Positions 1 to 64,000 of a stretch of DNA of 64,000 nucleotides are shown here, piece by piece; positions within the stretch are counted from its first letter, which is position 1, and each line of letters begins with the position of its first letter. The DNA comes from Bifidobacterium asteroides (GTDB lineage: Bacteria; Actinomycetota; Actinomycetes; Actinomycetales; Bifidobacteriaceae). The notes beneath the pieces are model-generated. The model ran no database searches. It was not told the origin of the DNA and saw nothing but the letters and a program-made list of their open reading frames with translations. The stretch is from positions 62,001-126,000 of the forward strand of contig NZ_QGLL01000006.1 of NCBI RefSeq assembly GCF_003202695.1, written 5' to 3'. Both the position numbers and the translations under genes were made by a program.

Positions 1-1
1 C

Positions 2-535
2 CCTGTCTTCGGTAACGGGGACATCTGGACCGCTGAAGATGCCTTGGATATGTTTGCACAGACCGGATGCGCAGGCGTGGCTATTGGCCGGGGCTGCCAG
101 GGCCGCCCCTGGCTCTTTGCAGACATCGCGGCGGCCCTGGCAGGTTCTCCGGAACGGCAGGAGCCCACCCTGGGCCAGGTGGGGGCCATCATGGCTCGCC
201 ATGCCCGGCTCCTGGTCAAGTTCTACGACGGCGATGAGCGCATGGCCGTCCACGATATGCGCAAGCACGTGGCCTGGTATCTCAAGGGCTTCGCCGTAGG
301 AGGACAGGTGCGCCGCGACTTCATGGCCTGCGAGAGCCTGGATGAGCTGGACCGCTGCATAGCTGATCTGGACCAGGACATGCCCTATCCGCGCGCTGTG
401 GCCGGCAAGCCCCGGGGTCGGGTCCGCTATGCCAAAAAGGTCCGTCTGCCCTATGGTTGGCTGGATTCGCGGACCACCACCCATCAGGAGCGCGAGACGC
501 TCTTCGGCAACGACCCTATGGATGCGTCCTACTGA
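2..535 (+). CDS. dus: tRNA-dihydrouridine synthase, C-terminal part (5' end outside window)
   Basis: Flavoenzyme that reduces uridine to dihydrouridine in tRNA. The open frame runs from the window edge, so the N-terminal FMN-barrel half is missing. The visible part begins PVFGNGDIWTAEDA and continues into TGCAGVAIGRGCQGRPWLF, the characteristic Dus end-of-barrel strand with the phosphate-binding GRG and the RPWLF motif. The helical tRNA-binding domain follows, containing a KHVAWYLKGF segment typical of the family. It ends at TGA 533-535. It is followed by about 230 bp without a gene before ftsZ, so it is probably not co-transcribed with the division genes. Family assignment is firm; the subfamily (DusB-like) is inference. 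Confidence 0.9.
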   Translation, partial: PVFGNGDIWTAEDALDMFAQTGCAGVAIGRGCQGRPWLFADIAAALAGSPERQEPTLGQVGAIMARHARLLVKFYDGDERMAVHDMRKHVAWYLKGFAVGGQVRRDFMACESLDELDRCIADLDQDMPYPRAVAGKPRGRVRYAKKVRLPYGWLDSRTTTHQERETLFGNDPMDASY

Positions 536-765
536 AGATGGAAATATTCTCGTCGCCAACCATGCGCGCCCAGATCTAGAATCAGGGTTTAGAATACGGA
601 CAGAACGGCGTGGAGGTTCTCTTGAAAGCCGGGGTAGTCGGCTGCAGTATCCCGTGCCCAAGGCCCACGGCCGTAAGAGAGGGTCGGAACGCCTGTGGGC
701 AAATGCGTGTTGGCGTATACGACCTGCGCTAGAGTTGAGCGTAACGTGAGTGACAGGAGCATACT

Positions 766-1938
766 GTGAGCGAGATTGCCCAGAATGACAATTTCAACGA
801 CAAGACCAACATCAAGGTCGTTGGTGTTGGTGGAGCCGGTGGCAATGCTGTCAATCGCATGATCGCCGAGGGCTTGCAGAATGTCGAATTCGTGGCCATT
901 AACACCGATGCCAAGGATCTCCTGCGCTCCGATGCCGATGTGAAGATCTCCCTTTCGGATGCCAATAGCCGCGGCTTGGGGGCCGGAGCCGATCCGGAGA
1001 AGGGAGCTAAGGCTGCCCAGGACCATCAATCCGACATTGAAGAGGTCCTCAAGGGCGCCGACATGGTCTTCGTCACAGCTGGGGAGGGCGGCGGCACCGG
1101 CACCGGTGCCAGCCCGCTGGTTGCGCGCGCGGCCCGTCAGCAGGGCGCGCTCACTATTGCTGTGGTCACCCGGCCTTTCACCTTTGAGGGACCCAGGCGC
1201 TCCGCTTCCGCCGAATCGGGCATCGAGAACCTGCGCAAGGAGGTCGATGCCCTTATCGTTATTCCCAATGACCGGCTTCTGGATCTGTCCGATCGCACGG
1301 TATCGGTCATGGATGCTTTCAAGACTGCTGATACGGCCCTGCTGGCCGGCGTTCAGGGCATCACCGACCTGATCACCATGAACTCGTACATTCACGTGGA
1401 CTTCTCTGACGTCACCGCGATCCTCAAGGATGCAGGCACCGCCCTCTTCGGCATCGGCGCGGCTAGGGGCGAGGATCGAGCCACCCAGGCGGCCGAGATT
1501 GCCATCTCCTCTCCGCTCCTGGAAGAGAGCATTGAGGGAGCACATGGAGCCCTGATCAACGTCGCTGGCCCCACTGACCTGAGCATGCAGGAGGCATCTG
1601 CCGCCGCCCAGCTGGTGCAGGATGCCATCCATCCCGAGGCTCAGATCATCTGGGGTCTGGCCTTGGATGACGCTTATGGGGACGAGGTGCGGGTCACGGT
1701 CATTGCTGCGGGATTCGATCCCACTCCCAAGAAGGAGGAGACCCCGGCTCCGACAGTGGATTCGACTGCAGCACCGGCAGTGGCCGCCCCGGTCCAGGAG
1801 CCTCAACAGCCGGTGACAGGCCCGTCCGTTCAAGCGGAGTCCGATGAGACCTCCGAACATGATGTGGTGCTCCCCGACTCCGGCGACGACGGCACTTCCG
1901 ACCCGGGATATCTGGATATCCCCGATTTTCTGCGGTGA
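766..1938 (+). CDS. ftsZ: cell division protein FtsZ
   Basis: Tubulin-like GTPase that polymerises into the Z-ring. GTG start at 766 with an AGGAG ribosome site 10 bases upstream; 390 aa, normal length. The nucleotide-binding GGAGGNAVNRM lies near residues 20-30 and the tubulin signature GGGTGTG near residue 110. A long Pro/Ala/Glu-rich linker occupies about residues 320-375, and the conserved C-terminal peptide DIPDFLR, which docks SepF, ends the protein. The T7 synergy loop, usually NxDxxD, here reads HVDFSD with His at residue 210 and both aspartates (212, 215) kept. The sepF gene follows after 18 bp. No ftsA is present, as expected in actinobacteria, where SepF is the membrane anchor. Confidence 0.98.
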   Translation: MSEIAQNDNFNDKTNIKVVGVGGAGGNAVNRMIAEGLQNVEFVAINTDAKDLLRSDADVKISLSDANSRGLGAGADPEKGAKAAQDHQSDIEEVLKGADMVFVTAGEGGGTGTGASPLVARAARQQGALTIAVVTRPFTFEGPRRSASAESGIENLRKEVDALIVIPNDRLLDLSDRTVSVMDAFKTADTALLAGVQGITDLITMNSYIHVDFSDVTAILKDAGTALFGIGAARGEDRATQAAEIAISSPLLEESIEGAHGALINVAGPTDLSMQEASAAAQLVQDAIHPEAQIIWGLALDDAYGDEVRVTVIAAGFDPTPKKEETPAPTVDSTAAPAVAAPVQEPQQPVTGPSVQAESDETSEHDVVLPDSGDDGTSDPGYLDIPDFLR

Positions 1939-1956
1939 TGAGGTGAAGGAGCAGAT

Positions 1957-2424
1957 ATGGCAGGATTGATGAAAAACGCGATGTCCTTTTTCGGAATGTC
2001 GGATGTCGTGGACGACGATGACGACGACCTGGCCGATGATGACGAGGCCTGTGAAGGCTTCGACACTGATCACTCCGTGACCCCCATGGCTGCACAATCC
2101 ACGTCCAACGGCCAGGAGGCCGAGTCCACGCCCTTCCAGAGCCGGATCAACCGCATCACCACCATCCATCCCAAGTCCTATGAGGACGCCCAAATGGTCG
2201 GCAGGGCCCTGCGGGACGGGGTGCCGGTGGTCCTCAATCTGACTGGAGTGTCCGAGTCAGTAGCATACAGGATTGTCGATTTTTCAGCTGGTGTGGTCTT
2301 CGGAGTGCGTGGATCCATTGAGCGGGTCACTCCCAGAGTCTTCCTGCTCAGTCCCGCACAGGTCAACATCAAGGTGGAGGAGCCCAAGTCAGGCTCATCG
2401 GCCAGGGGGCTTTTCGACCAGTGA
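1957..2424 (+). CDS. sepF: cell division protein SepF
   Basis: Membrane anchor and bundler of FtsZ in Gram-positive bacteria. 155 aa. The N-terminal amphipathic helix (MAGLMKNAMSFFGMSD) would bind the membrane. A very acidic linker (about residues 22-45) follows. The SepF core has TIHPKSYEDAQMVGRALRDG and VVLNLTGV and extends to SAGVVFGVRGSIERVTPRVFLLSP. Start ATG 1957 is preceded by GAAGGAG. It lies 18 bp after ftsZ and 41 bp before yggT, the standard actinobacterial order, so co-transcription is likely. Confidence 0.96.
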   Translation: MAGLMKNAMSFFGMSDVVDDDDDDLADDDEACEGFDTDHSVTPMAAQSTSNGQEAESTPFQSRINRITTIHPKSYEDAQMVGRALRDGVPVVLNLTGVSESVAYRIVDFSAGVVFGVRGSIERVTPRVFLLSPAQVNIKVEEPKSGSSARGLFDQ

Positions 2425-2465
2425 CCGACGCCCCGAAAGCCTTGCCCGCAGGAGCTTAAAGACGC

Positions 2466-2750
2466 ATGCTTGTTTCCTTTGTTCGATATCTGGTGGACAT
2501 CCTCATCGAGACCTACCTGCTGATACTCTTCGTGCGGATGATCCTGGACTGGGTTCTGGTTCTGTCGCAGCGCTGGTATCCGCGTGGCTTCATGGCCTCG
2601 CTCATCCGTGTCATCTATGCCTTGACTGAACCGCCCCTGCGATGGTTGCGCCGCTACATTCCGCCCCTGCCTATGGGCAGAATCCAACTTGATGTTTCCT
2701 TCATGGTGCTCTATGCAGCACTGATCATCATCCAGGTGTTGTTGGGGTAG
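2466..2750 (+). CDS. YggT family membrane protein
   Basis: Small integral membrane protein of 94 aa. Two hydrophobic stretches are visible: about residues 5-27 (FVRYLVDILIETYLLILFV) and 75-94 (VSFMVLYAALIIIQVLLG). Between them is the family motif YALTEPPLRWLRRYIPP. The gene regularly sits between sepF and divIVA in actinobacteria. Its molecular role is not established; a contribution to division-site or membrane organisation is only suggested by context. Start ATG 2466 has AGGAG about 11 bases upstream, which is slightly long. Confidence 0.9.
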   Translation: MLVSFVRYLVDILIETYLLILFVRMILDWVLVLSQRWYPRGFMASLIRVIYALTEPPLRWLRRYIPPLPMGRIQLDVSFMVLYAALIIIQVLLG

Positions 2751-2841
2751 CGACAAGACCGCTGATACGACATATCCCGTGCTAGCATGCAGTTAGAGAA
2801 CACGATCGGGCTAGTTGGCCTGAAGCGAGGTGGAGAAACAT

Positions 2842-4176
2842 ATGGCTCTATTGACGCCTACTGACATAAGTGAGCATACGTTCCAGACAGTGAGGTTCAA
2901 GGAAGGCTACGACGTCGACGAGGTTGACGACTTTCTGGATCAGGTCCAGCAGACGGTTGAAGCTCTGGGCAAGCAAGCCATGCAGAGCAACTCGGCTTCG
3001 ACGCAGTCCTTGGGTACGGATGTCGCCTCGCTGAATTCCAAGATCTCCGATCTGACGGCTCAGGTGGAATCGCTGCAGGCGGAAAACCGGGATCTGAAGC
3101 AGGCCCAGAGCTATGCGGAACAACAACCGGCCACTGATGCCCAAGCCAAGAGGCTTTTGGCCGAGTCCCAGAACCAGGTCAAGACCCTGGTCTCCCAAAA
3201 CGACCAGTTGAAGCGTCAGGTTGAACAGCTCAACACTCAGATTGATCAGCTGACAGCCCAGGCCGCTGCAGGCAACGACAGCCAGGCGCTGAACAACCAG
3301 CTGACAGCCATGCAGAAGGAGCGCGACCAGGCCCGCCAGCAGGTTCAGTCGCTGGACAACCAGCTGACAGCCATGCAGAAGGAGCGCGACCAGGCCCGCC
3401 AGCAGGTTCAGTCGCTGACCAACCAGCTCAATAGCTCTCAGCAGAGCATGGCCACCGTACGCCAGCAGATCGCCCAGGCTCAGAAGACATCTCAGGAACA
3501 GCAGCAGCGCACCGAGCAGTTGAACAAGCAGCTGGAGGAATCCCGTCAGCGTGAGGAGCAGCTGCGTCAGCAGGTTTCGAAGACCGAGCCTTCCACCGAA
3601 ACAGGCAGTCTGCAACGGATAGCAGGTGCTGGTGCCGACGAGGACAGCATCGAAGCGAGATCCACCGCCATGCTCAAAATGGCCACGACGCTACATAACC
3701 AGTACGTGAATAAGGGCAAGGCCAAAGCCGCCGAGTTGGTGGGCGATGGTCAGGCTAAGTACGACGAAATCGTCAAGAAGGCTGAGGAATACTCCAAGCG
3801 AGTGCACTCCGAAACTGATGGCTACTCGCAGCGTATACGCTCGCAGGCCGATGAATACTCGACCAGGACCCGCTCTGACGCCGATGCTTATTCTAAGCGC
3901 CAGCACACCCAGGCCGACGAGTACGAGACCCAGGTGCAGACTCGGGCACAGGAGTACGACAAGAACACTCGCGACAGCGCCGACCGCTACGCCACCGATG
4001 TCAAGAGCAAGCTCATGGACCAGTCCAAGGTTCTGGAGGAGAATATCCAGGGGCTCAAGCAGTTCGAGGCTGGCTACCGCAGCAAACTGACCGAGTTCCT
4101 TAACCAGCTTGTCCACCAGCTTTCGGACACCAGCAATTACCAGTCCATGGAGAAGAAGTCCGAACAGGCACACTGA
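2842..4176 (+). CDS. divIVA: DivIVA/Wag31 polar growth and septum protein, extended coiled coil
   Basis: Curvature-sensing coiled-coil scaffold that recruits the elongation machinery to poles and septa. ATG 2842 is preferred over GTG 2830 because the GAGGTGGAGA ribosome site lies just before it and MALLTPTDI matches the family start; 444 aa, clearly longer than typical actinobacterial homologues (about 260-300). The N-terminal lipid-binding domain contains FKEGYDVDEVDDFLDQV. Next comes a Gln/Leu-rich coiled coil (about 40-250) with a duplicated 21-residue block. A second helical region (about 270-430) is built from 11-residue repeats rich in Tyr, Ala and Arg. lspA follows after 12 bp. Confidence 0.96.
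   Translation: MALLTPTDISEHTFQTVRFKEGYDVDEVDDFLDQVQQTVEALGKQAMQSNSASTQSLGTDVASLNSKISDLTAQVESLQAENRDLKQAQSYAEQQPATDAQAKRLLAESQNQVKTLVSQNDQLKRQVEQLNTQIDQLTAQAAAGNDSQALNNQLTAMQKERDQARQQVQSLDNQLTAMQKERDQARQQVQSLTNQLNSSQQSMATVRQQIAQAQKTSQEQQQRTEQLNKQLEESRQREEQLRQQVSKTEPSTETGSLQRIAGAGADEDSIEARSTAMLKMATTLHNQYVNKGKAKAAELVGDGQAKYDEIVKKAEEYSKRVHSETDGYSQRIRSQADEYSTRTRSDADAYSKRQHTQADEYETQVQTRAQEYDKNTRDSADRYATDVKSKLMDQSKVLEENIQGLKQFEAGYRSKLTEFLNQLVHQLSDTSNYQSMEKKSEQAH
3295..3420 (+). repeat. 63-bp tandem duplication inside divIVA coiled coil
   Basis: Two adjacent 63-bp copies (3295-3357 and 3358-3420) differ only in the last codon (GAC against ACC). Each encodes 21 residues starting NQLTAMQKER, exactly three heptads, so the duplication adds coiled-coil length without changing register. 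A diverged third start, NQLNSSQQ, follows. Confidence 0.95.
3781..4011 (+). repeat. seven 11-residue (hendecad) repeats in C-terminal DivIVA
   Basis: Residues 314-390 of DivIVA divide into seven consecutive 11-residue units with the pattern A/T-x-x-Y-x-x-x-x-x-x-x, for example AEEYSKRVHSE, ADEYSTRTRSD, ADAYSKRQHTQ and ADRYATDVKSK. Eleven-residue periodicity fits a right-handed or nearly straight coiled coil, unlike the heptad region before it. The DNA copies are diverged, so this is an old protein-level repeat. Confidence 0.85.
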
Positions 4177-4188
4177 GCCCATCCGGTA

Positions 4189-4719
4189 ATGACGAAGAAC
4201 ATACACGAGGGACGGCTGCGCAGGCGCGTGGCCGTCTTCGTCGCTCTGGCTGCGGCGGCCATTGCTCTGGATCAGGTGACCAAGGCCCTGGCCTTGGCAC
4301 GGCTAGGTGATGGATCCAGGGTGGCTCTGCCAGGTCCTCTGCGGGGCTTGCGTCTGGTGCGCAACCCTGGAGCCTCCCTAGGTCTGGGGTCCGGGCGCAC
4401 CTGGGTCATATCCCTGATCGCCCTGGCCGCTTGTCTGCTCCTGATTGTTCTGGCTCTGCGCACCACTTCCATGGTCTGGACCATGGCCCTGTCCTTGGCT
4501 TTCTCCGGGGCAGCAGGCAATCTGATCGACCGAGTGGCCTATGCTTCAGGCTTTCTTGACGGCGCCGTGGTCGACTTTCTGGACTACGGCTGGTCGGTGG
4601 GCAATGTGGCCGACATCTATCTGACCTTGGCCGCTGTGGTCATGGTGGCTCTCATCGCCTGCAATGTAGAGTTCAGTGATCGGTTCAGAACCCAAGGACA
4701 TGGGGGAGCGGCCAAGTGA
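4189..4719 (+). CDS. lspA: lipoprotein signal peptidase (signal peptidase II)
   Basis: Aspartyl protease of the membrane that removes the signal peptide from prolipoproteins after lipidation. 176 aa with four hydrophobic segments, first at about residues 14-30. Family motifs are visible: DQVTK, LVRNPGASLG, the catalytic Asp 114 in GNLIDR and the second catalytic Asp 142 in NVADIY. Start ATG 4189 lies 12 bp after divIVA; no strong ribosome site is visible, so translation may be coupled. The end overlaps the next gene by 4 bases (GTGA). Confidence 0.95.
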   Translation: MTKNIHEGRLRRRVAVFVALAAAAIALDQVTKALALARLGDGSRVALPGPLRGLRLVRNPGASLGLGSGRTWVISLIALAACLLLIVLALRTTSMVWTMALSLAFSGAAGNLIDRVAYASGFLDGAVVDFLDYGWSVGNVADIYLTLAAVVMVALIACNVEFSDRFRTQGHGGAAK

Positions 4720-5645
4720 CCCGGCTTCTTCCTGCGCCTGATGCTCTGGTGGGTCGGCGCTTGGACATGGCCCTGTCCAAGATGCTTGGCCTGTCCAGGG
4801 CCAAGGCCAGCGATCTGGTGGCCCAGGGCCGTGTGCGGATCATGGGCCGCAGGGTGAGCAAGGCCACCATTTTGATGCTCGGCGATCTGATAGAGCTGGA
4901 TGAGCCCGAGTCGATAAAGCAGGTGGAGCCGGTGGCCGAGGATATGCCTGTGGTTTACGAGGATGAGGACGTGGTCGTCGTCGACAAGCCAGTGGGGGTG
5001 GCGGCGCATCCCTCCATAGGCTGGACCGGACCAACCGTTCTGGGCAGCCTCCTGCAGCGGGGCACTCACATCACCTCCATGGGTGCCCAGGGCCGTCAGG
5101 GCATCGTCTCCCGCCTGGACGCAGGTACCAGCGGCCTCATGCTGGTCTGCAAGTCCGATCTGGCTTACAAGGAGATGCGCCGACAGTTCGCCCGGCATGA
5201 GGTCGTGAAAATATACCACGCCCTGGTCCAGGGCAATCTTTCCGAGGACAAGGCCACCATCGAGGCCCCCATTGGCCGGGCCCGCGTCTCGGACTTCCGT
5301 TTCACGGTCACCCCTGCGGGCAAGGAGGCCATCACCCACTGGGATGTGCTGGAGCGCTTCGGCTCGGCTACTCTGGTCAGCGTCAATCTGGAGACTGGGC
5401 GTACTCATCAGATACGTGTGCACTTCTCCTCAATAGGCCATCCCCTGGTGGGCGACCATATGTATGGAGCCAACCCCGACCTGGCGGACAGACTGGGCTT
5501 GAAGCGACAGTGGCTGCATGCCATGCGTCTTGAATTCCGCCATCCCCGCACCAGGATCTGGACCAAGGTGGTTTCCTCTTACCCGCCTGATCTGCGCCGT
5601 TCCCTGCAGATCGAGCGTCAGAGCGCCTCCGGCATACGCAGCTAG
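4716..5645 (+). CDS. pseudouridine synthase, RluA family (RluD-like)
   Basis: Isomerises uridine to pseudouridine, probably in 23S rRNA. 309 aa. An S4 RNA-binding domain covers about residues 10-60 (RRLDMALSKMLGLSRAKASDLV). The catalytic domain has VVVDKPVGVAAHP, the active-site Asp 135 in SRLDAGTSGLMLV, and LETGRTHQIRVHF near residue 225. The usual His before RLD is Ser here; the essential Asp and Arg are kept. GTG 4716 overlaps the lspA stop, the common lspA-rluD arrangement in Gram-positives. The exact target uridines cannot be told from sequence. Confidence 0.93.
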   Translation: MTRLLPAPDALVGRRLDMALSKMLGLSRAKASDLVAQGRVRIMGRRVSKATILMLGDLIELDEPESIKQVEPVAEDMPVVYEDEDVVVVDKPVGVAAHPSIGWTGPTVLGSLLQRGTHITSMGAQGRQGIVSRLDAGTSGLMLVCKSDLAYKEMRRQFARHEVVKIYHALVQGNLSEDKATIEAPIGRARVSDFRFTVTPAGKEAITHWDVLERFGSATLVSVNLETGRTHQIRVHFSSIGHPLVGDHMYGANPDLADRLGLKRQWLHAMRLEFRHPRTRIWTKVVSSYPPDLRRSLQIERQSASGIRS

Positions 5646-5688
5646 CGGACTCCGGCGATTCTGCCAGGGGCCTGGGTAAATTAGAGAT

Positions 5689-8600
5689 ATGTCCTCAACT
5701 CGGTCAGACTTCGTTCACCTTCATACTCACACCCACTATTCCACCTTGGACGGGGCCAGCAGGATACCCGATCTGATTGCTGAGGTGGGACGGTTGGGGC
5801 AGTCGGCCGTGGCCATCACTGACCATGGCAACATGCACGGAGCCTACGAGCTCTGGCGGACGGCCGTGGATGCCGACATCAAGCCCATCATCGGCATTGA
5901 AGCCTATGTGACCCCAGAGACCGCCCGACAGGACAAGAGCCGGGTCCACTGGGGAACCGACGAGCAGCGTTCGGACGATGTTTCCGGAGGCGGCTTCATC
6001 ACTCACATGACCCTCTGGGCCAGCGACGATACGGGCCTGGTCAACCTGATCAAGGCCTCCTCGGTGGCTAATCTGGAGGGCTTGGTCGGCAAGTGGCCCC
6101 GTATGGACAAGGACCTGCTGTCCACCTACCACAAGGGGGTCATCGCCACGACCGGCTGCCCCTCTGGCATCGTCCAGACCAGGCTGAGGCTGGGCCAGTT
6201 CGACGAAGCCCTGCGGGCTGCCGGGGAGTTCCAGGACATCTTCGGCAAGGAGAACTACTACGTGGAGCTGATGGATCACGGGCTGGAGATCGAGCATCGG
6301 GTGACCAAGGATCTGCTGGAGATCGCCCGCCGTCTGGATGCTCCCCTGGTGGCCACCAACGATTCGCACTATGTGCGCAAGGAGGATGCTTCGGCCCAGG
6401 ATGCTCTGCTCTGCATCAACTCGGGATCCCGGCTGACCGATCCCGGCCGCTTCAAGTTTGACGGCAGCGGCTACTACATCCGCTCGGCCCAGGAGATGCG
6501 CGAGATCTTCAAGGAGTTTCCCCAGGCCTGCGACAATACCCTGGAGATCGCGGAACGCTGCAACGTCATGTTCGACGATCACGAGGACGGGGCCTTCATG
6601 CCCCGGTTCGACTGCCCGGAAGGCTGGGACGAGACCTCGCTCTTTCTGAAGAAGGTGGACGAGGGCCTCAAGAACCGCTACCCGGACGGGGTACCCGAGG
6701 AGGTATCCCACCAGGCCGACTACGAGTGCGGGGTCATCTGCCAGATGCAGTTCACCGGATACTTCCTGGTGGTGGCCGATTACATCAACTGGGCCAAGAA
6801 CCACGGGATCATGGTGGGGCCGGGCCGTGGATCGGCGGCAGGATCCATGGTGGCCTACGCCATGGGCATCACCGAATTGGACCCGCTCAAGCACGGTCTG
6901 ATCTTCGAGCGATTCCTTAACCCTGAGCGTGTCTCGCTGCCTGATATCGACGTGGACTTTGATCCTGAGGGGCGCATGAAGGTCCTGGACTATGTGGGCC
7001 GCAAGTACGGCTCCGACAAGGTGGCCCAGTGCGTGACCTACGGCACCATCAAGACCAAGCAGGCCCTGAAGGACTCGGCCAGAATCATGGATTATGAGTA
7101 CTCGGTGGGCGACAAGGTCACCAAGGCCCTACCGCCTGCGGTCAACGGCAAGGACATGAGTCTCAAGGATATCTTCGATCCCCAGTCCAAGCGCTATCCG
7201 GAGGCCAAGGAGTTCCGTGACCTGTACGAGTCCAACCCGGATGTCAAGCGGATCACCGAGGAGGCCAAGGGCATCGAGGGCATCATCCGCCAGACCGGCG
7301 TGCATGCATGCGCCACCATCATGGCATCCAATCCCATCACCAATACCTCGCCGCTGATGGAGCGCACCGACGGCACGGTGACCACCACCTTCGAGTACCA
7401 TACCTGTGAGACCCTTGGGCTGGTCAAGATGGACTTCCTGGGGCTGTCCAACCTGACGGTCATCAGAGACACGGTCGCCAACATCAAGCGCAACGGCAAG
7501 GAGCCCATCAGCATCGAGAAAGTTCCCCTGGATGACAAGGAAACCTACCAACTGCTTTCCCGGGGCGATACCTTGGGCGTATTCCAGCTCGATGGTGATG
7601 GTATGCGCTCCCTGCTGCGCATGCTCAAACCCGATAACTTCAACGACATCTCCGCCCTGATCGCCCTCTACCGGCCAGGGCCCATGGATATGAACTCGCA
7701 CATCAACTATGCCAAGCGGAAGAACGGGCTGCAGAAGATCGAGCCCATCCACCCCGAGGTGGCCAAGCCCTTGGCGGGCGTGCTGGATGAGACCTATGGC
7801 CTGATCGTCTATCAGGAGCAGGTCCAGTCTGCAGCTCGAATTCTGGCAGGTTACTCCCTGGGCCGAGCCGATGTGCTGCGAAGGGCCATGGGCAAGAAGA
7901 AGCCTGAGGTCCTGGCCAAGGAGCAGGTCCCCTTCTTCCAAGGCATGAAGGAGCACGGCTACTCTCAGGAGGCTGCACAGGCGGTCTGGGACGTTCTGGT
8001 GCCCTTCTCCGGCTACGCCTTCAACAAGGCGCACTCTGCTGCCTACGCCTTGATCGCCTACTGGACCGCCTACCTGAAGACCCACTATCCAGTGGAGTTC
8101 ATGGCCGCCCTGCTGCAGAACGAGCGGACCAACAAGGACAAGACCGCCCTCTATCTGGGCGAGGCAAGAAGGATGGGCATCCGCATCCTGGCGCCTGACA
8201 TCAACGAGTCCGTGGCTGAGTACTCCGCCGTCGGCGACGTGGTCCGCTTCGGCCTAGGAGCCATTCGCAATGTGGGCGACAAGGTGGTGGCGGACATCAT
8301 CAAGGAGCGCCAGGGGCCCCGGGGCAAGTTCGTCAACTTCATGGACTTCGTCAAGCGGGTGCCCATGGAGGTGCTCAACAAGAGAACCGTGGAATCCCTG
8401 ATCAAGGGCGGCGCTTTTGACGGCATCGACCCCAATCGAAGGGCTCTCTTCCAAATCCATGACGAGGCCGTCGACCAGGTCATGCCCATCAAGCGCAAGC
8501 AGGCCGAAGGCCAGTTTGACCTCTTTGCTGATGCCGATGACGACGTGCCCCAGCAGGACGCCTTGGGTGATGCCCAAGTAACCGTGCCCGACATCGATGA

Positions 8601-9246
8601 GTGGGACAAGTCCACCAAGCTCAACTTCGAGCGGCAGATGCTGGGCCTGTACGTATCCGACCATCCGTTGAGCGGCATGACCTCGGTCCTTGCCGGCATG
8701 CGTGACATGTCCATCGCTCAGCTGCTCAACCGGTCCAACAGCATGGACGGCAAGGTGGTGACCCTGGCGGGGCTGGTCACTGCAGTGGATCGCCGGGTCT
8801 CGAAGAAGGGCAATCCGTGGGCCATCGTTACCATCGAAGACCTGGAGAGCTCCATTCAATGCATGTTCTTCGGCAAAGTCTACGAAGCACACGCCGATGA
8901 CCTGATCCTGGACTCGGTCATCCGGATAAAGGGAATGGTCGAGCTGCGCGATGAGGCCACCAACATCCGCGCCAATGATATGGAGGTGCCTGTCCTTGAG
9001 TCTGCGGACGAGCGGCCCCTGACCATCACTCTGCCCAGGCAGGCCCTGGATCGGGGGCACATGGAGCGGCTGGCCCGGATACTCAAGTCCCACCCTGGCT
9101 ACTGCCAGGTCCGTCTGGCCGTCCGCGACGACCGGGGCAATGTGCGTCTGCTGACGTTCGGCGACGGATTCCGTACTAGGCATGACACATCCATGGTGGC
9201 CGAAATCAAGTCGGTCTTTGGGCCCTCCTGCCTGCCGTCGGCCTAG
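5689..9246 (+). CDS. dnaE: DNA polymerase III subunit alpha
   Basis: Replicative DNA polymerase of the C family. 1185 aa, normal for DnaE1. Order of domains: PHP at residues 8-210 with HLHTHTHYSTLDGA; polymerase palm with GPGRGSAAGSMV and catalytic Asp 421 and Asp 423 in PDIDVDFD; fingers with RPGPMDMNSHI and GYAFNKAHSAAY; helix-hairpin-helix near residue 900; C-terminal OB fold (VVTLAGLVTAVDRRVSKKG). No ribosome site precedes ATG 5689. Instead TAAATT at 5677-5682 lies six bases upstream, the spacing of a leaderless transcript. It is flanked by 43 bp and 82 bp without genes. Confidence 0.98.
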   Translation: MSSTRSDFVHLHTHTHYSTLDGASRIPDLIAEVGRLGQSAVAITDHGNMHGAYELWRTAVDADIKPIIGIEAYVTPETARQDKSRVHWGTDEQRSDDVSGGGFITHMTLWASDDTGLVNLIKASSVANLEGLVGKWPRMDKDLLSTYHKGVIATTGCPSGIVQTRLRLGQFDEALRAAGEFQDIFGKENYYVELMDHGLEIEHRVTKDLLEIARRLDAPLVATNDSHYVRKEDASAQDALLCINSGSRLTDPGRFKFDGSGYYIRSAQEMREIFKEFPQACDNTLEIAERCNVMFDDHEDGAFMPRFDCPEGWDETSLFLKKVDEGLKNRYPDGVPEEVSHQADYECGVICQMQFTGYFLVVADYINWAKNHGIMVGPGRGSAAGSMVAYAMGITELDPLKHGLIFERFLNPERVSLPDIDVDFDPEGRMKVLDYVGRKYGSDKVAQCVTYGTIKTKQALKDSARIMDYEYSVGDKVTKALPPAVNGKDMSLKDIFDPQSKRYPEAKEFRDLYESNPDVKRITEEAKGIEGIIRQTGVHACATIMASNPITNTSPLMERTDGTVTTTFEYHTCETLGLVKMDFLGLSNLTVIRDTVANIKRNGKEPISIEKVPLDDKETYQLLSRGDTLGVFQLDGDGMRSLLRMLKPDNFNDISALIALYRPGPMDMNSHINYAKRKNGLQKIEPIHPEVAKPLAGVLDETYGLIVYQEQVQSAARILAGYSLGRADVLRRAMGKKKPEVLAKEQVPFFQGMKEHGYSQEAAQAVWDVLVPFSGYAFNKAHSAAYALIAYWTAYLKTHYPVEFMAALLQNERTNKDKTALYLGEARRMGIRILAPDINESVAEYSAVGDVVRFGLGAIRNVGDKVVADIIKERQGPRGKFVNFMDFVKRVPMEVLNKRTVESLIKGGAFDGIDPNRRALFQIHDEAVDQVMPIKRKQAEGQFDLFADADDDVPQQDALGDAQVTVPDIDEWDKSTKLNFERQMLGLYVSDHPLSGMTSVLAGMRDMSIAQLLNRSNSMDGKVVTLAGLVTAVDRRVSKKGNPWAIVTIEDLESSIQCMFFGKVYEAHADDLILDSVIRIKGMVELRDEATNIRANDMEVPVLESADERPLTITLPRQALDRGHMERLARILKSHPGYCQVRLAVRDDRGNVRLLTFGDGFRTRHDTSMVAEIKSVFGPSCLPSA

Positions 9247-9328
9247 AACGCGCCCGGAACCGTCTCACCATTTGGGATTGGGGAGAGTCGCTGGCTGTGG
9301 CGACACAAAAGTTCACTACCATCAAAGT

Positions 9329-10726
9329 ATGTCAAAGCTCATGATGAGAACCATGGATCTGCGTGGGAAAACCATGTCCCGCGCCCAACTCCTCGCCGCC
9401 ATGCCCCGAGCCGATATGGGCACGCGGGAGGCCAGCGCCCAGGTGCAGCCCATACTGGACCAGGTGCGCGAGCATGGGGCTGCGGCCCTGCGCGACCTGG
9501 AGGAGAGGTTCGACCATGTGCGTCCTCATGATTTGAGGGTTCCGGCATCGGCCATGCAGGAGGCCCTTGAGCAGCTGGATCCCAGGGTCAGGGCAGCAAT
9601 AGAGGAATCCGTTGCCCGCGTTCGCAAGGTCTGCACCACCCAGGTGCCCAAACCCTTGGCTACCGATCTAGCCTCTGGCGCCCGGGTCAGCGAAAGGTGG
9701 ATCCCGGTCGAACGGGTTGGTCTGTACGTGCCCGGAGGCAAGGCCCTGTATCCCTCCTCAGTCATTATGAATGCTGTGCCAGCCCAGGTGGCCGGTGTCG
9801 ATTCTCTGGCTGTAGCCACCCCGCCCGTCTCTGATGACCCCCGCGGTCTGCCAGCGGCAATCATCCTGGCCACTTGCGCCATCCTGGGAGTGGACGAGGT
9901 CTATGCCGTGGGCGGCGCGCAGGCCGTGGCCATGTTCGCGTACGGGGCCAGGGGATCCGAGCCGCAGGACGGAGAGATTCTCTGTGATCCGGTCGATAAG
10001 ATCACCGGCCCGGGCAACATCTTTGTGGCAACAGCCAAGCGGATGGTCTCCGGCATGGTGGGCATCGACGCTGTGGCCGGACCGACGGAAATCGCCGTTC
10101 TTGCCGACGGGCAGGCCAACCCAGACTGGGTTGCGGCAGACCTGATCGGTCAGGCTGAGCATGACGAGCTGGCCGGTTCGGTGTTGATCACTGACAGCCA
10201 GAAACTGGCTCAGGGTGTGCAGGAGGCTCTGGAACGCAGGGTGCCTCGAACTGAGCATGCCGACCGGGTGCGCACCTCCCTAGGCGGCAACCAGTCAGGA
10301 ATCATCCTGACCGACGGGATCGACCAGTCCATCGACGTGGCCAATGCCTATGCCGCCGAGCATCTGGAGGTTCAGACAGCTGATCCTGATGCCGTCATCG
10401 ACAGAATTCGGAATGCCGGCGCTATCTTCCGCGGCCCATACTCTCCTGTGCCCCTGGGCGACTATATGTCCGGGTCCAATCACGTTCTGCCCACTGGCGG
10501 CACGGCCCGATTCGACGTAGCCTTGGGCGTCCACACCTTCATGAAGCCTGTGGAAGTCATTGAGTACGACCAAGAGGGACTCAAGCCCATTGCAGCCAAG
10601 ATCAATGATTTCGCCGTATCCGAGGACCTGCCCGCCCATGGCGAATGCATCCTGAGCCGGTTCCTGGACGACCCCTACGACAAGGCCGACCTGGAGGCCA
10701 ACGAAGAGAAGGCTGGTCTGCGGTGA
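9329..10726 (+). CDS. hisD: histidinol dehydrogenase
   Basis: Catalyses the last two steps of histidine synthesis, L-histidinol to L-histidine with 2 NAD+ and zinc. 465 aa from ATG 9329; ATG 9341 or 9344 are alternatives, since homologues begin near MMRTxDLRG. No ribosome site is visible and TACCAT at 9317-9322 ends six bases before ATG 9329, suggesting a leaderless message. Motifs: VPGGKALYPSSVIMNAVPAQVAG cut here to its core GGKALYPS, then TGPGNIFVATAKRMV, GPTEIAVLAD and QAEHDE with zinc ligands, and the conserved AEHLE and GDYMSGSNHVLPT. It overlaps hisC by 4 bases. Confidence 0.97.
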   Translation: MSKLMMRTMDLRGKTMSRAQLLAAMPRADMGTREASAQVQPILDQVREHGAAALRDLEERFDHVRPHDLRVPASAMQEALEQLDPRVRAAIEESVARVRKVCTTQVPKPLATDLASGARVSERWIPVERVGLYVPGGKALYPSSVIMNAVPAQVAGVDSLAVATPPVSDDPRGLPAAIILATCAILGVDEVYAVGGAQAVAMFAYGARGSEPQDGEILCDPVDKITGPGNIFVATAKRMVSGMVGIDAVAGPTEIAVLADGQANPDWVAADLIGQAEHDELAGSVLITDSQKLAQGVQEALERRVPRTEHADRVRTSLGGNQSGIILTDGIDQSIDVANAYAAEHLEVQTADPDAVIDRIRNAGAIFRGPYSPVPLGDYMSGSNHVLPTGGTARFDVALGVHTFMKPVEVIEYDQEGLKPIAAKINDFAVSEDLPAHGECILSRFLDDPYDKADLEANEEKAGLR

Positions 10727-11871
10727 GTGCCATACCTGCCGATCTTCCTCTCCGTACGGATCTGGCGGGGGAGGAGCCCTACGGCGCTCCCCAGCTGGAC
10801 GTTCCAGTCTGCCTGAACGTCAACGAGAACCCCTACCCCCTGGACCAGGAGGTGGTCGAGGCCATCTGCCAGCGCGTGCGCCAGATGGCGCCCGGCCTCA
10901 ACCGTTATCCGGACAGGGAGCATGTGGATCTGCGGCGGGCCCTAGCCGGCTATCTCAAGAAGGAATCAGGGGTCTCGCTTGAGCCTGAGCAGATCTGGGC
11001 AGCCAACGGTTCCAATGAGATCATGCTCCAGCTCTTCCAGGCCTTCGGAGGGCCGGGCAGGACCGCAATGGGCTGCGACCCGACCTATTCCATGTACCCC
11101 GAGTACGCCAGAGACACCTTCACTGACTGGAAGCTGGTTCACCGACTGCCTGATTTTAGCTTGGATATGGATACGACCATCGAGCGCATCAAGGCTTTGG
11201 GGCCAGCCATGGTTCTGGTGACCAGCCCCAACAATCCTACAGGGACGCCTTTGCCCATGGATCAGCTGACCCGGCTCCTGGAGGTCTGCTCTACGGTCCC
11301 GGTATCGGGCGCGGATCCGTTCGCCCGGCCCATCGTGGTCGTGGATGAGGCCTACATCGAGTTCCGTGACCCGGGCACGCCCTCAGCGGTCAGTCTGGTC
11401 GGGCAGTACGATCACCTGGCGGTCAGCCGGACCATGTCCAAAGCCTTCGCCTTCGCCGGAGCCAGGGTGGGCTACCTGGCTGCATCCAGGGGGATAGTCG
11501 ACGCGGTCCGCATCGTTCGGATGCCCTATCATCTGAGTGCCCTGACCCAGGCTGCGGCCCTGGCTGCCCTGGAGCATACGGACCTCCAGCTGGCTCGGGT
11601 GGATCAGCTTCGCCAGACCCGTCGAAAGACCGCTGAGTGGCTGGCTGGGCAGAAGTTTCATGATCAGCCGCTGACCGTAGTCCCTTCGGCCTCCAACTTC
11701 ATTCTCTTTGGCACTTTTCCTGACCGCGATGCCGTCTTCGAGTCCATGAAGGACGAAGGCGTGCTGATCCGGGCCGTGGGTCCTCAGGGCTACCTGAGGG
11801 TCTGCATGGGCACGGACGCAGAGATGGATCAATTCCGCCGAACCCTGGTCGATGTCCTCAAGCGATTCTAA
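10723..11871 (+). CDS. hisC: histidinol-phosphate aminotransferase
   Basis: PLP enzyme converting imidazole acetol phosphate to L-histidinol phosphate. GTG 10723 overlaps the hisD stop (GTGA), giving 382 aa, near the family norm. Motifs: [11 protein letters not shown] at the N-terminus, [28 protein letters not shown], and the PLP lysine 240 in [13 protein letters not shown]. It is the second gene of hisD-hisC-hisB. Confidence 0.96.
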
Positions 11872-12002
11872 AAGGATGCGGACCAGCGGCCCGGCTATGC
11901 TGGTGGTCTAGACGCCGTGCAGAAGATACAGTGCGGGCCGACGCGATGGCTTTCTGGCCCGTGGCGCAAGTGGAGTGTGCGGCAGAAAGCGGAGGAGCAG
12001 CA

Positions 12003-12605
12003 ATGGCAGGCAGAACAGCCACCATCACCCGCCAGACCAGTGAATCCAAGGTGAGCCTGAGTCTGGACCTGGATGGCACAGGAGTGACCGATATCGACAC
12101 TTCGGTTCCTTTTTATGACCATATGATGACGGCCCTGGGCAGGCATTCCTTGATTGACCTGACCATTAAGGCCAGCGGTGACACCCAGATCGACGTGCAT
12201 CACACTGTCGAGGACGTGGCCATCGTCTTTGGCGAGGCCTTGGCCCTGGCCTTGGGGGACAAGCGAGGCATCAAGCGCTTTGCTGATGCCACCGTGCCCT
12301 TGGACGAGGCTTTGGCGCGAGCCGTGGTCGACATTTCCGGCAGGCCATATGCGGTTTGCACCGGCGAACCGGAAGGGTTCGAGTACGCCATGATCGGTGG
12401 GCATTTCACTGGCTCCCTGGTCAGGCATGTCATGGAGTCCATCGCTCTGCATGCCGACATCTGCCTGCATCTGACCCTCTTGTCGGGAAGGGATCCGCAC
12501 CATATCGCCGAGGCTGAGTTCAAGGCCCTGGCCAGGGCTCTGCGTTTCGCTGTGGAGCCTGATCCCAGGGTGAAGGGCATCCCCAGTACCAAGGGGTCGC
12601 TATGA
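12003..12605 (+). CDS. hisB: imidazoleglycerol-phosphate dehydratase
   Basis: Manganese enzyme dehydrating imidazole glycerol phosphate in histidine synthesis. 200 aa, monofunctional (no phosphatase domain). ATG 12003 is chosen because GGAGGAG lies 6-8 bases upstream and [12 protein letters not shown] is the usual start; the frame is open further upstream but without family similarity. Metal-binding repeats are seen: [22 protein letters not shown] and, in the second half, [14 protein letters not shown]. 131 bp separate it from hisC, and its stop overlaps the next start (ATGA). Confidence 0.96.
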
Positions 12606-13381
12606 GCGCCGATGAGCACGAGGACAGGGACAGCAAGGATCAGGACCTGCCGGATTCCGGTCATCATCTGAGCGAGGAAGAGGTCGAGCGGGCCCTGGCC
12701 AGCTTTGAGGCCGAGTTCAATGAGAACCAGGACCAAGTGGATCATCCTGCCAGGAGCGATTCCAGTGTGGATCCTGCCGGAAGCTCCGGATCAGCCGTGG
12801 ATAACGAGACCGGGCTCAATTCAGGGTCCGCTGACGAATCCTCGGCGAAACCGGATGAGGCCCATGGAGTTGCCGCTGATTTCGATCAGGAGCTTGAAGG
12901 TCTGATCGGCAACCGTGCCAAGGCCGCCGTCATGGTGACCCGCCTGGCTTCTGCAGAGCTTCTCGCAGCCTTCTGCCAGATATCCGATATCTCTGCCTGG
13001 TGCGTCCAAGCCCGCGAAGGCGCCGTGGCCGTCCTGAGGAATCTGGACGGTGGCGGACCAGAGGCGGCCATCCGCGATCTGACCACAGTCGTATCCGGGC
13101 TCAGCGCCATCCTGGCGGTCAACCGGGCCGACAAGCTCGAAGCGACCCTCTGGATCAGCGGACAATCAGGGCAGACGCTTGCGCCGCCCATTCTCTTTGC
13201 CGCCACCGCCGACTTTGTGGAGGATCTGATGATCGGGACCACCACGGTGGACAGGCTGCGCCAGGATGGGGCCACCATCTTCGATTCAGGAGAGTACGAC
13301 CGCGAGAAGGCTATGGGCATCATAGCCTCGCACACCAGGTTCGGGGCCGGAGGATCGACTCGAAAGGGTCGCGTGGAGTAA
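12602..13381 (+). CDS. uncharacterised protein embedded in the his operon
   Basis: 259 aa, not recognised as a characterised family. Residues 1-100 are acidic, Ser/Asp/Glu-rich and probably disordered. Residues 105-259 look folded, with alternating helices and strands ([59 protein letters not shown]) and a basic tail. No catalytic motif, signal peptide or membrane segment is visible. ATG 12602 overlaps the hisB stop by 4 bases and hisH starts 32 bp after its end, so it must be co-transcribed with histidine genes. I recall hypothetical genes at this place in relatives. A role in the pathway, or in controlling it, is inference only. Confidence 0.85.
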
Positions 13382-13413
13382 ATGTTCAGGTAAAAGGTTT
13401 GGCTAGGAGGAAC

Positions 13414-14187
13414 ATGACCAGGATACAGGTGTTTGACTATGGATTCGGCAATGTCAGATCCATGGTGCATGCCCTCTCCCAGCTTGGGGTTGATGCGCGA
13501 ATCAGCGCTGATCCGGACCTGGCCATGAAGGCCGATGGCCTGGTCATTCCCGGCGTGGGTGCCTACGGGGCCTGTATGGCGGGGCTGCGCGCTGTCGGTG
13601 GCGATCGGATCATTCTGAATCGCCTGGCCCAGGGTCTGCCGGTTCTGGGGGTCTGCATAGGCCTCCAGGTCATGTTCCAGTTCGGGGACGAGGACGGTCG
13701 CAGCGAGCCCGGTCTGGGCCTGATCCCCGGTCGGGTGACCAAGCTTGACGCCGACGTGGTGCCCCATATGGGCTGGGACCATGTCCAGGCGCCTCAGGAA
13801 ACACGACTTTTAGCGGGGGTCCAGGATCAGCGTTTCTACTTCGTCCACTCCTATGCCGCCATGGCGGCGCAGGGGGAAGACTACGCCAGCGGGTCGCAGA
13901 TCGATCCATCCTTGCGTGTATCGGCAGTGGATCGAAAGGGCGAAATCCGGCCAAGGTCAGTCCAGCTAGAGTCTGACAAGACCTCACAAGGCGCATCTTT
14001 CAGTAAGCCGCTGGTTACCTGGGCCGACTATGGACGAAGCAGATTCGTGGCTGCCTATGAATGCGGTCCCTTGAGCGCCACCCAGTTTCATCCTGAAAAA
14101 TCCGGGCAGGCCGGTGCACGGCTGCTGACCAATTGGGTGCGAACCCTTCCCGGATCTTCCATGCTTCCGTCCGAGAAAGGTGAATGA
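13414..14187 (+). CDS. hisH: imidazole glycerol phosphate synthase, glutaminase subunit
   Basis: Class I glutamine amidotransferase supplying ammonia to HisF. ATG 13414 with an AGGAGG site 4 bases upstream; 257 aa against about 200-215 in the family. Motifs: [17 protein letters not shown], nucleophile Cys 81 in [10 protein letters not shown], and His 226 / Glu 228 of the triad in TQFHPEKSG. The extra length is an insertion at about residues 152-198, between HSYAAMAA and [10 protein letters not shown], hydrophilic and Ser/Gln/Asp-rich. hisF is not in this window. Start of hisA follows one base after the stop. Confidence 0.95.
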
Positions 14188-14188
14188 G

Positions 14189-14920
14189 ATGCTGACGCTC
14201 CTACCTGCTGTCGATGTTCGTGACGGAAAGGCGGTCCGCCTCAGGCAGGGGGTATCCGGATCCGAAAAAGTCTACGGGGAGCCTGCCGACGCTGCCAAGA
14301 CCTGGGTCGATCAGGGTGCCGAGTGGCTCCACCTGGTCGACCTGGATGCGGCCTTCGGCACCGGAGACAACCGTGACAAGCTGGCCGCTCTGGTCAACGA
14401 GCTGGGCGATCGCGTCAAGGTCGAGCTCAGCGGCGGCATCCGCGACGATGCCAGTCTGGAGACAGCCCTGGATGCCGGTGCCACACGGGTCAATATCGGC
14501 ACTGCAGCATTGGAAGATCCGGAATGGACCGGTCGGATCCTGAGCCGCTACGGTCAGAAGGTCTGCGTGGGGCTGGACGTGCGCGGACACACCCTGGCCG
14601 CCCGGGGCTGGACCAGACAGGGCGGGGATCTTTTCGAGGCCATGAAGCGACTGGACAGGGATGGGTGCAGCCGCTACGTGGTTACCGACGTGAGCCGCGA
14701 CGGGATGATGACAGGCCCCAATCTGGACCTGCTGGGCCAGGTGGCTGACCGGACCCCAGCCAAGGTGACCGCCTCGGGCGGCATATCCAGCCTGGATGAC
14801 CTCAGCAGGATCATGAACCTGGCCGATCGGGGCGTGGACAGCGCTATTCTGGGCAAGTCCCTCTATGAGGGCGCCTTCACCCTGGAGCAGGCGCTGGACC
14901 TGGTCTCGGGTCATTGTTAA
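14189..14920 (+). CDS. priA: ProFAR isomerase, likely bifunctional PriA (HisA/TrpF)
   Basis: (Beta/alpha)8-barrel sugar isomerase of histidine synthesis. In actinobacteria lacking trpF the same enzyme also isomerises phosphoribosyl anthranilate for tryptophan. ATG 14189 is preferred to GTG 14180 because GAAAGGTGA lies just upstream; 243 aa. Catalytic Asp 9 in [10 protein letters not shown] and Asp 167 in [13 protein letters not shown], and phosphate loops ELSGGIRD and TASGGISS, are present. The dual function is inferred from phylum, since the window does not show whether a separate trpF exists. It follows hisH by one base and is followed by glnA. Confidence 0.93.
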
Positions 14921-14957
14921 CGCTATAAGCAAGTCTGCGAAATATAGGAATGGGAGC

Positions 14958-16304
14958 ATGAGCTCTATGGATAAGCAAGAGGAGTTCGCGCTGCGCACTG
15001 TCGAGGAGCGCGATGTCCGGTTCATTCGTCTTTGGTTTACCGACGTCTTAGGCACGCTGAAGTCAGTGGCCATAGCGCCCACCGAGCTGGAGGTGGCCTT
15101 CGAGGAGGGGCTGGGCTTTGACGGCTCAGCCATCGAGGGCATGACCAGGGTTTCCGAGGACGATATGATCGTAAAACCCGATCCGTCCACCTTCCAGATA
15201 CTTCCTTGGAGAGGCGGACCGCAGGGCACGGCGCGAATCTTCTGCGACGTGCTCACCCCGGATGGCGAGCCCAGCAGCGGTGACCCACGGCACGTGCTCA
15301 AGCGGGCGCTGGCCAAGGCCAAGGAGAAGGGCTTCATCTTCTACACTCACCCGGAGATCGAGTTCTATCTGTTCGAGAACCAGGAGGACTGGTCCCAGAC
15401 CCCGACCCCCATCGATGAGGGCGGCTACTTCGATCATGTGCCCCGTAGCCCGGGGATGGACTTCCGCCGGGCCTGCGTCAACATGCTGGAGCAGATGGGC
15501 ATTTCGGTGGAGTACTCCCACCACGAGGCCGGACCAGGACAGAACGAGATCGACCTGCGCTATGCCGACGCCCTGACCACGTCCGACAACATCATGACCT
15601 TCCGGACCGTGGTCAAGGAGATCTCCCTGGAGCGGGGGATCTATGCCAGCTTCATGCCAAAGCCCTTCACTGACCAGCCCGGATCGGGCATGCATACCCA
15701 TCTGAGCCTGTTCGAAGGGGACGCCAATGCCTTCTACGAGGTGGGTCAGGAGTTCAACATGTCCCAGACGGCCAGGCAGTTCGCCGCAGGCATCCTGGCC
15801 CATGCGGCCGAGATCTGCGCGGTGACCGACCAGTACGTCAACTCCTACAAGCGTCTCTGGGGCGGAGCCGAGGCGCCCAGCTACGTCTGCTGGGGGCATA
15901 ACAACCGATCCGCTCTCCTGCGCATCCCTCAGTACAAGCCCGGCAAGGGCAACTCGGCCAGGATGGAGTTCCGCGGGCTGGATCCGGGGGCCAATCCCTA
16001 CCTGGCCTACTCGGTGCTGCTGGCTGCCGGGCTGGACGGGATCGAGCAGAAGATGACCCTGGGCGAGCCCACCAGCGACGATGTCTGGGAGCTGACCGAC
16101 GCCGAGCGGCAGGCCATGGGCATCGAGCCTTTGCCCGACAGCCTGGACGCGGCGCTCAGGGTCATGGAGAAGTCGGACTTCGTGGCCCAGGTGCTGGGCG
16201 AGCAGACCTTCGAGTACTTCCTGCGCAACAAGCACCGGGAGTGGGCCGGATACAGCCGGCAGGTCACCCCCTATGAGCTGGCCTACTACCTGCCCAGGCT
16301 TTGA
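14958..16304 (+). CDS. glnA: glutamine synthetase type I, non-adenylylated type (GlnA2-like)
   Basis: Makes glutamine from glutamate, ammonia and ATP. ATG 14958 with AGGA 8 bases before; 448 aa, the short class. Motifs: GFDGSAIEGM, PEIEFYLF, HHEAGPGQNEIDLRY (metal and glutamate site), PGSGMHTHLSLF, and NNRSALLRIP. The adenylylation Tyr loop (NLYDLPP type) of the long GlnA1 class is absent; the region after GANPYLAYSVLLAAGLDGI goes straight on. So control by adenylylation is unlikely. It lies 37 bp after priA in the same direction, which ties glutamine supply to the glutamine-consuming HisH step. It converges with the gene ending at 16314, leaving 9 bp. Confidence 0.95.
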   Translation: MSSMDKQEEFALRTVEERDVRFIRLWFTDVLGTLKSVAIAPTELEVAFEEGLGFDGSAIEGMTRVSEDDMIVKPDPSTFQILPWRGGPQGTARIFCDVLTPDGEPSSGDPRHVLKRALAKAKEKGFIFYTHPEIEFYLFENQEDWSQTPTPIDEGGYFDHVPRSPGMDFRRACVNMLEQMGISVEYSHHEAGPGQNEIDLRYADALTTSDNIMTFRTVVKEISLERGIYASFMPKPFTDQPGSGMHTHLSLFEGDANAFYEVGQEFNMSQTARQFAAGILAHAAEICAVTDQYVNSYKRLWGGAEAPSYVCWGHNNRSALLRIPQYKPGKGNSARMEFRGLDPGANPYLAYSVLLAAGLDGIEQKMTLGEPTSDDVWELTDAERQAMGIEPLPDSLDAALRVMEKSDFVAQVLGEQTFEYFLRNKHREWAGYSRQVTPYELAYYLPRL

Positions 16305-16313
16305 ACCCGGGAC

Positions 16314-17201
16314 CTACTGGTCCGATCGGCCGAACCAGCTGTTGTAGATCATGACGAAGTTGCGGTTGCCATAGCTTGAGCAGTGATTGCCCTCGCCGCC
16401 GCCTGCCCGCAGCGCTGCTTCGTTGGGCTGATAGGGCGTATAGATGTAGAGCAGGGCAGTGGCATCGTTCTCGATATAGACCTGACCGCTGCCGCAGGAG
16501 GCATCGGGGCTGAAGCGCACATCGTTCAGGGCCCTGGTCTTGTAGGGATACTGGTCCCGATGGGCCTGGTAGTAGCGGAATCGGTGGGCGGCCCCGTAGA
16601 CCTGGTTGAAGAATCCGGCGTAACGGGTGTCGCATTCTGCATCATCAGGGCAGGAAAGGCCCATGGCTGACTGGAGCTGGACCTGTGTGGCGGGCTGGTC
16701 GGTGGCTACCAGGTGCTGTTCCTTTTGCAGCATGGTCAAGAGGACCTTTTGACTGATCCCACAGGCACGAGCAGCTCCGTCGATGATCTGGGCCGCGCTC
16801 TGTCCCTTGCCGCCCTTGTATGCATCGCATAGACCGTCACCGGGACGGTCGGGGACATCCATGTGCAGGCTGCGCAGGCAGGTGGACCCGTTGCATGCGG
16901 CTCCCTTCTGATCCAAGAAGGCCTGGACATCGTCTGTGTTCATATCGACGATGTCATGAAAGCGATGGTCCGTGATGATTCTGCCTGGGTTGAAGACGTA
17001 CTCCTGGGACAGCTGCTCCTGGTGGCTGACGACGCGATTGACCATCAACCGGTAGGAGACGAAGCGGACTGCCAGGATGCACAGGGCGACCACCAAGACC
17101 GCGGCCATCAGGGCGGCCCCTAGGGTTTGCGCGCGGCTGAGGGTCATTCTTCTGCCCTTAGCGCCGCTCCTGCGTGTTCGCCTCCATGGTTTTGTGCTCA
17201 T
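16314..17201 (-). CDS. membrane-anchored exported protein with lysozyme-like domain
   Basis: 295 aa from ATG 17201, which overlaps the hrpA stop by 4 bases; a longer frame upstream lies inside hrpA and is unlikely. Basic cytoplasmic N-terminus, one membrane segment at about residues 25-45 (LGAALMAAVLVVALCILAV), then an extracellular domain. Its conserved features, known from actinobacterial proteins often labelled hypothetical or hemagglutinin-like, are FNPGRIITD, VQAFLDQKG, a Cys pair in CNGSTCL, and VLLTMLQKEQHLV, resembling a lysozyme or transglycosylase helix with the Glu as candidate catalytic residue. Several more cysteines suggest disulfides. Murein cleavage is inference. Confidence 0.75.
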   Translation of the reverse strand: MSTKPWRRTRRSGAKGRRMTLSRAQTLGAALMAAVLVVALCILAVRFVSYRLMVNRVVSHQEQLSQEYVFNPGRIITDHRFHDIVDMNTDDVQAFLDQKGAACNGSTCLRSLHMDVPDRPGDGLCDAYKGGKGQSAAQIIDGAARACGISQKVLLTMLQKEQHLVATDQPATQVQLQSAMGLSCPDDAECDTRYAGFFNQVYGAAHRFRYYQAHRDQYPYKTRALNDVRFSPDASCGSGQVYIENDATALLYIYTPYQPNEAALRAGGGEGNHCSSYGNRNFVMIYNSWFGRSDQ

Positions 17202-20200
17202 GGCTTCTCTTCCAGCGCCTTTCTGATTCGCTGCAGACTGACAGGGATGGCCGTTCCCAGCTCCTGAGCCCAAATGGAGACGAAGTACTCCTCCATCATC
17301 CAGCGTCCCCTTCGCGCGCGGTCCATGGCATCATCTCGTCCTGGCCCGGCGGGGAGAGCCTGGGCCGTCTTGACCGCTTGGTCCACCAGATCCTGAGCGG
17401 TCTGCGCCTGCCATGCCCATCGTACGTCGCGGTCCTTGTCCCTGCGGGCCTTGTCCAGACGCATCAGGTCGGCTTTCAAATACGTGCACAGGCGAGGGAG
17501 AGCATAGGGCGGATCAGCACCGATGAAGCCCTTGGCCATCAGCCCTGCCAAATGCTGGCGTATCCATTGCAGGACCGAGAGCAGAGGGAGATCAGCCGGT
17601 CCTGATACGGCCTTGTCCACCTTGGCGTAGGTCTCCAGAATGGCGACTACATCCTTGGCCACCTGGTAGACGGTGTCCTCGTAGACCTGACTGACGCTGG
17701 CTACGGCCTCCTGCAGGGTTCGGTCGTCGGTAACGGCCTCGGTATGCGGAATAAGGCGCTTTACAGTAGCCAGCTGCAGGTCCTCGGCCAGGGCGGAGGT
17801 ATCCGGGTAAGGGGCAGAGGCCAGCATCAGGGTCTCTCTGCTCAGCCAGCGGGAGGATATCCGCTGGGCGGGCAGGCGGAGCTTGTCCAGTGCGGCCTTC
17901 CAGATCAGCTCCTCCCGTGGCCTGGTCGTGGCACCGGACTGGTGGAGCAGATCGACGCTTTTGACCACCTGGCCCTGACGGGCGGCCTTGGTGGCCTGGG
18001 AATCCACCCGGGACCGGGCCGACTGTCGGGCCTGTCCCGCCAAGTCGCGTTGCAGATCGGTCAAGGACTTGGACCGGCCCAGGATCTTGAGGTGGCCTCG
18101 GTCCTTGCGGCCGGAACCATGGCCGTGGCGCCGATCCTCCTCCACCTGGAAGGTTGGTCGCAGGTAGTCAGGCAGTCTTTCCAGCCTGGCCTGGGTGAAG
18201 ACCTCCGGATGCAGCTGGGCTCCGAGAGTATCAATGGCCGCGGCAGTGAAGGCCTGCTCGAAGTCCGGCCAGCCCTCGGCGGGGATGGTGCCTGCATCAT
18301 TCTCATCTTCTTCGGCAGGCTGTTCCGCCGATCCGTAGGTGGCCCGTGCTGCCGAAGCGGGATCGGCGCCGGGCAGCAGGGGATAGTGACCGTCTATCCA
18401 GGCGCGGATGGTTCGGGCGGCATCAGGGGCGGGGACGAACTGTACTCGCAGGGCCTTGGGAAGGGACTTGATGGTGGCTGTGATCAAATCGTCCAAAAGG
18501 CCGGGCACAGTCCAGCTGAACTGTCCGGGCGTCAGCTGATTCAGGCAGTGCAGGGGGATATGGATCGTGATGCCGTCGTCCGGCTCTCCTGGCTGGTAGC
18601 GGTAGGTCAGGGGCAGATCCATGGGCAGGCCGTCGGTGCCTAGGGTGTGCCAGTGGTCGGGGTAGTCTCCAGGTCGGTAGGAGGCGGACTGGTCGTTCAG
18701 ACGCTCCACCTTGTCAGGATCGAAGTCCAGTAGATGTGGATCTGCATCGTGGTGCTTCCGCCACCAAGAGCCCAGTGCGGCCAGGGAGGTGGCCTCCTGG
18801 GGAATTCGCTCCTGGTAGAAATCATAGAGGTCCTCCTCAGTGACGGTGCCGGTCACCTGGCGGGTCCTGCTGGTCCGCTCGCCCGCTTCGCTGAGCACCT
18901 GCCGGTTCGCCTGGATGAAGTCGTCATGCGGGAAGCGCTCGCGCACATCGCCCTGGACCAGACCTTGGCGTATCAGCATGTCCCGGGCCTGGCCGGGGTT
19001 GATGCGAGCCCACTGGACGGTCCTGTCGCGCACGATGGGCAGACCGTAGAGCAGGACCTTGGAAGTTGCCACTGCGGCACCACGGGAGGCCGACCAGTGG
19101 GGCTCGGCATAGGTGGTCCTGGTCAGGGATTTGGCCAGAGGTTCGGCCCAGGCCGGATCGATGGCCGCGCAGCAGCGAGCCCAGAGCCGGGAGGTCTCCA
19201 CCAGCTCGGCGGCCATGATCCAGGGCGGATTGGCCTTGGAGAGGGCAGAGCCGGGGAAGATGGCGAAGTGCGTGCCGCGTGCCCCCTGGTAGTCGTTCTT
19301 GGCCTGCCGACGCGCTCGCTTCATGGCTTTGGCCCGTGCCGAGCCGTGCAGACCGGCGAAATCTGAGGCCTTGGGTTCGTGGACCACCTGCATGCCCAGG
19401 CTGGAGAGCAGGCCGGCCAGCATGGATCGGTGGATGCCTTGATCATCCCAGGAGCAGACCAGAGCATGTGCCGCCTGTTGCCCAATAGGTAGGGCCAGCA
19501 GGGCCTGATCCGGTGCCTTGACGGGGACCGGGGAGCCTACCTTCATATGCAGTCCCCGGCACATTTGTGTCAGCTGCCGGTAGAGGTCATGCCACTGTCG
19601 CATGCGCAGGAAGGCCATGTATTCCTGCTTGCAGGCCTTGCGCAGGGCTCCGTTGGAGGGCTCCTTGTCCTGCGGGAAGAAGCGGTTCCAGATGTTCAGG
19701 GCCGTCAGGAAGTCGCTGGAGGGGTCCTCGTAGCGGGCATGGATCCTGTCGGCCTCCTCGCGCTTTTCCTCCGGGCGTTCCCGCGGGTCCTGCAGGGAGA
19801 GGAAGGCCACGACAACCAGAACGGCAGCCAGGGTGTCCGGGGTGGCATCCTGCCCGGCCTGCAGGATCATTCTGCCCAGACGGATGTCGATGGGGATCCT
19901 GGCCAGCTGCCTTCCCAGGCTGGTCAACCGAATGAGACCCTGCCGGCGGGAGATGGCCTGCAGCTCGGTCAGCTCCCGCAGACCGTCGCTGACCGCACGG
20001 GTATCGGGCGGATCAATGAAGCCGAAGTCAGTGACGTCCTCGGCTGTATGGGCCACGCCCACCGAGAGCATGTGCAGGATGACCGACCCCAGGGAGGTGC
20101 GCAGGATCTCCGGATCAGTGAATTTGGGACGGGTATCATAGTCATCCTTGGCATACAGACGGATGGCGATGCCGTCGGCCACGCGCCCGCAGCGACCTGC

Positions 20201-21292
20201 CCGCTGATCGGCCGAGGCCTGGGAGATTGGTTCGATGGGCAGGCGCTGGACCTTGGCCGATTTGGAATAGCGGCTGATCCTGGCCATTCCCGGGTCCACC
20301 ACGTATCGGATGCCCGGCACTGTAAGAGAGGTTTCGGCCACGTTGGTGGCGATGACGATGCGCTGATGGCCATGTCGTTCGAAGACCCGGTGCTGCTCCT
20401 TGGCGGACAGGCGGGCGAAGAGCGGGATGATCTCCAAGGCATCAGGGCGGCGCATATCGGAGGTTCGCGGGCCGAAGTGTCGCCGCAGGGCGGTCTCGTA
20501 CTCGCGGATGTCGCGCTCTCCAGCGGCAAAGACCAGGATGTCCCTGGGGCCGTCCACGTGGGAGGAATGGATGACCAGCTCGGCGCAGGCACGGGCCACT
20601 GCCTTGGGCAGGTCCGGCTCCTCCCTGTCCTGGCCATTCTCATCGGAGTCAAATCCGGGGACATGCCGCATTAGTGCCGGCGCCGATCCGGCGGGCTCGT
20701 AGAGGGTCTGGACCGGATAAGTGCGGCCGGAGACTTCCAGTACGGGCACCTGGGTGTGCAGGGCCTTGGCGAAGTGTTCGCGGAACTTGACCGAATCGAT
20801 GGTGGCCGAGGTGATGATCAGCTTCAGATCCGGCCGTTTGGGCAGCAAGGCGGTCAGATACCCCAGCAGAAAGTCGATGTTCAGGCTGCGCTCGTGGGCC
20901 TCGTCGATGATGATGGTGTCGTAGGCCCGCAGCTGGGGATCACCCTGGATCTGCGCCAGGAGAATGCCGTCGGTGACCACTCGCAGGCGGGTGCTTCGGC
21001 TGGACTTGTCGGTGAAGCGGACCTGGTAGCCGATCTGGTCGCCCAGCCTGGTGCCCGTCTCCGAGGCGATGCGTTCGGCTACTGTTCTGGCGGCGATCCT
21101 CCTGGGCTGGGTGTGCACGATCTGGCGGCCGTGGTCGCCGCGGCCCATCTGAAGAAGAATCTTGGGGATCTGGGTGGTCTTGCCAGATCCGGTCTGTCCT
21201 GAGACGATGACCACCTGGGAGGACTGCACGGCATGGACAATATCCTCCTTGGCCGCGCTGATGGGCAGTTCGGCGGGATACTCGAACTTCAT
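17198..21292 (-). CDS. hrpA: ATP-dependent RNA helicase HrpA
   Basis: DEAH-box helicase of 1364 aa, the usual size for HrpA. Walker A GQTGSGKTTQIPK near residue 35, DEAH in IIIDEAHERS near residue 130, SAT motif (LIITSATID), motif VI QRAGRCGRVADG, then the winged-helix/HA2 region, an OB fold and the long HrpA-specific C-terminal domain. In E. coli HrpA acts on mRNA processing and rescue of collided ribosomes; a similar role is inferred. It is the middle gene of a minus-strand run of three with 4-base overlaps on both sides. Confidence 0.95.
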   Translation of the reverse strand: MKFEYPAELPISAAKEDIVHAVQSSQVVIVSGQTGSGKTTQIPKILLQMGRGDHGRQIVHTQPRRIAARTVAERIASETGTRLGDQIGYQVRFTDKSSRSTRLRVVTDGILLAQIQGDPQLRAYDTIIIDEAHERSLNIDFLLGYLTALLPKRPDLKLIITSATIDSVKFREHFAKALHTQVPVLEVSGRTYPVQTLYEPAGSAPALMRHVPGFDSDENGQDREEPDLPKAVARACAELVIHSSHVDGPRDILVFAAGERDIREYETALRRHFGPRTSDMRRPDALEIIPLFARLSAKEQHRVFERHGHQRIVIATNVAETSLTVPGIRYVVDPGMARISRYSKSAKVQRLPIEPISQASADQRAGRCGRVADGIAIRLYAKDDYDTRPKFTDPEILRTSLGSVILHMLSVGVAHTAEDVTDFGFIDPPDTRAVSDGLRELTELQAISRRQGLIRLTSLGRQLARIPIDIRLGRMILQAGQDATPDTLAAVLVVVAFLSLQDPRERPEEKREEADRIHARYEDPSSDFLTALNIWNRFFPQDKEPSNGALRKACKQEYMAFLRMRQWHDLYRQLTQMCRGLHMKVGSPVPVKAPDQALLALPIGQQAAHALVCSWDDQGIHRSMLAGLLSSLGMQVVHEPKASDFAGLHGSARAKAMKRARRQAKNDYQGARGTHFAIFPGSALSKANPPWIMAAELVETSRLWARCCAAIDPAWAEPLAKSLTRTTYAEPHWSASRGAAVATSKVLLYGLPIVRDRTVQWARINPGQARDMLIRQGLVQGDVRERFPHDDFIQANRQVLSEAGERTSRTRQVTGTVTEEDLYDFYQERIPQEATSLAALGSWWRKHHDADPHLLDFDPDKVERLNDQSASYRPGDYPDHWHTLGTDGLPMDLPLTYRYQPGEPDDGITIHIPLHCLNQLTPGQFSWTVPGLLDDLITATIKSLPKALRVQFVPAPDAARTIRAWIDGHYPLLPGADPASAARATYGSAEQPAEEDENDAGTIPAEGWPDFEQAFTAAAIDTLGAQLHPEVFTQARLERLPDYLRPTFQVEEDRRHGHGSGRKDRGHLKILGRSKSLTDLQRDLAGQARQSARSRVDSQATKAARQGQVVKSVDLLHQSGATTRPREELIWKAALDKLRLPAQRISSRWLSRETLMLASAPYPDTSALAEDLQLATVKRLIPHTEAVTDDRTLQEAVASVSQVYEDTVYQVAKDVVAILETYAKVDKAVSGPADLPLLSVLQWIRQHLAGLMAKGFIGADPPYALPRLCTYLKADLMRLDKARRDKDRDVRWAWQAQTAQDLVDQAVKTAQALPAGPGRDDAMDRARRGRWMMEEYFVSIWAQELGTAIPVSLQRIRKALEEKP

Positions 21293-21957
21293 GCCCGGCC
21301 TACCTCGATGATCCGGTAGCCCTTGGCCGAGGCATACTTCTCGGCCGTCCAGCCGGAGTCCAGGGCATCAGCCAGCCAGGGAATCAGGGAGTCGGCGCCC
21401 AGATTGCGCTGGACCACCAGATAGGCGCGGCCCTGCTGCTTCAGCCTGGGCAGGTAGGTCATCAACAGGTCGTGCAGGGCCGCCTTGCCCACTCGGATGG
21501 GCGGATTGGACCATATCAGGTCGAAGCGCAGATCGTCCGGCACCTGTTCCGGAGTCAGGGCGTGCACTCCATGAAGGTCTTGGGATCGGGCGTTGCGGGC
21601 GGTCAGATCCAGGGCCCGCAGGTTGGTGTCAACGGCATAGACGTTGGCCTTTGGCGACTGCATGGCCATGCTTAGGGCGATGGGTCCCCATCCGCAGCCG
21701 AGGTCCAGAAAATCGCCCTCGGACGGAGGCTGAGGGACGCGTTTGAGCAGGACCGAAGTGCCCAGATCAAGCCTCCCCGCCGAGAAGACCCCGTGGGAAA
21801 CCTCCACCTGGCAGGTATGACCGGCCAGCTCCACCTGGATGGTCCGCCTTTGATCGGGGGAGGCTGGACGGGCTACGAAATACTGTTCGCCTCCGTACGT
21901 CCCGGTCTTGGAGGATTGCCCCCGACTGCTGCCATGGTCCCTTTGTGTCATGTCCAT
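21289..21957 (-). CDS. class I SAM methyltransferase, RsmC-like
   Basis: 222 aa. A short N-terminal stretch (HGVFSAGRLDLGTSVLL) typical of the RsmC C-terminal half precedes the SAM motif FLDLGCGWGPIALS (near residue 95) and the catalytic NPPIRVGK (near 150), which marks N2-guanine or N6-adenine methylation of nucleic acid. Probably methylates 16S rRNA like RsmC (G1207), but without the N-terminal duplicate domain of the enterobacterial enzyme. Starts are ATG 21957 or ATG 21951. First gene of the run with hrpA; a 130-bp divergent gap separates it from hflX. Confidence 0.88.
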   Translation of the reverse strand: MDMTQRDHGSSRGQSSKTGTYGGEQYFVARPASPDQRRTIQVELAGHTCQVEVSHGVFSAGRLDLGTSVLLKRVPQPPSEGDFLDLGCGWGPIALSMAMQSPKANVYAVDTNLRALDLTARNARSQDLHGVHALTPEQVPDDLRFDLIWSNPPIRVGKAALHDLLMTYLPRLKQQGRAYLVVQRNLGADSLIPWLADALDSGWTAEKYASAKGYRIIEVGRA

Positions 21958-22087
21958 CCCGTCCGTCTTTGAAGCCTGCCCGTCCCTTGGGCGCCCACTG
22001 ATGTCTGCTAAGAAGATGATAATAAAGACTGTGTCATGATTCCGCCTATACCGGATTCGTTCCCTAGTTCGTAGAACCAGTGCAGAG

Positions 22088-23641
22088 GTGCCTTTGACCC
22101 AAGAAAAACCGACCCAAGAGCATGGCTCAGCCGCCTTTGATGCCCGCCAGGACCCGCTTTCCTCCGAGTCCGAGGTGTTGACCGGCAGTAAAGGGCAGGT
22201 CGGGCAGGACCAGGATCAGGAGTGGCAGGAGCGCAGCCGGCGCAATGCCTTCCGTCATGTCGAGGGGCTGGGCGAGCTCCAGGACGTGACCGAGGTGGAG
22301 TACCGCAAGGTCCGTCTGGAACGGGTGGTCCTGGTTGGCGTCTGGTCGGGTTCGCGGACCACGGTAGGGCAGGCCGAGGAGTCTCTGCGCGAGCTGGCCG
22401 CACTGGCACGGACCGCTGGGGCCGAGGTGCTTGACGGATTGCTCCAGCAGCGAGTCAAGCCGGATCCGGCCACCTATCTGGGTTCAGGCAAGGCGCGTGA
22501 GCTGGCAGATATCGTGGCACGGCTGGGTGCCGACACCATCATCACCGATGACGACCTTCATCCCTCCCAGCGACGGGCCCTGGAGGATGTCACCAAGGTC
22601 AAGGTGGTCGACAGGACGGCACTGATTCTGGACATCTTCGCCCAGCATGCGACCAGCCGTGAGGGCAAGGCCCAGGTGGAGCTGGCTCAGTTGGAGTACA
22701 TGCTGCCCAGGCTGCGTGGCTGGGGTGGATCTCTCTCCCGCCAGGCCGGGGGGCAGGCTGCCGGACAGGCTGGCGGCATAGGCTCCCGTGGCCCGGGGGA
22801 GACCAAAATCGAGACCGATCGGCGCGTCATTCGACGGCGTATTTCCCGGTTGAAGCGTCAGATCGCTCAGATGGCCCCCTCTCGCCAGGTCAAGCGTGGA
22901 TCGCGTCGGCGCTATCAGCTGCCGTCTGTTGCCGTAGTGGGGTACACCAACGCTGGCAAGTCCTCGCTGACCAACCGGCTGACAGGGGCCGAGGAGCTCG
23001 TGGAGAACGCCCTCTTCGCCACTCTGGACACGGCTGTAAGGCGCACCAAGGCGGCAGATGGCCGACTCTACGTCTACGTGGACACGGTCGGATTCGTCCG
23101 CCGACTGCCCACCCAGCTGGTCGAGGCCTTCAAATCCACCCTGGAAGAGGTAGGGCAGTCCGACCTAATCCTTCATGTGGTGGATGGCTCCCACCCCGAT
23201 CCCTTCGGTCAGATCAGAGCTGTGGATGCTGTGCTGGCAGACATCCCCGGCGCGGAGTCCATTCCCCGTCTGCTGGTTTTCAATAAGGTGGATCTGATAG
23301 ACCAGGATGCCAGGCTGCGGCTTGCCAACCTTGAGCCCGAGGCCTTCCTGGTTTCGGCCAGGCAGGGTCATGGTCTGGAGTCTCTGCGCAGGCGAGTGGA
23401 AGAGCTGCTGCCAGCCCCCGCCGTGCATGTCCAGGCCATCCTGCCCTACACCAGCGGCTCCCTGCTGGAGCAGGTGCGGAAGTTGGGACGGGTGGAATCA
23501 TTGGAATACCGAGCCGACGGGGTTGCGCTGAGCGCTGATGTGGACGACCGGCTGGCGGCCGCTGTGCTTGACCAGGCCGTTGACCAGAAGACTTCGCAGG
23601 CTCCGGGTCGTGACACGCCAACAGCTAGGCTGAGCTCCTGA
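22088..23641 (+). CDS. hflX: GTPase HflX
   Basis: Ribosome-binding GTPase that splits stalled ribosomes under stress. GTG 22088; 517 aa, longer than the E. coli protein because of an acidic N-terminal extension of about 70 residues. HflX N-terminal domain: YLGSGKARELADIV and DDLHPSQRRALED, then LPRLRGWGGSLSRQAGG with a Gly/Gln-rich run and GPGETKIETDRR. G domain: GYTNAGKSSLTNRL (G1, near residue 285), DTVGFVRRLP (G3), NKVDLID (G4). Divergent from the methyltransferase gene. Confidence 0.95.
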   Translation: MPLTQEKPTQEHGSAAFDARQDPLSSESEVLTGSKGQVGQDQDQEWQERSRRNAFRHVEGLGELQDVTEVEYRKVRLERVVLVGVWSGSRTTVGQAEESLRELAALARTAGAEVLDGLLQQRVKPDPATYLGSGKARELADIVARLGADTIITDDDLHPSQRRALEDVTKVKVVDRTALILDIFAQHATSREGKAQVELAQLEYMLPRLRGWGGSLSRQAGGQAAGQAGGIGSRGPGETKIETDRRVIRRRISRLKRQIAQMAPSRQVKRGSRRRYQLPSVAVVGYTNAGKSSLTNRLTGAEELVENALFATLDTAVRRTKAADGRLYVYVDTVGFVRRLPTQLVEAFKSTLEEVGQSDLILHVVDGSHPDPFGQIRAVDAVLADIPGAESIPRLLVFNKVDLIDQDARLRLANLEPEAFLVSARQGHGLESLRRRVEELLPAPAVHVQAILPYTSGSLLEQVRKLGRVESLEYRADGVALSADVDDRLAAAVLDQAVDQKTSQAPGRDTPTARLSS

Positions 23642-23676
23642 GAACAGGTGCGCCTCAGGTCATCTATGCTGGGTAG

Positions 23677-24702
<1,026 letters not shown>

Positions 24703-24774
24703 GCATTTCGCAGAAGACCCTTGCCTTCTGGACCCCTGGTGGCATACCTTGGTTACTGATGAATCGGGGTATGC

Positions 24775-25704
24775 ATGAGTAGTCATGAAGGTAGCATCCA
24801 GGGTGGGGGATCCGCCCATCGTCGACAGTTGCTGACGACCTTGGCTCTGACGGGATCGGTCTTCGTGGCTGAGGTCGTCGGCGCCTTGGTCACCCGCAGC
24901 CTGGCCTTGCTGGTCGACGCCGGACACATGATGACCGACATGGCTGTGCTTATCGCCTCCACGGTCACTGCTGTGTTGATGGAGCGTCGTCCCACGGATC
25001 GTCGCACCTGGGGCTGGTCCCGTCTGGAGGTCATCACGGCGGCTGGCGGTGCTCTGGTTTTGCTGGCTGTAGGTATTTACGCCATTGTGGAGGCAGTTTT
25101 GCGGCTCTGGTCGCCCGGGCGCGACCAGGTTCATCAGCAGGGATTGCTGCTCTTCTTTGGCATCTTGGGTCTAGCCGCTAATGTGGGGTCCATCCTGGTT
25201 CTGGCATCAGGGCATAAGGACAATTTGAACATGCGTGCCGCTTTTCTCGAAGTGGTCAACGACGCATTAGGCTCAGTGGCTGTCTTGATATCAGCTGTGG
25301 TAATGATGATCACCGGTTGGTCCGGGTTCGACGCCGTGGCGGGAGGACTGATCGCTCTCCTGATGATTCCTCGTGCGATTAAATTGCTGTCCAGCAGCGT
25401 CTCCGTGCTTCTTGAGGAGACTCCAGCGGAGCTTGATATGGCCAAGGTCAGGAAGCACCTGGAGGGTGTGCCTGGCGTGCTTGAGGTTCATGATCTGCAT
25501 GCCAATAGTGTTTCCACCGGCCTGCCGCAGCTGACGGCGCATGTGATTGTGCGACAAGGCACGTCGGCTGTCGAGAACGAGCGTATTCTGACCAGCATGC
25601 AGCGTTGTCTGCGTGATCATTTTCCGGTCTCAGTCGAGCATACGACCTTTCAGATAGAACCGCAGGGACACCGAGACAGCAGCGGCGAGCATCTGGACAT
25701 CTAG
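24775..25704 (+). CDS. cation diffusion facilitator family metal exporter
   Basis: 309 aa inner-membrane efflux protein of the CzcD/ZitB type, exchanging Zn2+ or a similar divalent cation for protons. Six membrane segments (about residues 20-215) followed by a cytoplasmic domain. Metal-site residues appear in LVDAGHMMTDMAV (HxxxD of TM2) and EVVNDALGSVAVLIS (TM5, here NDALGS rather than the usual H/DxxxD pair beginning with His). The His-rich loop common in zinc exporters is absent. Downstream gene lexA converges. Confidence 0.9.
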   Translation: MSSHEGSIQGGGSAHRRQLLTTLALTGSVFVAEVVGALVTRSLALLVDAGHMMTDMAVLIASTVTAVLMERRPTDRRTWGWSRLEVITAAGGALVLLAVGIYAIVEAVLRLWSPGRDQVHQQGLLLFFGILGLAANVGSILVLASGHKDNLNMRAAFLEVVNDALGSVAVLISAVVMMITGWSGFDAVAGGLIALLMIPRAIKLLSSSVSVLLEETPAELDMAKVRKHLEGVPGVLEVHDLHANSVSTGLPQLTAHVIVRQGTSAVENERILTSMQRCLRDHFPVSVEHTTFQIEPQGHRDSSGEHLDI

Positions 25705-25712
25705 CTCTCGCT

Positions 25713-25732
25713 GCGCTCTTTCAAAAAGGCGC
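25713..25732. terminator. possible bidirectional terminator between the cation exporter gene and lexA
   Basis: Imperfect inverted repeat GCGCTCTTT / AAAAGGCGC (7 of 9 pairs) in the 105-bp gap between converging genes, with A- and T-rich inner arms. There is no long T tract, so the call is tentative. Confidence 0.4.
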
Positions 25733-25809
25733 TTCGCTAAACTCATCCACCAGGATTTGGTCCACGAAAGAATGCAAGTATCTGCGGTATGAATACAAGG
25801 CTGCAGGCA

Positions 25810-26622
25810 TCAGATCTTTCGCAGGACGGTGACCACCTTGCCCATGATTGCGGCATGGGTGCCGTCAATGGGGGAGTAGGACGGGTTGTGGGGGATCAGC
25901 CAAACATGTCCGTCCTCGCGGCGGAAGGTCTTCACCGTAGCCCCATCGTCCAGCAAAGCTGCGACGATATCTCCGTTCTCAGCTTCCTGCTGGCGGCGGA
26001 CCACCACAAAGTCTCCGTCGCAGATGGCGGCATCGACCATGGAATCACCATGGACCTCAAGCATGAAGAGTTCGCCGGAGCCGGTCAGTCGTTCGGGCAG
26101 ACGCATGACATCGTCCACATGCTGCTCGGCTAGGATAGGCTGGCCGGCTGCGATTCTGCCGACTAGAGGCACATCGCGCGACTGCATGATGGCCTCGTCG
26201 GTCTGCGTATCAGGGAAAGGCATGATCCTGGCGGTTCCTGCTGCCGGTTCAGGCTGATCCTGGACCAGCTCTATGGCGCGTCCCTTATTGGCAGTCAGAC
26301 GGATGTAGCCCAGATCCTGCAACACCTGAAGCTGGTGCTTGACGGAAGAAGTGCTGCGCAATCCCGCATCTCTGCCGATCTCTCTGTAGGAGGGCAGGAA
26401 TCCACGCTCTGACAAGTGACGCTTGATGGCTTCCAAGACCTTGGCCTGGCGATCGGTCAGCTTGGGTCTAGACCCCTGGCTCAGACTCTTGGTGCCGCTC
26501 GCGTTTTCTCCCACGCCGCTCTTAGTTGAGGTCTCAGCGGTTTCCTGTGAGGTGGCGTTACCAGAAGTGGACTGCCTGACGGAGCTCATAGACGTGGACC
26601 CGACAAAGGGGATGGTGCTCAC
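25810..26622 (-). CDS. lexA: SOS repressor LexA
   Basis: Represses the DNA damage response and is self-cleaved when RecA is activated. 270 aa from a GTG at 26622, six bases after GGAG. A Ser/Thr-rich extension of about 50 residues precedes the winged-helix DNA-binding domain (LTDRQAKVLEAIKRHL to about 118). The cleavage site is Ala159-Gly160 in GRIAAGQPIL, and the serine-lysine pair is Ser194 (GDSMVDA) and Lys231 (GATVKTF). It faces a LysM gene over GAAC-N4-GTTC boxes, so it very likely represses both itself and that gene. Confidence 0.97.
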   Translation of the reverse strand: MSTIPFVGSTSMSSVRQSTSGNATSQETAETSTKSGVGENASGTKSLSQGSRPKLTDRQAKVLEAIKRHLSERGFLPSYREIGRDAGLRSTSSVKHQLQVLQDLGYIRLTANKGRAIELVQDQPEPAAGTARIMPFPDTQTDEAIMQSRDVPLVGRIAAGQPILAEQHVDDVMRLPERLTGSGELFMLEVHGDSMVDAAICDGDFVVVRRQQEAENGDIVAALLDDGATVKTFRREDGHVWLIPHNPSYSPIDGTHAAIMGKVVTVLRKI

Positions 26623-26679
26623 AATGGGCTCCTTTCCTTGAAAACTGAACCAAGTCTAACCCGACTAAAGCAGAAAATC

Positions 26680-26691
26680 AAACAAATGTTC
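26680..26691. promoter_or_regulatory. imperfect LexA box near lexA
   Basis: AAACAAATGTTC, one mismatch from the actinobacterial/Bacillus-type SOS box GAAC-N4-GTTC, 58 bases upstream of the lexA start. Suits lexA autoregulation. Confidence 0.65.
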
Positions 26692-26731
26692 GAATCGGCC
26701 TTGCCAAATGAGGATTGAGGTGCCAGAATAA

Positions 26732-26759
26732 GAACATCTGTTCGATAGAACAAATGTTC
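26732..26759. promoter_or_regulatory. two perfect LexA boxes upstream of the LysM gene
   Basis: GAACATCTGTTC at 26732-26743 and GAACAAATGTTC at 26748-26759 both fit GAAC-N4-GTTC exactly, with centres 16 bp apart. A candidate promoter (TTGCCA 26701-26706, 17 bp, CAGAAT 26724-26729) places the transcription start in the first box, so bound LexA would block it. The GTG start of the LysM gene is at 26774. Confidence 0.88.
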
Positions 26760-26773
26760 GAAAGGGGTGTGCC

Positions 26774-27202
26774 GTGGTTGTTCATACTTGTGCTAGTTCC
26801 CACATGTCTACGCTGTCGAACCTGTCCTCGGCCTGCAAAGCTTATGCTGGTTCTGCATTTTCGTCTGTCATGCTTCATCTCCGTAAAGCCGTCAAAGCCT
26901 GTGTATCCGAGCAGGGTTTTGTGGGTGTCATCGTGCGCAGATTCGGGGCTTTTTTGGTTGCCGGGGCACTGATCCTGGCTGGAATCGGATGGATGGCGCG
27001 ACCGGCCACCTCCGCTCCCGGGCCGCAGGAGGTCGTCACCAGAACAGTTCGACCGGGCGATAATGTCTGGTCCTATGCGACCTCGATCACGCCTAAGGGC
27101 GAGGATGTCACTAAGAACGTTGACCGCATCATGCAGATAAACAATATGTCCTCACCCAATCTGCGCGTGGGCGATCGGATTCTGATTCCAAGTGAGGATT
27201 GA
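26774..27202 (+). CDS. small membrane LysM protein, probable SOS-induced division inhibitor (DivS/YneA/ChiZ type)
   Basis: 142 aa from GTG 26774, with AAAGGGG 8 bases upstream. Cytoplasmic N-terminus, one membrane helix at about residues 55-73, and an external LysM domain at 87-139 (VTRTVRPGDNVWSYA to LRVGDRILIPSED), which binds peptidoglycan. The place between lexA (divergent) and nrdR is that of Corynebacterium divS and Mycobacterium Rv2719c, SOS-induced proteins that delay septation; Bacillus yneA is analogous. Function is inferred from this position, the architecture and the LexA boxes; sequence similarity outside LysM is low in this group. Confidence 0.85.
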   Translation: MVVHTCASSHMSTLSNLSSACKAYAGSAFSSVMLHLRKAVKACVSEQGFVGVIVRRFGAFLVAGALILAGIGWMARPATSAPGPQEVVTRTVRPGDNVWSYATSITPKGEDVTKNVDRIMQINNMSSPNLRVGDRILIPSED

Positions 27203-27358
27203 GGCGGCGATTTTCGATTCAGGGCGTCTGCGACGGGGTTTTGATAATTTGTAGCTAGGAAAAAGCTGCTTGCTGAATTCGAGGAGTTTGTTCAGGTTTA
27301 TAAGCTCATAGGCCCGGTATACGTGGGTCTTGCGGCCTTTGGCGTTAAGATGTTGCCT

Positions 27359-27841
27359 ATGCACTGTCCTTTCTGCCAGAATCCCGATACCAAGGTTGTG
27401 GATACGCGAATCAGCGACGACGGCCATGCCATTAGACGCCGTCGTGAGTGTCCGCAATGCTCGCGTCGGTTCACTACGGTGGAGACCTCGATCCTCCTGG
27501 TCATGAAACGTTCAGGCAATGCCGAGCCCTTCAACCGCGACAAGGTCATCTCTGGCGTTAGGAAGGCCTGTCAAGGCAGGCCCATCGATGAGAACGACCT
27601 GAAGCTCCTAGGCCAGCAGGTCGAAGAGGATCTGCGTTCGCGTGGCCTGGCCCAGGTCGATTCGGAAGAGGTCGGCAGGGCCATCCTGAAGCCCCTTAGA
27701 GAGCTGGATGAGGTGGCCTATCTGCGCTTTGCTTCGGTCTACCGCAACTTCAGCAACCTAGAGGACTTCCAGCAGGCCATCGATACTTTGCGGGCCGAGG
27801 ACCAGTCAGCTGAAAGCCAGTCTGCTGCTGCACAGTCCTGA
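27359..27841 (+). CDS. nrdR: transcriptional repressor NrdR
   Basis: Nucleotide-sensing repressor of ribonucleotide reductase genes. ATG 27359 gives the canonical MHCPFC start and 160 aa; ATG 27350 three codons earlier is possible. Zinc ribbon Cys residues at [15 protein letters not shown] and [15 protein letters not shown], followed by the ATP-cone domain ([27 protein letters not shown]). It lies 156 bp after the LysM gene in the same direction, completing the lexA-divS-nrdR order of actinobacteria. Confidence 0.96.
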
Positions 27842-27966
27842 AGTGAGTAATTTCAGTATCAGCTGTGCTGGTTGTAGTGGTCTCGAAAGCTTCGGTCAGC
27901 CTGTGACAGGTACGGATTATTTGGCAATCAATGAGCAGCGGCAGGCATGTCGAAGGCTTGCGCCTG

Positions 27967-30201
27967 TCAACTGAGATCCAGCAGCCTCTGATCCTCGGCG
28001 GTTTGGGCGATTATTAATTCCTGAGTGGCGCGCGTCATGGCCACATAGAGGTCGGCCGCTGCGCTCAGCCTGGAGGGGGCTTCGTTCTGGATGGTTCCGG
28101 GCTCCACAAGAACCACTGCATCAAACTCCAAGCCCTTGGTATGGCCGGTGGTTGTGACCATGATCTGATGCTTCTGCCCCTGATTGATGTGCAGCCGTGA
28201 GCTGACCCTGGCTTTCAAGGAGCTGGGAACGATGATCGCCAGGCGTCCGGTACCGTCCTCGCCCAGATGACGTTCTGCCAGTTCGCCCACTAGGTCAGGC
28301 AACTGGTCCAGCAGACTCGCCCGATCCTCTGCACGCAGGTGGCCCACTGAGCCTTCCACATCGCGCACGGCTTTGAGCGTTGAAACTTCAAGACCCTCGG
28401 AGGCTGCGAAGGAGGAGGCCAGGTTGGATACCTGACGAGGATTGCGATAGTCGATGGTCAGCTGCCGCAGATCCCATCCATCCGGGCCGAAGAGCGCATC
28501 CATGGTGGATGTCCAGGACCGGGTGCCGCCCAAAGCCGCCGTCTGAGCCACGTCTCCGACAATGGTGAAGGAGCGTGAGGGGCAGCGCCTGATCAGCATC
28601 CTCCAGTCCATGGCCGTCAGTTCTTGAGCTTCGTCAACCACGATGTGCCCGTATACCCATTCACGGTCTGCAGCCGCCTGAAGGGCTGCCTGGTTCTCAC
28701 CCTGGCCGTTGATGGAATCCAGCAGCATCTGCGAGGTCACGATGCCTGTTCCGATCCCGTTCTGAGCCAAGGTATCGCTGGCGAATCGGCGTTCCTCTTC
28801 TCGACGGGCCTTTTCGGCCTGGTCGCGATCCGCCTGACGGGGGTCAGGGCCCAGCAGCTCCATGGCCTCATCCAGGATCGGGATGTCAGATACGGTCAGT
28901 TCGGCGCCATTCTGTCGGGTCAGCAAATCAATCTGTTCCGCATTCAGCCAGGGAGCGAAGCGGTGCAGGCGGTCCGGCCTGGACCAGAGGTCGTTGACCA
29001 GCCAGCGGGGGTTCATAGGCAGCCAGGCCAGGTTGAGGGTCCGTCGCACCTGCTCGTTCAGCCGCAGCAGGGAGGTGACCCGGGCAAGTTCCTCAGCTCC
29101 GGGCTGATAGTCCACTCCCTCGGCATAGCGGGCAGTCATGGCATTCAGCGCTGAGCGCACGAAGGTGTTCCTGGCCTTGTTGTGGGGCTGGTGGCTGCGT
29201 CGTGCATCGACCAAGGCCTGCTCCAAGTCGACTGCCAGCATGGGTACGGCAACTCCATCCACCTTGACCGTGGGCAGGGAGGCAGGCACCCGCTCCCGGG
29301 AGGTGACGGCGTTGGCCACGGCCTCGGCCATGCGGATGTCTCCCTTGAGTCGGGCCACGTGCGGGTCCTCTCGGCGTTCGGTACTGATGCCGGGAATGAG
29401 GTCGCCCATGGTTCGGCTGAGCACTCCGGTCTCGCCCAGGGAGGGCAGCACCTGGTCAATGTAATGCAGGAAGGCGTTGGTGGGCCCTACGATCAGCACG
29501 CCTGAGCTCTCCAGTCTGCGCCGATGGGTGTAGAGCAGATAGGCGGCCCGGTGCAGGGCCACAGCCGTCTTGCCGGTGCCCGGTCCTCCCTGCACTACTA
29601 GTGGACGAGTCATGGGGAAGCGGATGATCCGGTCCTGTTCGGCCTGAATGGTGGCTACGATGTCGGTCATCTGACCGGTGCGACGGCTGGACAGGGAAGC
29701 CATGAGCGCGCCCTCGCCGGCTAAGGTCCCTCCTTGGGCTGCCCTGTCCACTTCTGGGGACGACATATCCAAAACCTCATCCTCGATGCCGGCGACCTGG
29801 CGGAAGTTGAGGGTGATGTGCCGACGCATGACAATGTCGCCGTGGTCTGCCGGGGTGGCCTCGTAGAAGGGGCGCGCGGCCTCGGCCCGCCAGTCGGTCA
29901 GGATGGGTTCGTGGTTGCTGTCCAGAAGGCCCAGTCGCCCGATATATCGGCGACTTCCCTGGACCGTATCCAGTCGGCCGAAGACCAGACGGTCCTCCAC
30001 GGCTCGCAGCTGGGTGAGTCGATCCTCGTACATGTTGGCGAAGGAATCCCGCTCGGTGCGCTGGGTGGGGGATCCGTGGGAGCCGGCGGCACGAACCGCG
30101 TCCAGTCTGGCTCTGGCCTGTGTCCGCAGCTCGTCTAGACGGCCGTAGGCCCTGTCCACCGCCCTCTGCTCTTCATGCAGCTGTGAGGAATAGCTCGACA
30201 T
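27967..30201 (-). CDS. helR: HelR-type UvrD-like helicase, RNA polymerase recycling ATPase
   Basis: 744 aa. N-terminal coiled coil with LHEEQRAVDRAYGRLDELRTQ, then FGRLD..YIGRLGL and LTDWRAEAARPFY, features of HelD/HelR. Walker A GGPGTGKTAVALHRAAYLLYTHR near residue 210, VDEAQELTAMDWRML (motif II) near 525, VTTTGHTKGLEFDAVVLVEP (motifs V/VI) near 690. These proteins remove RNA polymerase from stalled complexes; in Streptomyces and Mycobacterium HelR displaces rifamycin from the enzyme and confers tolerance. That activity here is inference. The GTG/ATG choice at 30201 gives MSSYSSQL. Converges with nrdR. Confidence 0.88.
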   Translation of the reverse strand: MSSYSSQLHEEQRAVDRAYGRLDELRTQARARLDAVRAAGSHGSPTQRTERDSFANMYEDRLTQLRAVEDRLVFGRLDTVQGSRRYIGRLGLLDSNHEPILTDWRAEAARPFYEATPADHGDIVMRRHITLNFRQVAGIEDEVLDMSSPEVDRAAQGGTLAGEGALMASLSSRRTGQMTDIVATIQAEQDRIIRFPMTRPLVVQGGPGTGKTAVALHRAAYLLYTHRRRLESSGVLIVGPTNAFLHYIDQVLPSLGETGVLSRTMGDLIPGISTERREDPHVARLKGDIRMAEAVANAVTSRERVPASLPTVKVDGVAVPMLAVDLEQALVDARRSHQPHNKARNTFVRSALNAMTARYAEGVDYQPGAEELARVTSLLRLNEQVRRTLNLAWLPMNPRWLVNDLWSRPDRLHRFAPWLNAEQIDLLTRQNGAELTVSDIPILDEAMELLGPDPRQADRDQAEKARREEERRFASDTLAQNGIGTGIVTSQMLLDSINGQGENQAALQAAADREWVYGHIVVDEAQELTAMDWRMLIRRCPSRSFTIVGDVAQTAALGGTRSWTSTMDALFGPDGWDLRQLTIDYRNPRQVSNLASSFAASEGLEVSTLKAVRDVEGSVGHLRAEDRASLLDQLPDLVGELAERHLGEDGTGRLAIIVPSSLKARVSSRLHINQGQKHQIMVTTTGHTKGLEFDAVVLVEPGTIQNEAPSRLSAAADLYVAMTRATQELIIAQTAEDQRLLDLS

Positions 30202-30373
30202 GTGCGTCCGTTCTGTGCAATGTTCAAAATCGGATGATCCAATATACCGCTCGTCCTCTACTTTTCCGGCCTGGCGGACCGTTGGTCACCTTCTGTTTGC
30301 CGGGTGGCGAAACGCCGAGGCGGATCCTTCGGCGAGGCGAATGGCCGGGTTTGAGCCTGAAGTGGCGTTAAAG

Positions 30374-30408
30374 TGGTGATAGATGGGGGTAAGTGGGGTA
30401 AAGTGGGG
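30374..30408 (+). promoter_or_regulatory. MraZ operator: 10-bp-spaced TGGGN repeats
   Basis: TGGGG at 30384, 30394 and 30404, each start exactly 10 bp apart, with a weaker TGGTG one period earlier at 30374. This is the TGGGN-N5 array that MraZ binds in E. coli and Mycoplasma, 67 bp upstream of the mraZ start. Autoregulation of the whole dcw operon is the expected role. Confidence 0.85.
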
Positions 30409-30474
30409 AGCATTCCGTAGGGGGTGCAACCTGATGAGGCCTCCCAAGGTGACCAACAGGCAAGGAGGTGAGGC

Positions 30475-30957
30475 ATGACCGATATATACGACGCAAAGGC
30501 TGCCTCGCCGTCCCTGCCTCCTATGCTTCTGGGCACCTACACTCCCAAGATGGATGCTAAGGGGCGCCTGGCTCTGCCGGCCAAGTTCCGTTCTCAGCTG
30601 GGTCAGGGGCTGGTCATGGCCCGTGGTCAGGAACGCTGTGTCAGTCTGTTGCCCCCTGATGAATTTCAGCGAATGGCCGTGCGCATCCAGCACACCTCCA
30701 TGGGCGACAAATCGGCCAGGGACTACCTGCGCGTATTCCTGTCCGGTGCCGTCGACCAGGTCCCTGACAAGCAGGGCCGCATCCTGATCCCGCCCATGCT
30801 CCGTTCCTATGCACGGCTGACCGGCCCTGTGGCGGTCATCGGCGTGGGCACCCGTGCTGAGATCTGGGATCAGGATTCCTGGTCCGCCTACCTGGAGAGC
30901 AAGGAGCAGGGCTACGCCGATATCGCCGACGATGTTCTTCCGGCGGTGGATTGCTGA
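30475..30957 (+). CDS. mraZ: transcriptional regulator MraZ
   Basis: First gene of the division and cell wall operon. 160 aa, slightly longer than the usual 143-152. Two SpoVT/AbrB-like halves: PKMDAKGRLALPAKFRSQL and VPDKQGRILIPPMLRSYA, each with the conserved D-x-x-G-R. A near-perfect AAGGAGGTGA ribosome site lies before ATG 30475. Binds the TGGGN array upstream. Stop overlaps or abuts the rsmH reading frame. Confidence 0.96.
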   Translation: MTDIYDAKAASPSLPPMLLGTYTPKMDAKGRLALPAKFRSQLGQGLVMARGQERCVSLLPPDEFQRMAVRIQHTSMGDKSARDYLRVFLSGAVDQVPDKQGRILIPPMLRSYARLTGPVAVIGVGTRAEIWDQDSWSAYLESKEQGYADIADDVLPAVDC

Positions 30958-30968
30958 TGGAGGCCCTC

Positions 30969-32060
30969 ATGGAAGATCGCAATCCTCCCGACCAGGAGGC
31001 TGTGGACAAGGGCATAGTCCATCGTCCAGTTCTGCTGGAGCGCTGCCTGGCGCTGGCAAGACCTGCCTTGGAGCACAGGGGGGCCGTGGCTGTGGATTGC
31101 ACGCTAGGCCTGGCCGGGCATGCCACCGCCTTCCTCAAATCCTGTCCTGAGGCCCGTCTTATTGGCATCGACAGAGATCGTCAGGCCCTGGATCTGGCTA
31201 CTGGCCGGATGCGCGATGAGGGTCTGGCCGACCGTTTTACACCGGTGCATGCCCCATTTGACCAGCTGGATGAGCAATTGGATGCCCTGGGTGTGGGCCA
31301 GGTGGATCTGGTCTTTATGGATCTGGGTCTATCCTCTTTGCAGATCGACCAGCGTGACAGGGGTTTCACCTACCGGCAGGATGCTCCGCTGGACATGCGC
31401 ATGGACACTGGCCAGGAGCTGACAGCAGCCCAGATCCTGGCCGAATACGACCAGGAACGTTTGGCTGATATCTTCTCCCGGTACGGGGAGGAGCGTTATG
31501 CAGGACGCATCGCACGGGCCATTGTCGAGGCCAGACGAGATCAGCCGCTGACCACCTCGGCGCAGCTTGACCGTCTGGTCGATATGGCAGTGCCTCGTGG
31601 CCGCCGTCCACCAGGCAATCCTGCTAAGAGGGTCTTCCAGGCCCTGCGCATCGAGGTCAACGGGGAGCTGGATCGTTTGAGGCGCACCCTGCCCCAGGCC
31701 GTTCTGCGGCTGGCTCAGGGAGGTCGTCTGGTCGTGGAGTCCTATCACTCCCTGGAGGACCGCATGGTCAAGCGCTTCATGGCATCAGGGCTGCATGTGG
31801 ACCTGCCGGCGGGCATGCCGGTGGTGCCGGATCAGGCCCGCCCTTATCTGTCGGATCTGACGCATGGTGCCATCAAGGCCGACTCTGCCGAACGGGAACG
31901 CAACCCCCGTTCCGCCTCAGTGCGTCTACGAGCCGTGGAGAGGATCGGAGCCATCCCTGAGGAGCGTCGTCGTCGGCTTCAGGCCGAGGCCAATGGGGAG
32001 AGCTCAGATCGACATCATCGTCACGTCGACCATGGTTTTGGATCGAGGCGTCAGCCATGA
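30969..32060 (+). CDS. rsmH: 16S rRNA (cytosine-1402-N4)-methyltransferase
   Basis: Methylates C1402 in the ribosomal P site. ATG 30969 with GGAGG 5 bases before gives 363 aa; ATG 30957, overlapping the mraZ stop, is the alternative. HRPVLLERCLAL near the N-terminus, SAM site VDCTLGLAGHATAFL, IDRDRQAL, LVFMDLGLSSLQID, RGFTYRQDAPLDMRMD, and PAKRVFQALRIEVNGEL are all family hallmarks. Overlaps ftsL by 4 bases. Confidence 0.96.
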   Translation: MEDRNPPDQEAVDKGIVHRPVLLERCLALARPALEHRGAVAVDCTLGLAGHATAFLKSCPEARLIGIDRDRQALDLATGRMRDEGLADRFTPVHAPFDQLDEQLDALGVGQVDLVFMDLGLSSLQIDQRDRGFTYRQDAPLDMRMDTGQELTAAQILAEYDQERLADIFSRYGEERYAGRIARAIVEARRDQPLTTSAQLDRLVDMAVPRGRRPPGNPAKRVFQALRIEVNGELDRLRRTLPQAVLRLAQGGRLVVESYHSLEDRMVKRFMASGLHVDLPAGMPVVPDQARPYLSDLTHGAIKADSAERERNPRSASVRLRAVERIGAIPEERRRRLQAEANGESSDRHHRHVDHGFGSRRQP

Positions 32061-32548
32061 CCATGCCAGCACGTTCAGTCCGTTCCAAGGCCTCTCCGGA
32101 TAGGGGCCATCCACGCATCCAAGAGTTGCCCACCAGGCCTGAGCTCAGTCTGATCAAGGGTACAGGCAAGCCAGGCAAGGCCCGTCATCCCGAACGGGGT
32201 CCAGTAGCTGAGGGGGCCATGCGCCTGATCGGCTGGACACGGACCCGTGGCAATCCCTTGTTGCGCATCATGGTCTCCGTGGTCTTCCTGGCCGCCTGCA
32301 TGTTCGGATCACTGATGCTGCGCACCCAGATGGTCCAGGATTCCTTCGAGGCTACTCGGGTCCAGCATGAGATCAGCAATCTCACTCAGGACGTCCAAGA
32401 CGACCAGAACAAGCTCGACCAGCTTCAGGCCTCCCTGCCGGACAAGGCCCAGCAGCTTGGCATGCAACCCCAGCAAGGTCTGAATTCCATTGATCTGCAG
32501 GGCTATAAGCCCCCTCAGACCCCCCAGGGCAAGGCGGGTAATCCATGA
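32057..32548 (+). CDS. ftsL: FtsL/FtsB-like division protein
   Basis: 163 aa bitopic membrane protein: hydrophilic N-terminus of about 60 residues, one membrane helix at about residues 67-88 (LLRIMVSVVFLAACMFGSLML), then a periplasm-side coiled coil (TRVQHEISNLTQDVQDDQNKLDQLQASL) and a Pro-rich tail. Sequence is poorly conserved in this family; the call rests on the place between rsmH and ftsI and this architecture. It would link FtsQ and FtsW-FtsI in the divisome. ATGA overlaps on both sides. Confidence 0.85.
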   Translation: MTMPARSVRSKASPDRGHPRIQELPTRPELSLIKGTGKPGKARHPERGPVAEGAMRLIGWTRTRGNPLLRIMVSVVFLAACMFGSLMLRTQMVQDSFEATRVQHEISNLTQDVQDDQNKLDQLQASLPDKAQQLGMQPQQGLNSIDLQGYKPPQTPQGKAGNP

Positions 32549-34326
32549 GCGGTAAGGAAACCAAGCGCTTCTGGCACCTGTCTTTCTGCAAGCGCTCGCT
32601 GTCTGTGGGCCTGATCCTGGTTCTGGTGGCCTCGCTGGCCTTGGGCAAGCTGGCCTACATCCAGCTCTTTGATGGAAGGTCCATGGCACAGGCCGCTGCT
32701 GCGGGTCGCACCGTGCCCCACGCCATCAAGGCCCAACGTGGCCGCATCCTGGACGTCAACGGCCGTGTGCTGGCCCAGAGCCTGGAGCGATACAACATCG
32801 TCGGCGACCCCGAGGCGGCAGCCTCCTTTATTCCTGTCAACTGCACCAAGCACACTGGCGACAACTGCCATAGCATCAAAGGACATCCGGTGGGCGCTGA
32901 CGGTGCTGCCGGGGTGGCCCGCCTCCTGGCACCGGCTCTGGGAATGAACGCCATGGAGCTGGGTGGCAAGCTCAGCGTCCCTGGACGGTACGTGGTCCTA
33001 GCCAAGAGGGTGACTCCCGAGGTCAAGCGTGCCATCGACAAGCTGGGGTTGCAGGGGATCATTACAGCCGAGCTGAGCAGCGAACGCACCTACCCTCATG
33101 CTGATCTGATGGGAGCTCTGATCGGGGGCATCGACGACAGCGGCAAGGGTGTAGCCGGGATTGAGCAGATGGAGAATCGGCGGCTGACCGGCTCTGACGG
33201 CTATACGGTCTATCAGCAGGGGATGCTGGGTCAGGAGATTCCCGGAACCGTAACCCGTCAGCGCAATCCAGTCAACGGCAAGGACGTCACCCTGACCATC
33301 GATCAGGACGTGCTCTGGTACGTCCGTCAAGCCCTCAAGTCAGGCTGCGAGCGCTATCATGCAGACTGGGCCCTGGCGGTGGTTCAGGACACCCGCACCA
33401 ACGAGATCCTGGCGCTGGCCGACACCGATGATTACCAGGCGGGCAGCGACCAGGCCAAGGTCAACTCCTCCCGGGCAGTGGCGGAGACCTTCGAGCCTGG
33501 CTCCGTCGGCAAGACCATCTCGGCTGCAGGCATGCTCCAGGAGCAGGTGCACTCCATGACTGATCGATTTACGGTGCCGGACCATATCACTCTGGACAAC
33601 CAGCAGTACAAGGATTCCTTTGATCATGGGGCCGAGCATTGGACACTTGCCGGCATTATACAGAATTCCTCCAACGTGGGCATGGTCATGGCCGGCCAGA
33701 ACTATCCGGACCAGAAGCGCTACGACTACCTGACCCGCTTCGGTATCGGACAGGTCTCAGCCTTGGGTCTGCCTGGGGAGTCCAAGGGGTTGCTGACCGC
33801 GCCTCAGACATGGGACCGCCGCACCCGCAACACGATTCTGTTCGGCCAGGGCTATGCCACCAACGCCGTCCAGCTGACCAATGCCGTCGCCACTTTGGCC
33901 AACAAGGGGGTCCGTTCCGACCAGACGATAGTCCGCAGCCAGGGCGCGGTCAAAGCACATCCGGTCAGAGTCGTGGACGAGAAGGTGGCCGCTGAGGTCA
34001 TGAACGCGATGGAATCAGTGTCTGAGAAATACGAGAAGATGGTCAAGGTGGAGGGCTATCGAGTGGCCGCCAAGACAGGCACCGCCGAGGTGGCCGATAG
34101 CTCCGGCGGCCTGGGCGGCATCGTCAGTGACTGGGTGGGCATACTGCCCGCTGACGATCCGCATTTTGTGGTCACCGTGGTGCTGAAGAACCCTCAAAGC
34201 GCCTCCGGGGTTTACGGTGGCATCACCGCAGGTCCCATCTTCGCTCAGATCGGTGAATTCCTTATGCAGAAATACCAGGTCCCCACGTCTTCCCCCAGAA
34301 CCGATGCTATCCCGGTAACATGGTGA
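32545..34326 (+). CDS. ftsI: septal peptidoglycan transpeptidase FtsI (PBP3, class B)
   Basis: 593 aa. Short cytoplasmic tail, membrane anchor at about residues 15-35, dimerisation domain beginning RGRILDVNGRVLAQS, and a transpeptidase domain with Ser320 and Lys323 in EPGSVGKT (SxxK), SSN at 375-377 and KTGTAEV at 510. No PASTA repeats. It cross-links septal murein with FtsW. The start overlaps ftsL by 4 bases; 46 bp follow before the murE-like gene. Confidence 0.96.
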   Translation: MSGKETKRFWHLSFCKRSLSVGLILVLVASLALGKLAYIQLFDGRSMAQAAAAGRTVPHAIKAQRGRILDVNGRVLAQSLERYNIVGDPEAAASFIPVNCTKHTGDNCHSIKGHPVGADGAAGVARLLAPALGMNAMELGGKLSVPGRYVVLAKRVTPEVKRAIDKLGLQGIITAELSSERTYPHADLMGALIGGIDDSGKGVAGIEQMENRRLTGSDGYTVYQQGMLGQEIPGTVTRQRNPVNGKDVTLTIDQDVLWYVRQALKSGCERYHADWALAVVQDTRTNEILALADTDDYQAGSDQAKVNSSRAVAETFEPGSVGKTISAAGMLQEQVHSMTDRFTVPDHITLDNQQYKDSFDHGAEHWTLAGIIQNSSNVGMVMAGQNYPDQKRYDYLTRFGIGQVSALGLPGESKGLLTAPQTWDRRTRNTILFGQGYATNAVQLTNAVATLANKGVRSDQTIVRSQGAVKAHPVRVVDEKVAAEVMNAMESVSEKYEKMVKVEGYRVAAKTGTAEVADSSGGLGGIVSDWVGILPADDPHFVVTVVLKNPQSASGVYGGITAGPIFAQIGEFLMQKYQVPTSSPRTDAIPVTW

Positions 34327-34372
34327 TACCGGCAGGCATCATGGCGTTTCCGAACGAAGGAGAGATTGCAGC

Positions 34373-35254
34373 ATGAGCGCGCTGAATGAATCAATCTCCC
34401 GACGGTTGACCTTGGGCCAGCTCAAGGGGCGCTACGGACTGACCTTGGTACCGGACTTTGCTGAACCGGTCACAGTGACCTCAATGGTGGACGATCTGCC
34501 CTCAGTGCGCCCCGGCAGCCTTTATGTGCCTGCAGACCAGCAGGTGGATCAGGGCATGGTCGAGGAGGCCGAGCGTCGTGGAGCCTATGCCGCCCTGTTG
34601 CCGACTTCGGCTCGTCAGGAGGTGGGACAGGCACGCATACCTCTGCTCTTCGGCACTATGCGCGCCTGGCAGATGGGCCAGTTGCTGGCCAATGCCGCCG
34701 GCGATCCCTCGGGGGCTTTGGCTGTGTTCGCCTTGGTAGGTTCCCAGGTACAGGACCAGGTGGACCTCTTGGCTGACTTCCTGCAGGTGCTGGGCAATCC
34801 TGTCGGTATGCTCAGCGCCAAGGGCTCGTGCTCGCTGGACCGACGACTGGATCTGGAATATCCCCTGAGCATGTTCGATGTGCAGCGCGGTCTGTCCATC
34901 GCTTTGGAGGATGGGGCGGCCGCCATGGTCATTTCCGTGGAGGATCAGACCTTGGCCATGGACGCTCTGCAGGGGGTGGACCTGGATGTGGTGGCCCTGG
35001 GAGCCCAGGAGGGCTCCACTCGGGATGCGCGGCACGTGCGGCTGATCTCCAAGGCCCGCCGCTACGGGTTCAACCTGGGCGGGCACACCATCGTGGCCCG
35101 GCGCAACGAGGAATCAGACGGGTTGGCTCGTCAGTCTCTGCCCGCTGATGCGCTGAGCGACGATTTGTCCCTGTGCATCGCCATGACTATGGCTGCTGGC
35201 GTCAAACGCAACAACATCAGGAGCGCCCTGCGCGTCTCCCGGGAAATGTCCTGA
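34373..35254 (+). CDS. degenerate MurE-like protein lacking the ATP-binding loop and ligase domain
   Basis: 293 aa against about 490-530 for MurE. The N-terminal domain is recognisable (VTSMVDDLPSVRPGSLYVPA, like the MurE DSRxVxPGxLFxA). Residues 118-230 follow the central domain in outline: ALAVFALVGSQVQDQ stands where TGTNGKTTT should be, and FDVQRGLSIALEDGAAAMVISVEDQTLAM matches the LDLQRLL..VVMEVSSHALA stretch. The Lys/Thr of the P-loop, the SSH and the NLTxDHLD motif are gone. It ends after LPADALSDDLSLCIAMTMAAGVKRNNIRSALR, where the C-terminal domain would start. The frame is intact, with ribosome site GGAGAG and a 9-bp gap to murF, so it is probably a retained non-catalytic protein. 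A working murE must lie elsewhere. Confidence 0.75.
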   Translation: MSALNESISRRLTLGQLKGRYGLTLVPDFAEPVTVTSMVDDLPSVRPGSLYVPADQQVDQGMVEEAERRGAYAALLPTSARQEVGQARIPLLFGTMRAWQMGQLLANAAGDPSGALAVFALVGSQVQDQVDLLADFLQVLGNPVGMLSAKGSCSLDRRLDLEYPLSMFDVQRGLSIALEDGAAAMVISVEDQTLAMDALQGVDLDVVALGAQEGSTRDARHVRLISKARRYGFNLGGHTIVARRNEESDGLARQSLPADALSDDLSLCIAMTMAAGVKRNNIRSALRVSREMS

Positions 35255-35263
35255 GAGGTGAGG

Positions 35264-36790
35264 ATGAGTCAGTCTGTAGGGGCCGGATCCATGCCCATGA
35301 CCCTGGATGAGGTCGTTGGATATGTGCACGGTCGGCTGGTCGAGGTTGGCCCTGCTCTCGAACCCGATCTCGGATCCGTGCGTATGCGGGTGGTGACCGA
35401 CTCACGGCAGGCGGGGGTCGATGGTCTTTTCGTGGCCATCAAGGGCGAGCACGTGGACGGTCATGACTATGTTCCCGGCCTGGGGGCCAAGGGCTGCCGT
35501 GCGGCCCTGGTGGACCACCTGGTTCCGGGCGCTGATTTGCCGCAGATTCTTGTGGATGATACGGTCGGTGCCCTGGGGCTGCTGGCCCGGGCCAACATGG
35601 ACTGTCGGCGTAAGGCTTCAGGCCCCTTCACGGTCATTGGCATCACGGGGTCTGTCGGCAAGACCACGACCAAGGATCTGCTATCCTCCCTGCTGGCACT
35701 CTTGGGTCCTGTAGTGGCGCCGGTCGGATCCTTCAACAATGAGATCGGTCTTCCGCTGACTGCCTTGGCGGTCGGACCGGACACCCGCTACCTGGTGGCG
35801 GAGATGGGCGCCAACCATGTGGGCGAGATTGCGGACCTGACCCGCATAGTTCCTCCGAACATAGCCCTGGTTCTCAAAGTGGGAGTGGCCCATCTGGGCG
35901 AATTCGGTTCTGTTGAGCGTATCGCCCAGGCCAAGAGCGAGATCGTGCGAGGCCTGGTGTCGGGCGGAACCGCTGTTCTCAATGCAGATGATTCCCGGGT
36001 GGCTGCTATGGCTGATCTGGCCTCTGGCTCTGTTTTACGGTTTGGCATGGCCGATGAAGACGGCGGGCAGGACCGTGACCTGGACGGTTCGGCTCGTTTT
36101 CTGGACAGCGACAGCTTGGATAGGCCTGCCTTCGAGCTGCGACTGCGCGGTCAGCAACCGGTTCGGCTGCGATTGGGCATCCCGGGACGGCACAATGTCA
36201 TGAACGCCCTGGCCGCCGCCACGGTAGCCCATGCCCTGGGTCTGGATGCAGAGCGCATTGCCAATGAACTGGGTCGACAGAGGCGTATCAGTCCGCATCG
36301 AATGGCTGTATCGATGGTCCGGTTGCCGGATGCTGTCTTCAGACTGATTGATGATTCCTTCAATGCTAATCCCGATTCCATGCGGGCGGGTCTGGACGCT
36401 CTGGCTGCCTGGAGCGGGTTCAACGGCCCGGCCTACCGGATCGCAGTCCTTGGGGTCATGCTCGAGCTGGGGGATCGGGGGGAGCAGCTGCACCAGGAAA
36501 TCGGTGCCTACTGCCGCCGTCTAGGTATTGATGCATTGATTGCGGTGGGCTGCCCGGATCAGCAGATGAACAGCCTGATCCAGGCCTTGGTGCGTGGTGC
36601 AGGCGGTACGTCTGATCCCAGCGATGGCCAGCCAGGGTCCATGCGTGTCCTCTTTGCCCGCGATGCTGACCAGGCCGACCAGATGGTTCGTCAGCTGTGC
36701 GCCAAGCATTCGGATCGGCAGAATCTTGTTTTGCTGAAAGGTTCGCATATGTCTGGGCTGTCCGATCTGGCCGACCGGTGGCAGGGCTGA
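35264..36790 (+). CDS. murF: UDP-MurNAc-tripeptide-D-Ala-D-Ala ligase
   Basis: Adds D-Ala-D-Ala to the UDP-MurNAc tripeptide. ATG 35264 with AGAGG 5 bases before; 508 aa. N-terminal VTDSRQAGVDGLFVAI, ATP loop GITGSVGKTTTKD (about 126), FNNEIGLPLT, AEMGANHVGEIADLT, and a C-terminal domain with DDSFNANPDSM and ELGDRGEQLHQEIG. All catalytic elements missing from the preceding murE-like protein are intact here. Confidence 0.96.
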   Translation: MSQSVGAGSMPMTLDEVVGYVHGRLVEVGPALEPDLGSVRMRVVTDSRQAGVDGLFVAIKGEHVDGHDYVPGLGAKGCRAALVDHLVPGADLPQILVDDTVGALGLLARANMDCRRKASGPFTVIGITGSVGKTTTKDLLSSLLALLGPVVAPVGSFNNEIGLPLTALAVGPDTRYLVAEMGANHVGEIADLTRIVPPNIALVLKVGVAHLGEFGSVERIAQAKSEIVRGLVSGGTAVLNADDSRVAAMADLASGSVLRFGMADEDGGQDRDLDGSARFLDSDSLDRPAFELRLRGQQPVRLRLGIPGRHNVMNALAAATVAHALGLDAERIANELGRQRRISPHRMAVSMVRLPDAVFRLIDDSFNANPDSMRAGLDALAAWSGFNGPAYRIAVLGVMLELGDRGEQLHQEIGAYCRRLGIDALIAVGCPDQQMNSLIQALVRGAGGTSDPSDGQPGSMRVLFARDADQADQMVRQLCAKHSDRQNLVLLKGSHMSGLSDLADRWQG

Positions 36791-36864
36791 GACATGTATC
36801 GACAGGCATCCCCGCAGCGGGTTCGAACGTTCAAGGACGGAATCCAAGAGTTGGAGTACACACT

Positions 36865-37968
36865 GTGATTGCACTCATCATCGGAATCCTGGTCGCCCTG
36901 GTGGTGACGCTGGCGGGAACCCCGCTGCTGATAAGGCTGGTCCACCGCTTGCACTACGGCCAGTACATCCGCCAGGACGGCCCCAAGTCCCACCTGGTCA
37001 AGCGCGGCACCCCGACTATGGGCGGGGTGGTCATCAACCTGGCCATCCTGCTGGGCTGGGCAGCCTCGGCGCTCTACCGCTACCTGTCGCGGGGCGAGTC
37101 CGTGTCCCTGTCGGCTATGCTGGTCCTGTTCGCCATGCTCTCCATGGGTTTCCTGGGCTTTATCGACGACTTTGCCAAGGTGCGCAAGAAGCAGAATCTG
37201 GGTCTGTCGGTCAGGGCCAAATTCGTCGGCCAGTTCATACTGGCCACCATCTATGCGGTGCTGGCCCTGAAGCTGCCTACCAAAAACGGCTATCCCAGCG
37301 CTCAGGCGGGCATATCCTTTGTTGAGCAGCCCATCATCGACTTCCGAATGGCAGGCAGCATCCTGTCCGTGGTGCTTTTCATCATCTGGGTGAATCTGCT
37401 GATGACGGCCTGGAGCAATGCCGTCAACCTGACCGATGGCCTGGACGGGCTGGCTTCGGGCTCTTCCATGATCGCCTTCGTGGGATACACCGTCATCGCC
37501 TTCTGGGAGAGCTACCACTTGAAGGGCGGTGGCCATGCCGGTCACGCCTACGCGGTCTCCGATCCCCTGGACCTGGCCATTATCGCCTGCTGTGCGGCCG
37601 TGGCCTGCTTTGGGTTCCTCTGGTACAACACCAATCCGGCCTCCATATTTATGGGCGACACCGGATCCCTGGCTCTGGGCGGACTCTTTGCAGCCCTGTC
37701 CATCGCCACCCATACCGAGCTTCTGGCGGTCATTCTCGGCGGGCTCTTTGTGGCAGAGGCCGCTTCCGACGTCATCCAGGTGGGCTATTTCAAGCTCACC
37801 CACAAGCGGGTCTTCAAGATGGCGCCCATCCATCACCACTTCGAGCTGATGGGTTGGCAGGAGTCCAAGGTGGTTGTGCGGTTCTGGATGATCGACCTGA
37901 TCTTCGTCCTGCTGGCCTTGGTCTGCTTCTATGCAGACTGGGTGGTCCGCTCTGGGCTGACCATCTGA
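36865..37968 (+). CDS. mraY: phospho-MurNAc-pentapeptide transferase
   Basis: Forms lipid I on undecaprenyl phosphate in the membrane. GTG 36865, eight bases after GGAG, gives MIALIIGIL and 367 aa with ten predicted membrane segments. Motifs: DGPKSHLVKRGTPTMGG, FIDDFAKVRKKQNLGL, NLTDGLDGLASG, and IHHHFELMGWQESKVV. The gap after murF (74 bp) carries no separate gene. Confidence 0.96.
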   Translation: MIALIIGILVALVVTLAGTPLLIRLVHRLHYGQYIRQDGPKSHLVKRGTPTMGGVVINLAILLGWAASALYRYLSRGESVSLSAMLVLFAMLSMGFLGFIDDFAKVRKKQNLGLSVRAKFVGQFILATIYAVLALKLPTKNGYPSAQAGISFVEQPIIDFRMAGSILSVVLFIIWVNLLMTAWSNAVNLTDGLDGLASGSSMIAFVGYTVIAFWESYHLKGGGHAGHAYAVSDPLDLAIIACCAAVACFGFLWYNTNPASIFMGDTGSLALGGLFAALSIATHTELLAVILGGLFVAEAASDVIQVGYFKLTHKRVFKMAPIHHHFELMGWQESKVVVRFWMIDLIFVLLALVCFYADWVVRSGLTI

Positions 37969-38047
37969 TTCCGTCCATTTATGGTGCCAGCCCTCGGCAG
38001 CCGGTATCATGCCAAGCAGATGCCGGAGCTAACGGAATGAGGTGTTC

Positions 38048-39487
38048 GTGGATATGGACTTGAGCCGGAAGCGAGTGTTGGTAGCCGGACTGGGCATTTC
38101 CGGACGGAGCGTGGCTGCAGCCTTGCGAGGGCGGGCTGCCGGGGTGACCACTGTGGACCAGTCCGCCCCGCATGCCGATCTTCGTGACTTCGATCAAGTG
38201 GACTGGGACCAAGTGGACCTGGTCATGGCCTCGCCCGTCTTCAACCCGCGCACTCCTTTTATTCTTGAGGCGCAGCGTCGGGGCATTCCCGTGGTCAGCG
38301 AGGTGGAGATGGCTTGGATGCTGCGGGTTCCTTCAGCACGGACCGGCCGGCCAGCGCCCTGGATCGGGATCACCGGCACCAACGGCAAGACCTCGACCAC
38401 CAGAATGGTCGCCGCCATGATGCAGGCCAGCGGGTTTACGGCTCCTGCGGTGGGCAACATCGGCAAGGCCATCTCGACAGCCGTCCTGGACCCAGCCAAC
38501 GACATGCTCTGTGTGGAGCTGAGCTCCTTCCAGCTGCACTTTACCTTCTCTACGGCTCTGGAGTGCGCGGCCATCACCAATTTGGCCGACGACCATCTGG
38601 ATTGGCATGGGGGATTCGAGGCCTATGCGGCCGACAAAGCACACATTTACCGGGGCGTGCGCAAGGCACTGGTCTACAACGCAGATGACTCCCGTGTCTC
38701 TGATTTGGCCAGACAGGCTCAGCCAGCCCCCGGTTGCCGAAGGGTGGGCTTCACTCTGGGTAGGCCCGAGCCTGGGCAGTTGGGCGTGGAGAACGGCTGG
38801 GTCGTGGACCACAGCGGATTGACCGGGCAGGATCTGCAGGAGAGCGTCAGACTGGTCCAGGTGGCCGAGTTGACGGACCTGTGCGAGCCTGACGGTACCG
38901 TCTATCCCCATCTGCTGGCCGATGCCCTATGCGCTCTGGCCTTGGCTCTGGGTGCTGGAGCTCGCGTCGATGCGGCTATCGAGGCCATGCGCACCTTTAC
39001 GCCCGGCAACCATAGGATCAGCACCGTGGCCACTCTCGGTCAGGGTTCGCAGGCCATTCGCTTTGTAGACGATTCCAAGGCCACCAATGCCCATGCCGCT
39101 GAGGCTTCCTTGGCCAGCTACCATGACGGCCAGGTGGTTTGGCTGGCCGGCGGGCTGGCCAAAGGCGCCCGCTTTGACGATCTGGTTCGGTCCCGCAGGT
39201 CCAAGCTGGCTGCAGCCGTGGTCATCGGCCAGGATCAGCAGCCCATGATCCAGGCCATCAAGGACCAGGCACCCGATCTGCCGGTTACTCTGATTGATCC
39301 TGGCGATGGAGATCAGGTTATGGCCTGGGCTGTTCGGGCTGCAGGCTCCTATGCGCAGCCCGGTCAGGTGGTTCTGTTGGCGCCTGCCTGTGCATCCATG
39401 GATCAGTTCGCATCTTATGCCGACCGAGGCGAACAGTTTGCCAAGCAGGCCAAACAGTGGGTCCGCGAGCATGAAGCGCGTCACTGA
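38048..39487 (+). CDS. murD: UDP-MurNAc-L-alanine:D-glutamate ligase
   Basis: Adds D-Glu to UDP-MurNAc-L-Ala. About 479 aa. Start codon uncertain: GTG 38048 (six bases after GAGG) is preferred, with GTG 38042 and ATG 38054 possible. N-terminal [17 protein letters not shown] loop [36 protein letters not shown], and C-terminal [12 protein letters not shown] with [10 protein letters not shown]. It overlaps ftsW by 17 bases. Confidence 0.95.
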
Positions 39488-40694
39488 TCCGCACACGGCC
39501 TCCTCCCGCGGGTCTGACGGCAAGGGGGGCTACCGGGGCTGGCGGGCTATTCTTAACCCGCTCTGGTGCTACTACGGCTTTCTGGCTACGGTCGTCGCCA
39601 CTACAGTCTTCGGTCTGATGATGGTCTTCTCCTCCTCGGCTGTGGATCTGGTAGCCCAGGGCAGCTCACCCTGGAGTCAGGTCATTCGCCAGAGCATATA
39701 TGCAGTGGTGGGGCTGTTTCTTGCCCTTTTGGCTGTGAGGATCAGCGTCGACCACTACCGGAACTGGAGCACTGGGTTTCTGATCGTCAGCCAGGGCGTC
39801 CAGCTGCTGACCCGTACGCCGCTGGGGCGGTCTGCCAACGGCAACGAGGGCTGGATCTCGGTGGGCGGCATTTCCATGCAGCCGGCTGAGCTGCTCAAGC
39901 TGGCCCTGTGTCTGTGGCTGCCGCAGGCCCTGATCGAAGCCCAGCGGCAGGCTGGCAAGGATTCTGACTTGAAGACCCTGGCGAAGGCCTATGCCAAGCC
40001 GGCCGTCGGCTTTATAGTCAGTTTCCTGCTGATCATGCTGGGCAAAGATTTGGGAACCGCCATGATCATTGTCATCATCGGTTTCGTGGCCTTCCTGGTC
40101 TCAGGCTTCCCCCTGCGCTGGCTGCTCAGCCTGGCGGCTCTGGGGATGGCTGCTGTCATCGGTTTTTCGGTCTATGGCAACAGCAACCGGACCCAGCGGA
40201 TCATGGCTGCCTACGGCAAGTGCTCGGCGGATGACATTCAAGGGGTCTGCTACCAGTCCATCCACGGGCTTTATGCCATGGCTTCTGGGGGATTGACCGG
40301 AGTAGGGCTGGGCAATTCAAGGGAGAAGTGGAACTACCTGCCCGAGGCGCACAATGACTTCATCTTCGCAGTCATCGGCGAGGAGCTGGGCTTCGTAGGG
40401 GCGGCCATGCTTATTCTGGTCTTTGTGGTCATGGGCTGGTGCATGCTGCGAATCGCCCTGACAACCAGGAACCGGTATGCGGGCATGGTGCTGATCTGTC
40501 TGGATGTGTGGCTGGTGGGTCAAGCCCTGATCAACATCTGCGTGGTTCTGGGCCTGCTGCCGGTCATCGGGCTGCCTCTGCCCTTCGTTTCGGCTGGAGG
40601 GACCGCCCTGATCTCGTGCCTGGCATCGGCCGGGGTGGCTCTGAAGATGATTCGGACCCAGCCAGACGTGAAGGCAGCCACGGAGGGGTCCTGA
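39471..40694 (+). CDS. ftsW: septal peptidoglycan glycosyltransferase FtsW (SEDS family)
   Basis: 407 aa from ATG 39471, inside the end of murD. About ten membrane segments; first at residues 28-50 ([23 protein letters not shown]). SEDS hallmarks: [66 protein letters not shown], and [15 protein letters not shown] near the end. Polymerises lipid II with FtsI. Confidence 0.96.
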
Positions 40695-40734
40695 GAAGCG
40701 GAATGGACGTGATGGGAAGGAAGCGGATTCGAGG

Positions 40735-41997
40735 ATGACGACAGCGACTAGGGCTGAGAACGAAATGCCTGGGCATGACCAGAAGCATGCCGAAAGAGGT
40801 GCTGGTCCCCATCTGGTGCTGGCCGGAGGGGGGACGGCAGGACATGTCAACCCTCTGCTCAGCGTGGCTGCGGTCATTCGGGAGCGCCGCCCCCAGGCTT
40901 CCATCAGCGTGATCGGCACCGCTGTCGGCTTGGAGCACGACCTGGTGCCGGCTGCTGGACTTCCCCTGGACCTGATTGAGAAGGTGCCCTTCCCTCGTCG
41001 CCCCGGCAAGGCCGCCCTGGACTTCCCCCGGCGCTGGCGGCGTGAGGTGCAGCGGGTCCGAGGGTACCTGCAGGATCGGTCGGCCGACCTGGTGGTCGGC
41101 TTTGGCGGTTATGCCTCGGCGCCGGTCTACAGGGCCGCACGGAATCTGGGTCTGCCCATCGTCGTCCACGAGCAGAACGCCCGGGCGGGCATGGCCAACA
41201 AGCTGGGTGCCCGCTGGGCCGATTTTGTAGGTACAGCCTACGAGGATACGGGCATCCGGGCCCGGGCGGGAGTACCCGTGCGCCGCGTGGGTCTGCCCCT
41301 GCGGCCAGCCATCGCCCGACTAGCCAAGCAGATGGAGACTGACCGCTCCGGCGCCCGTCGTGAGTCGGCACGGTCACTGGGTCTGGATCCCGATAGGCCC
41401 ATCCTGCTGGTCACCGGCGGTTCCCTGGGCGCGCTCAGCCTGAACAAGGCGGTAGCTGGCGCGGCTCGGCAGCTGTTGGACCGAACCCAGGTGATCCATC
41501 TGACCGGTCGTGGCAAGACCGGTCAAGTCAAAGAACAAGTGGCTGCGAATCTGTGCGATGCAGCCATCAACGATCTGGATCCGGCTCACCGGGGCCAGGG
41601 GGACTACCACATGGCCGAATACCTGGAGCGGATCGATCTGGCCTTCGCCTGCGCTGATCTGGTGGTCTGCCGGGCCGGTGCCGGATCTGTCAGCGAGCTG
41701 GCCGCCTTGGGCGTGCCCGCCATCTACGTGCCCCTGCCCATCGGCAACGGCGAACAGCGATTCAACGCTCAGCCTGTCGTACAGGCCGGGGGAGGGCTCA
41801 TGGTCGATGATGCGGTCCTGGATGCCAAATGGATGGTCGATCATGTTCCCGCTCTTATGGACGACAGGGATAGGCTGGCTGACATGCGCCACCGGGCCTG
41901 GGGGTACGGGATTCGCGATGCCGCCCAGGTGATGGCAGAGCAGATCCTGACCATGGCTGACCGACACCTTGCCCACAAGGACTCAGGGAGAGGCTGA
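40735..41997 (+). CDS. murG: UDP-GlcNAc:lipid I N-acetylglucosaminyltransferase
   Basis: Converts lipid I to lipid II at the inner face of the membrane. 420 aa, with about 22 extra N-terminal residues before [15 protein letters not shown]. Further motifs: [43 protein letters not shown], and [27 protein letters not shown] 40735 lies 40 bp after ftsW with GAGG just before; the start could be later (ATG 40765). Confidence 0.96.
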
Positions 41998-42070
41998 TCG
42001 GGCATAATAGAGGCAGACGACGGGCGACCGACCCGAATGGTCCTGAACTGTTGGAGGAGATGCAACTACT

Positions 42071-43735
42071 GTGCGCAAGGTTGAATTGAATGCTGTGCCC
42101 GGTTCGCAGGAAGGCGGTGACCGGTCCCTGCCGGTCCTGGACCCCTGCCTGCCCGCCCTGGCCCAGGCCGGAGTGCACGATCCCAAGGATCTGGGGCCCA
42201 CACACTTCATCGGCATCGGCGGTGCCGGAATGAGCGTGCTGGCTGAGATGCTCCATCAGGAGGGTGTGCAGGTCTCCGGATCCGACCGTGCCGAGGGGGA
42301 CAAGACCCGCCGTCTGCGTCAGCTGGGGATTCGGGTCGCTATCGGCCAGGATGCCCGCAACATAGCCGGAGCGCGCACGGTGGTCTGGTCCAGTGCCATC
42401 AAGCCTGACAATCCCGAGATTCTTGCAGCTCGTGACGCAGGCGCCCGCCTGGTCCATCGCAGCGACATTCTTGACCTGCTCATGGCCTCCAGGATTTCAG
42501 TCACCGTGGCCGGCGCCCATGGCAAGACCACCACCAGCGCCCTTTTGGCCCACCTGCTGACCAAGGGCGGCAGCGGTGATCTGGCCGATCCTAGCTATGC
42601 CATCGGTGGCAGCCTCCAGAGCGGCCAGGGTCCCATGGACGGCGGGCACGTAGGAGCCGGACGGGTTCTGGTGGCCGAGGCTGATGAGTCCGACGGCAGC
42701 TTTGGCAAGTACACTCCTGACATCGCCATCATCACCAACGTGGAGCCCGACCATCTGGATCACTACGGCACTGCTGACGCCTTCCACCAGGCCTTTGTCG
42801 AACATGCCCGGCAGGCCCGCCGCTTCCTGGTGGTCTGCGGGGACGACCGGGGCGCACTGGAGGTCTTGCGGCGGCTGCATGGGGACTGCCGAGCCGGAAT
42901 CATCATCTATGCTTCGGATCCCCGGCTGAGTGCTGAATCCTTGCCCGGAGTCCTTGGCCTGGTCCGCATCGAGTCCGAGTCCGAGAGCAGCGGCAGCGGT
43001 CGTGAGCATTGCCGTCTCGCTCTTCCTGCGCAGGTGCTCCAGGCGACAGGGCTGGAGACCAGCAAGCCGCTCGATCTGCAGGTGGACTTGGCAATTCCCG
43101 GCATCCACAATGCCCGCAATGCCGCTGCGGCCATTATCGCCGCTATCCTGCTGGGAATGGAACCTGATACGGCCGCCGCCTGCGCCGCCGATTTTCGGGG
43201 GGCCTCCAGACGCTTCGAGGTCCGTGGATGCCAGCACGAGGTCACCGTAGTGGATGATTACGCCCATCACCCCACGGAGATCGCAGCACTGCTGACTGCC
43301 GCCAGACGACGTTATCCGGGTCGGACCATCAGAGTGCTCTTCCAGCCCCACCTGTATTCGCGCACCGCCATCTTCGCAGATCGGTTCGCGGACGCTTTGT
43401 CCCTGGCAGACGATGTGACGGTAACTGACATCTTCCCCGCCCGTGAGCTGGCCAGCGACTATCCAGGCGTGGATGCCGGGACCATTCCCTCCGCCGCCCG
43501 CAAGATTGCGGCTGCTGGGCCTCTTGTCGGCCGGGACTCGGACCAGAAGCCTCAGGATTCCGGCAATAGATCGAACGGGACAGTCTTCCGGTCCTGCCCG
43601 AACATGCGTCAGGCCGCTCTGGATCTGGCCGAGCGGGCTGAGCCGGGGGATGTGATCCTGACCGTAGGGGCCGGTGATGTTACTGCCATGGGGCCAGTCA
43701 TTCTTGACAGGCTGGCTGAACGGGACCAGCAGTGA
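42071..43735 (+). CDS. murC: UDP-MurNAc:L-alanine ligase
   Basis: First amino acid ligase of the pentapeptide. GTG 42071 with GGAGGAG upstream; 554 aa, longer than the usual 450-490. Motifs: GIGGAGMSVLAEML, VVWSSAI, VAGAHGKTTTSALLA, EADESDGSF, NVEPDHLDHYG, and VVDDYAHHPTEIAALL. Extra length lies in a 40-residue N-terminal lead, a Ser/Glu-rich loop near residues 290-320 and a hydrophilic insertion near 484-510. GTGA overlap with ftsQ. Confidence 0.95.
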   Translation: MRKVELNAVPGSQEGGDRSLPVLDPCLPALAQAGVHDPKDLGPTHFIGIGGAGMSVLAEMLHQEGVQVSGSDRAEGDKTRRLRQLGIRVAIGQDARNIAGARTVVWSSAIKPDNPEILAARDAGARLVHRSDILDLLMASRISVTVAGAHGKTTTSALLAHLLTKGGSGDLADPSYAIGGSLQSGQGPMDGGHVGAGRVLVAEADESDGSFGKYTPDIAIITNVEPDHLDHYGTADAFHQAFVEHARQARRFLVVCGDDRGALEVLRRLHGDCRAGIIIYASDPRLSAESLPGVLGLVRIESESESSGSGREHCRLALPAQVLQATGLETSKPLDLQVDLAIPGIHNARNAAAAIIAAILLGMEPDTAAACAADFRGASRRFEVRGCQHEVTVVDDYAHHPTEIAALLTAARRRYPGRTIRVLFQPHLYSRTAIFADRFADALSLADDVTVTDIFPARELASDYPGVDAGTIPSAARKIAAAGPLVGRDSDQKPQDSGNRSNGTVFRSCPNMRQAALDLAERAEPGDVILTVGAGDVTAMGPVILDRLAERDQQ

Positions 43736-45009
43736 CGACCGGCAAGGGTCGCAGCGCCTCCGGCGGGGCCTCGTCCAGGGCTAGGGCCGTCCGGGCTGCC
43801 AAGGCTGCGCGGACGGCCCGGTCTGGGCAGGCCAAGCCTTTGAAAAAGGAACCGCAGACCGGCACAACTGCCAGATCGGCCAGGTCAACCGTCTCCGATG
43901 CTGCATCCGTGACCGACAGGTCCAAGGCTAAAAAAACAGGCAACGGAGGCAAACGCCTCAAGCGGTCCGGAGATCTCAAGGGGTCGAAACGTCTCAAGGG
44001 TCGTCCGAATCGTTCCAAGAATGCAAGCGGATCCCGGACGCGTAGCCCCAGGTCGGCCTCCTCATCCTCCCGTTCGCTGGTAAAAGGCAGCAGCGCTTCC
44101 GTATCCGAATCCGGGGCACCCAAGTCTGCGCTCTCACGTTCGACGAGTTCGACCGGGGGGTTCGTCGATGCAAGGACCATACCGCCGGACCGACCGGTGT
44201 CAGGCAGGATAGGCACCGACCAGGAGGACCGGGGGCTGGGGATCTTCGTTCGGCCTAAGGTGCTGGACTTTCAGGCCCGGGTGCGCGAGAAGAAGAAGGT
44301 CAGTCGCAGGCTGGTTCTGATCCGAACAGGCGTCGTCCTCCTGGTCGTGGCTCTGATCGCAGGACTGGCGTGGCTGTTCTTTCTTTCTCCGGTCTTCCGC
44401 CTGCAGACTGACAAGATCAATGTCAGTGGTGGCAATGCATGGGTGTCCGACGAACGTGTCGCCTCAATCGTGGCCCATCAGGGAGATCGCTCGCTGCTGC
44501 TGATTTCCACCAATGGCGTCGAGCAGGAGATCAGCGGCATGGCCGGGGTGACCGATGCCAAGGTCCGCAAGAGCTTTCCGCACGGGCTGAAGGTGACCTT
44601 CGAGGCACAGGAGCCCACTGCGGTCTTCAAGGACGCCCATGGCAAGCTGACGGCCGTTGACAGACAAGGCAGGACGCTCAATACCGTCTCCAAGCCGGTG
44701 GACGGGGTGCCGGTTATCCAGGTGGCCACTGTGAAGCGGGCCCAGCAGGATCAAGCGGTCAGGCAGACCTTGCGGATTCTGTCGACCATGCCGGAGGCCA
44801 TGCGCCATTCGGTGACCAAGGTGACTGCAGAGACCCAGGACTCCATCACCACCGAGCTGGATCAGGGCAAACATGTCATCATATGGGGCGACGGATCTGA
44901 CCTGAAGCTCAAACAAGCCGTGGTCGACAAGATCATCAACGACCCTTCCAAGATCGGCGACAAGCATCAGCTGGATGTGTCGGCGCCCCTGCGGCCTATC
45001 GTCAAATAG
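43732..45009 (+). CDS. ftsQ: cell division protein FtsQ/DivIB with long basic N-terminus
   Basis: 425 aa. Residues 1-190 are cytoplasmic, Ser/Arg/Lys-rich and of low complexity; a membrane helix lies at about 195-220 (LVLIRTGVVLLVVALIAGLAWLFFL cut to its core VVLLVVALIAGLAWLFF); a POTRA domain follows (VSGGNAWVSDERVASIVAH to about 295), then the FtsQ beta domain. Most homologues have a much shorter cytoplasmic part. It bridges FtsL/B to the rest of the divisome. Last gene of the operon; its end overlaps dtd on the other strand by 8 bases. Confidence 0.93.
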   Translation: MTTGKGRSASGGASSRARAVRAAKAARTARSGQAKPLKKEPQTGTTARSARSTVSDAASVTDRSKAKKTGNGGKRLKRSGDLKGSKRLKGRPNRSKNASGSRTRSPRSASSSSRSLVKGSSASVSESGAPKSALSRSTSSTGGFVDARTIPPDRPVSGRIGTDQEDRGLGIFVRPKVLDFQARVREKKKVSRRLVLIRTGVVLLVVALIAGLAWLFFLSPVFRLQTDKINVSGGNAWVSDERVASIVAHQGDRSLLLISTNGVEQEISGMAGVTDAKVRKSFPHGLKVTFEAQEPTAVFKDAHGKLTAVDRQGRTLNTVSKPVDGVPVIQVATVKRAQQDQAVRQTLRILSTMPEAMRHSVTKVTAETQDSITTELDQGKHVIIWGDGSDLKLKQAVVDKIINDPSKIGDKHQLDVSAPLRPIVK

Positions 45010-45502
45010 CTGCTGAAGAGGATGTTGTCTTCATCAGCCTGTCAGTGTCCAGCAGGATTGTCACAGGGCCGTCATTGATGAAATCCACTCGCATGTGGGC
45101 GCCGAATTGTCCCACGGCAACGGGGACACCGGTTGCTGCCAGAGCCCGGTTCAGATCCTGCCAGACGCTCTGGGCGTGCTCAGGCTCTCCCGCAGCTATG
45201 AAGCTTGGACGGTTGCCGTGACGCAGATCCGCATAGAGGGTGAACTGGGAAATGGAGAGGATGGAGCCGCCGCAGTCCAGGACCGATCGATTCATCCGGC
45301 CCTCCTCGTCGGCGAAGATACGCATTCGGGTCAGCTTGCGTACGGCATAGTCCACCTGGGTATCGCTGTCGCTGTCCTGGACGGCCACCAAAAGCAAGAG
45401 CCCCGTGCCGATGCTTTGGGGTTTAAAATCAGGATCCGGCTGTCCCTGCTCGTCGACCACATCGACCCGGGCACGGCTGACCCGCTGTATGACGATTCTC
45501 AT
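45002..45502 (-). CDS. dtd: D-aminoacyl-tRNA deacylase
   Basis: Hydrolyses D-aminoacyl-tRNA and mischarged glycyl-tRNA(Ala), a proofreading step. 166 aa. MRIVIQRVSRARVDV at the N-terminus, the catalytic SISQFTLYADLRHGNRPSF and the Gly-cis-Pro-like GQFGAHMRVDFINDGPVTI near the end are diagnostic. Ends inside the last codons of ftsQ, convergent. Confidence 0.95.
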   Translation of the reverse strand: MRIVIQRVSRARVDVVDEQGQPDPDFKPQSIGTGLLLLVAVQDSDSDTQVDYAVRKLTRMRIFADEEGRMNRSVLDCGGSILSISQFTLYADLRHGNRPSFIAAGEPEHAQSVWQDLNRALAATGVPVAVGQFGAHMRVDFINDGPVTILLDTDRLMKTTSSSAAI

Positions 45503-45892
45503 GGTTCCAGTCTAGAGAGTTCAGGCATTGTTATAGTGCCGAAAGGAAAAGCTGGACCGGTACTTGGTGGGGAGCAGGCAGAGAATGTTTGAAGACCCGC
45601 ATGAGGGAAGCTCACCTCAACGCAGGCATGACAAACGGGTCCTTGTCAGTGGTCCAGTCGATGGCTGTCTCTTTCAGCCCTTTTGGCGGGTGGCTTCAGG
45701 TCGAAGTGCACGGTGCTCATGTTGCCAATGTAATCGACGGGCTGATCTTCGGTGCAATCCTGATCGGTGTGCATCGATGATGTCATGATGAGTGACCTGC
45801 TTTCTCCGCCGATATGCGGATTCTGGCCGGTCATGGCTTCCCTTGGGTCGTCTCAGATTCGTCGGCGCCGCTTGGTTGTACAGACGCATCCG
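45503..45892. other. 390-bp gap with a possible minus-strand gene remnant
   Basis: No convincing intact gene. On the minus strand, from about 45785 down to 45646, an open stretch reads MHTDQDCTEDQPVDYIGN and continues to HFDLKPPAKR; after a possible frame change near 45675 a neighbouring frame gives IDWTTDKDPFVMPALR. This looks like the trace of a small protein gene rather than random sequence, but I do not recognise it. No plausible ribosome site was found. Confidence 0.3.
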
Positions 45893-46411
45893 TCAATTGA
45901 CCGCTGCGGTCATGATCCAGTCGGTCTGTAGATCCTCGCCCAAGATGAAGGTGTGGTCTCCGGTCCGTTTGAAGCCCATGGCTCGGTAGAAACGTTGGGC
46001 GGGCTCATTGTGCTCCCATACGCCCAGCCAGATTTTGCTCAGGCTCTGGTTCCAGGCTCGTTCGAAGGCCTGATTGATCAGCATGCTGCCCAGTCCCTGG
46101 CGTTTGAAGTCCGATAGGACGTATAGCCGCTCGATCTCCATCGAAGTGTCACCGAACTGCTCTGTCTGGGCCTTCCCGGTGTTGAGCTGCATATAGGCTG
46201 CGGGCGTGCCATTCACGCTGGCCAGAAGAAAAACGGACTCAGGTTCGGACAGTTGTGACTTGACCAGTTCGGGGGAGAAGGAGTGCCGGAGGTAGTCTTC
46301 CATGTTTTTCCGGCTGTTGTCGGCGGCGAAAGTGTCGCGGAAGGCGGTCATGCCCAAGGAACGTATCAGCCTGGTGTCATTCGATGTGCATCGCCGTATT
46401 ACTGCGGTCAT
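45893..46411 (-). CDS. GNAT family N-acetyltransferase
   Basis: 172 aa. Acetyl-CoA binding motif A is LYVLSDFKRQGLGSMLINQAF, with Q-x-x-G-x-G-type core RQGLGS, followed by IWLGVWEHNEPAQRFYRAMGFKRTG (motif B). The N-terminal region FRDTFAADNSRKNMEDYL resembles PaiA-type polyamine acetyltransferases, but the substrate cannot be set from sequence. It sits in an accessory stretch with transporters. Confidence 0.88.
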   Translation of the reverse strand: MTAVIRRCTSNDTRLIRSLGMTAFRDTFAADNSRKNMEDYLRHSFSPELVKSQLSEPESVFLLASVNGTPAAYMQLNTGKAQTEQFGDTSMEIERLYVLSDFKRQGLGSMLINQAFERAWNQSLSKIWLGVWEHNEPAQRFYRAMGFKRTGDHTFILGEDLQTDWIMTAAVN

Positions 46412-46480
46412 GATGGCGATTCCTTTCCTCTTGCTCTTGATTCGATCGCTCGGATGTATCTGTGTTGATGAGCGCTGTTC

Positions 46481-46798
46481 TTAATTGATGACCTTGAGTC
46501 CGACCACGCAGGCGACTAGACCGATGATGAGTAGAATGCGGGCGAGTGAAACAGGCTCCGATCCAATAGCCATGGCGTATAGGACAGTCAAGGCAGCTCC
46601 GATGCCGACCCAGACCGCGTAGGCCGTGCTGGCAGGAATGCTGCGCATGGCAAAGGCCAGACCCGCCATGCTGGCAATCAGTCCCACAATAAAAACGATG
46701 TCAGGGACGATTTTGGTAAAGCTTTGAGACTTGCCTAGGGCGGTGGCCCAGACCGATTCACAGATGCCAGCGAGTATGAGTACGATCCACGAGGACAT
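46481..46798 (-). CDS. small multidrug resistance family transporter, SugE/Gdx-like
   Basis: 105 aa from ATG 46798, with AAAGGGA just upstream; four membrane helices. The essential Glu lies in the first helix (LILAGICESVWATALG). The end of the third helix, VWVGIGAALTVLYAMAIGSEPVSLARIL, is closer to Gdx/SugE guanidinium exporters than to EmrE. Single gene here, so it would act as a homodimer. No guanidine riboswitch was seen upstream. Confidence 0.88.
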   Translation of the reverse strand: MSSWIVLILAGICESVWATALGKSQSFTKIVPDIVFIVGLIASMAGLAFAMRSIPASTAYAVWVGIGAALTVLYAMAIGSEPVSLARILLIIGLVACVVGLKVIN

Positions 46799-47070
46799 GG
46801 TTCCCTTTCGGCAAGTCTTGTCGCTGTCCGGGTACTTGACCATCGTCCGGGAACCTGAACCAGATTCTGAGCATCAGAATAGCACGGGGGCAACTCTGAT
46901 AATGGACTGAGCACGGGAGTGATCGACAGTCCATCGTGAGAAGGAATCAGGGTTGATTCAGGGTCGTTTCAGGGGTTTGCCGGATGTTGCATTCCGCGTC
47001 GATCGACTATGCATATAAATAGATGAATGTAGCCGAGTGTACGCACGAGGATGTGGCAGGTGAATGAATC

Positions 47071-48510
47071 ATGACTTGGGCCTTGCGTGACCTGAAAGCC
47101 AATAGTGACATCTGGGCTGGCGTCTTCATCGTTCTTGTGGTTACCCAAACCCTGCTCTGCGCCATGAGCGTCAGCATGGGCGTCAACAGCTATTACCAGG
47201 GTCTGTCAGTCAAGACCAGGGATCCTGCCAAGAGTCTGGCTTCGGCTCTGAGTCTGGTCTTCCTCACGGTCATTGTGCTCGGCTGCCTGGTGATCAAGCA
47301 GACTCTGCAGGCATCAATTCGCCAACGTCGGCAGGGGCTGGCCCTTCTCTCGCTGCTGGGAGCTACGCCTAAGCAGATCCTGGTGCTTACGCTTTTGCAG
47401 GTGATGATTTTGGTTCTACCAGCCTCCCTAGTTGCCGTGGCTCTTTCGCCTGCGCTGGCTGGAAGGATCCTCGATTGGTATTCCACAGGGATGCGAATGC
47501 CGGTACATTTCGCTTTTACCTGGCACGGTTTTCCCTGGTCTGCCCTGACTGGTCTTGCAGTGGGATTGGCTACGGCCGTCTTGGCGACCAGCCGGACATT
47601 GCAGGATTTGGGAAAGATGACACCCGTCCGGGTAGTGCGTCGTGCTGAGGAGAGCGAATCGATTGACCGGCCACGACATGGACGTGGTCTTGTATCCCTT
47701 TTCCTTGGGCTGGTCTTGCTGCTATTGCCGTTGCCTGTCTTTGCCTATCTTTCGCACAGCGGCTCTGTGTCCTTAGAGCCTAAGCAGGTCCAGGCAGTCA
47801 TAAGTACCGTTGGAAGTGGACCGCTGTTTGCTATTCTCTTGTTGCTGATTGCCTTGGCGCGTTCTGGGGGGTCTGTTATAAGCAGGGTCACTCAACTTTG
47901 GACCGCTCTAGTGCCGTCGTCATCTGCCGTTTGGCGGATAGCGCGTTCACAGGCTGTGGTCAGGAGTCGAGATACCACATTCGGCTCAACAGTTATAGCT
48001 CTGACTGCCTGCATGTTTCTAATCGGCGGTCTGCTGGCTGCTGGAGGCACCAGTACCGTCGCCATGAACAAGGTATCGGGAATAGAGAACGTCACATCGG
48101 GAGGAACCTTGGAGTTGCTCTATGGTTTCTGGGCAGCGCTGCTGGTCGCCTTGGTCGGCGTCATCGCGGGGTTCGCCATCGCCGCTCGGGATCGTGACCT
48201 TGATCTGGCGCTCCTGTCAATTGCCGGCGCAAACCCGCAGCAGCTGACTGCTATATCCATATTGGACGGCACCATCGTGATGGCTACAGGCATTATCATC
48301 GCAGCAGGCGGCACCGGACTAGTTGGACTGAGCACTGCTATGGTCTATTGGCCCCTTGTTCACAGTCTGTCAATAGCTTTTCCTTGGCAGTTCTTCCTTA
48401 TATGTGGGTTGCCGATCATCGTCGTCGGGTCGCTAGCGACCATGCTGACGGTGCGGCCTGCTTTGAAGCGCTCGCCCATAGCCATTCTGCAAGGCGCCAT
48501 AGGCGAATAA
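47071..48510 (+). CDS. FtsX-like ABC transporter permease, no adjacent ATPase on its strand
   Basis: 479 aa with about eight membrane segments: near residues 17-35, 65-82, 105-130 (LLQVMILVLPASLVAVALSPALAG), 150-170, 205-225, 250-270, 350-370, 395-460. The segment RRQGLALLSLLGATPKQI is the FtsX-type coupling helix facing the ATPase; a second, AARDRDLDLALLSIAGANPQQL, lies near residue 385. Resembles permeases of bacteriocin or antibiotic export and sensing ABC systems. Start ATG 47071. The nearest ATPase gene (51208-51909) is on the opposite strand, so the partner is unknown. Confidence 0.85.
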   Translation: MTWALRDLKANSDIWAGVFIVLVVTQTLLCAMSVSMGVNSYYQGLSVKTRDPAKSLASALSLVFLTVIVLGCLVIKQTLQASIRQRRQGLALLSLLGATPKQILVLTLLQVMILVLPASLVAVALSPALAGRILDWYSTGMRMPVHFAFTWHGFPWSALTGLAVGLATAVLATSRTLQDLGKMTPVRVVRRAEESESIDRPRHGRGLVSLFLGLVLLLLPLPVFAYLSHSGSVSLEPKQVQAVISTVGSGPLFAILLLLIALARSGGSVISRVTQLWTALVPSSSAVWRIARSQAVVRSRDTTFGSTVIALTACMFLIGGLLAAGGTSTVAMNKVSGIENVTSGGTLELLYGFWAALLVALVGVIAGFAIAARDRDLDLALLSIAGANPQQLTAISILDGTIVMATGIIIAAGGTGLVGLSTAMVYWPLVHSLSIAFPWQFFLICGLPIIVVGSLATMLTVRPALKRSPIAILQGAIGE

Positions 48511-48529
48511 GACCGTATACGGCTCCGTC

Positions 48530-51214
48530 TCATTCCATGCTTTTCAGCGCTGAGACAGGGTCGATGCGGTTCAAGGTGGGGTTGGTAAAGAACTGGACCA
48601 CAAGGGTGAATGCCATTGTGGCACCAGCTGAGATCAGATAGGAAACCGGCTTGATCTGAACAGCGAAATAGAGCGATGGCATATTCAGGGCTGAAGTCAA
48701 CAGTCCGGCGACATACCGGCCCAGTGGCAGGCCTAGAAGAATGCCCAGCAGTGTCAGGATCAGCATCTCCTTGTTGATGTAGGTGTGGACCTCCCGGTCG
48801 TGGAACCCCAGGACTTTCAGGGTGGCTATCTCCCTGATGCGTTCGGACACGTTGGTCGAAGCCAGGGTGAAGAGGACAGCCAGAGCCAGGCCCCCGGCCA
48901 GCGCCACGATCAGCATGACCACCGCGTACATCAGATCAAAGTTCATGGACCGCTCCATGTCGACGGTGCTGACGGCCGAAACGACCTCCTGGTTTCGGCT
49001 CAGACGGTTGGCGTAAGAGACCTGCTCATCAGGAGAGCCGGTCAAGAGGGCATAGACCGCATTCATGGCAACTGCGCTATCGCCTTGGCTGGTTTTATCA
49101 AATAGACGCTGATAACAGCTCGCTGTCAGATAGATGTCCGAACCGATCAGACTGCGGGAGACAGCAGCAACCCGCGTTTGTACCGTGTTCATATCCTTGT
49201 CGAGCAGGTGGATGGTCGATCCGGCAGACAGGCCTAGGGAATGAGCAGCCGATCGGGAAACAATCGGACCTGCATCATTGAGATGGAGAGTTTGAGCCTG
49301 CCGATCCGTCGAACGCAGATTGACCATTTTGGAGAATGTTGGTTCTTTGTCTTTTGGAACGACTACCAGTTGAATCGCCTCGGACTTCTGCCGATGTGAA
49401 TGAGGCAATTCAGCAGTCATCCGACTCGACTCCACCCGAATCGGCAACATCGAGCGTGTGCGGCCATCCTTCTGCAGCAGCTGACGCAGCGGGGTTAGAT
49501 TATTCTCCGAACTGATGGCCAGCAGATCGTAGCGATAGACATCATGGAACTGCCTTGGTCCCAGAGAATCAACTGTGTCGCTGATGGCCAATCCGCACAA
49601 AATTAGCGCCGTGCAGCCGGCTACTCCGCCCACGGTCATGATCAGCCGCCCCTTGAATCTGAAGAGATTGCGGGCCGTGACCTTGTTGAGGAAGGACATG
49701 CGCCGCCAGAGGGGCCCGATCTTTTCCAGGAAGATGCGTGCGCCTGCCTTAGGGGCCTTGGGAAGCATCAGCTGTGCCGGCGTCTGTCTCATTTCGTTGG
49801 CACAAGTCGCAGCAGTTGCCAGAAGCACTCCCACGGCGAACAAGGCCACTCCGAACGAACCGTAAGCCCAGTCGTAAGCCAAACGAGTGCCGGGCACGAC
49901 ATACAGATCGCGCAGAATCGTCAGCAGGAAGGCGGGGATGCCGATGAAACCTGCCAAATTCCCCAGACCGCCGCCGATTAGGCAGGCCAGAAGGGCGAAC
50001 AAGAGATACCTGAGGGCAACAGGTACGCGTCCGTAGCCCAAGGCCAGGTAGGTGCCGATCAACCCACGGTCCTCTTCGACCATGCGAGTCATGGCAGTCA
50101 GGCTCATGAGCACGGCAACCGTTAAAAAGATTACAGGAAAAGCTCGGCCCAGAGATTGGATGGAGTCGATGTCGGACTTGAAATCAGAATATGATCCGCT
50201 GGTTGCGCGAGTGTTGAGATACCAGCGCACAGGTGGCACCAAGGTGGCAGGATCCGTTGTCACTCCACCTGCTGTCTTTGACATGGTCTGGTCGCCTGAA
50301 ACAGCTTCAGCCGCCTGCGGGAATTGGCCCGTCTGCCTTGCTTGTTCGAGTTGCTGTTTGACATTGTCTACCAGCTCTTGATGACGGGCCTCTTGCCTGT
50401 CGGTCTGGACCTTATGCGCTATCCGGTCGGTCATCCGATTGACCGCGTCTTCGTAGTCGTCGCTGAAGGTGTCCATCTGCTCGCTGCCCTGCATGCGCAG
50501 TGAAATGGCCGCATAGACTGGCCTCTGCTGTCGGCTTTCTGACTCGGCAGGTGCCTTGTTGGGCAGGAAGAGGCGGTAATCGGAGGTTGCTGTTCTGCGG
50601 AACCCTCCTGCCCGCCGACCTTGGGGATTGACCAGATCCTGTGGATCAAGGACGGTGCCGGTTATGGTCAGTTCAGAGGTGCTATCGGCAGTCTGGCTGG
50701 CATCGTGATCGTCCTCCAGCTGGATGTGACCACCCAGCCGCAAATGACTGTCAGTCAGGAATTTTTGCGTGACCGCCACCTCATTCTTGGACTGAGGCAA
50801 CCGTCCCGCCTGAAGATAGGGTTGGTTCAGACCGTGGGAGTGCAGACGGACCAGAGTCAACTCTTTCTTGCTGCCATTTACCGATGTTTGAGCTTTCTGG
50901 AATTCTTCCGCCTGGGCCTTGCTGACATCGGGCAGCCGCCTGAGGGCCTGCAAGTCGTCGTCAGTGAGGCCGGATGATGAGACCACCTGCACGTCGTACA
51001 GCCCCTGGGTCTTATAGAAGCGGTCGGCTGCCTGATACATGTCCTGGCAACCTGCCCAAATGCCCGTCAGGACGGCCACGCCCAGAGCAGAGATCAGACC
51101 GATGGCCAGGAAGCGTTTCCAGCTGTGGAGCCAGGAGCGCAGCATGTCTTTGACAAAGGCGACGGGAAAGCGGGCATGGCTGTCCTGCCTAGGAGCTGTC
51201 TTGACCCTTACCAT
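48530..51214 (-). CDS. ABC transporter permease, FtsX family, large
   Basis: 894 aa. First membrane helix at about residues 37-57 (FLAIGLISALGVAVLTGIWAG), then a large outside domain to about 345. Three helices (FPVIFLTVAVLMSLTAMTRM, LLFALLACLIGGGLG and one near 455) follow, then a further helix near 525 with a second outside domain (about 545-755), and a C-terminal FtsX domain beginning MLIVALAGGLALAVLFTLAS with coupling helix EIATLKVLGFHDREV. Overlaps the ATPase gene by 7 bases, so they form one transporter. Substrate unknown; lipids, lipoproteins or peptides are typical for the class. Confidence 0.9.
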   Translation of the reverse strand: MVRVKTAPRQDSHARFPVAFVKDMLRSWLHSWKRFLAIGLISALGVAVLTGIWAGCQDMYQAADRFYKTQGLYDVQVVSSSGLTDDDLQALRRLPDVSKAQAEEFQKAQTSVNGSKKELTLVRLHSHGLNQPYLQAGRLPQSKNEVAVTQKFLTDSHLRLGGHIQLEDDHDASQTADSTSELTITGTVLDPQDLVNPQGRRAGGFRRTATSDYRLFLPNKAPAESESRQQRPVYAAISLRMQGSEQMDTFSDDYEDAVNRMTDRIAHKVQTDRQEARHQELVDNVKQQLEQARQTGQFPQAAEAVSGDQTMSKTAGGVTTDPATLVPPVRWYLNTRATSGSYSDFKSDIDSIQSLGRAFPVIFLTVAVLMSLTAMTRMVEEDRGLIGTYLALGYGRVPVALRYLLFALLACLIGGGLGNLAGFIGIPAFLLTILRDLYVVPGTRLAYDWAYGSFGVALFAVGVLLATAATCANEMRQTPAQLMLPKAPKAGARIFLEKIGPLWRRMSFLNKVTARNLFRFKGRLIMTVGGVAGCTALILCGLAISDTVDSLGPRQFHDVYRYDLLAISSENNLTPLRQLLQKDGRTRSMLPIRVESSRMTAELPHSHRQKSEAIQLVVVPKDKEPTFSKMVNLRSTDRQAQTLHLNDAGPIVSRSAAHSLGLSAGSTIHLLDKDMNTVQTRVAAVSRSLIGSDIYLTASCYQRLFDKTSQGDSAVAMNAVYALLTGSPDEQVSYANRLSRNQEVVSAVSTVDMERSMNFDLMYAVVMLIVALAGGLALAVLFTLASTNVSERIREIATLKVLGFHDREVHTYINKEMLILTLLGILLGLPLGRYVAGLLTSALNMPSLYFAVQIKPVSYLISAGATMAFTLVVQFFTNPTLNRIDPVSALKSME

Positions 51215-51909
51215 TCGATCTCCTCGACCGGAGTGGGGTGGTCGTTGGCTTCCTGGCTGATGACCTTTCCCGAATGGAAACGGATTAAATTATCAGCCAT
51301 TGGCGCCAGAGCCGAGTTGTGAGTGATGATCAATACCGTCATTGACTGTTGGCGGCATATGGTTTGCAGAAGATTCAAGACTTCACGCCCGGTTGTAAAG
51401 TCGAGAGCGCCTGTAGGTTCGTCGCACAGGAGGATCTTTGGCCTTTTGGCGATCGCTCGTGCAATGGCCACCCTCTGTTGCTCGCCGCCGGACAGCTGTG
51501 ATGGAAAGTTGTCCATACGGTCTTTTAGGCCAACGTCTTCCAGAGTTTGAGCCGGGTCAAAGTGGTCAGTGCAGATCTGTGATGCCAATTCAACATTTTC
51601 AAGAGCTGTCAGGCTGGGAACCAGGTTATAGAACTGGAAAACGAAGCCGATGTCGTTGCGTCTGTAGTCGATCAGTTCATGGGGATCCAGGCTGGTTATC
51701 TGCCGGTCGCCCACGGATACCTGACCAGAGGTGGCGGTGTCCATACCCCCTAGAATGTTGAGCGCAGTCGTTTTTCCCGCCCCGGATGCGCCCAGAATAA
51801 TCGTCAACTTCCCCTGATCGGCTGTGAATGAGGCCTGATCCAAAGCTTTGATGATTGAGCGACCAGAGGGATAGGATTTGACGACCGAGTTGAACTCGAT
51901 AAAAGTCAT
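51208..51909 (-). CDS. ABC transporter ATP-binding protein (MacB/LolD type)
   Basis: 233 aa. Walker A GASGAGKTTALNILGG near residue 37, Q-loop FVFQFYNLVPSLTALENVEL, signature LSGGEQQRVAIARA, Walker B ILLCDEPTGALD. The GLDT/GALD ending and YNLVPSLTALENV are typical of MacB/LolD-family ATPases that pair with FtsX permeases. ATG 51909 follows GAGGAGG. First gene of a two-gene operon with the 894-aa permease. Confidence 0.94.
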   Translation of the reverse strand: MTFIEFNSVVKSYPSGRSIIKALDQASFTADQGKLTIILGASGAGKTTALNILGGMDTATSGQVSVGDRQITSLDPHELIDYRRNDIGFVFQFYNLVPSLTALENVELASQICTDHFDPAQTLEDVGLKDRMDNFPSQLSGGEQQRVAIARAIAKRPKILLCDEPTGALDFTTGREVLNLLQTICRQQSMTVLIITHNSALAPMADNLIRFHSGKVISQEANDHPTPVEEIEW

Positions 51910-52205
51910 ACTCCTCCTCGCAATACTGCTTTATCAAGGCTATCGTGAAAAAGAGGTTTTCAAAGAGGGGCTCAAATAGAGGCGTGTACCAAGGCTTTTA
52001 TGCATGTCATTCATCTCTCAGATGAATCCGGGTTGCGTCAGAGTGCTTCCAGTCTTGAAGTGCAGATTAGCAAGCAAGGGCATGAGCACTTATCTGTGAT
52101 ATCTCAACAGATCCATTCTTGGTCTTGGCGATTGCTGGGTAGATACCAGGCGACGGGTGTCAGCCGGTAAGTAGTAGAGACACGCATGTCCTAAAGCGTG
52201 TAAAG
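51910..52205. other. intergenic region upstream of the ABC operon
   Basis: About 300 bp between the ABC operon and the tmRNA terminator. It must hold the minus-strand ABC promoter, but no clear -10/-35 pair stands out. A CACGC / GCGTG inverted repeat lies at 52181-52200. No gene seen. Confidence 0.4.
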
Positions 52206-52240
52206 CAACAAAAAGAGCCAGCCAAGTTACCTCGGCTGGC
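52206..52240 (-). terminator. Rho-independent terminator of tmRNA
   Basis: On the minus strand, GCCAGCC and GGCTGGC (52234-52240 and 52217-52223) form a 7-bp GC-rich stem with a 10-base loop, followed by TCTTTTTG. It begins about 8 bases after the tmRNA 3' end. Confidence 0.9.
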
Positions 52241-52247
52241 CCTTGTT

Positions 52248-52645
52248 TGTGGAGCTGCGGGGAATTGAACCCCGGTCCGGTGACCGCACCCTCAGTCTTC
52301 TACGTGCGTAGTCTGCTGGCCTTTGTGGCTATCTGTCTGCCCCCACCTATATCGCAGACAACCGGTGGCGGGCATAGCCGCAGAAAAAGTCCCCGAACCG
52401 CTCTGTGGCGCGGCAATTCAGGCAAGTCTTCTTAATGACGCTCAGCATCCCCCCGAAGGCGAAGGGGAGTGAACGGAGCAGCTGCTCACTGGTTAATCCT
52501 GGCGCGAAGCTCAGGCAGCGAGAGCGAACTCAGTGCGGTTAGATTTAGCACTTGTTGTTTGCGGGAGGACATTAACGAGCGGACCCCCGCGTTCTCGGCA
52601 CGCTTCCCTGCGACGAACAGGTCACCGTCGAAACCGATCAGCCCC
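52248..52645 (-). ncRNA. ssrA: transfer-messenger RNA (tmRNA)
   Basis: Rescues stalled ribosomes and tags the unfinished protein. About 398 nt. The 5' end GGGGCTG (52645 downward), followed by ATCGGTTTCGAC, pairs with CAGCTCC at the 3' end; the T-arm GGTTCAATTCC is complete. CCA is not fully encoded (CTCC is followed by ACAA), so it is added after transcription. The tag frame runs 52549-52511: GCT AAA TCT ... GCC TGA, giving AKSNRTEFALAA, a bifidobacterial tag. A GATAAT box lies on the minus strand at about 52657-52662. A terminator follows. Confidence 0.96.
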
Positions 52646-52889
52646 AATCTTGAATTATCAAGCTCCGCTGGTGCCATTATGGACCAACCTCGCCAGTATA
52701 CAACAGATGGACGCTGCGGATATTCCCGCTTCTCCCTCGGCATTGACTTGAATCCTGATCAAGCCACAGAGCCCAGTCGACGAGGGCTCATCGGCATCTG
52801 GTAAATTCTCAATTTCGAAGATATAAGCTTGGTCCCGTCCGGTCGACAGTTCGAAAGGGCGGGGCCAAATTATGTTCGAAGGTGAGGGG

Positions 52890-53789
52890 TCACTGACCCT
52901 GCTGGCCTAGATAGTCGGGGATATGCTCGGGATATTCAGGCCAGGCGCCCTGCTGGGTGCAGACGAAGGCGGCGGTATTGACGGCAGCCCGGTGGGCCTG
53001 AGTCAGGGAGGCTCCCAGAAGGCGGTTGATGGCAAACGTCCCGGAGAAGGCATCGCCGGCCCCGACCGTGTCGGCCACAGTGATTTCAGGAGTGGGCAGA
53101 TGCGAGGACTGGCCGTCCGCCAGATAGATCGTGCTGTAGTCGCTGCCAGCGGTCAGCACGATGGTGTCCAGGTGCCACTGGTCCATGAACCAGCGGCAGA
53201 GCTCGTCGTCAGTGGCCCCGGGAACGTGGAACATATCGCGCAGGGTGACCAGCTCCTCGTCGTTGAGCTTGAAGACCGTGGCCATGTCCAGCAGCTCCTG
53301 GATCAGATCCTTGCTGTAGAAGGTGCCACGCAGGTTGATGTCGAAGAAGCGCATGGCATGGCTCTTGGTGTGGCGCAGCACCTGCAGGCAGGTCTCGCGG
53401 GATTTGCCGCTGCGCATGCCCAACGTGCCATAGCAGACCGCATCGGCCTTGCTGGCCAGCCCGGCCAGGTCATCCGTGTATTCCAGATGATCCCAGGCCA
53501 CATCAGGCTTGAAGACGTACTGGGGGATGCCCTCGGTCAGCTGGACCTCGACGGTGCTGGTGGGGTGGTCGTTGTGCTGCAGGACCGCATCGACCCCGGC
53601 CTTGTGAACAGCCTCCTCAAGCTCCCGGCCCAGGTCGTCCCGGCCCACGGCGCTGATGGCATAGCCTTCCGCTCCGTTCTTTGCGGCGTGATAGCTGAAG
53701 TTGACCGGTGCGCCTCCGGCCCGTTTGCCTGTTGGCAGGACGTCCCAAAGGATTTCGCCGATGCTGAGGACCACGGGTTTACTGGTCAT
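52890..53789 (-). CDS. PfkB family carbohydrate kinase, probable fructokinase
   Basis: 299 aa. Sugar-site GGAPVNFSYHAAKNGAEGYAISAVGRDDLG at the N-terminus and the ATP-site/catalytic base DTVGAGDAFSGTFA near residue 245 define the family. GEILWDVLP at the start and the absence of ribokinase-specific residues favour fructokinase, which in bifidobacteria feeds fructose 6-phosphate to phosphoketolase. The start overlaps the end of the ROK regulator gene by 11 bases, so the two form an operon. Confidence 0.9.
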   Translation of the reverse strand: MTSKPVVLSIGEILWDVLPTGKRAGGAPVNFSYHAAKNGAEGYAISAVGRDDLGRELEEAVHKAGVDAVLQHNDHPTSTVEVQLTEGIPQYVFKPDVAWDHLEYTDDLAGLASKADAVCYGTLGMRSGKSRETCLQVLRHTKSHAMRFFDINLRGTFYSKDLIQELLDMATVFKLNDEELVTLRDMFHVPGATDDELCRWFMDQWHLDTIVLTAGSDYSTIYLADGQSSHLPTPEITVADTVGAGDAFSGTFAINRLLGASLTQAHRAAVNTAAFVCTQQGAWPEYPEHIPDYLGQQGQ

Positions 53790-55056
53790 GGTGTTCCTTT
53801 CCTGACGACGGGTGATGCGCCCGCCTTGTGCTTATTGATTTCACAGCTGTGCGACCCATGCTGGCCGGGTGCTCCAAAAATTGGCTGGCTGCTACCGCCG
53901 CAGCGCCGGTCAGTGTCGCATCTGCTGGAAGGCGGGAGAGCAGGATCTGCGTGTGCTCGCGCAGGCCAGGCAGGGCGCGCTGGGACACCATGGTCTGAAC
54001 CCGTTCCAGCAGGCGGGTTCCGGCGGCGGCCACCATGTCTCCGATGATGATTTGGGCTGGATTGTAGGCGTTGACGATGGTCACACAGCCGTAACCCACG
54101 TAATCGGCTATCTGATCCACTAGGGTCCGTGCGGCTTTATGGCCCGAACGCGCCTGGTCGAACAGGCACGCGCAGGCTTTGGCGTGGGTCATGGCTTTGA
54201 CTCCGGGGAACTGAATCTGCATATCCGGCTGACACATGCGGCGGTGGATGGCTACTGTCGAGCAGTAGCATTCCAGGCAGCCTCGGTTGCCGCATTCGCA
54301 TGGCAGGCCGTTCAGATCGATGCTGACATGGCCGATCTCGGTGGCTGCTCCCTGGCTGCCGTCCACCAGGGCGCCTCTGTCAATGACTCCAAGCCCCACG
54401 CCTTCGCCCACCAGGAAGTAGGCTATGCTGGATGCGCTTATGCGGGGATCGAAGAGACTCTGGGCCAGCGCGCCGGCTCGGGCATCCTGCTCGATAAAGG
54501 TGGGTACGCGGAAGGCCTGGCCGAATTCATGGATGAAGTCCACGCCACGCCAGCCGGGCATGTTGGTGACCAGGGCGATGCGGCCGATCTCGCGCAGGTA
54601 AGGACCCGGCACGGCCATGCCTACGGCCACGATGGCAGGGTTTGTCTCCAGCCGTCTTCCCACTCGGGTTCTGACCTCGGCCACGGCTCCGGGGATGTCA
54701 TCGGGGTCGACTGGGGGCAGCTCTTCCGAGTCCAGCAGGCGGCCGCTGATGTCGAAGAGTCCAATGCTGATCAGACTGCGGGCGAACTTGACTCCGATGA
54801 CCTGGTAGCGGTCGGCGTTCAGGGTCAGGCCGATTGATCGACGGCCACCTTCTGAGTCCAGGCTGCCGGTCTCGCTGATCAGACCCAGGCTGATCAGACG
54901 GGCCACGAGCTTGCTCACTGCCGCCGGTGTCAGATTGAGTTCCCGGGCCATCTGTGCTCGCGAACTGGTGCCCCGCCGGTGCAGGTATTGGACGATGCGT
55001 GACTGGTTGAGCTCGGAGAGGGCCTTTGGCGTGCTGGCGTATGGGCTGCTTCGCAT
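53779..55056 (-). CDS. ROK family transcriptional regulator
   Basis: 425 aa from ATG 55056, which has AAGGAGGAGG 5 bases upstream; an earlier frame start lacks one. N-terminal winged helix (TSSRAQMARELNLTPAAVSKLVARLISLGLI, about residues 27-57), followed by the ROK domain: VAVGMAVPGPY, FIEQDARAGALAQ, EIGHVSIDLNG and the zinc site CECGNRGCLECYC. NagC/XylR-like repressors of this class answer to a sugar. Being joined to a fructokinase gene, it likely controls that operon and perhaps nearby sugar genes. Confidence 0.92.
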   Translation of the reverse strand: MRSSPYASTPKALSELNQSRIVQYLHRRGTSSRAQMARELNLTPAAVSKLVARLISLGLISETGSLDSEGGRRSIGLTLNADRYQVIGVKFARSLISIGLFDISGRLLDSEELPPVDPDDIPGAVAEVRTRVGRRLETNPAIVAVGMAVPGPYLREIGRIALVTNMPGWRGVDFIHEFGQAFRVPTFIEQDARAGALAQSLFDPRISASSIAYFLVGEGVGLGVIDRGALVDGSQGAATEIGHVSIDLNGLPCECGNRGCLECYCSTVAIHRRMCQPDMQIQFPGVKAMTHAKACACLFDQARSGHKAARTLVDQIADYVGYGCVTIVNAYNPAQIIIGDMVAAAGTRLLERVQTMVSQRALPGLREHTQILLSRLPADATLTGAAAVAASQFLEHPASMGRTAVKSISTRRAHHPSSGKEHHDQ

Positions 55057-55658
55057 ATCGGCCTCCTCCTTGAGCGCTACTGTCACGCGAACTTCGCATA
55101 CTTCATCAACGGCGTTTATATATTAACATCGTTTAATCCCTGTGCAACTGGTTCGACACTGGTAAAGGAACTGATGGAGGATAGCCGTCGGCATTTGCCT
55201 ATATCTGTAGCTGGATCTGTAGCTGGGGAGGGTTGTGCTTTGTGAAAGTAGGATGTGCCGACGAGAAGGGCCTCGACAAGCCCATGGCATCTGAGGATCT
55301 GACCGATCGAGTGCAGAGCGATCGACTGCTGGTCTTCGACTGTGCTGCTCCATACCCCATCCCGTAGGGCTTTGGACCGGGCGTACGCGCACCTATTGCG
55401 GACAAGCCCTGGCGATGGTGCAGACGGATCGGTCGGCCTGTGCAGGCGCCATTGCAGCTTGAGCTCAAGGCTTCAGACGGTAGTCATAGGGCTACCACTC
55501 AGATTCGCTTCATGAGTCTGCGCAAGCCCCATCTATATAATTTAACGAAATGATAAAAGCAATCTCTCTTTCTGCCCCTGTTGTTCGGCAGACAGAAACT
55601 GATTTCCTCCCCTGCGAACGCCGTAACGGCAAATGCATGAGACAAAGGAGCATTTCGG
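55057..55658. other. AT-richer intergenic region upstream of the ROK-kinase operon
   Basis: About 600 bp without an intact gene. It holds the probable minus-strand promoter of the ROK gene and an imperfect palindrome TTAACATCGTTTAA near 55125-55138, a candidate ROK operator. A perfect tandem 12-mer ATCTGTAGCTGG lies at 55203-55226. Short open stretches on both strands around 55245-55370 are not recognisable and contain stops. The last 20 bp carry a leftover AAAGGAG ribosome site for the xylA remnant. Confidence 0.5.
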
Positions 55659-59533
<3,875 letters not shown>

Positions 59534-59563
59534 AACAGAGACTGGCGGGGTCTTTCATCCCCA

Positions 59564-59758
59564 TCAGCGCAGATATTGCTGGTAGACCTGCTCGCATGGG
59601 GCTCGCGTCAGTGTGGTCTCGATGTCCACCGGCCAGCCGTGGGGGGCATATAGCCGTGATGGCCTGGGCGTTATCAGGCTCCGTCCGGCCCCAAGGGGGC
59701 AGCTCTTGTAGGCCTGCGTCGCTTCATCGATGATCCGCTGGATTTCTTCGAGAACTAA
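59564..59758 (-). pseudogene. unidentified gene remnant, minus strand
   Basis: In the 333-bp gap between lacZ and the NUDIX gene, a frame without start codon reads LEEIQRIIDEATQAYKSC, then SRLYAPHGWPVDIETTLTRA and ends QVYQQYLR before TGA at 59564-59566. The composition and the clean ending suggest the 3' end of a former gene; I cannot name the family. The rest of the gap (59759-59866) shows nothing. Confidence 0.4.
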
Positions 59759-59866
59759 ACCATCCGAAGAATCCGTGGGTCGGCGGTAGCTATATCAGCG
59801 CAGGCGGTAGTCCTTTCATTCATCGAATAGTTGTATAGCCCATATGATGATTGGCTTCGCCAAGGT

Positions 59867-60421
59867 TCAATGGTCAACCCGAGACTGGTCGGGATTGACT
59901 GGCAGCTCACTGCCATTGACCCTGAAGAGAGCGTGGGCATCTCCGCCATGCAGACGTTTCAGATAGGTTTGCGCTCGGGCCATGCGTTCCACAGTAGTCT
60001 GGGCCAGCGGGGCTGGAAGCCGATTGGGGTCGAACCAGCCGACTGACAGGCTCTCCTCGTCGCCCACAAAGGGGTTGGCATTGCCGCTGGGATCAGGTCG
60101 GCAGATGAACAGATGATCCATGTACATGGTCCGATCCCCATTGGCATAGGTGACCGCCTCCCGGGAGGATGTGACCGCCGCCAAGGCAGTGACGATCACA
60201 TCCACCCCGGTCTCTTCCCTCACCTCGCGAATCACGGTGTCGGCCGGATCCTCGCCTGGCTCATTGATCCCGTAGACCAGGGCCCACTGTCCGGTGTCGG
60301 AGCGTCGGCCCAGCAGGACACGGCCCTGGTCATCGCGGACGAAGGCCGTCACGCCGTTCAGCCAGAGCAGGTCATGACCTATGGACTTGCGCAGTCTGAG
60401 GATGAAATCAGGGGTGGGCAT
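59867..60421 (-). CDS. NUDIX hydrolase
   Basis: 184 aa from ATG 60421, two bases after the pepP stop. The NUDIX box is complete: G-x5-E-x7-REVREETGV within GINEPGEDPADTVIREVREE. An N-terminal strand pair (TAFVRDDQGRVLLGRRSDTG) and WFDPNRLPAPL late in the protein are standard. Substrate (a nucleoside diphosphate linked compound) is unknown. Probably translated together with pepP. Confidence 0.92.
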   Translation of the reverse strand: MPTPDFILRLRKSIGHDLLWLNGVTAFVRDDQGRVLLGRRSDTGQWALVYGINEPGEDPADTVIREVREETGVDVIVTALAAVTSSREAVTYANGDRTMYMDHLFICRPDPSGNANPFVGDEESLSVGWFDPNRLPAPLAQTTVERMARAQTYLKRLHGGDAHALFRVNGSELPVNPDQSRVDH

Positions 60422-60423
60422 AG

Positions 60424-62025
60424 TCAGTCCCGGTCCGGGTCGGCGAGCGCAGCCCGCTGTGCCATCCAGGCTTCCACATCCTCTACGGTCTTGGGGATGC
60501 CTGCGGACAGCCACTGGGGACCCTGCTCGGTCATGAGCACGTCGTCCTCCACGCGCACGCCGATGCCACGGAACTCCGGGGGCACCAGCAGGTCGTTCTC
60601 CTTGAAGTAGAGTCCAGGCTCGATGGTGAAGATCATTCCCGGGGTAATGGGTGCACCCTGGTAGGACTCGTAGCGGGCCTCGGCGCAGTCATGCACGTCC
60701 AGACCCAGGTGGTGGGCGCAGCCGCAGGCGTGCCAGCGACGGTGCTGCTGGCCCTGAGGGGAGAGGGACTCCTCCACGCTGACCTTGAGGATGCCCCACT
60801 CATGCAGGGTCTGCGCCAGCACACGCATGACGGCATGGTGGATGTCCGAGTAGGTGGCCCCGGGCTTGGCTGCCTCGAAGCCGGCCTGCTGGGCCTTGAG
60901 CACGGTCTGGTAGATCCGCTTCTGCAGGGGGCTGAAGGTGCCGCCCACGGGGAAGGTGCGGGTGATGTCGGCCGTGTAGAGGCTGTTGACCTCTACACCG
61001 GCGTCGATCAGGAGCAGATCGCCCTTCTGGACGGTTCCGTCATTGCGCATCCAGTGCAGGATGGGGGCGTGCTTGCCCGAGGCGATGATGGACCCGTAGC
61101 CTACGTCGTTGCCCTTCTCGCGTGCGTTGGCGTTGAAGACGCCCTCCAGCATCCGCTCGGAGCGGGGACGGCCCGTCACTTGCGGCAGATGGGTCAGAAT
61201 TCGGTCGAATCCGTCCTTGGTGGCGGCGATGGCCTTGCGCATCTCGCCCACCTCGTAGGCGTCCTTGATCATGCGGGCTTCGGAGGTGAACTCCTCGAGC
61301 TTGTCGTCCGCCTCCTCATTGCGGTCCGGACCGCCGATGCCGTTGGCCTTGCGGGCGGCCTCCACCTGGTTGAGGACCTCCTGGTCGGCGGTTCGGATCA
61401 CCCTCAGCTTGACCGCTCCCTGGTCCGGTCCCAGGTCCTTGGCGATGGCATCGGGGAAGGTGGCGATGTCCTTGGTGGGGATGCCGGTCATGACGGCCAG
61501 CTCCCGCAGCCCGGCCCGGGGGCCTACCCAGTATTCCCCGTACTGGGAGGACCGGTAGTAGTCGCGGGTGGACTGGTCGGCCCGGGGATGGACGAAGAGT
61601 TCAGGGGTATGAGTCAAGCCCTTGGCGGCCTCAGGACTGTCGGGGTCCACCGGGTCCAGAACCAGGATGGCTCCGGGCTCATAGTCCTCGCCCAGGCCCG
61701 TGTAGTAGGCGAAGGTGGTGTCTGGGCGGAAGGCGTAGTCGTTGTCATTGTTTCGCGTCTTGTAGGAGCCAGCGGGGATGACCAGCCGTTCGCCGGGGAA
61801 GCGCCGACCAAGCTCACGCAGGCGGCGCTCGGTGTATTTGCTGGACTCCAGAGGCTCGATCTGAGGCTCTTGGGCCTGCCACCCGGTGGTCATGAACTTC
61901 TGGAAGGAGGGGGAATTGGGACGCAGGGTGCGGTTGTTCACCCGGTCTTCCATGTTCTGCTCATCCAGATCCACATTCTTGGGATCGGCGTCTCCTTGTA
62001 GATGCTCCTGTGCGGATGCGGTCAC
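60424..62025 (-). CDS. pepP: Xaa-Pro aminopeptidase (M24B)
   Basis: Metalloprotease releasing N-terminal residues before proline. GTG 62025 with AAGGAGG six bases upstream; 533 aa. N-terminal creatinase-like domain (ERRLRELGRRFPGERLVIPAG, RPDTTFAYYTGLGEDYEPG) and the pita-bread domain with metal ligands in LLLIDAGVEVNSLYTADITRTFPVGG (two Asp), HHLGLDVHD (His), TIEPGLYFK (Glu) and GIGVRVEDDVL (Glu). Cytoplasmic, no signal peptide. Divergent from folC across 155 bp. Confidence 0.95.
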   Translation of the reverse strand: MTASAQEHLQGDADPKNVDLDEQNMEDRVNNRTLRPNSPSFQKFMTTGWQAQEPQIEPLESSKYTERRLRELGRRFPGERLVIPAGSYKTRNNDNDYAFRPDTTFAYYTGLGEDYEPGAILVLDPVDPDSPEAAKGLTHTPELFVHPRADQSTRDYYRSSQYGEYWVGPRAGLRELAVMTGIPTKDIATFPDAIAKDLGPDQGAVKLRVIRTADQEVLNQVEAARKANGIGGPDRNEEADDKLEEFTSEARMIKDAYEVGEMRKAIAATKDGFDRILTHLPQVTGRPRSERMLEGVFNANAREKGNDVGYGSIIASGKHAPILHWMRNDGTVQKGDLLLIDAGVEVNSLYTADITRTFPVGGTFSPLQKRIYQTVLKAQQAGFEAAKPGATYSDIHHAVMRVLAQTLHEWGILKVSVEESLSPQGQQHRRWHACGCAHHLGLDVHDCAEARYESYQGAPITPGMIFTIEPGLYFKENDLLVPPEFRGIGVRVEDDVLMTEQGPQWLSAGIPKTVEDVEAWMAQRAALADPDRD

Positions 62026-62180
62026 GTCCAGCCTCCTTGAAATTCCGGTTCTGACTATGTTGGTTCCATGCTAGTGCGTTCTGCCGATGTGACAGTCAGC
62101 TGTTCTGGCCTTCAATCGGGGCTGGTCGCGCTTAGAATGGGCGGGAAGCATCCACCACCAGCAGGAGGCGAAGGCAGAAT

Positions 62181-63602
62181 ATGTCATTCGAGCACCCCAA
62201 CAGCAAGGGTCAGGACATCCGTGATGTCGAGCGTGCCATCATGGCGCGTCCCGCAGAGCATGACAGCGCCAACCTGGACCTGGACAGGATGGGGATGATG
62301 CTGGACCTGCTGGGCCACCCCGAGCATAGCTTCCGGGTCATCCACGTCACCGGAACCAACGGCAAGGGGTCCACGGCGCGGATGGCCGAGGCTTTGGTTC
62401 GTGCCTACGGTCTGCGCACAGGGCTCTACACTTCGCCCCATCTGGAGCGGATCAACGAGCGCATCGCCATCGACGGTCAGGAGCTTTCCGACGAGGACTT
62501 TGTGGATCTCTACCAGCAGATTGAGGATTTCATTGCCATGGTGGATGACCGCTTTGCCCAGCAGGGCAGAGCTCCCATGAGCTTCTTCGAGGTTCTGACC
62601 GCCATGGCTGTCTGGGCCTTTGCAGATGCCCCGGTGGACGTGGCCATCGTCGAGGTGGGGATGGGCGGCCGTTGGGATGCCACCAACGTCCTCGATGGTG
62701 ACGCTGCCATCATCGGGCCGGTGGACATGGATCATATGCAGTGGCTGGGGGATACGGTCGAGCAGATAGCAGGGGAGAAGGCCGGGATCATCAAGCCCAA
62801 GTCCACGGTCATCGTCGGCGCCCAGCCTCATGAGGAGGCCGTCCTGCCCATTATCGAGCAGGCCGTGCGCGAGCAGGGCTCTCCCACCCTGCTGAGGGAC
62901 GGCAACGAGCTGGAGGTGGTCTCGCGCATGCCCGCAGTGGGCGGTCAGGTGGCTACGCTGCGCACGCCCCAGGGGCTCTACAAGGATGTTCCCATTGACA
63001 AGTTCGGCGAGCACCAGGCCCACAACGCCCTGGCAGCCCTGGCCGCGGCCGAGACGGTCATCCCCGTCAACGGGGCACTGGACCAGGATCTGGTGGCCGA
63101 GGCCCTAAGCCAGGTGCGCATCCCCGGACGGATCGAGCAGGTGCGCACCTCGCCCACCATCATCATCGATGGCGGGCATAACCTGAACGCGGCCCAGTCC
63201 CTGCGGGCGGCCATCGAGGAGAACTACGACTTCAGGCAGCTGGTGGGCGTGATTTCCATGATGGCAGACAAACAGGTGGAGGACTATCTGGGCCTGCTGG
63301 AGCCCGTACTGGACAGCGTTGTAGTCACCGAGAACTCCTGGAAGGGCCGGGTCATGCCGGCTGAGGATCTGGAGCGGGTCGCTGTGCGGGTCTTCGGGCC
63401 TGACCGGGTGGTCCGGCGTGACCGGATGCCCGATGCCATCCAGACGGCTGTCGATATGGTCGACAGCGAAGACCAGACCGGGGTGGGCTATGGACGCGGG
63501 GTGCTGATCTGCGGCAGCTTCGTTACCGCTGGGGATGCCCGCACACTGCTTGCTGAGCGTCCCAATCCCGACCTGGCCAAGCCTAAGGCGGAGCGCGCCT
63601 GA
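62181..63602 (+). CDS. folC: folylpolyglutamate synthase / dihydrofolate synthase
   Basis: Mur-ligase-fold enzyme adding glutamate to folates. 473 aa. ATP loop [20 protein letters not shown] near residue 55, [77 protein letters not shown] 62181 after GAAGG. Overlaps the smc start by one base. Confidence 0.95.
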
Positions 63603-64000
63603 TGTACCTTAAGGAGCTGACCCTCAAGGGCTTCAAATCCTTCGCCTCAGCCACCACCTTGCGCTTCGAGCCGGGCATCACCGCTGTGGTGGGCCCGAAC
63701 GGATCAGGCAAATCCAACATCGTTGACGCTCTGGCCTGGGTCATGGGAGAGCAAGGGGCCAAGAGCCTGCGCGGCGGTTCCATGGAGGACGTCATCTTCG
63801 CGGGCACCTCTTCCAGACCTCCATTGGGACGGGCTCAGGTCACCCTGACCATCGACAACACCGACCGGACCTTGGACATCGACTACACCGAAGTGACCAT
63901 CAGCCGGACCATCTACCGCAACGGCGGGTCCGAATACGCCATCAACGGCTCCGACTGCCGCCTGCTGGACATCCAGGAGCTGCTCAGCGACACCGGTCTT
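63602..64000 (+). CDS. smc: chromosome segregation protein SMC, N-terminal part (runs off window)
   Basis: First 133 residues only. [15 protein letters not shown] and Walker [22 protein letters not shown] identify the SMC head domain; [14 protein letters not shown] and [12 protein letters not shown] follow as expected. SMC with ScpAB compacts and resolves chromosomes. ATG 63602 overlaps the folC stop; the frame is open to the window end. Confidence 0.96.

Follow-up and report, generated by a model that had tools for sequence, protein, structure and literature searches.

A predicted MurE pseudoenzyme kept in the dcw cluster of Bifidobacteriaceae, with a possible adaptor role in lipid II synthesis

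The window, by which we mean the whole 64,000-nt stretch of DNA analysed, belongs by similarity to the B. asteroides clade (92-94% protein identity of the slot protein defined below). By sequence and family matches, its dcw cluster runs mraZ-mraW-ftsL-ftsI-[slot gene]-murF-mraY-murD-ftsW-murG. The slot gene is an open reading frame of the + strand at 34373-35254 that occupies the murE slot between ftsI and murF, and its product, the slot protein, is a 293-aa pseudo-MurE with the fold and profile match of MurE domains 1 and 2 only. The gene has an ATG start, zero internal stops and a stop codon 3 nt ahead of the murF frame, and an AAGGAG ribosome-binding site, kept in close relatives, lies 10 nt before the ATG (34357-34362, +). 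Upstream, locus comparison identifies the open frame of an ftsI-type penicillin-binding protein (PBP; 32545-34326, +). Downstream lie murF (35258-36790, +), with complete Mur domains in the domain search, mraY as an open frame (36697-37968, +), and murD, an open frame with complete motifs by domain search (38042-39487, +). An earlier note on this DNA had described an intact 293-aa frame in the murE slot with a ribosome site, tight spacing and normal Mur ligases around it; the frame, the AAGGAG and the 3-nt gap were all found, and the Mur domains of the window's MurF and MurD are normal.

As a single sequence the slot protein has zero Pfam matches, and its MurE matches in NCBIfam are weak (PRK11929, E=4e-5; TIGR01085, E=0.0016), the 17.5 bits on TIGR01085 falling below the cut-off of 257 bits; phmmer against M. 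tuberculosis MurE gave E=2e-4. A profile of 40 orthologues compared with solved structures matched PAP11 best in the PDB (E=1e-15) and M. tuberculosis MurE at E=4e-15. The AlphaFold2 model of the slot protein has a pLDDT of 90.6, and its best Foldseek match in the PDB is M. tuberculosis MurE (2wtz; E=3.5e-14, TM by query 0.65-0.70). A divergent orthologue with 33% identity has the same order of secondary structure (pLDDT 88.9), and the fold and motifs of the family hold down to ~30% identity. In hhalign, the slot family aligned to 26 Actinomycetales MurEs over 287 columns, residues 11-293 (probability 99.65, E=4e-25), and the profile alignment stops at the boundary between MurE domains 2 and 3. 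AlphaFold2, Foldseek and profile alignment thus agree on domains 1-2, which bears out the proposal that the N-terminal and central domains follow MurE.

The closest relative is the dcw-encoded MurE of Actinomycetales (UDP-MurNAc-tripeptide synthetase, TIGR01085), which shares with the slot family the place between ftsI and murF and the fold of domains 1 and 2 and is nearest to it by both profile and tree. A tree built on domains 1-2 joins the slot family to the Actinomycetales MurEs (SH-aLRT 90) on a stem branch of 2.47 changes per site and sets apart MurE2, our name for the full-length bifidobacterial MurE encoded outside the window; the profile-profile match to MurE2 is E=3e-6, against 4e-25 for the Actinomycetales MurEs. 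Six Actinomycetales loci were checked, and in each a full MurE stands between PBP and murF. The two differ in that the slot family measures 280-414 aa, versus ~500-580 for Actinomycetales MurE, and is without the P-loop, EVSSH, DHLD, the carbamylated-lysine site and domain 3. We conclude, from profile, tree and position, that the slot family descends from the dcw MurE.

What was lost is extensive. Across 77 aligned slot sequences, the sites of the P-loop (TGTNGKT), TTP, EVSSH, R209, N222/D226, K241 and N327/N330 are gone, and so are the columns that contact substrate or nucleotide in MurE, namely G63, H67, G68, T85, D86, T174, T175, R209 and the P-loop (L250 numbering). In the same numbering, columns 199-203, 222-229 and 241, which hold EVSSH, N[LI][ST]xDHLD and the carbamylated lysine, are unconserved or have no partner in the slot family. 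The P-loop position in the window reads LVGSQVQDQ (residues 121-129; 34733-34759, +) where MurE has TGTNGKT, and a Walker A motif was found in 0 of 123 distinct slot proteins. SVEDQT (residues 188-193; 34934-34951, +) stands where MurE has EVSSHA. The absent domain 3 carries 43 of the 116 columns that are conserved at 90% or more in 26 Actinomycetales MurEs. Structural glycines and alanines are retained. These alignments confirm the losses that had been read from the single sequence: the altered P-loop, the missing SSH and NLTxDHLD motifs and the absent C-terminal domain. A split MurE with its ligase domain in trans was rejected, as a genome-wide search for an orphan ligase domain returned five Mur_ligase_C matches, all of them in the full-length frames of murC, murE2, murF, murD and folC. 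Judged by its sequence, the slot protein is a pseudoenzyme that has lost its catalytic parts, and because the motifs are missing, it is predicted to be without ligase activity on UDP-MurNAc-L-Ala-D-Glu.

The family has also acquired conserved residues of its own. T34, Y72, A117, H138, N142, P143 and L199 are newly near-invariant, and three of these fall within LHxLGNP, a motif present in 119 of the 123 distinct slot proteins. In the window the longer family-specific motif, L[H]xLGNPVG, spans residues 137-145 (34781-34807, +), with Q in place of H138 and the rest of L[H/Q]xLGNP kept. The topology of the P-loop fold would place LHxLGNP at the end of the helix that follows the P-loop, at the sheet edge away from the nucleotide. 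Low-complexity insertions of roughly 50-120 aa interrupt several orthologues (L069, L070, L075, L076, L079, L081, L082, L047 and L051); they lie in domain 1, following residue 53, or in the linker that matches the DHLD region of MurE.

Of 189 Bifidobacteriaceae genomes, 177 have a slot orthologue, among them 161/161 of those at least 90% complete, and named loci come from the B. asteroides clade, many other Bifidobacterium species, Gardnerella, Bombiscardovia and Pseudoscardovia. The frame is intact in all genomes listed, and the gene adjoins murF on the same strand in 77/77 loci and follows the PBP in 70/77. Thus orthologues at the same locus, for which the earlier note had advised a search, are present family-wide next to murF, and truncation is not confined to this strain. 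All 12 genomes without a slot match are less than 90% complete. One of them (G162) is also without a murF match, which makes an assembly gap likely; in a PBP+MurF tree, the remaining slot-less genomes that could be placed fall into a clade whose sister is the slot-bearing one, with values of 0.99 on the slot-less clade and 0.70 on its sister. The slot-less clade consists of low-completeness MAGs and may correspond to the termite-flagellate symbionts of PMC11707648. In five of its loci the PBP directly abuts murF, and MurE, where found, is encoded elsewhere. Because this clade does without the slot protein although MurF and MraY remain, the protein is not universally required. Beyond the family, a slot-type protein was sought in 297 genomes of the order and 246 of the phylum, where the stronger matches were full-length MurE frames only and the few short MurE-like frames resembled contig ends. 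No fusion of the slot gene to any neighbour was found; long frames in G064 and G072, considered as fusions with FtsI or MurF, are stop-free frames overlapping a neighbour. In the genomes searched, the slot family is thus distributed throughout Bifidobacteriaceae apart from one sister clade, and the pseudoenzyme is ancient.

In comparisons of 13 B. asteroides-clade species, the slot gene has a dN/dS of 0.057 over the true ORF, below both murF (0.124) and ftsI (0.103); all are pairwise Nei-Gojobori estimates from a custom script. In one species pair, the slot protein is the most conserved of the dcw cluster, at 94.2%, with the others at 88-93% and MurE2 at 85%. The two C-terminal helices, the last part of MurE domain 2 by model and alignment (residues 263-293; 35159-35251, +), show no amino-acid change in the 13 species. 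Synonymous change is low there too, because these codons run into a nearly invariant stretch of ~150 bp that spans the slot/murF junction. Codon comparison indicates that the slot gene is under strong purifying selection, which rules out decay, and a lineage-specific truncation is rejected by the intact frames across the family together with the dN/dS. The earlier note had argued for a selected non-catalytic protein rather than decay, and this is upheld by the dN/dS, the family-wide orthologues, the fold of MurE domains 1-2 and a full MurE elsewhere in the genome. It had set beforehand, as refuting findings, a missing MurE fold, active orthologues in close relatives and a dN/dS near 1; none of these was observed.

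The full MurE called for by the earlier note lies 5.3 kb beyond the window, on the minus strand (G000:C6:131298-132692; L138:7248-8894). MurE2 has the motifs GTKGKT, EVSSQ and NISPDHI, scores 728 bits on the subfamily NF001129, just under the cut-off of 762, and is also under the TIGR01085 cut-off, forming a subfamily apart from other Actinomycetales MurEs. It was found in 40/40 sampled slot-bearing genomes. MurE2 is likely a foreign or much changed MurE. Both it and the slot protein are Mur ligase relatives within one genome, and MurE2, which presumably carries out the displaced reaction, is full length with motifs on a separate tree branch, whereas the slot protein is truncated and motif-less. 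Tandem duplicates of MurE2 occur in some genomes (G019:C1:716178-719349; G041:C1:1698977-1702182; G152:C29:47260-50409).

The simplest history, which was not in the earlier note, would be one of displacement: MurE2 took over, and the dcw MurE was freed from catalysis and then re-used. The resident dcw murE of the bifidobacterial lineage would have become a pseudoenzyme as catalysis passed to a distantly related MurE2 encoded elsewhere. In the process it would have shed its ATP site, its substrate-contact residues and its whole ligase domain, while the body of domain 1 and domain 2 was kept folded. From general knowledge of bifidobacterial walls, we infer that a switch to L-Lys or L-Orn peptidoglycan may have caused the displacement.

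As for its present role, we give about an even chance to the reading that the displaced dcw MurE, turned pseudoenzyme, is now a non-catalytic adaptor at the cytoplasmic end of lipid II synthesis. The mechanism and partner that we infer are as follows. The adaptor would work without turnover, holding precursor enzymes together, with contacts made via the new LHxLGNP surface and the face of domain 2 bared by the loss of domain 3. The likeliest partners would be MurF, MraY or MurG. More tentatively, the displaced enzyme may have become a structural subunit of a lipid II assembly complex on the MurF-MraY-MurG side, required throughout one family.

Reduced genomes narrow the choice of partner. Deletion has removed ftsL and ftsI from seven genomes, of 0.6-0.9 Mb and all in one genus, which leaves mraW directly against the slot gene; the slot gene and murF are kept (the loci concerned are L053, L054, L055, L056, L057, L059 and L061, with L321). 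In G180, the one of the seven that was read through, the cluster runs on as mraY-murD-murG without ftsW. Since the slot gene was kept where ftsI, and in G180 also ftsW, is gone from the cluster, FtsI is unlikely as an obligate partner, this natural deletion in seven genomes speaking against it, and FtsW is probably not an obligate partner either. Four ftsI-deleted genomes were searched whole, and each has one SEDS protein left, near a PBP, resembling a rodA-pbpA pair. As a single SEDS protein and a neighbouring PBP remain where checked, septation in this genus may proceed without the FtsW-FtsI pair.

Evolutionary-rate co-variation recovers the expected groups (pbp-ftsW 0.54-0.75, pbp-ftsL 0.45, murF-murD ~0.5). 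For the slot protein, co-variation with MraY is 0.28-0.36 in every set tried and that with the PBP depends on the set (0.47 in 30 taxa, 0.19 in 39); none is seen with MurD. These rates point toward MraY, with values modest enough that we treat this as a lead, not a result. MurF stays a candidate only because its gene is adjacent. The case for a general Mur scaffold is weakened by protein-fragment complementation in M. tuberculosis, in which Mur-Mur contacts were not found (PMC3605390).

Adjacency to murF also underlies the rival that survives best, a rather unlikely one in our judgement, in which the slot protein would serve a single active ligase, MurF or MurE2, as its own regulatory subunit, whether by activating, inhibiting or stabilising it. 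The constant pairing with murF on one strand, at 3 nt between frames in the window, the co-occurrence of MurE2 in every slot-bearing genome sampled, and the MurE-MurF fusions of other bacteria, which interact with MurG (PMC6420597), are all in keeping with such a subunit. However, the rate of the slot protein does not co-vary with that of MurF (-0.31 to 0.08) or MurE2 (-0.26), while murF, murD and murE2 co-vary mutually (0.4-0.5), and MurE2 is encoded far from the dcw cluster. That the slot protein is a sensor, binding UDP-MurNAc peptides or nucleotides with no turnover, is improbable: the fold of domain 1, which in MurE is the UDP-substrate domain, is retained, but the substrate and nucleotide contact columns are lost across the 77 sequences, and the substrate-sensor role suggested in the earlier note is weakened by the loss of the UDP-MurNAc-contact columns in particular. 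It is decidedly improbable that the slot protein has gained a new enzymatic activity. Several residues are new or invariant and some are polar (N142, R157, E179), but no new cofactor motif was seen, and H138, the residue that would first suggest itself for catalysis, is unlikely to serve in it because the window's own protein has Q138.

We see very little chance that the open frame is maintained purely for an effect in cis, to carry translation or an RNA element into murF. Among 13 genomes of the B. asteroides clade, nucleotide diversity does drop from ~0.09 to 0.01-0.03 across the slot/murF junction (35183-35332, +), as such an element would have it. However, the body of the slot gene has a normal dS (~0.35) and a very low dN (dN/dS 0.05-0.07 in domains 1 and 2), and the protein fold and motifs persist at the low identities given above. 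The junction matched no Rfam family and folded no better than shuffles (z=+1.3), and both a known RNA element and a stable RNA fold were therefore rejected. A second stretch of low diversity lies at the ftsI/slot-gene junction (window 34313-34402). That the slot gene is a decaying pseudogene is practically negligible as an explanation, for although its catalytic parts and C-terminal domain are gone and its stem branch is long, its frame is intact in all listed genomes, its dN/dS is far below that of decay, and it is kept in 0.6-0.9 Mb genomes that deleted its neighbours.

An adaptor derived from MurE would bear on an old open question, the physical complex of cytoplasmic Mur enzymes, for which data conflict (PMC3605390 versus PMC6420597). 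A MurE body kept for shape alone, in dcw order, across bifidobacteria and Gardnerella would be a clean test system for the Mur complex; if the reading as a lipid II subunit is true, a pseudoenzyme of the Mur ligases, established within the dcw operon, would be a natural probe of it. The slot family would also illustrate clearly how a displaced enzyme can be reused, and it would be a cell-wall protein specific to a family that includes important gut symbionts. The family seems undescribed: no earlier description of it, or of Mur pseudoenzymes, was found in the open-access literature searched, many subscription journals being outside it.

Two known systems offer likenesses. PAP11, a MurE-like subunit of the plastid-encoded RNA polymerase, is likewise a MurE homologue, the top PDB profile match to the slot family, and is reported to act mainly in plastid gene expression, not wall synthesis (PMC9456514, PMC9434261). 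It differs in that it has 768 aa, its match to MurE2 reaches into the C-terminal domain and it works in transcription, whereas the slot protein is truncated and sits in a cell-wall operon. The Bordetella MurE-MurF fusion (PDB 8f5d) holds a MurE body beside MurF within a larger architecture and binds MurG (PMC6420597). In that fusion both halves are catalytic; in bifidobacteria, the slot gene and murF are separate and the MurE part appears dead.
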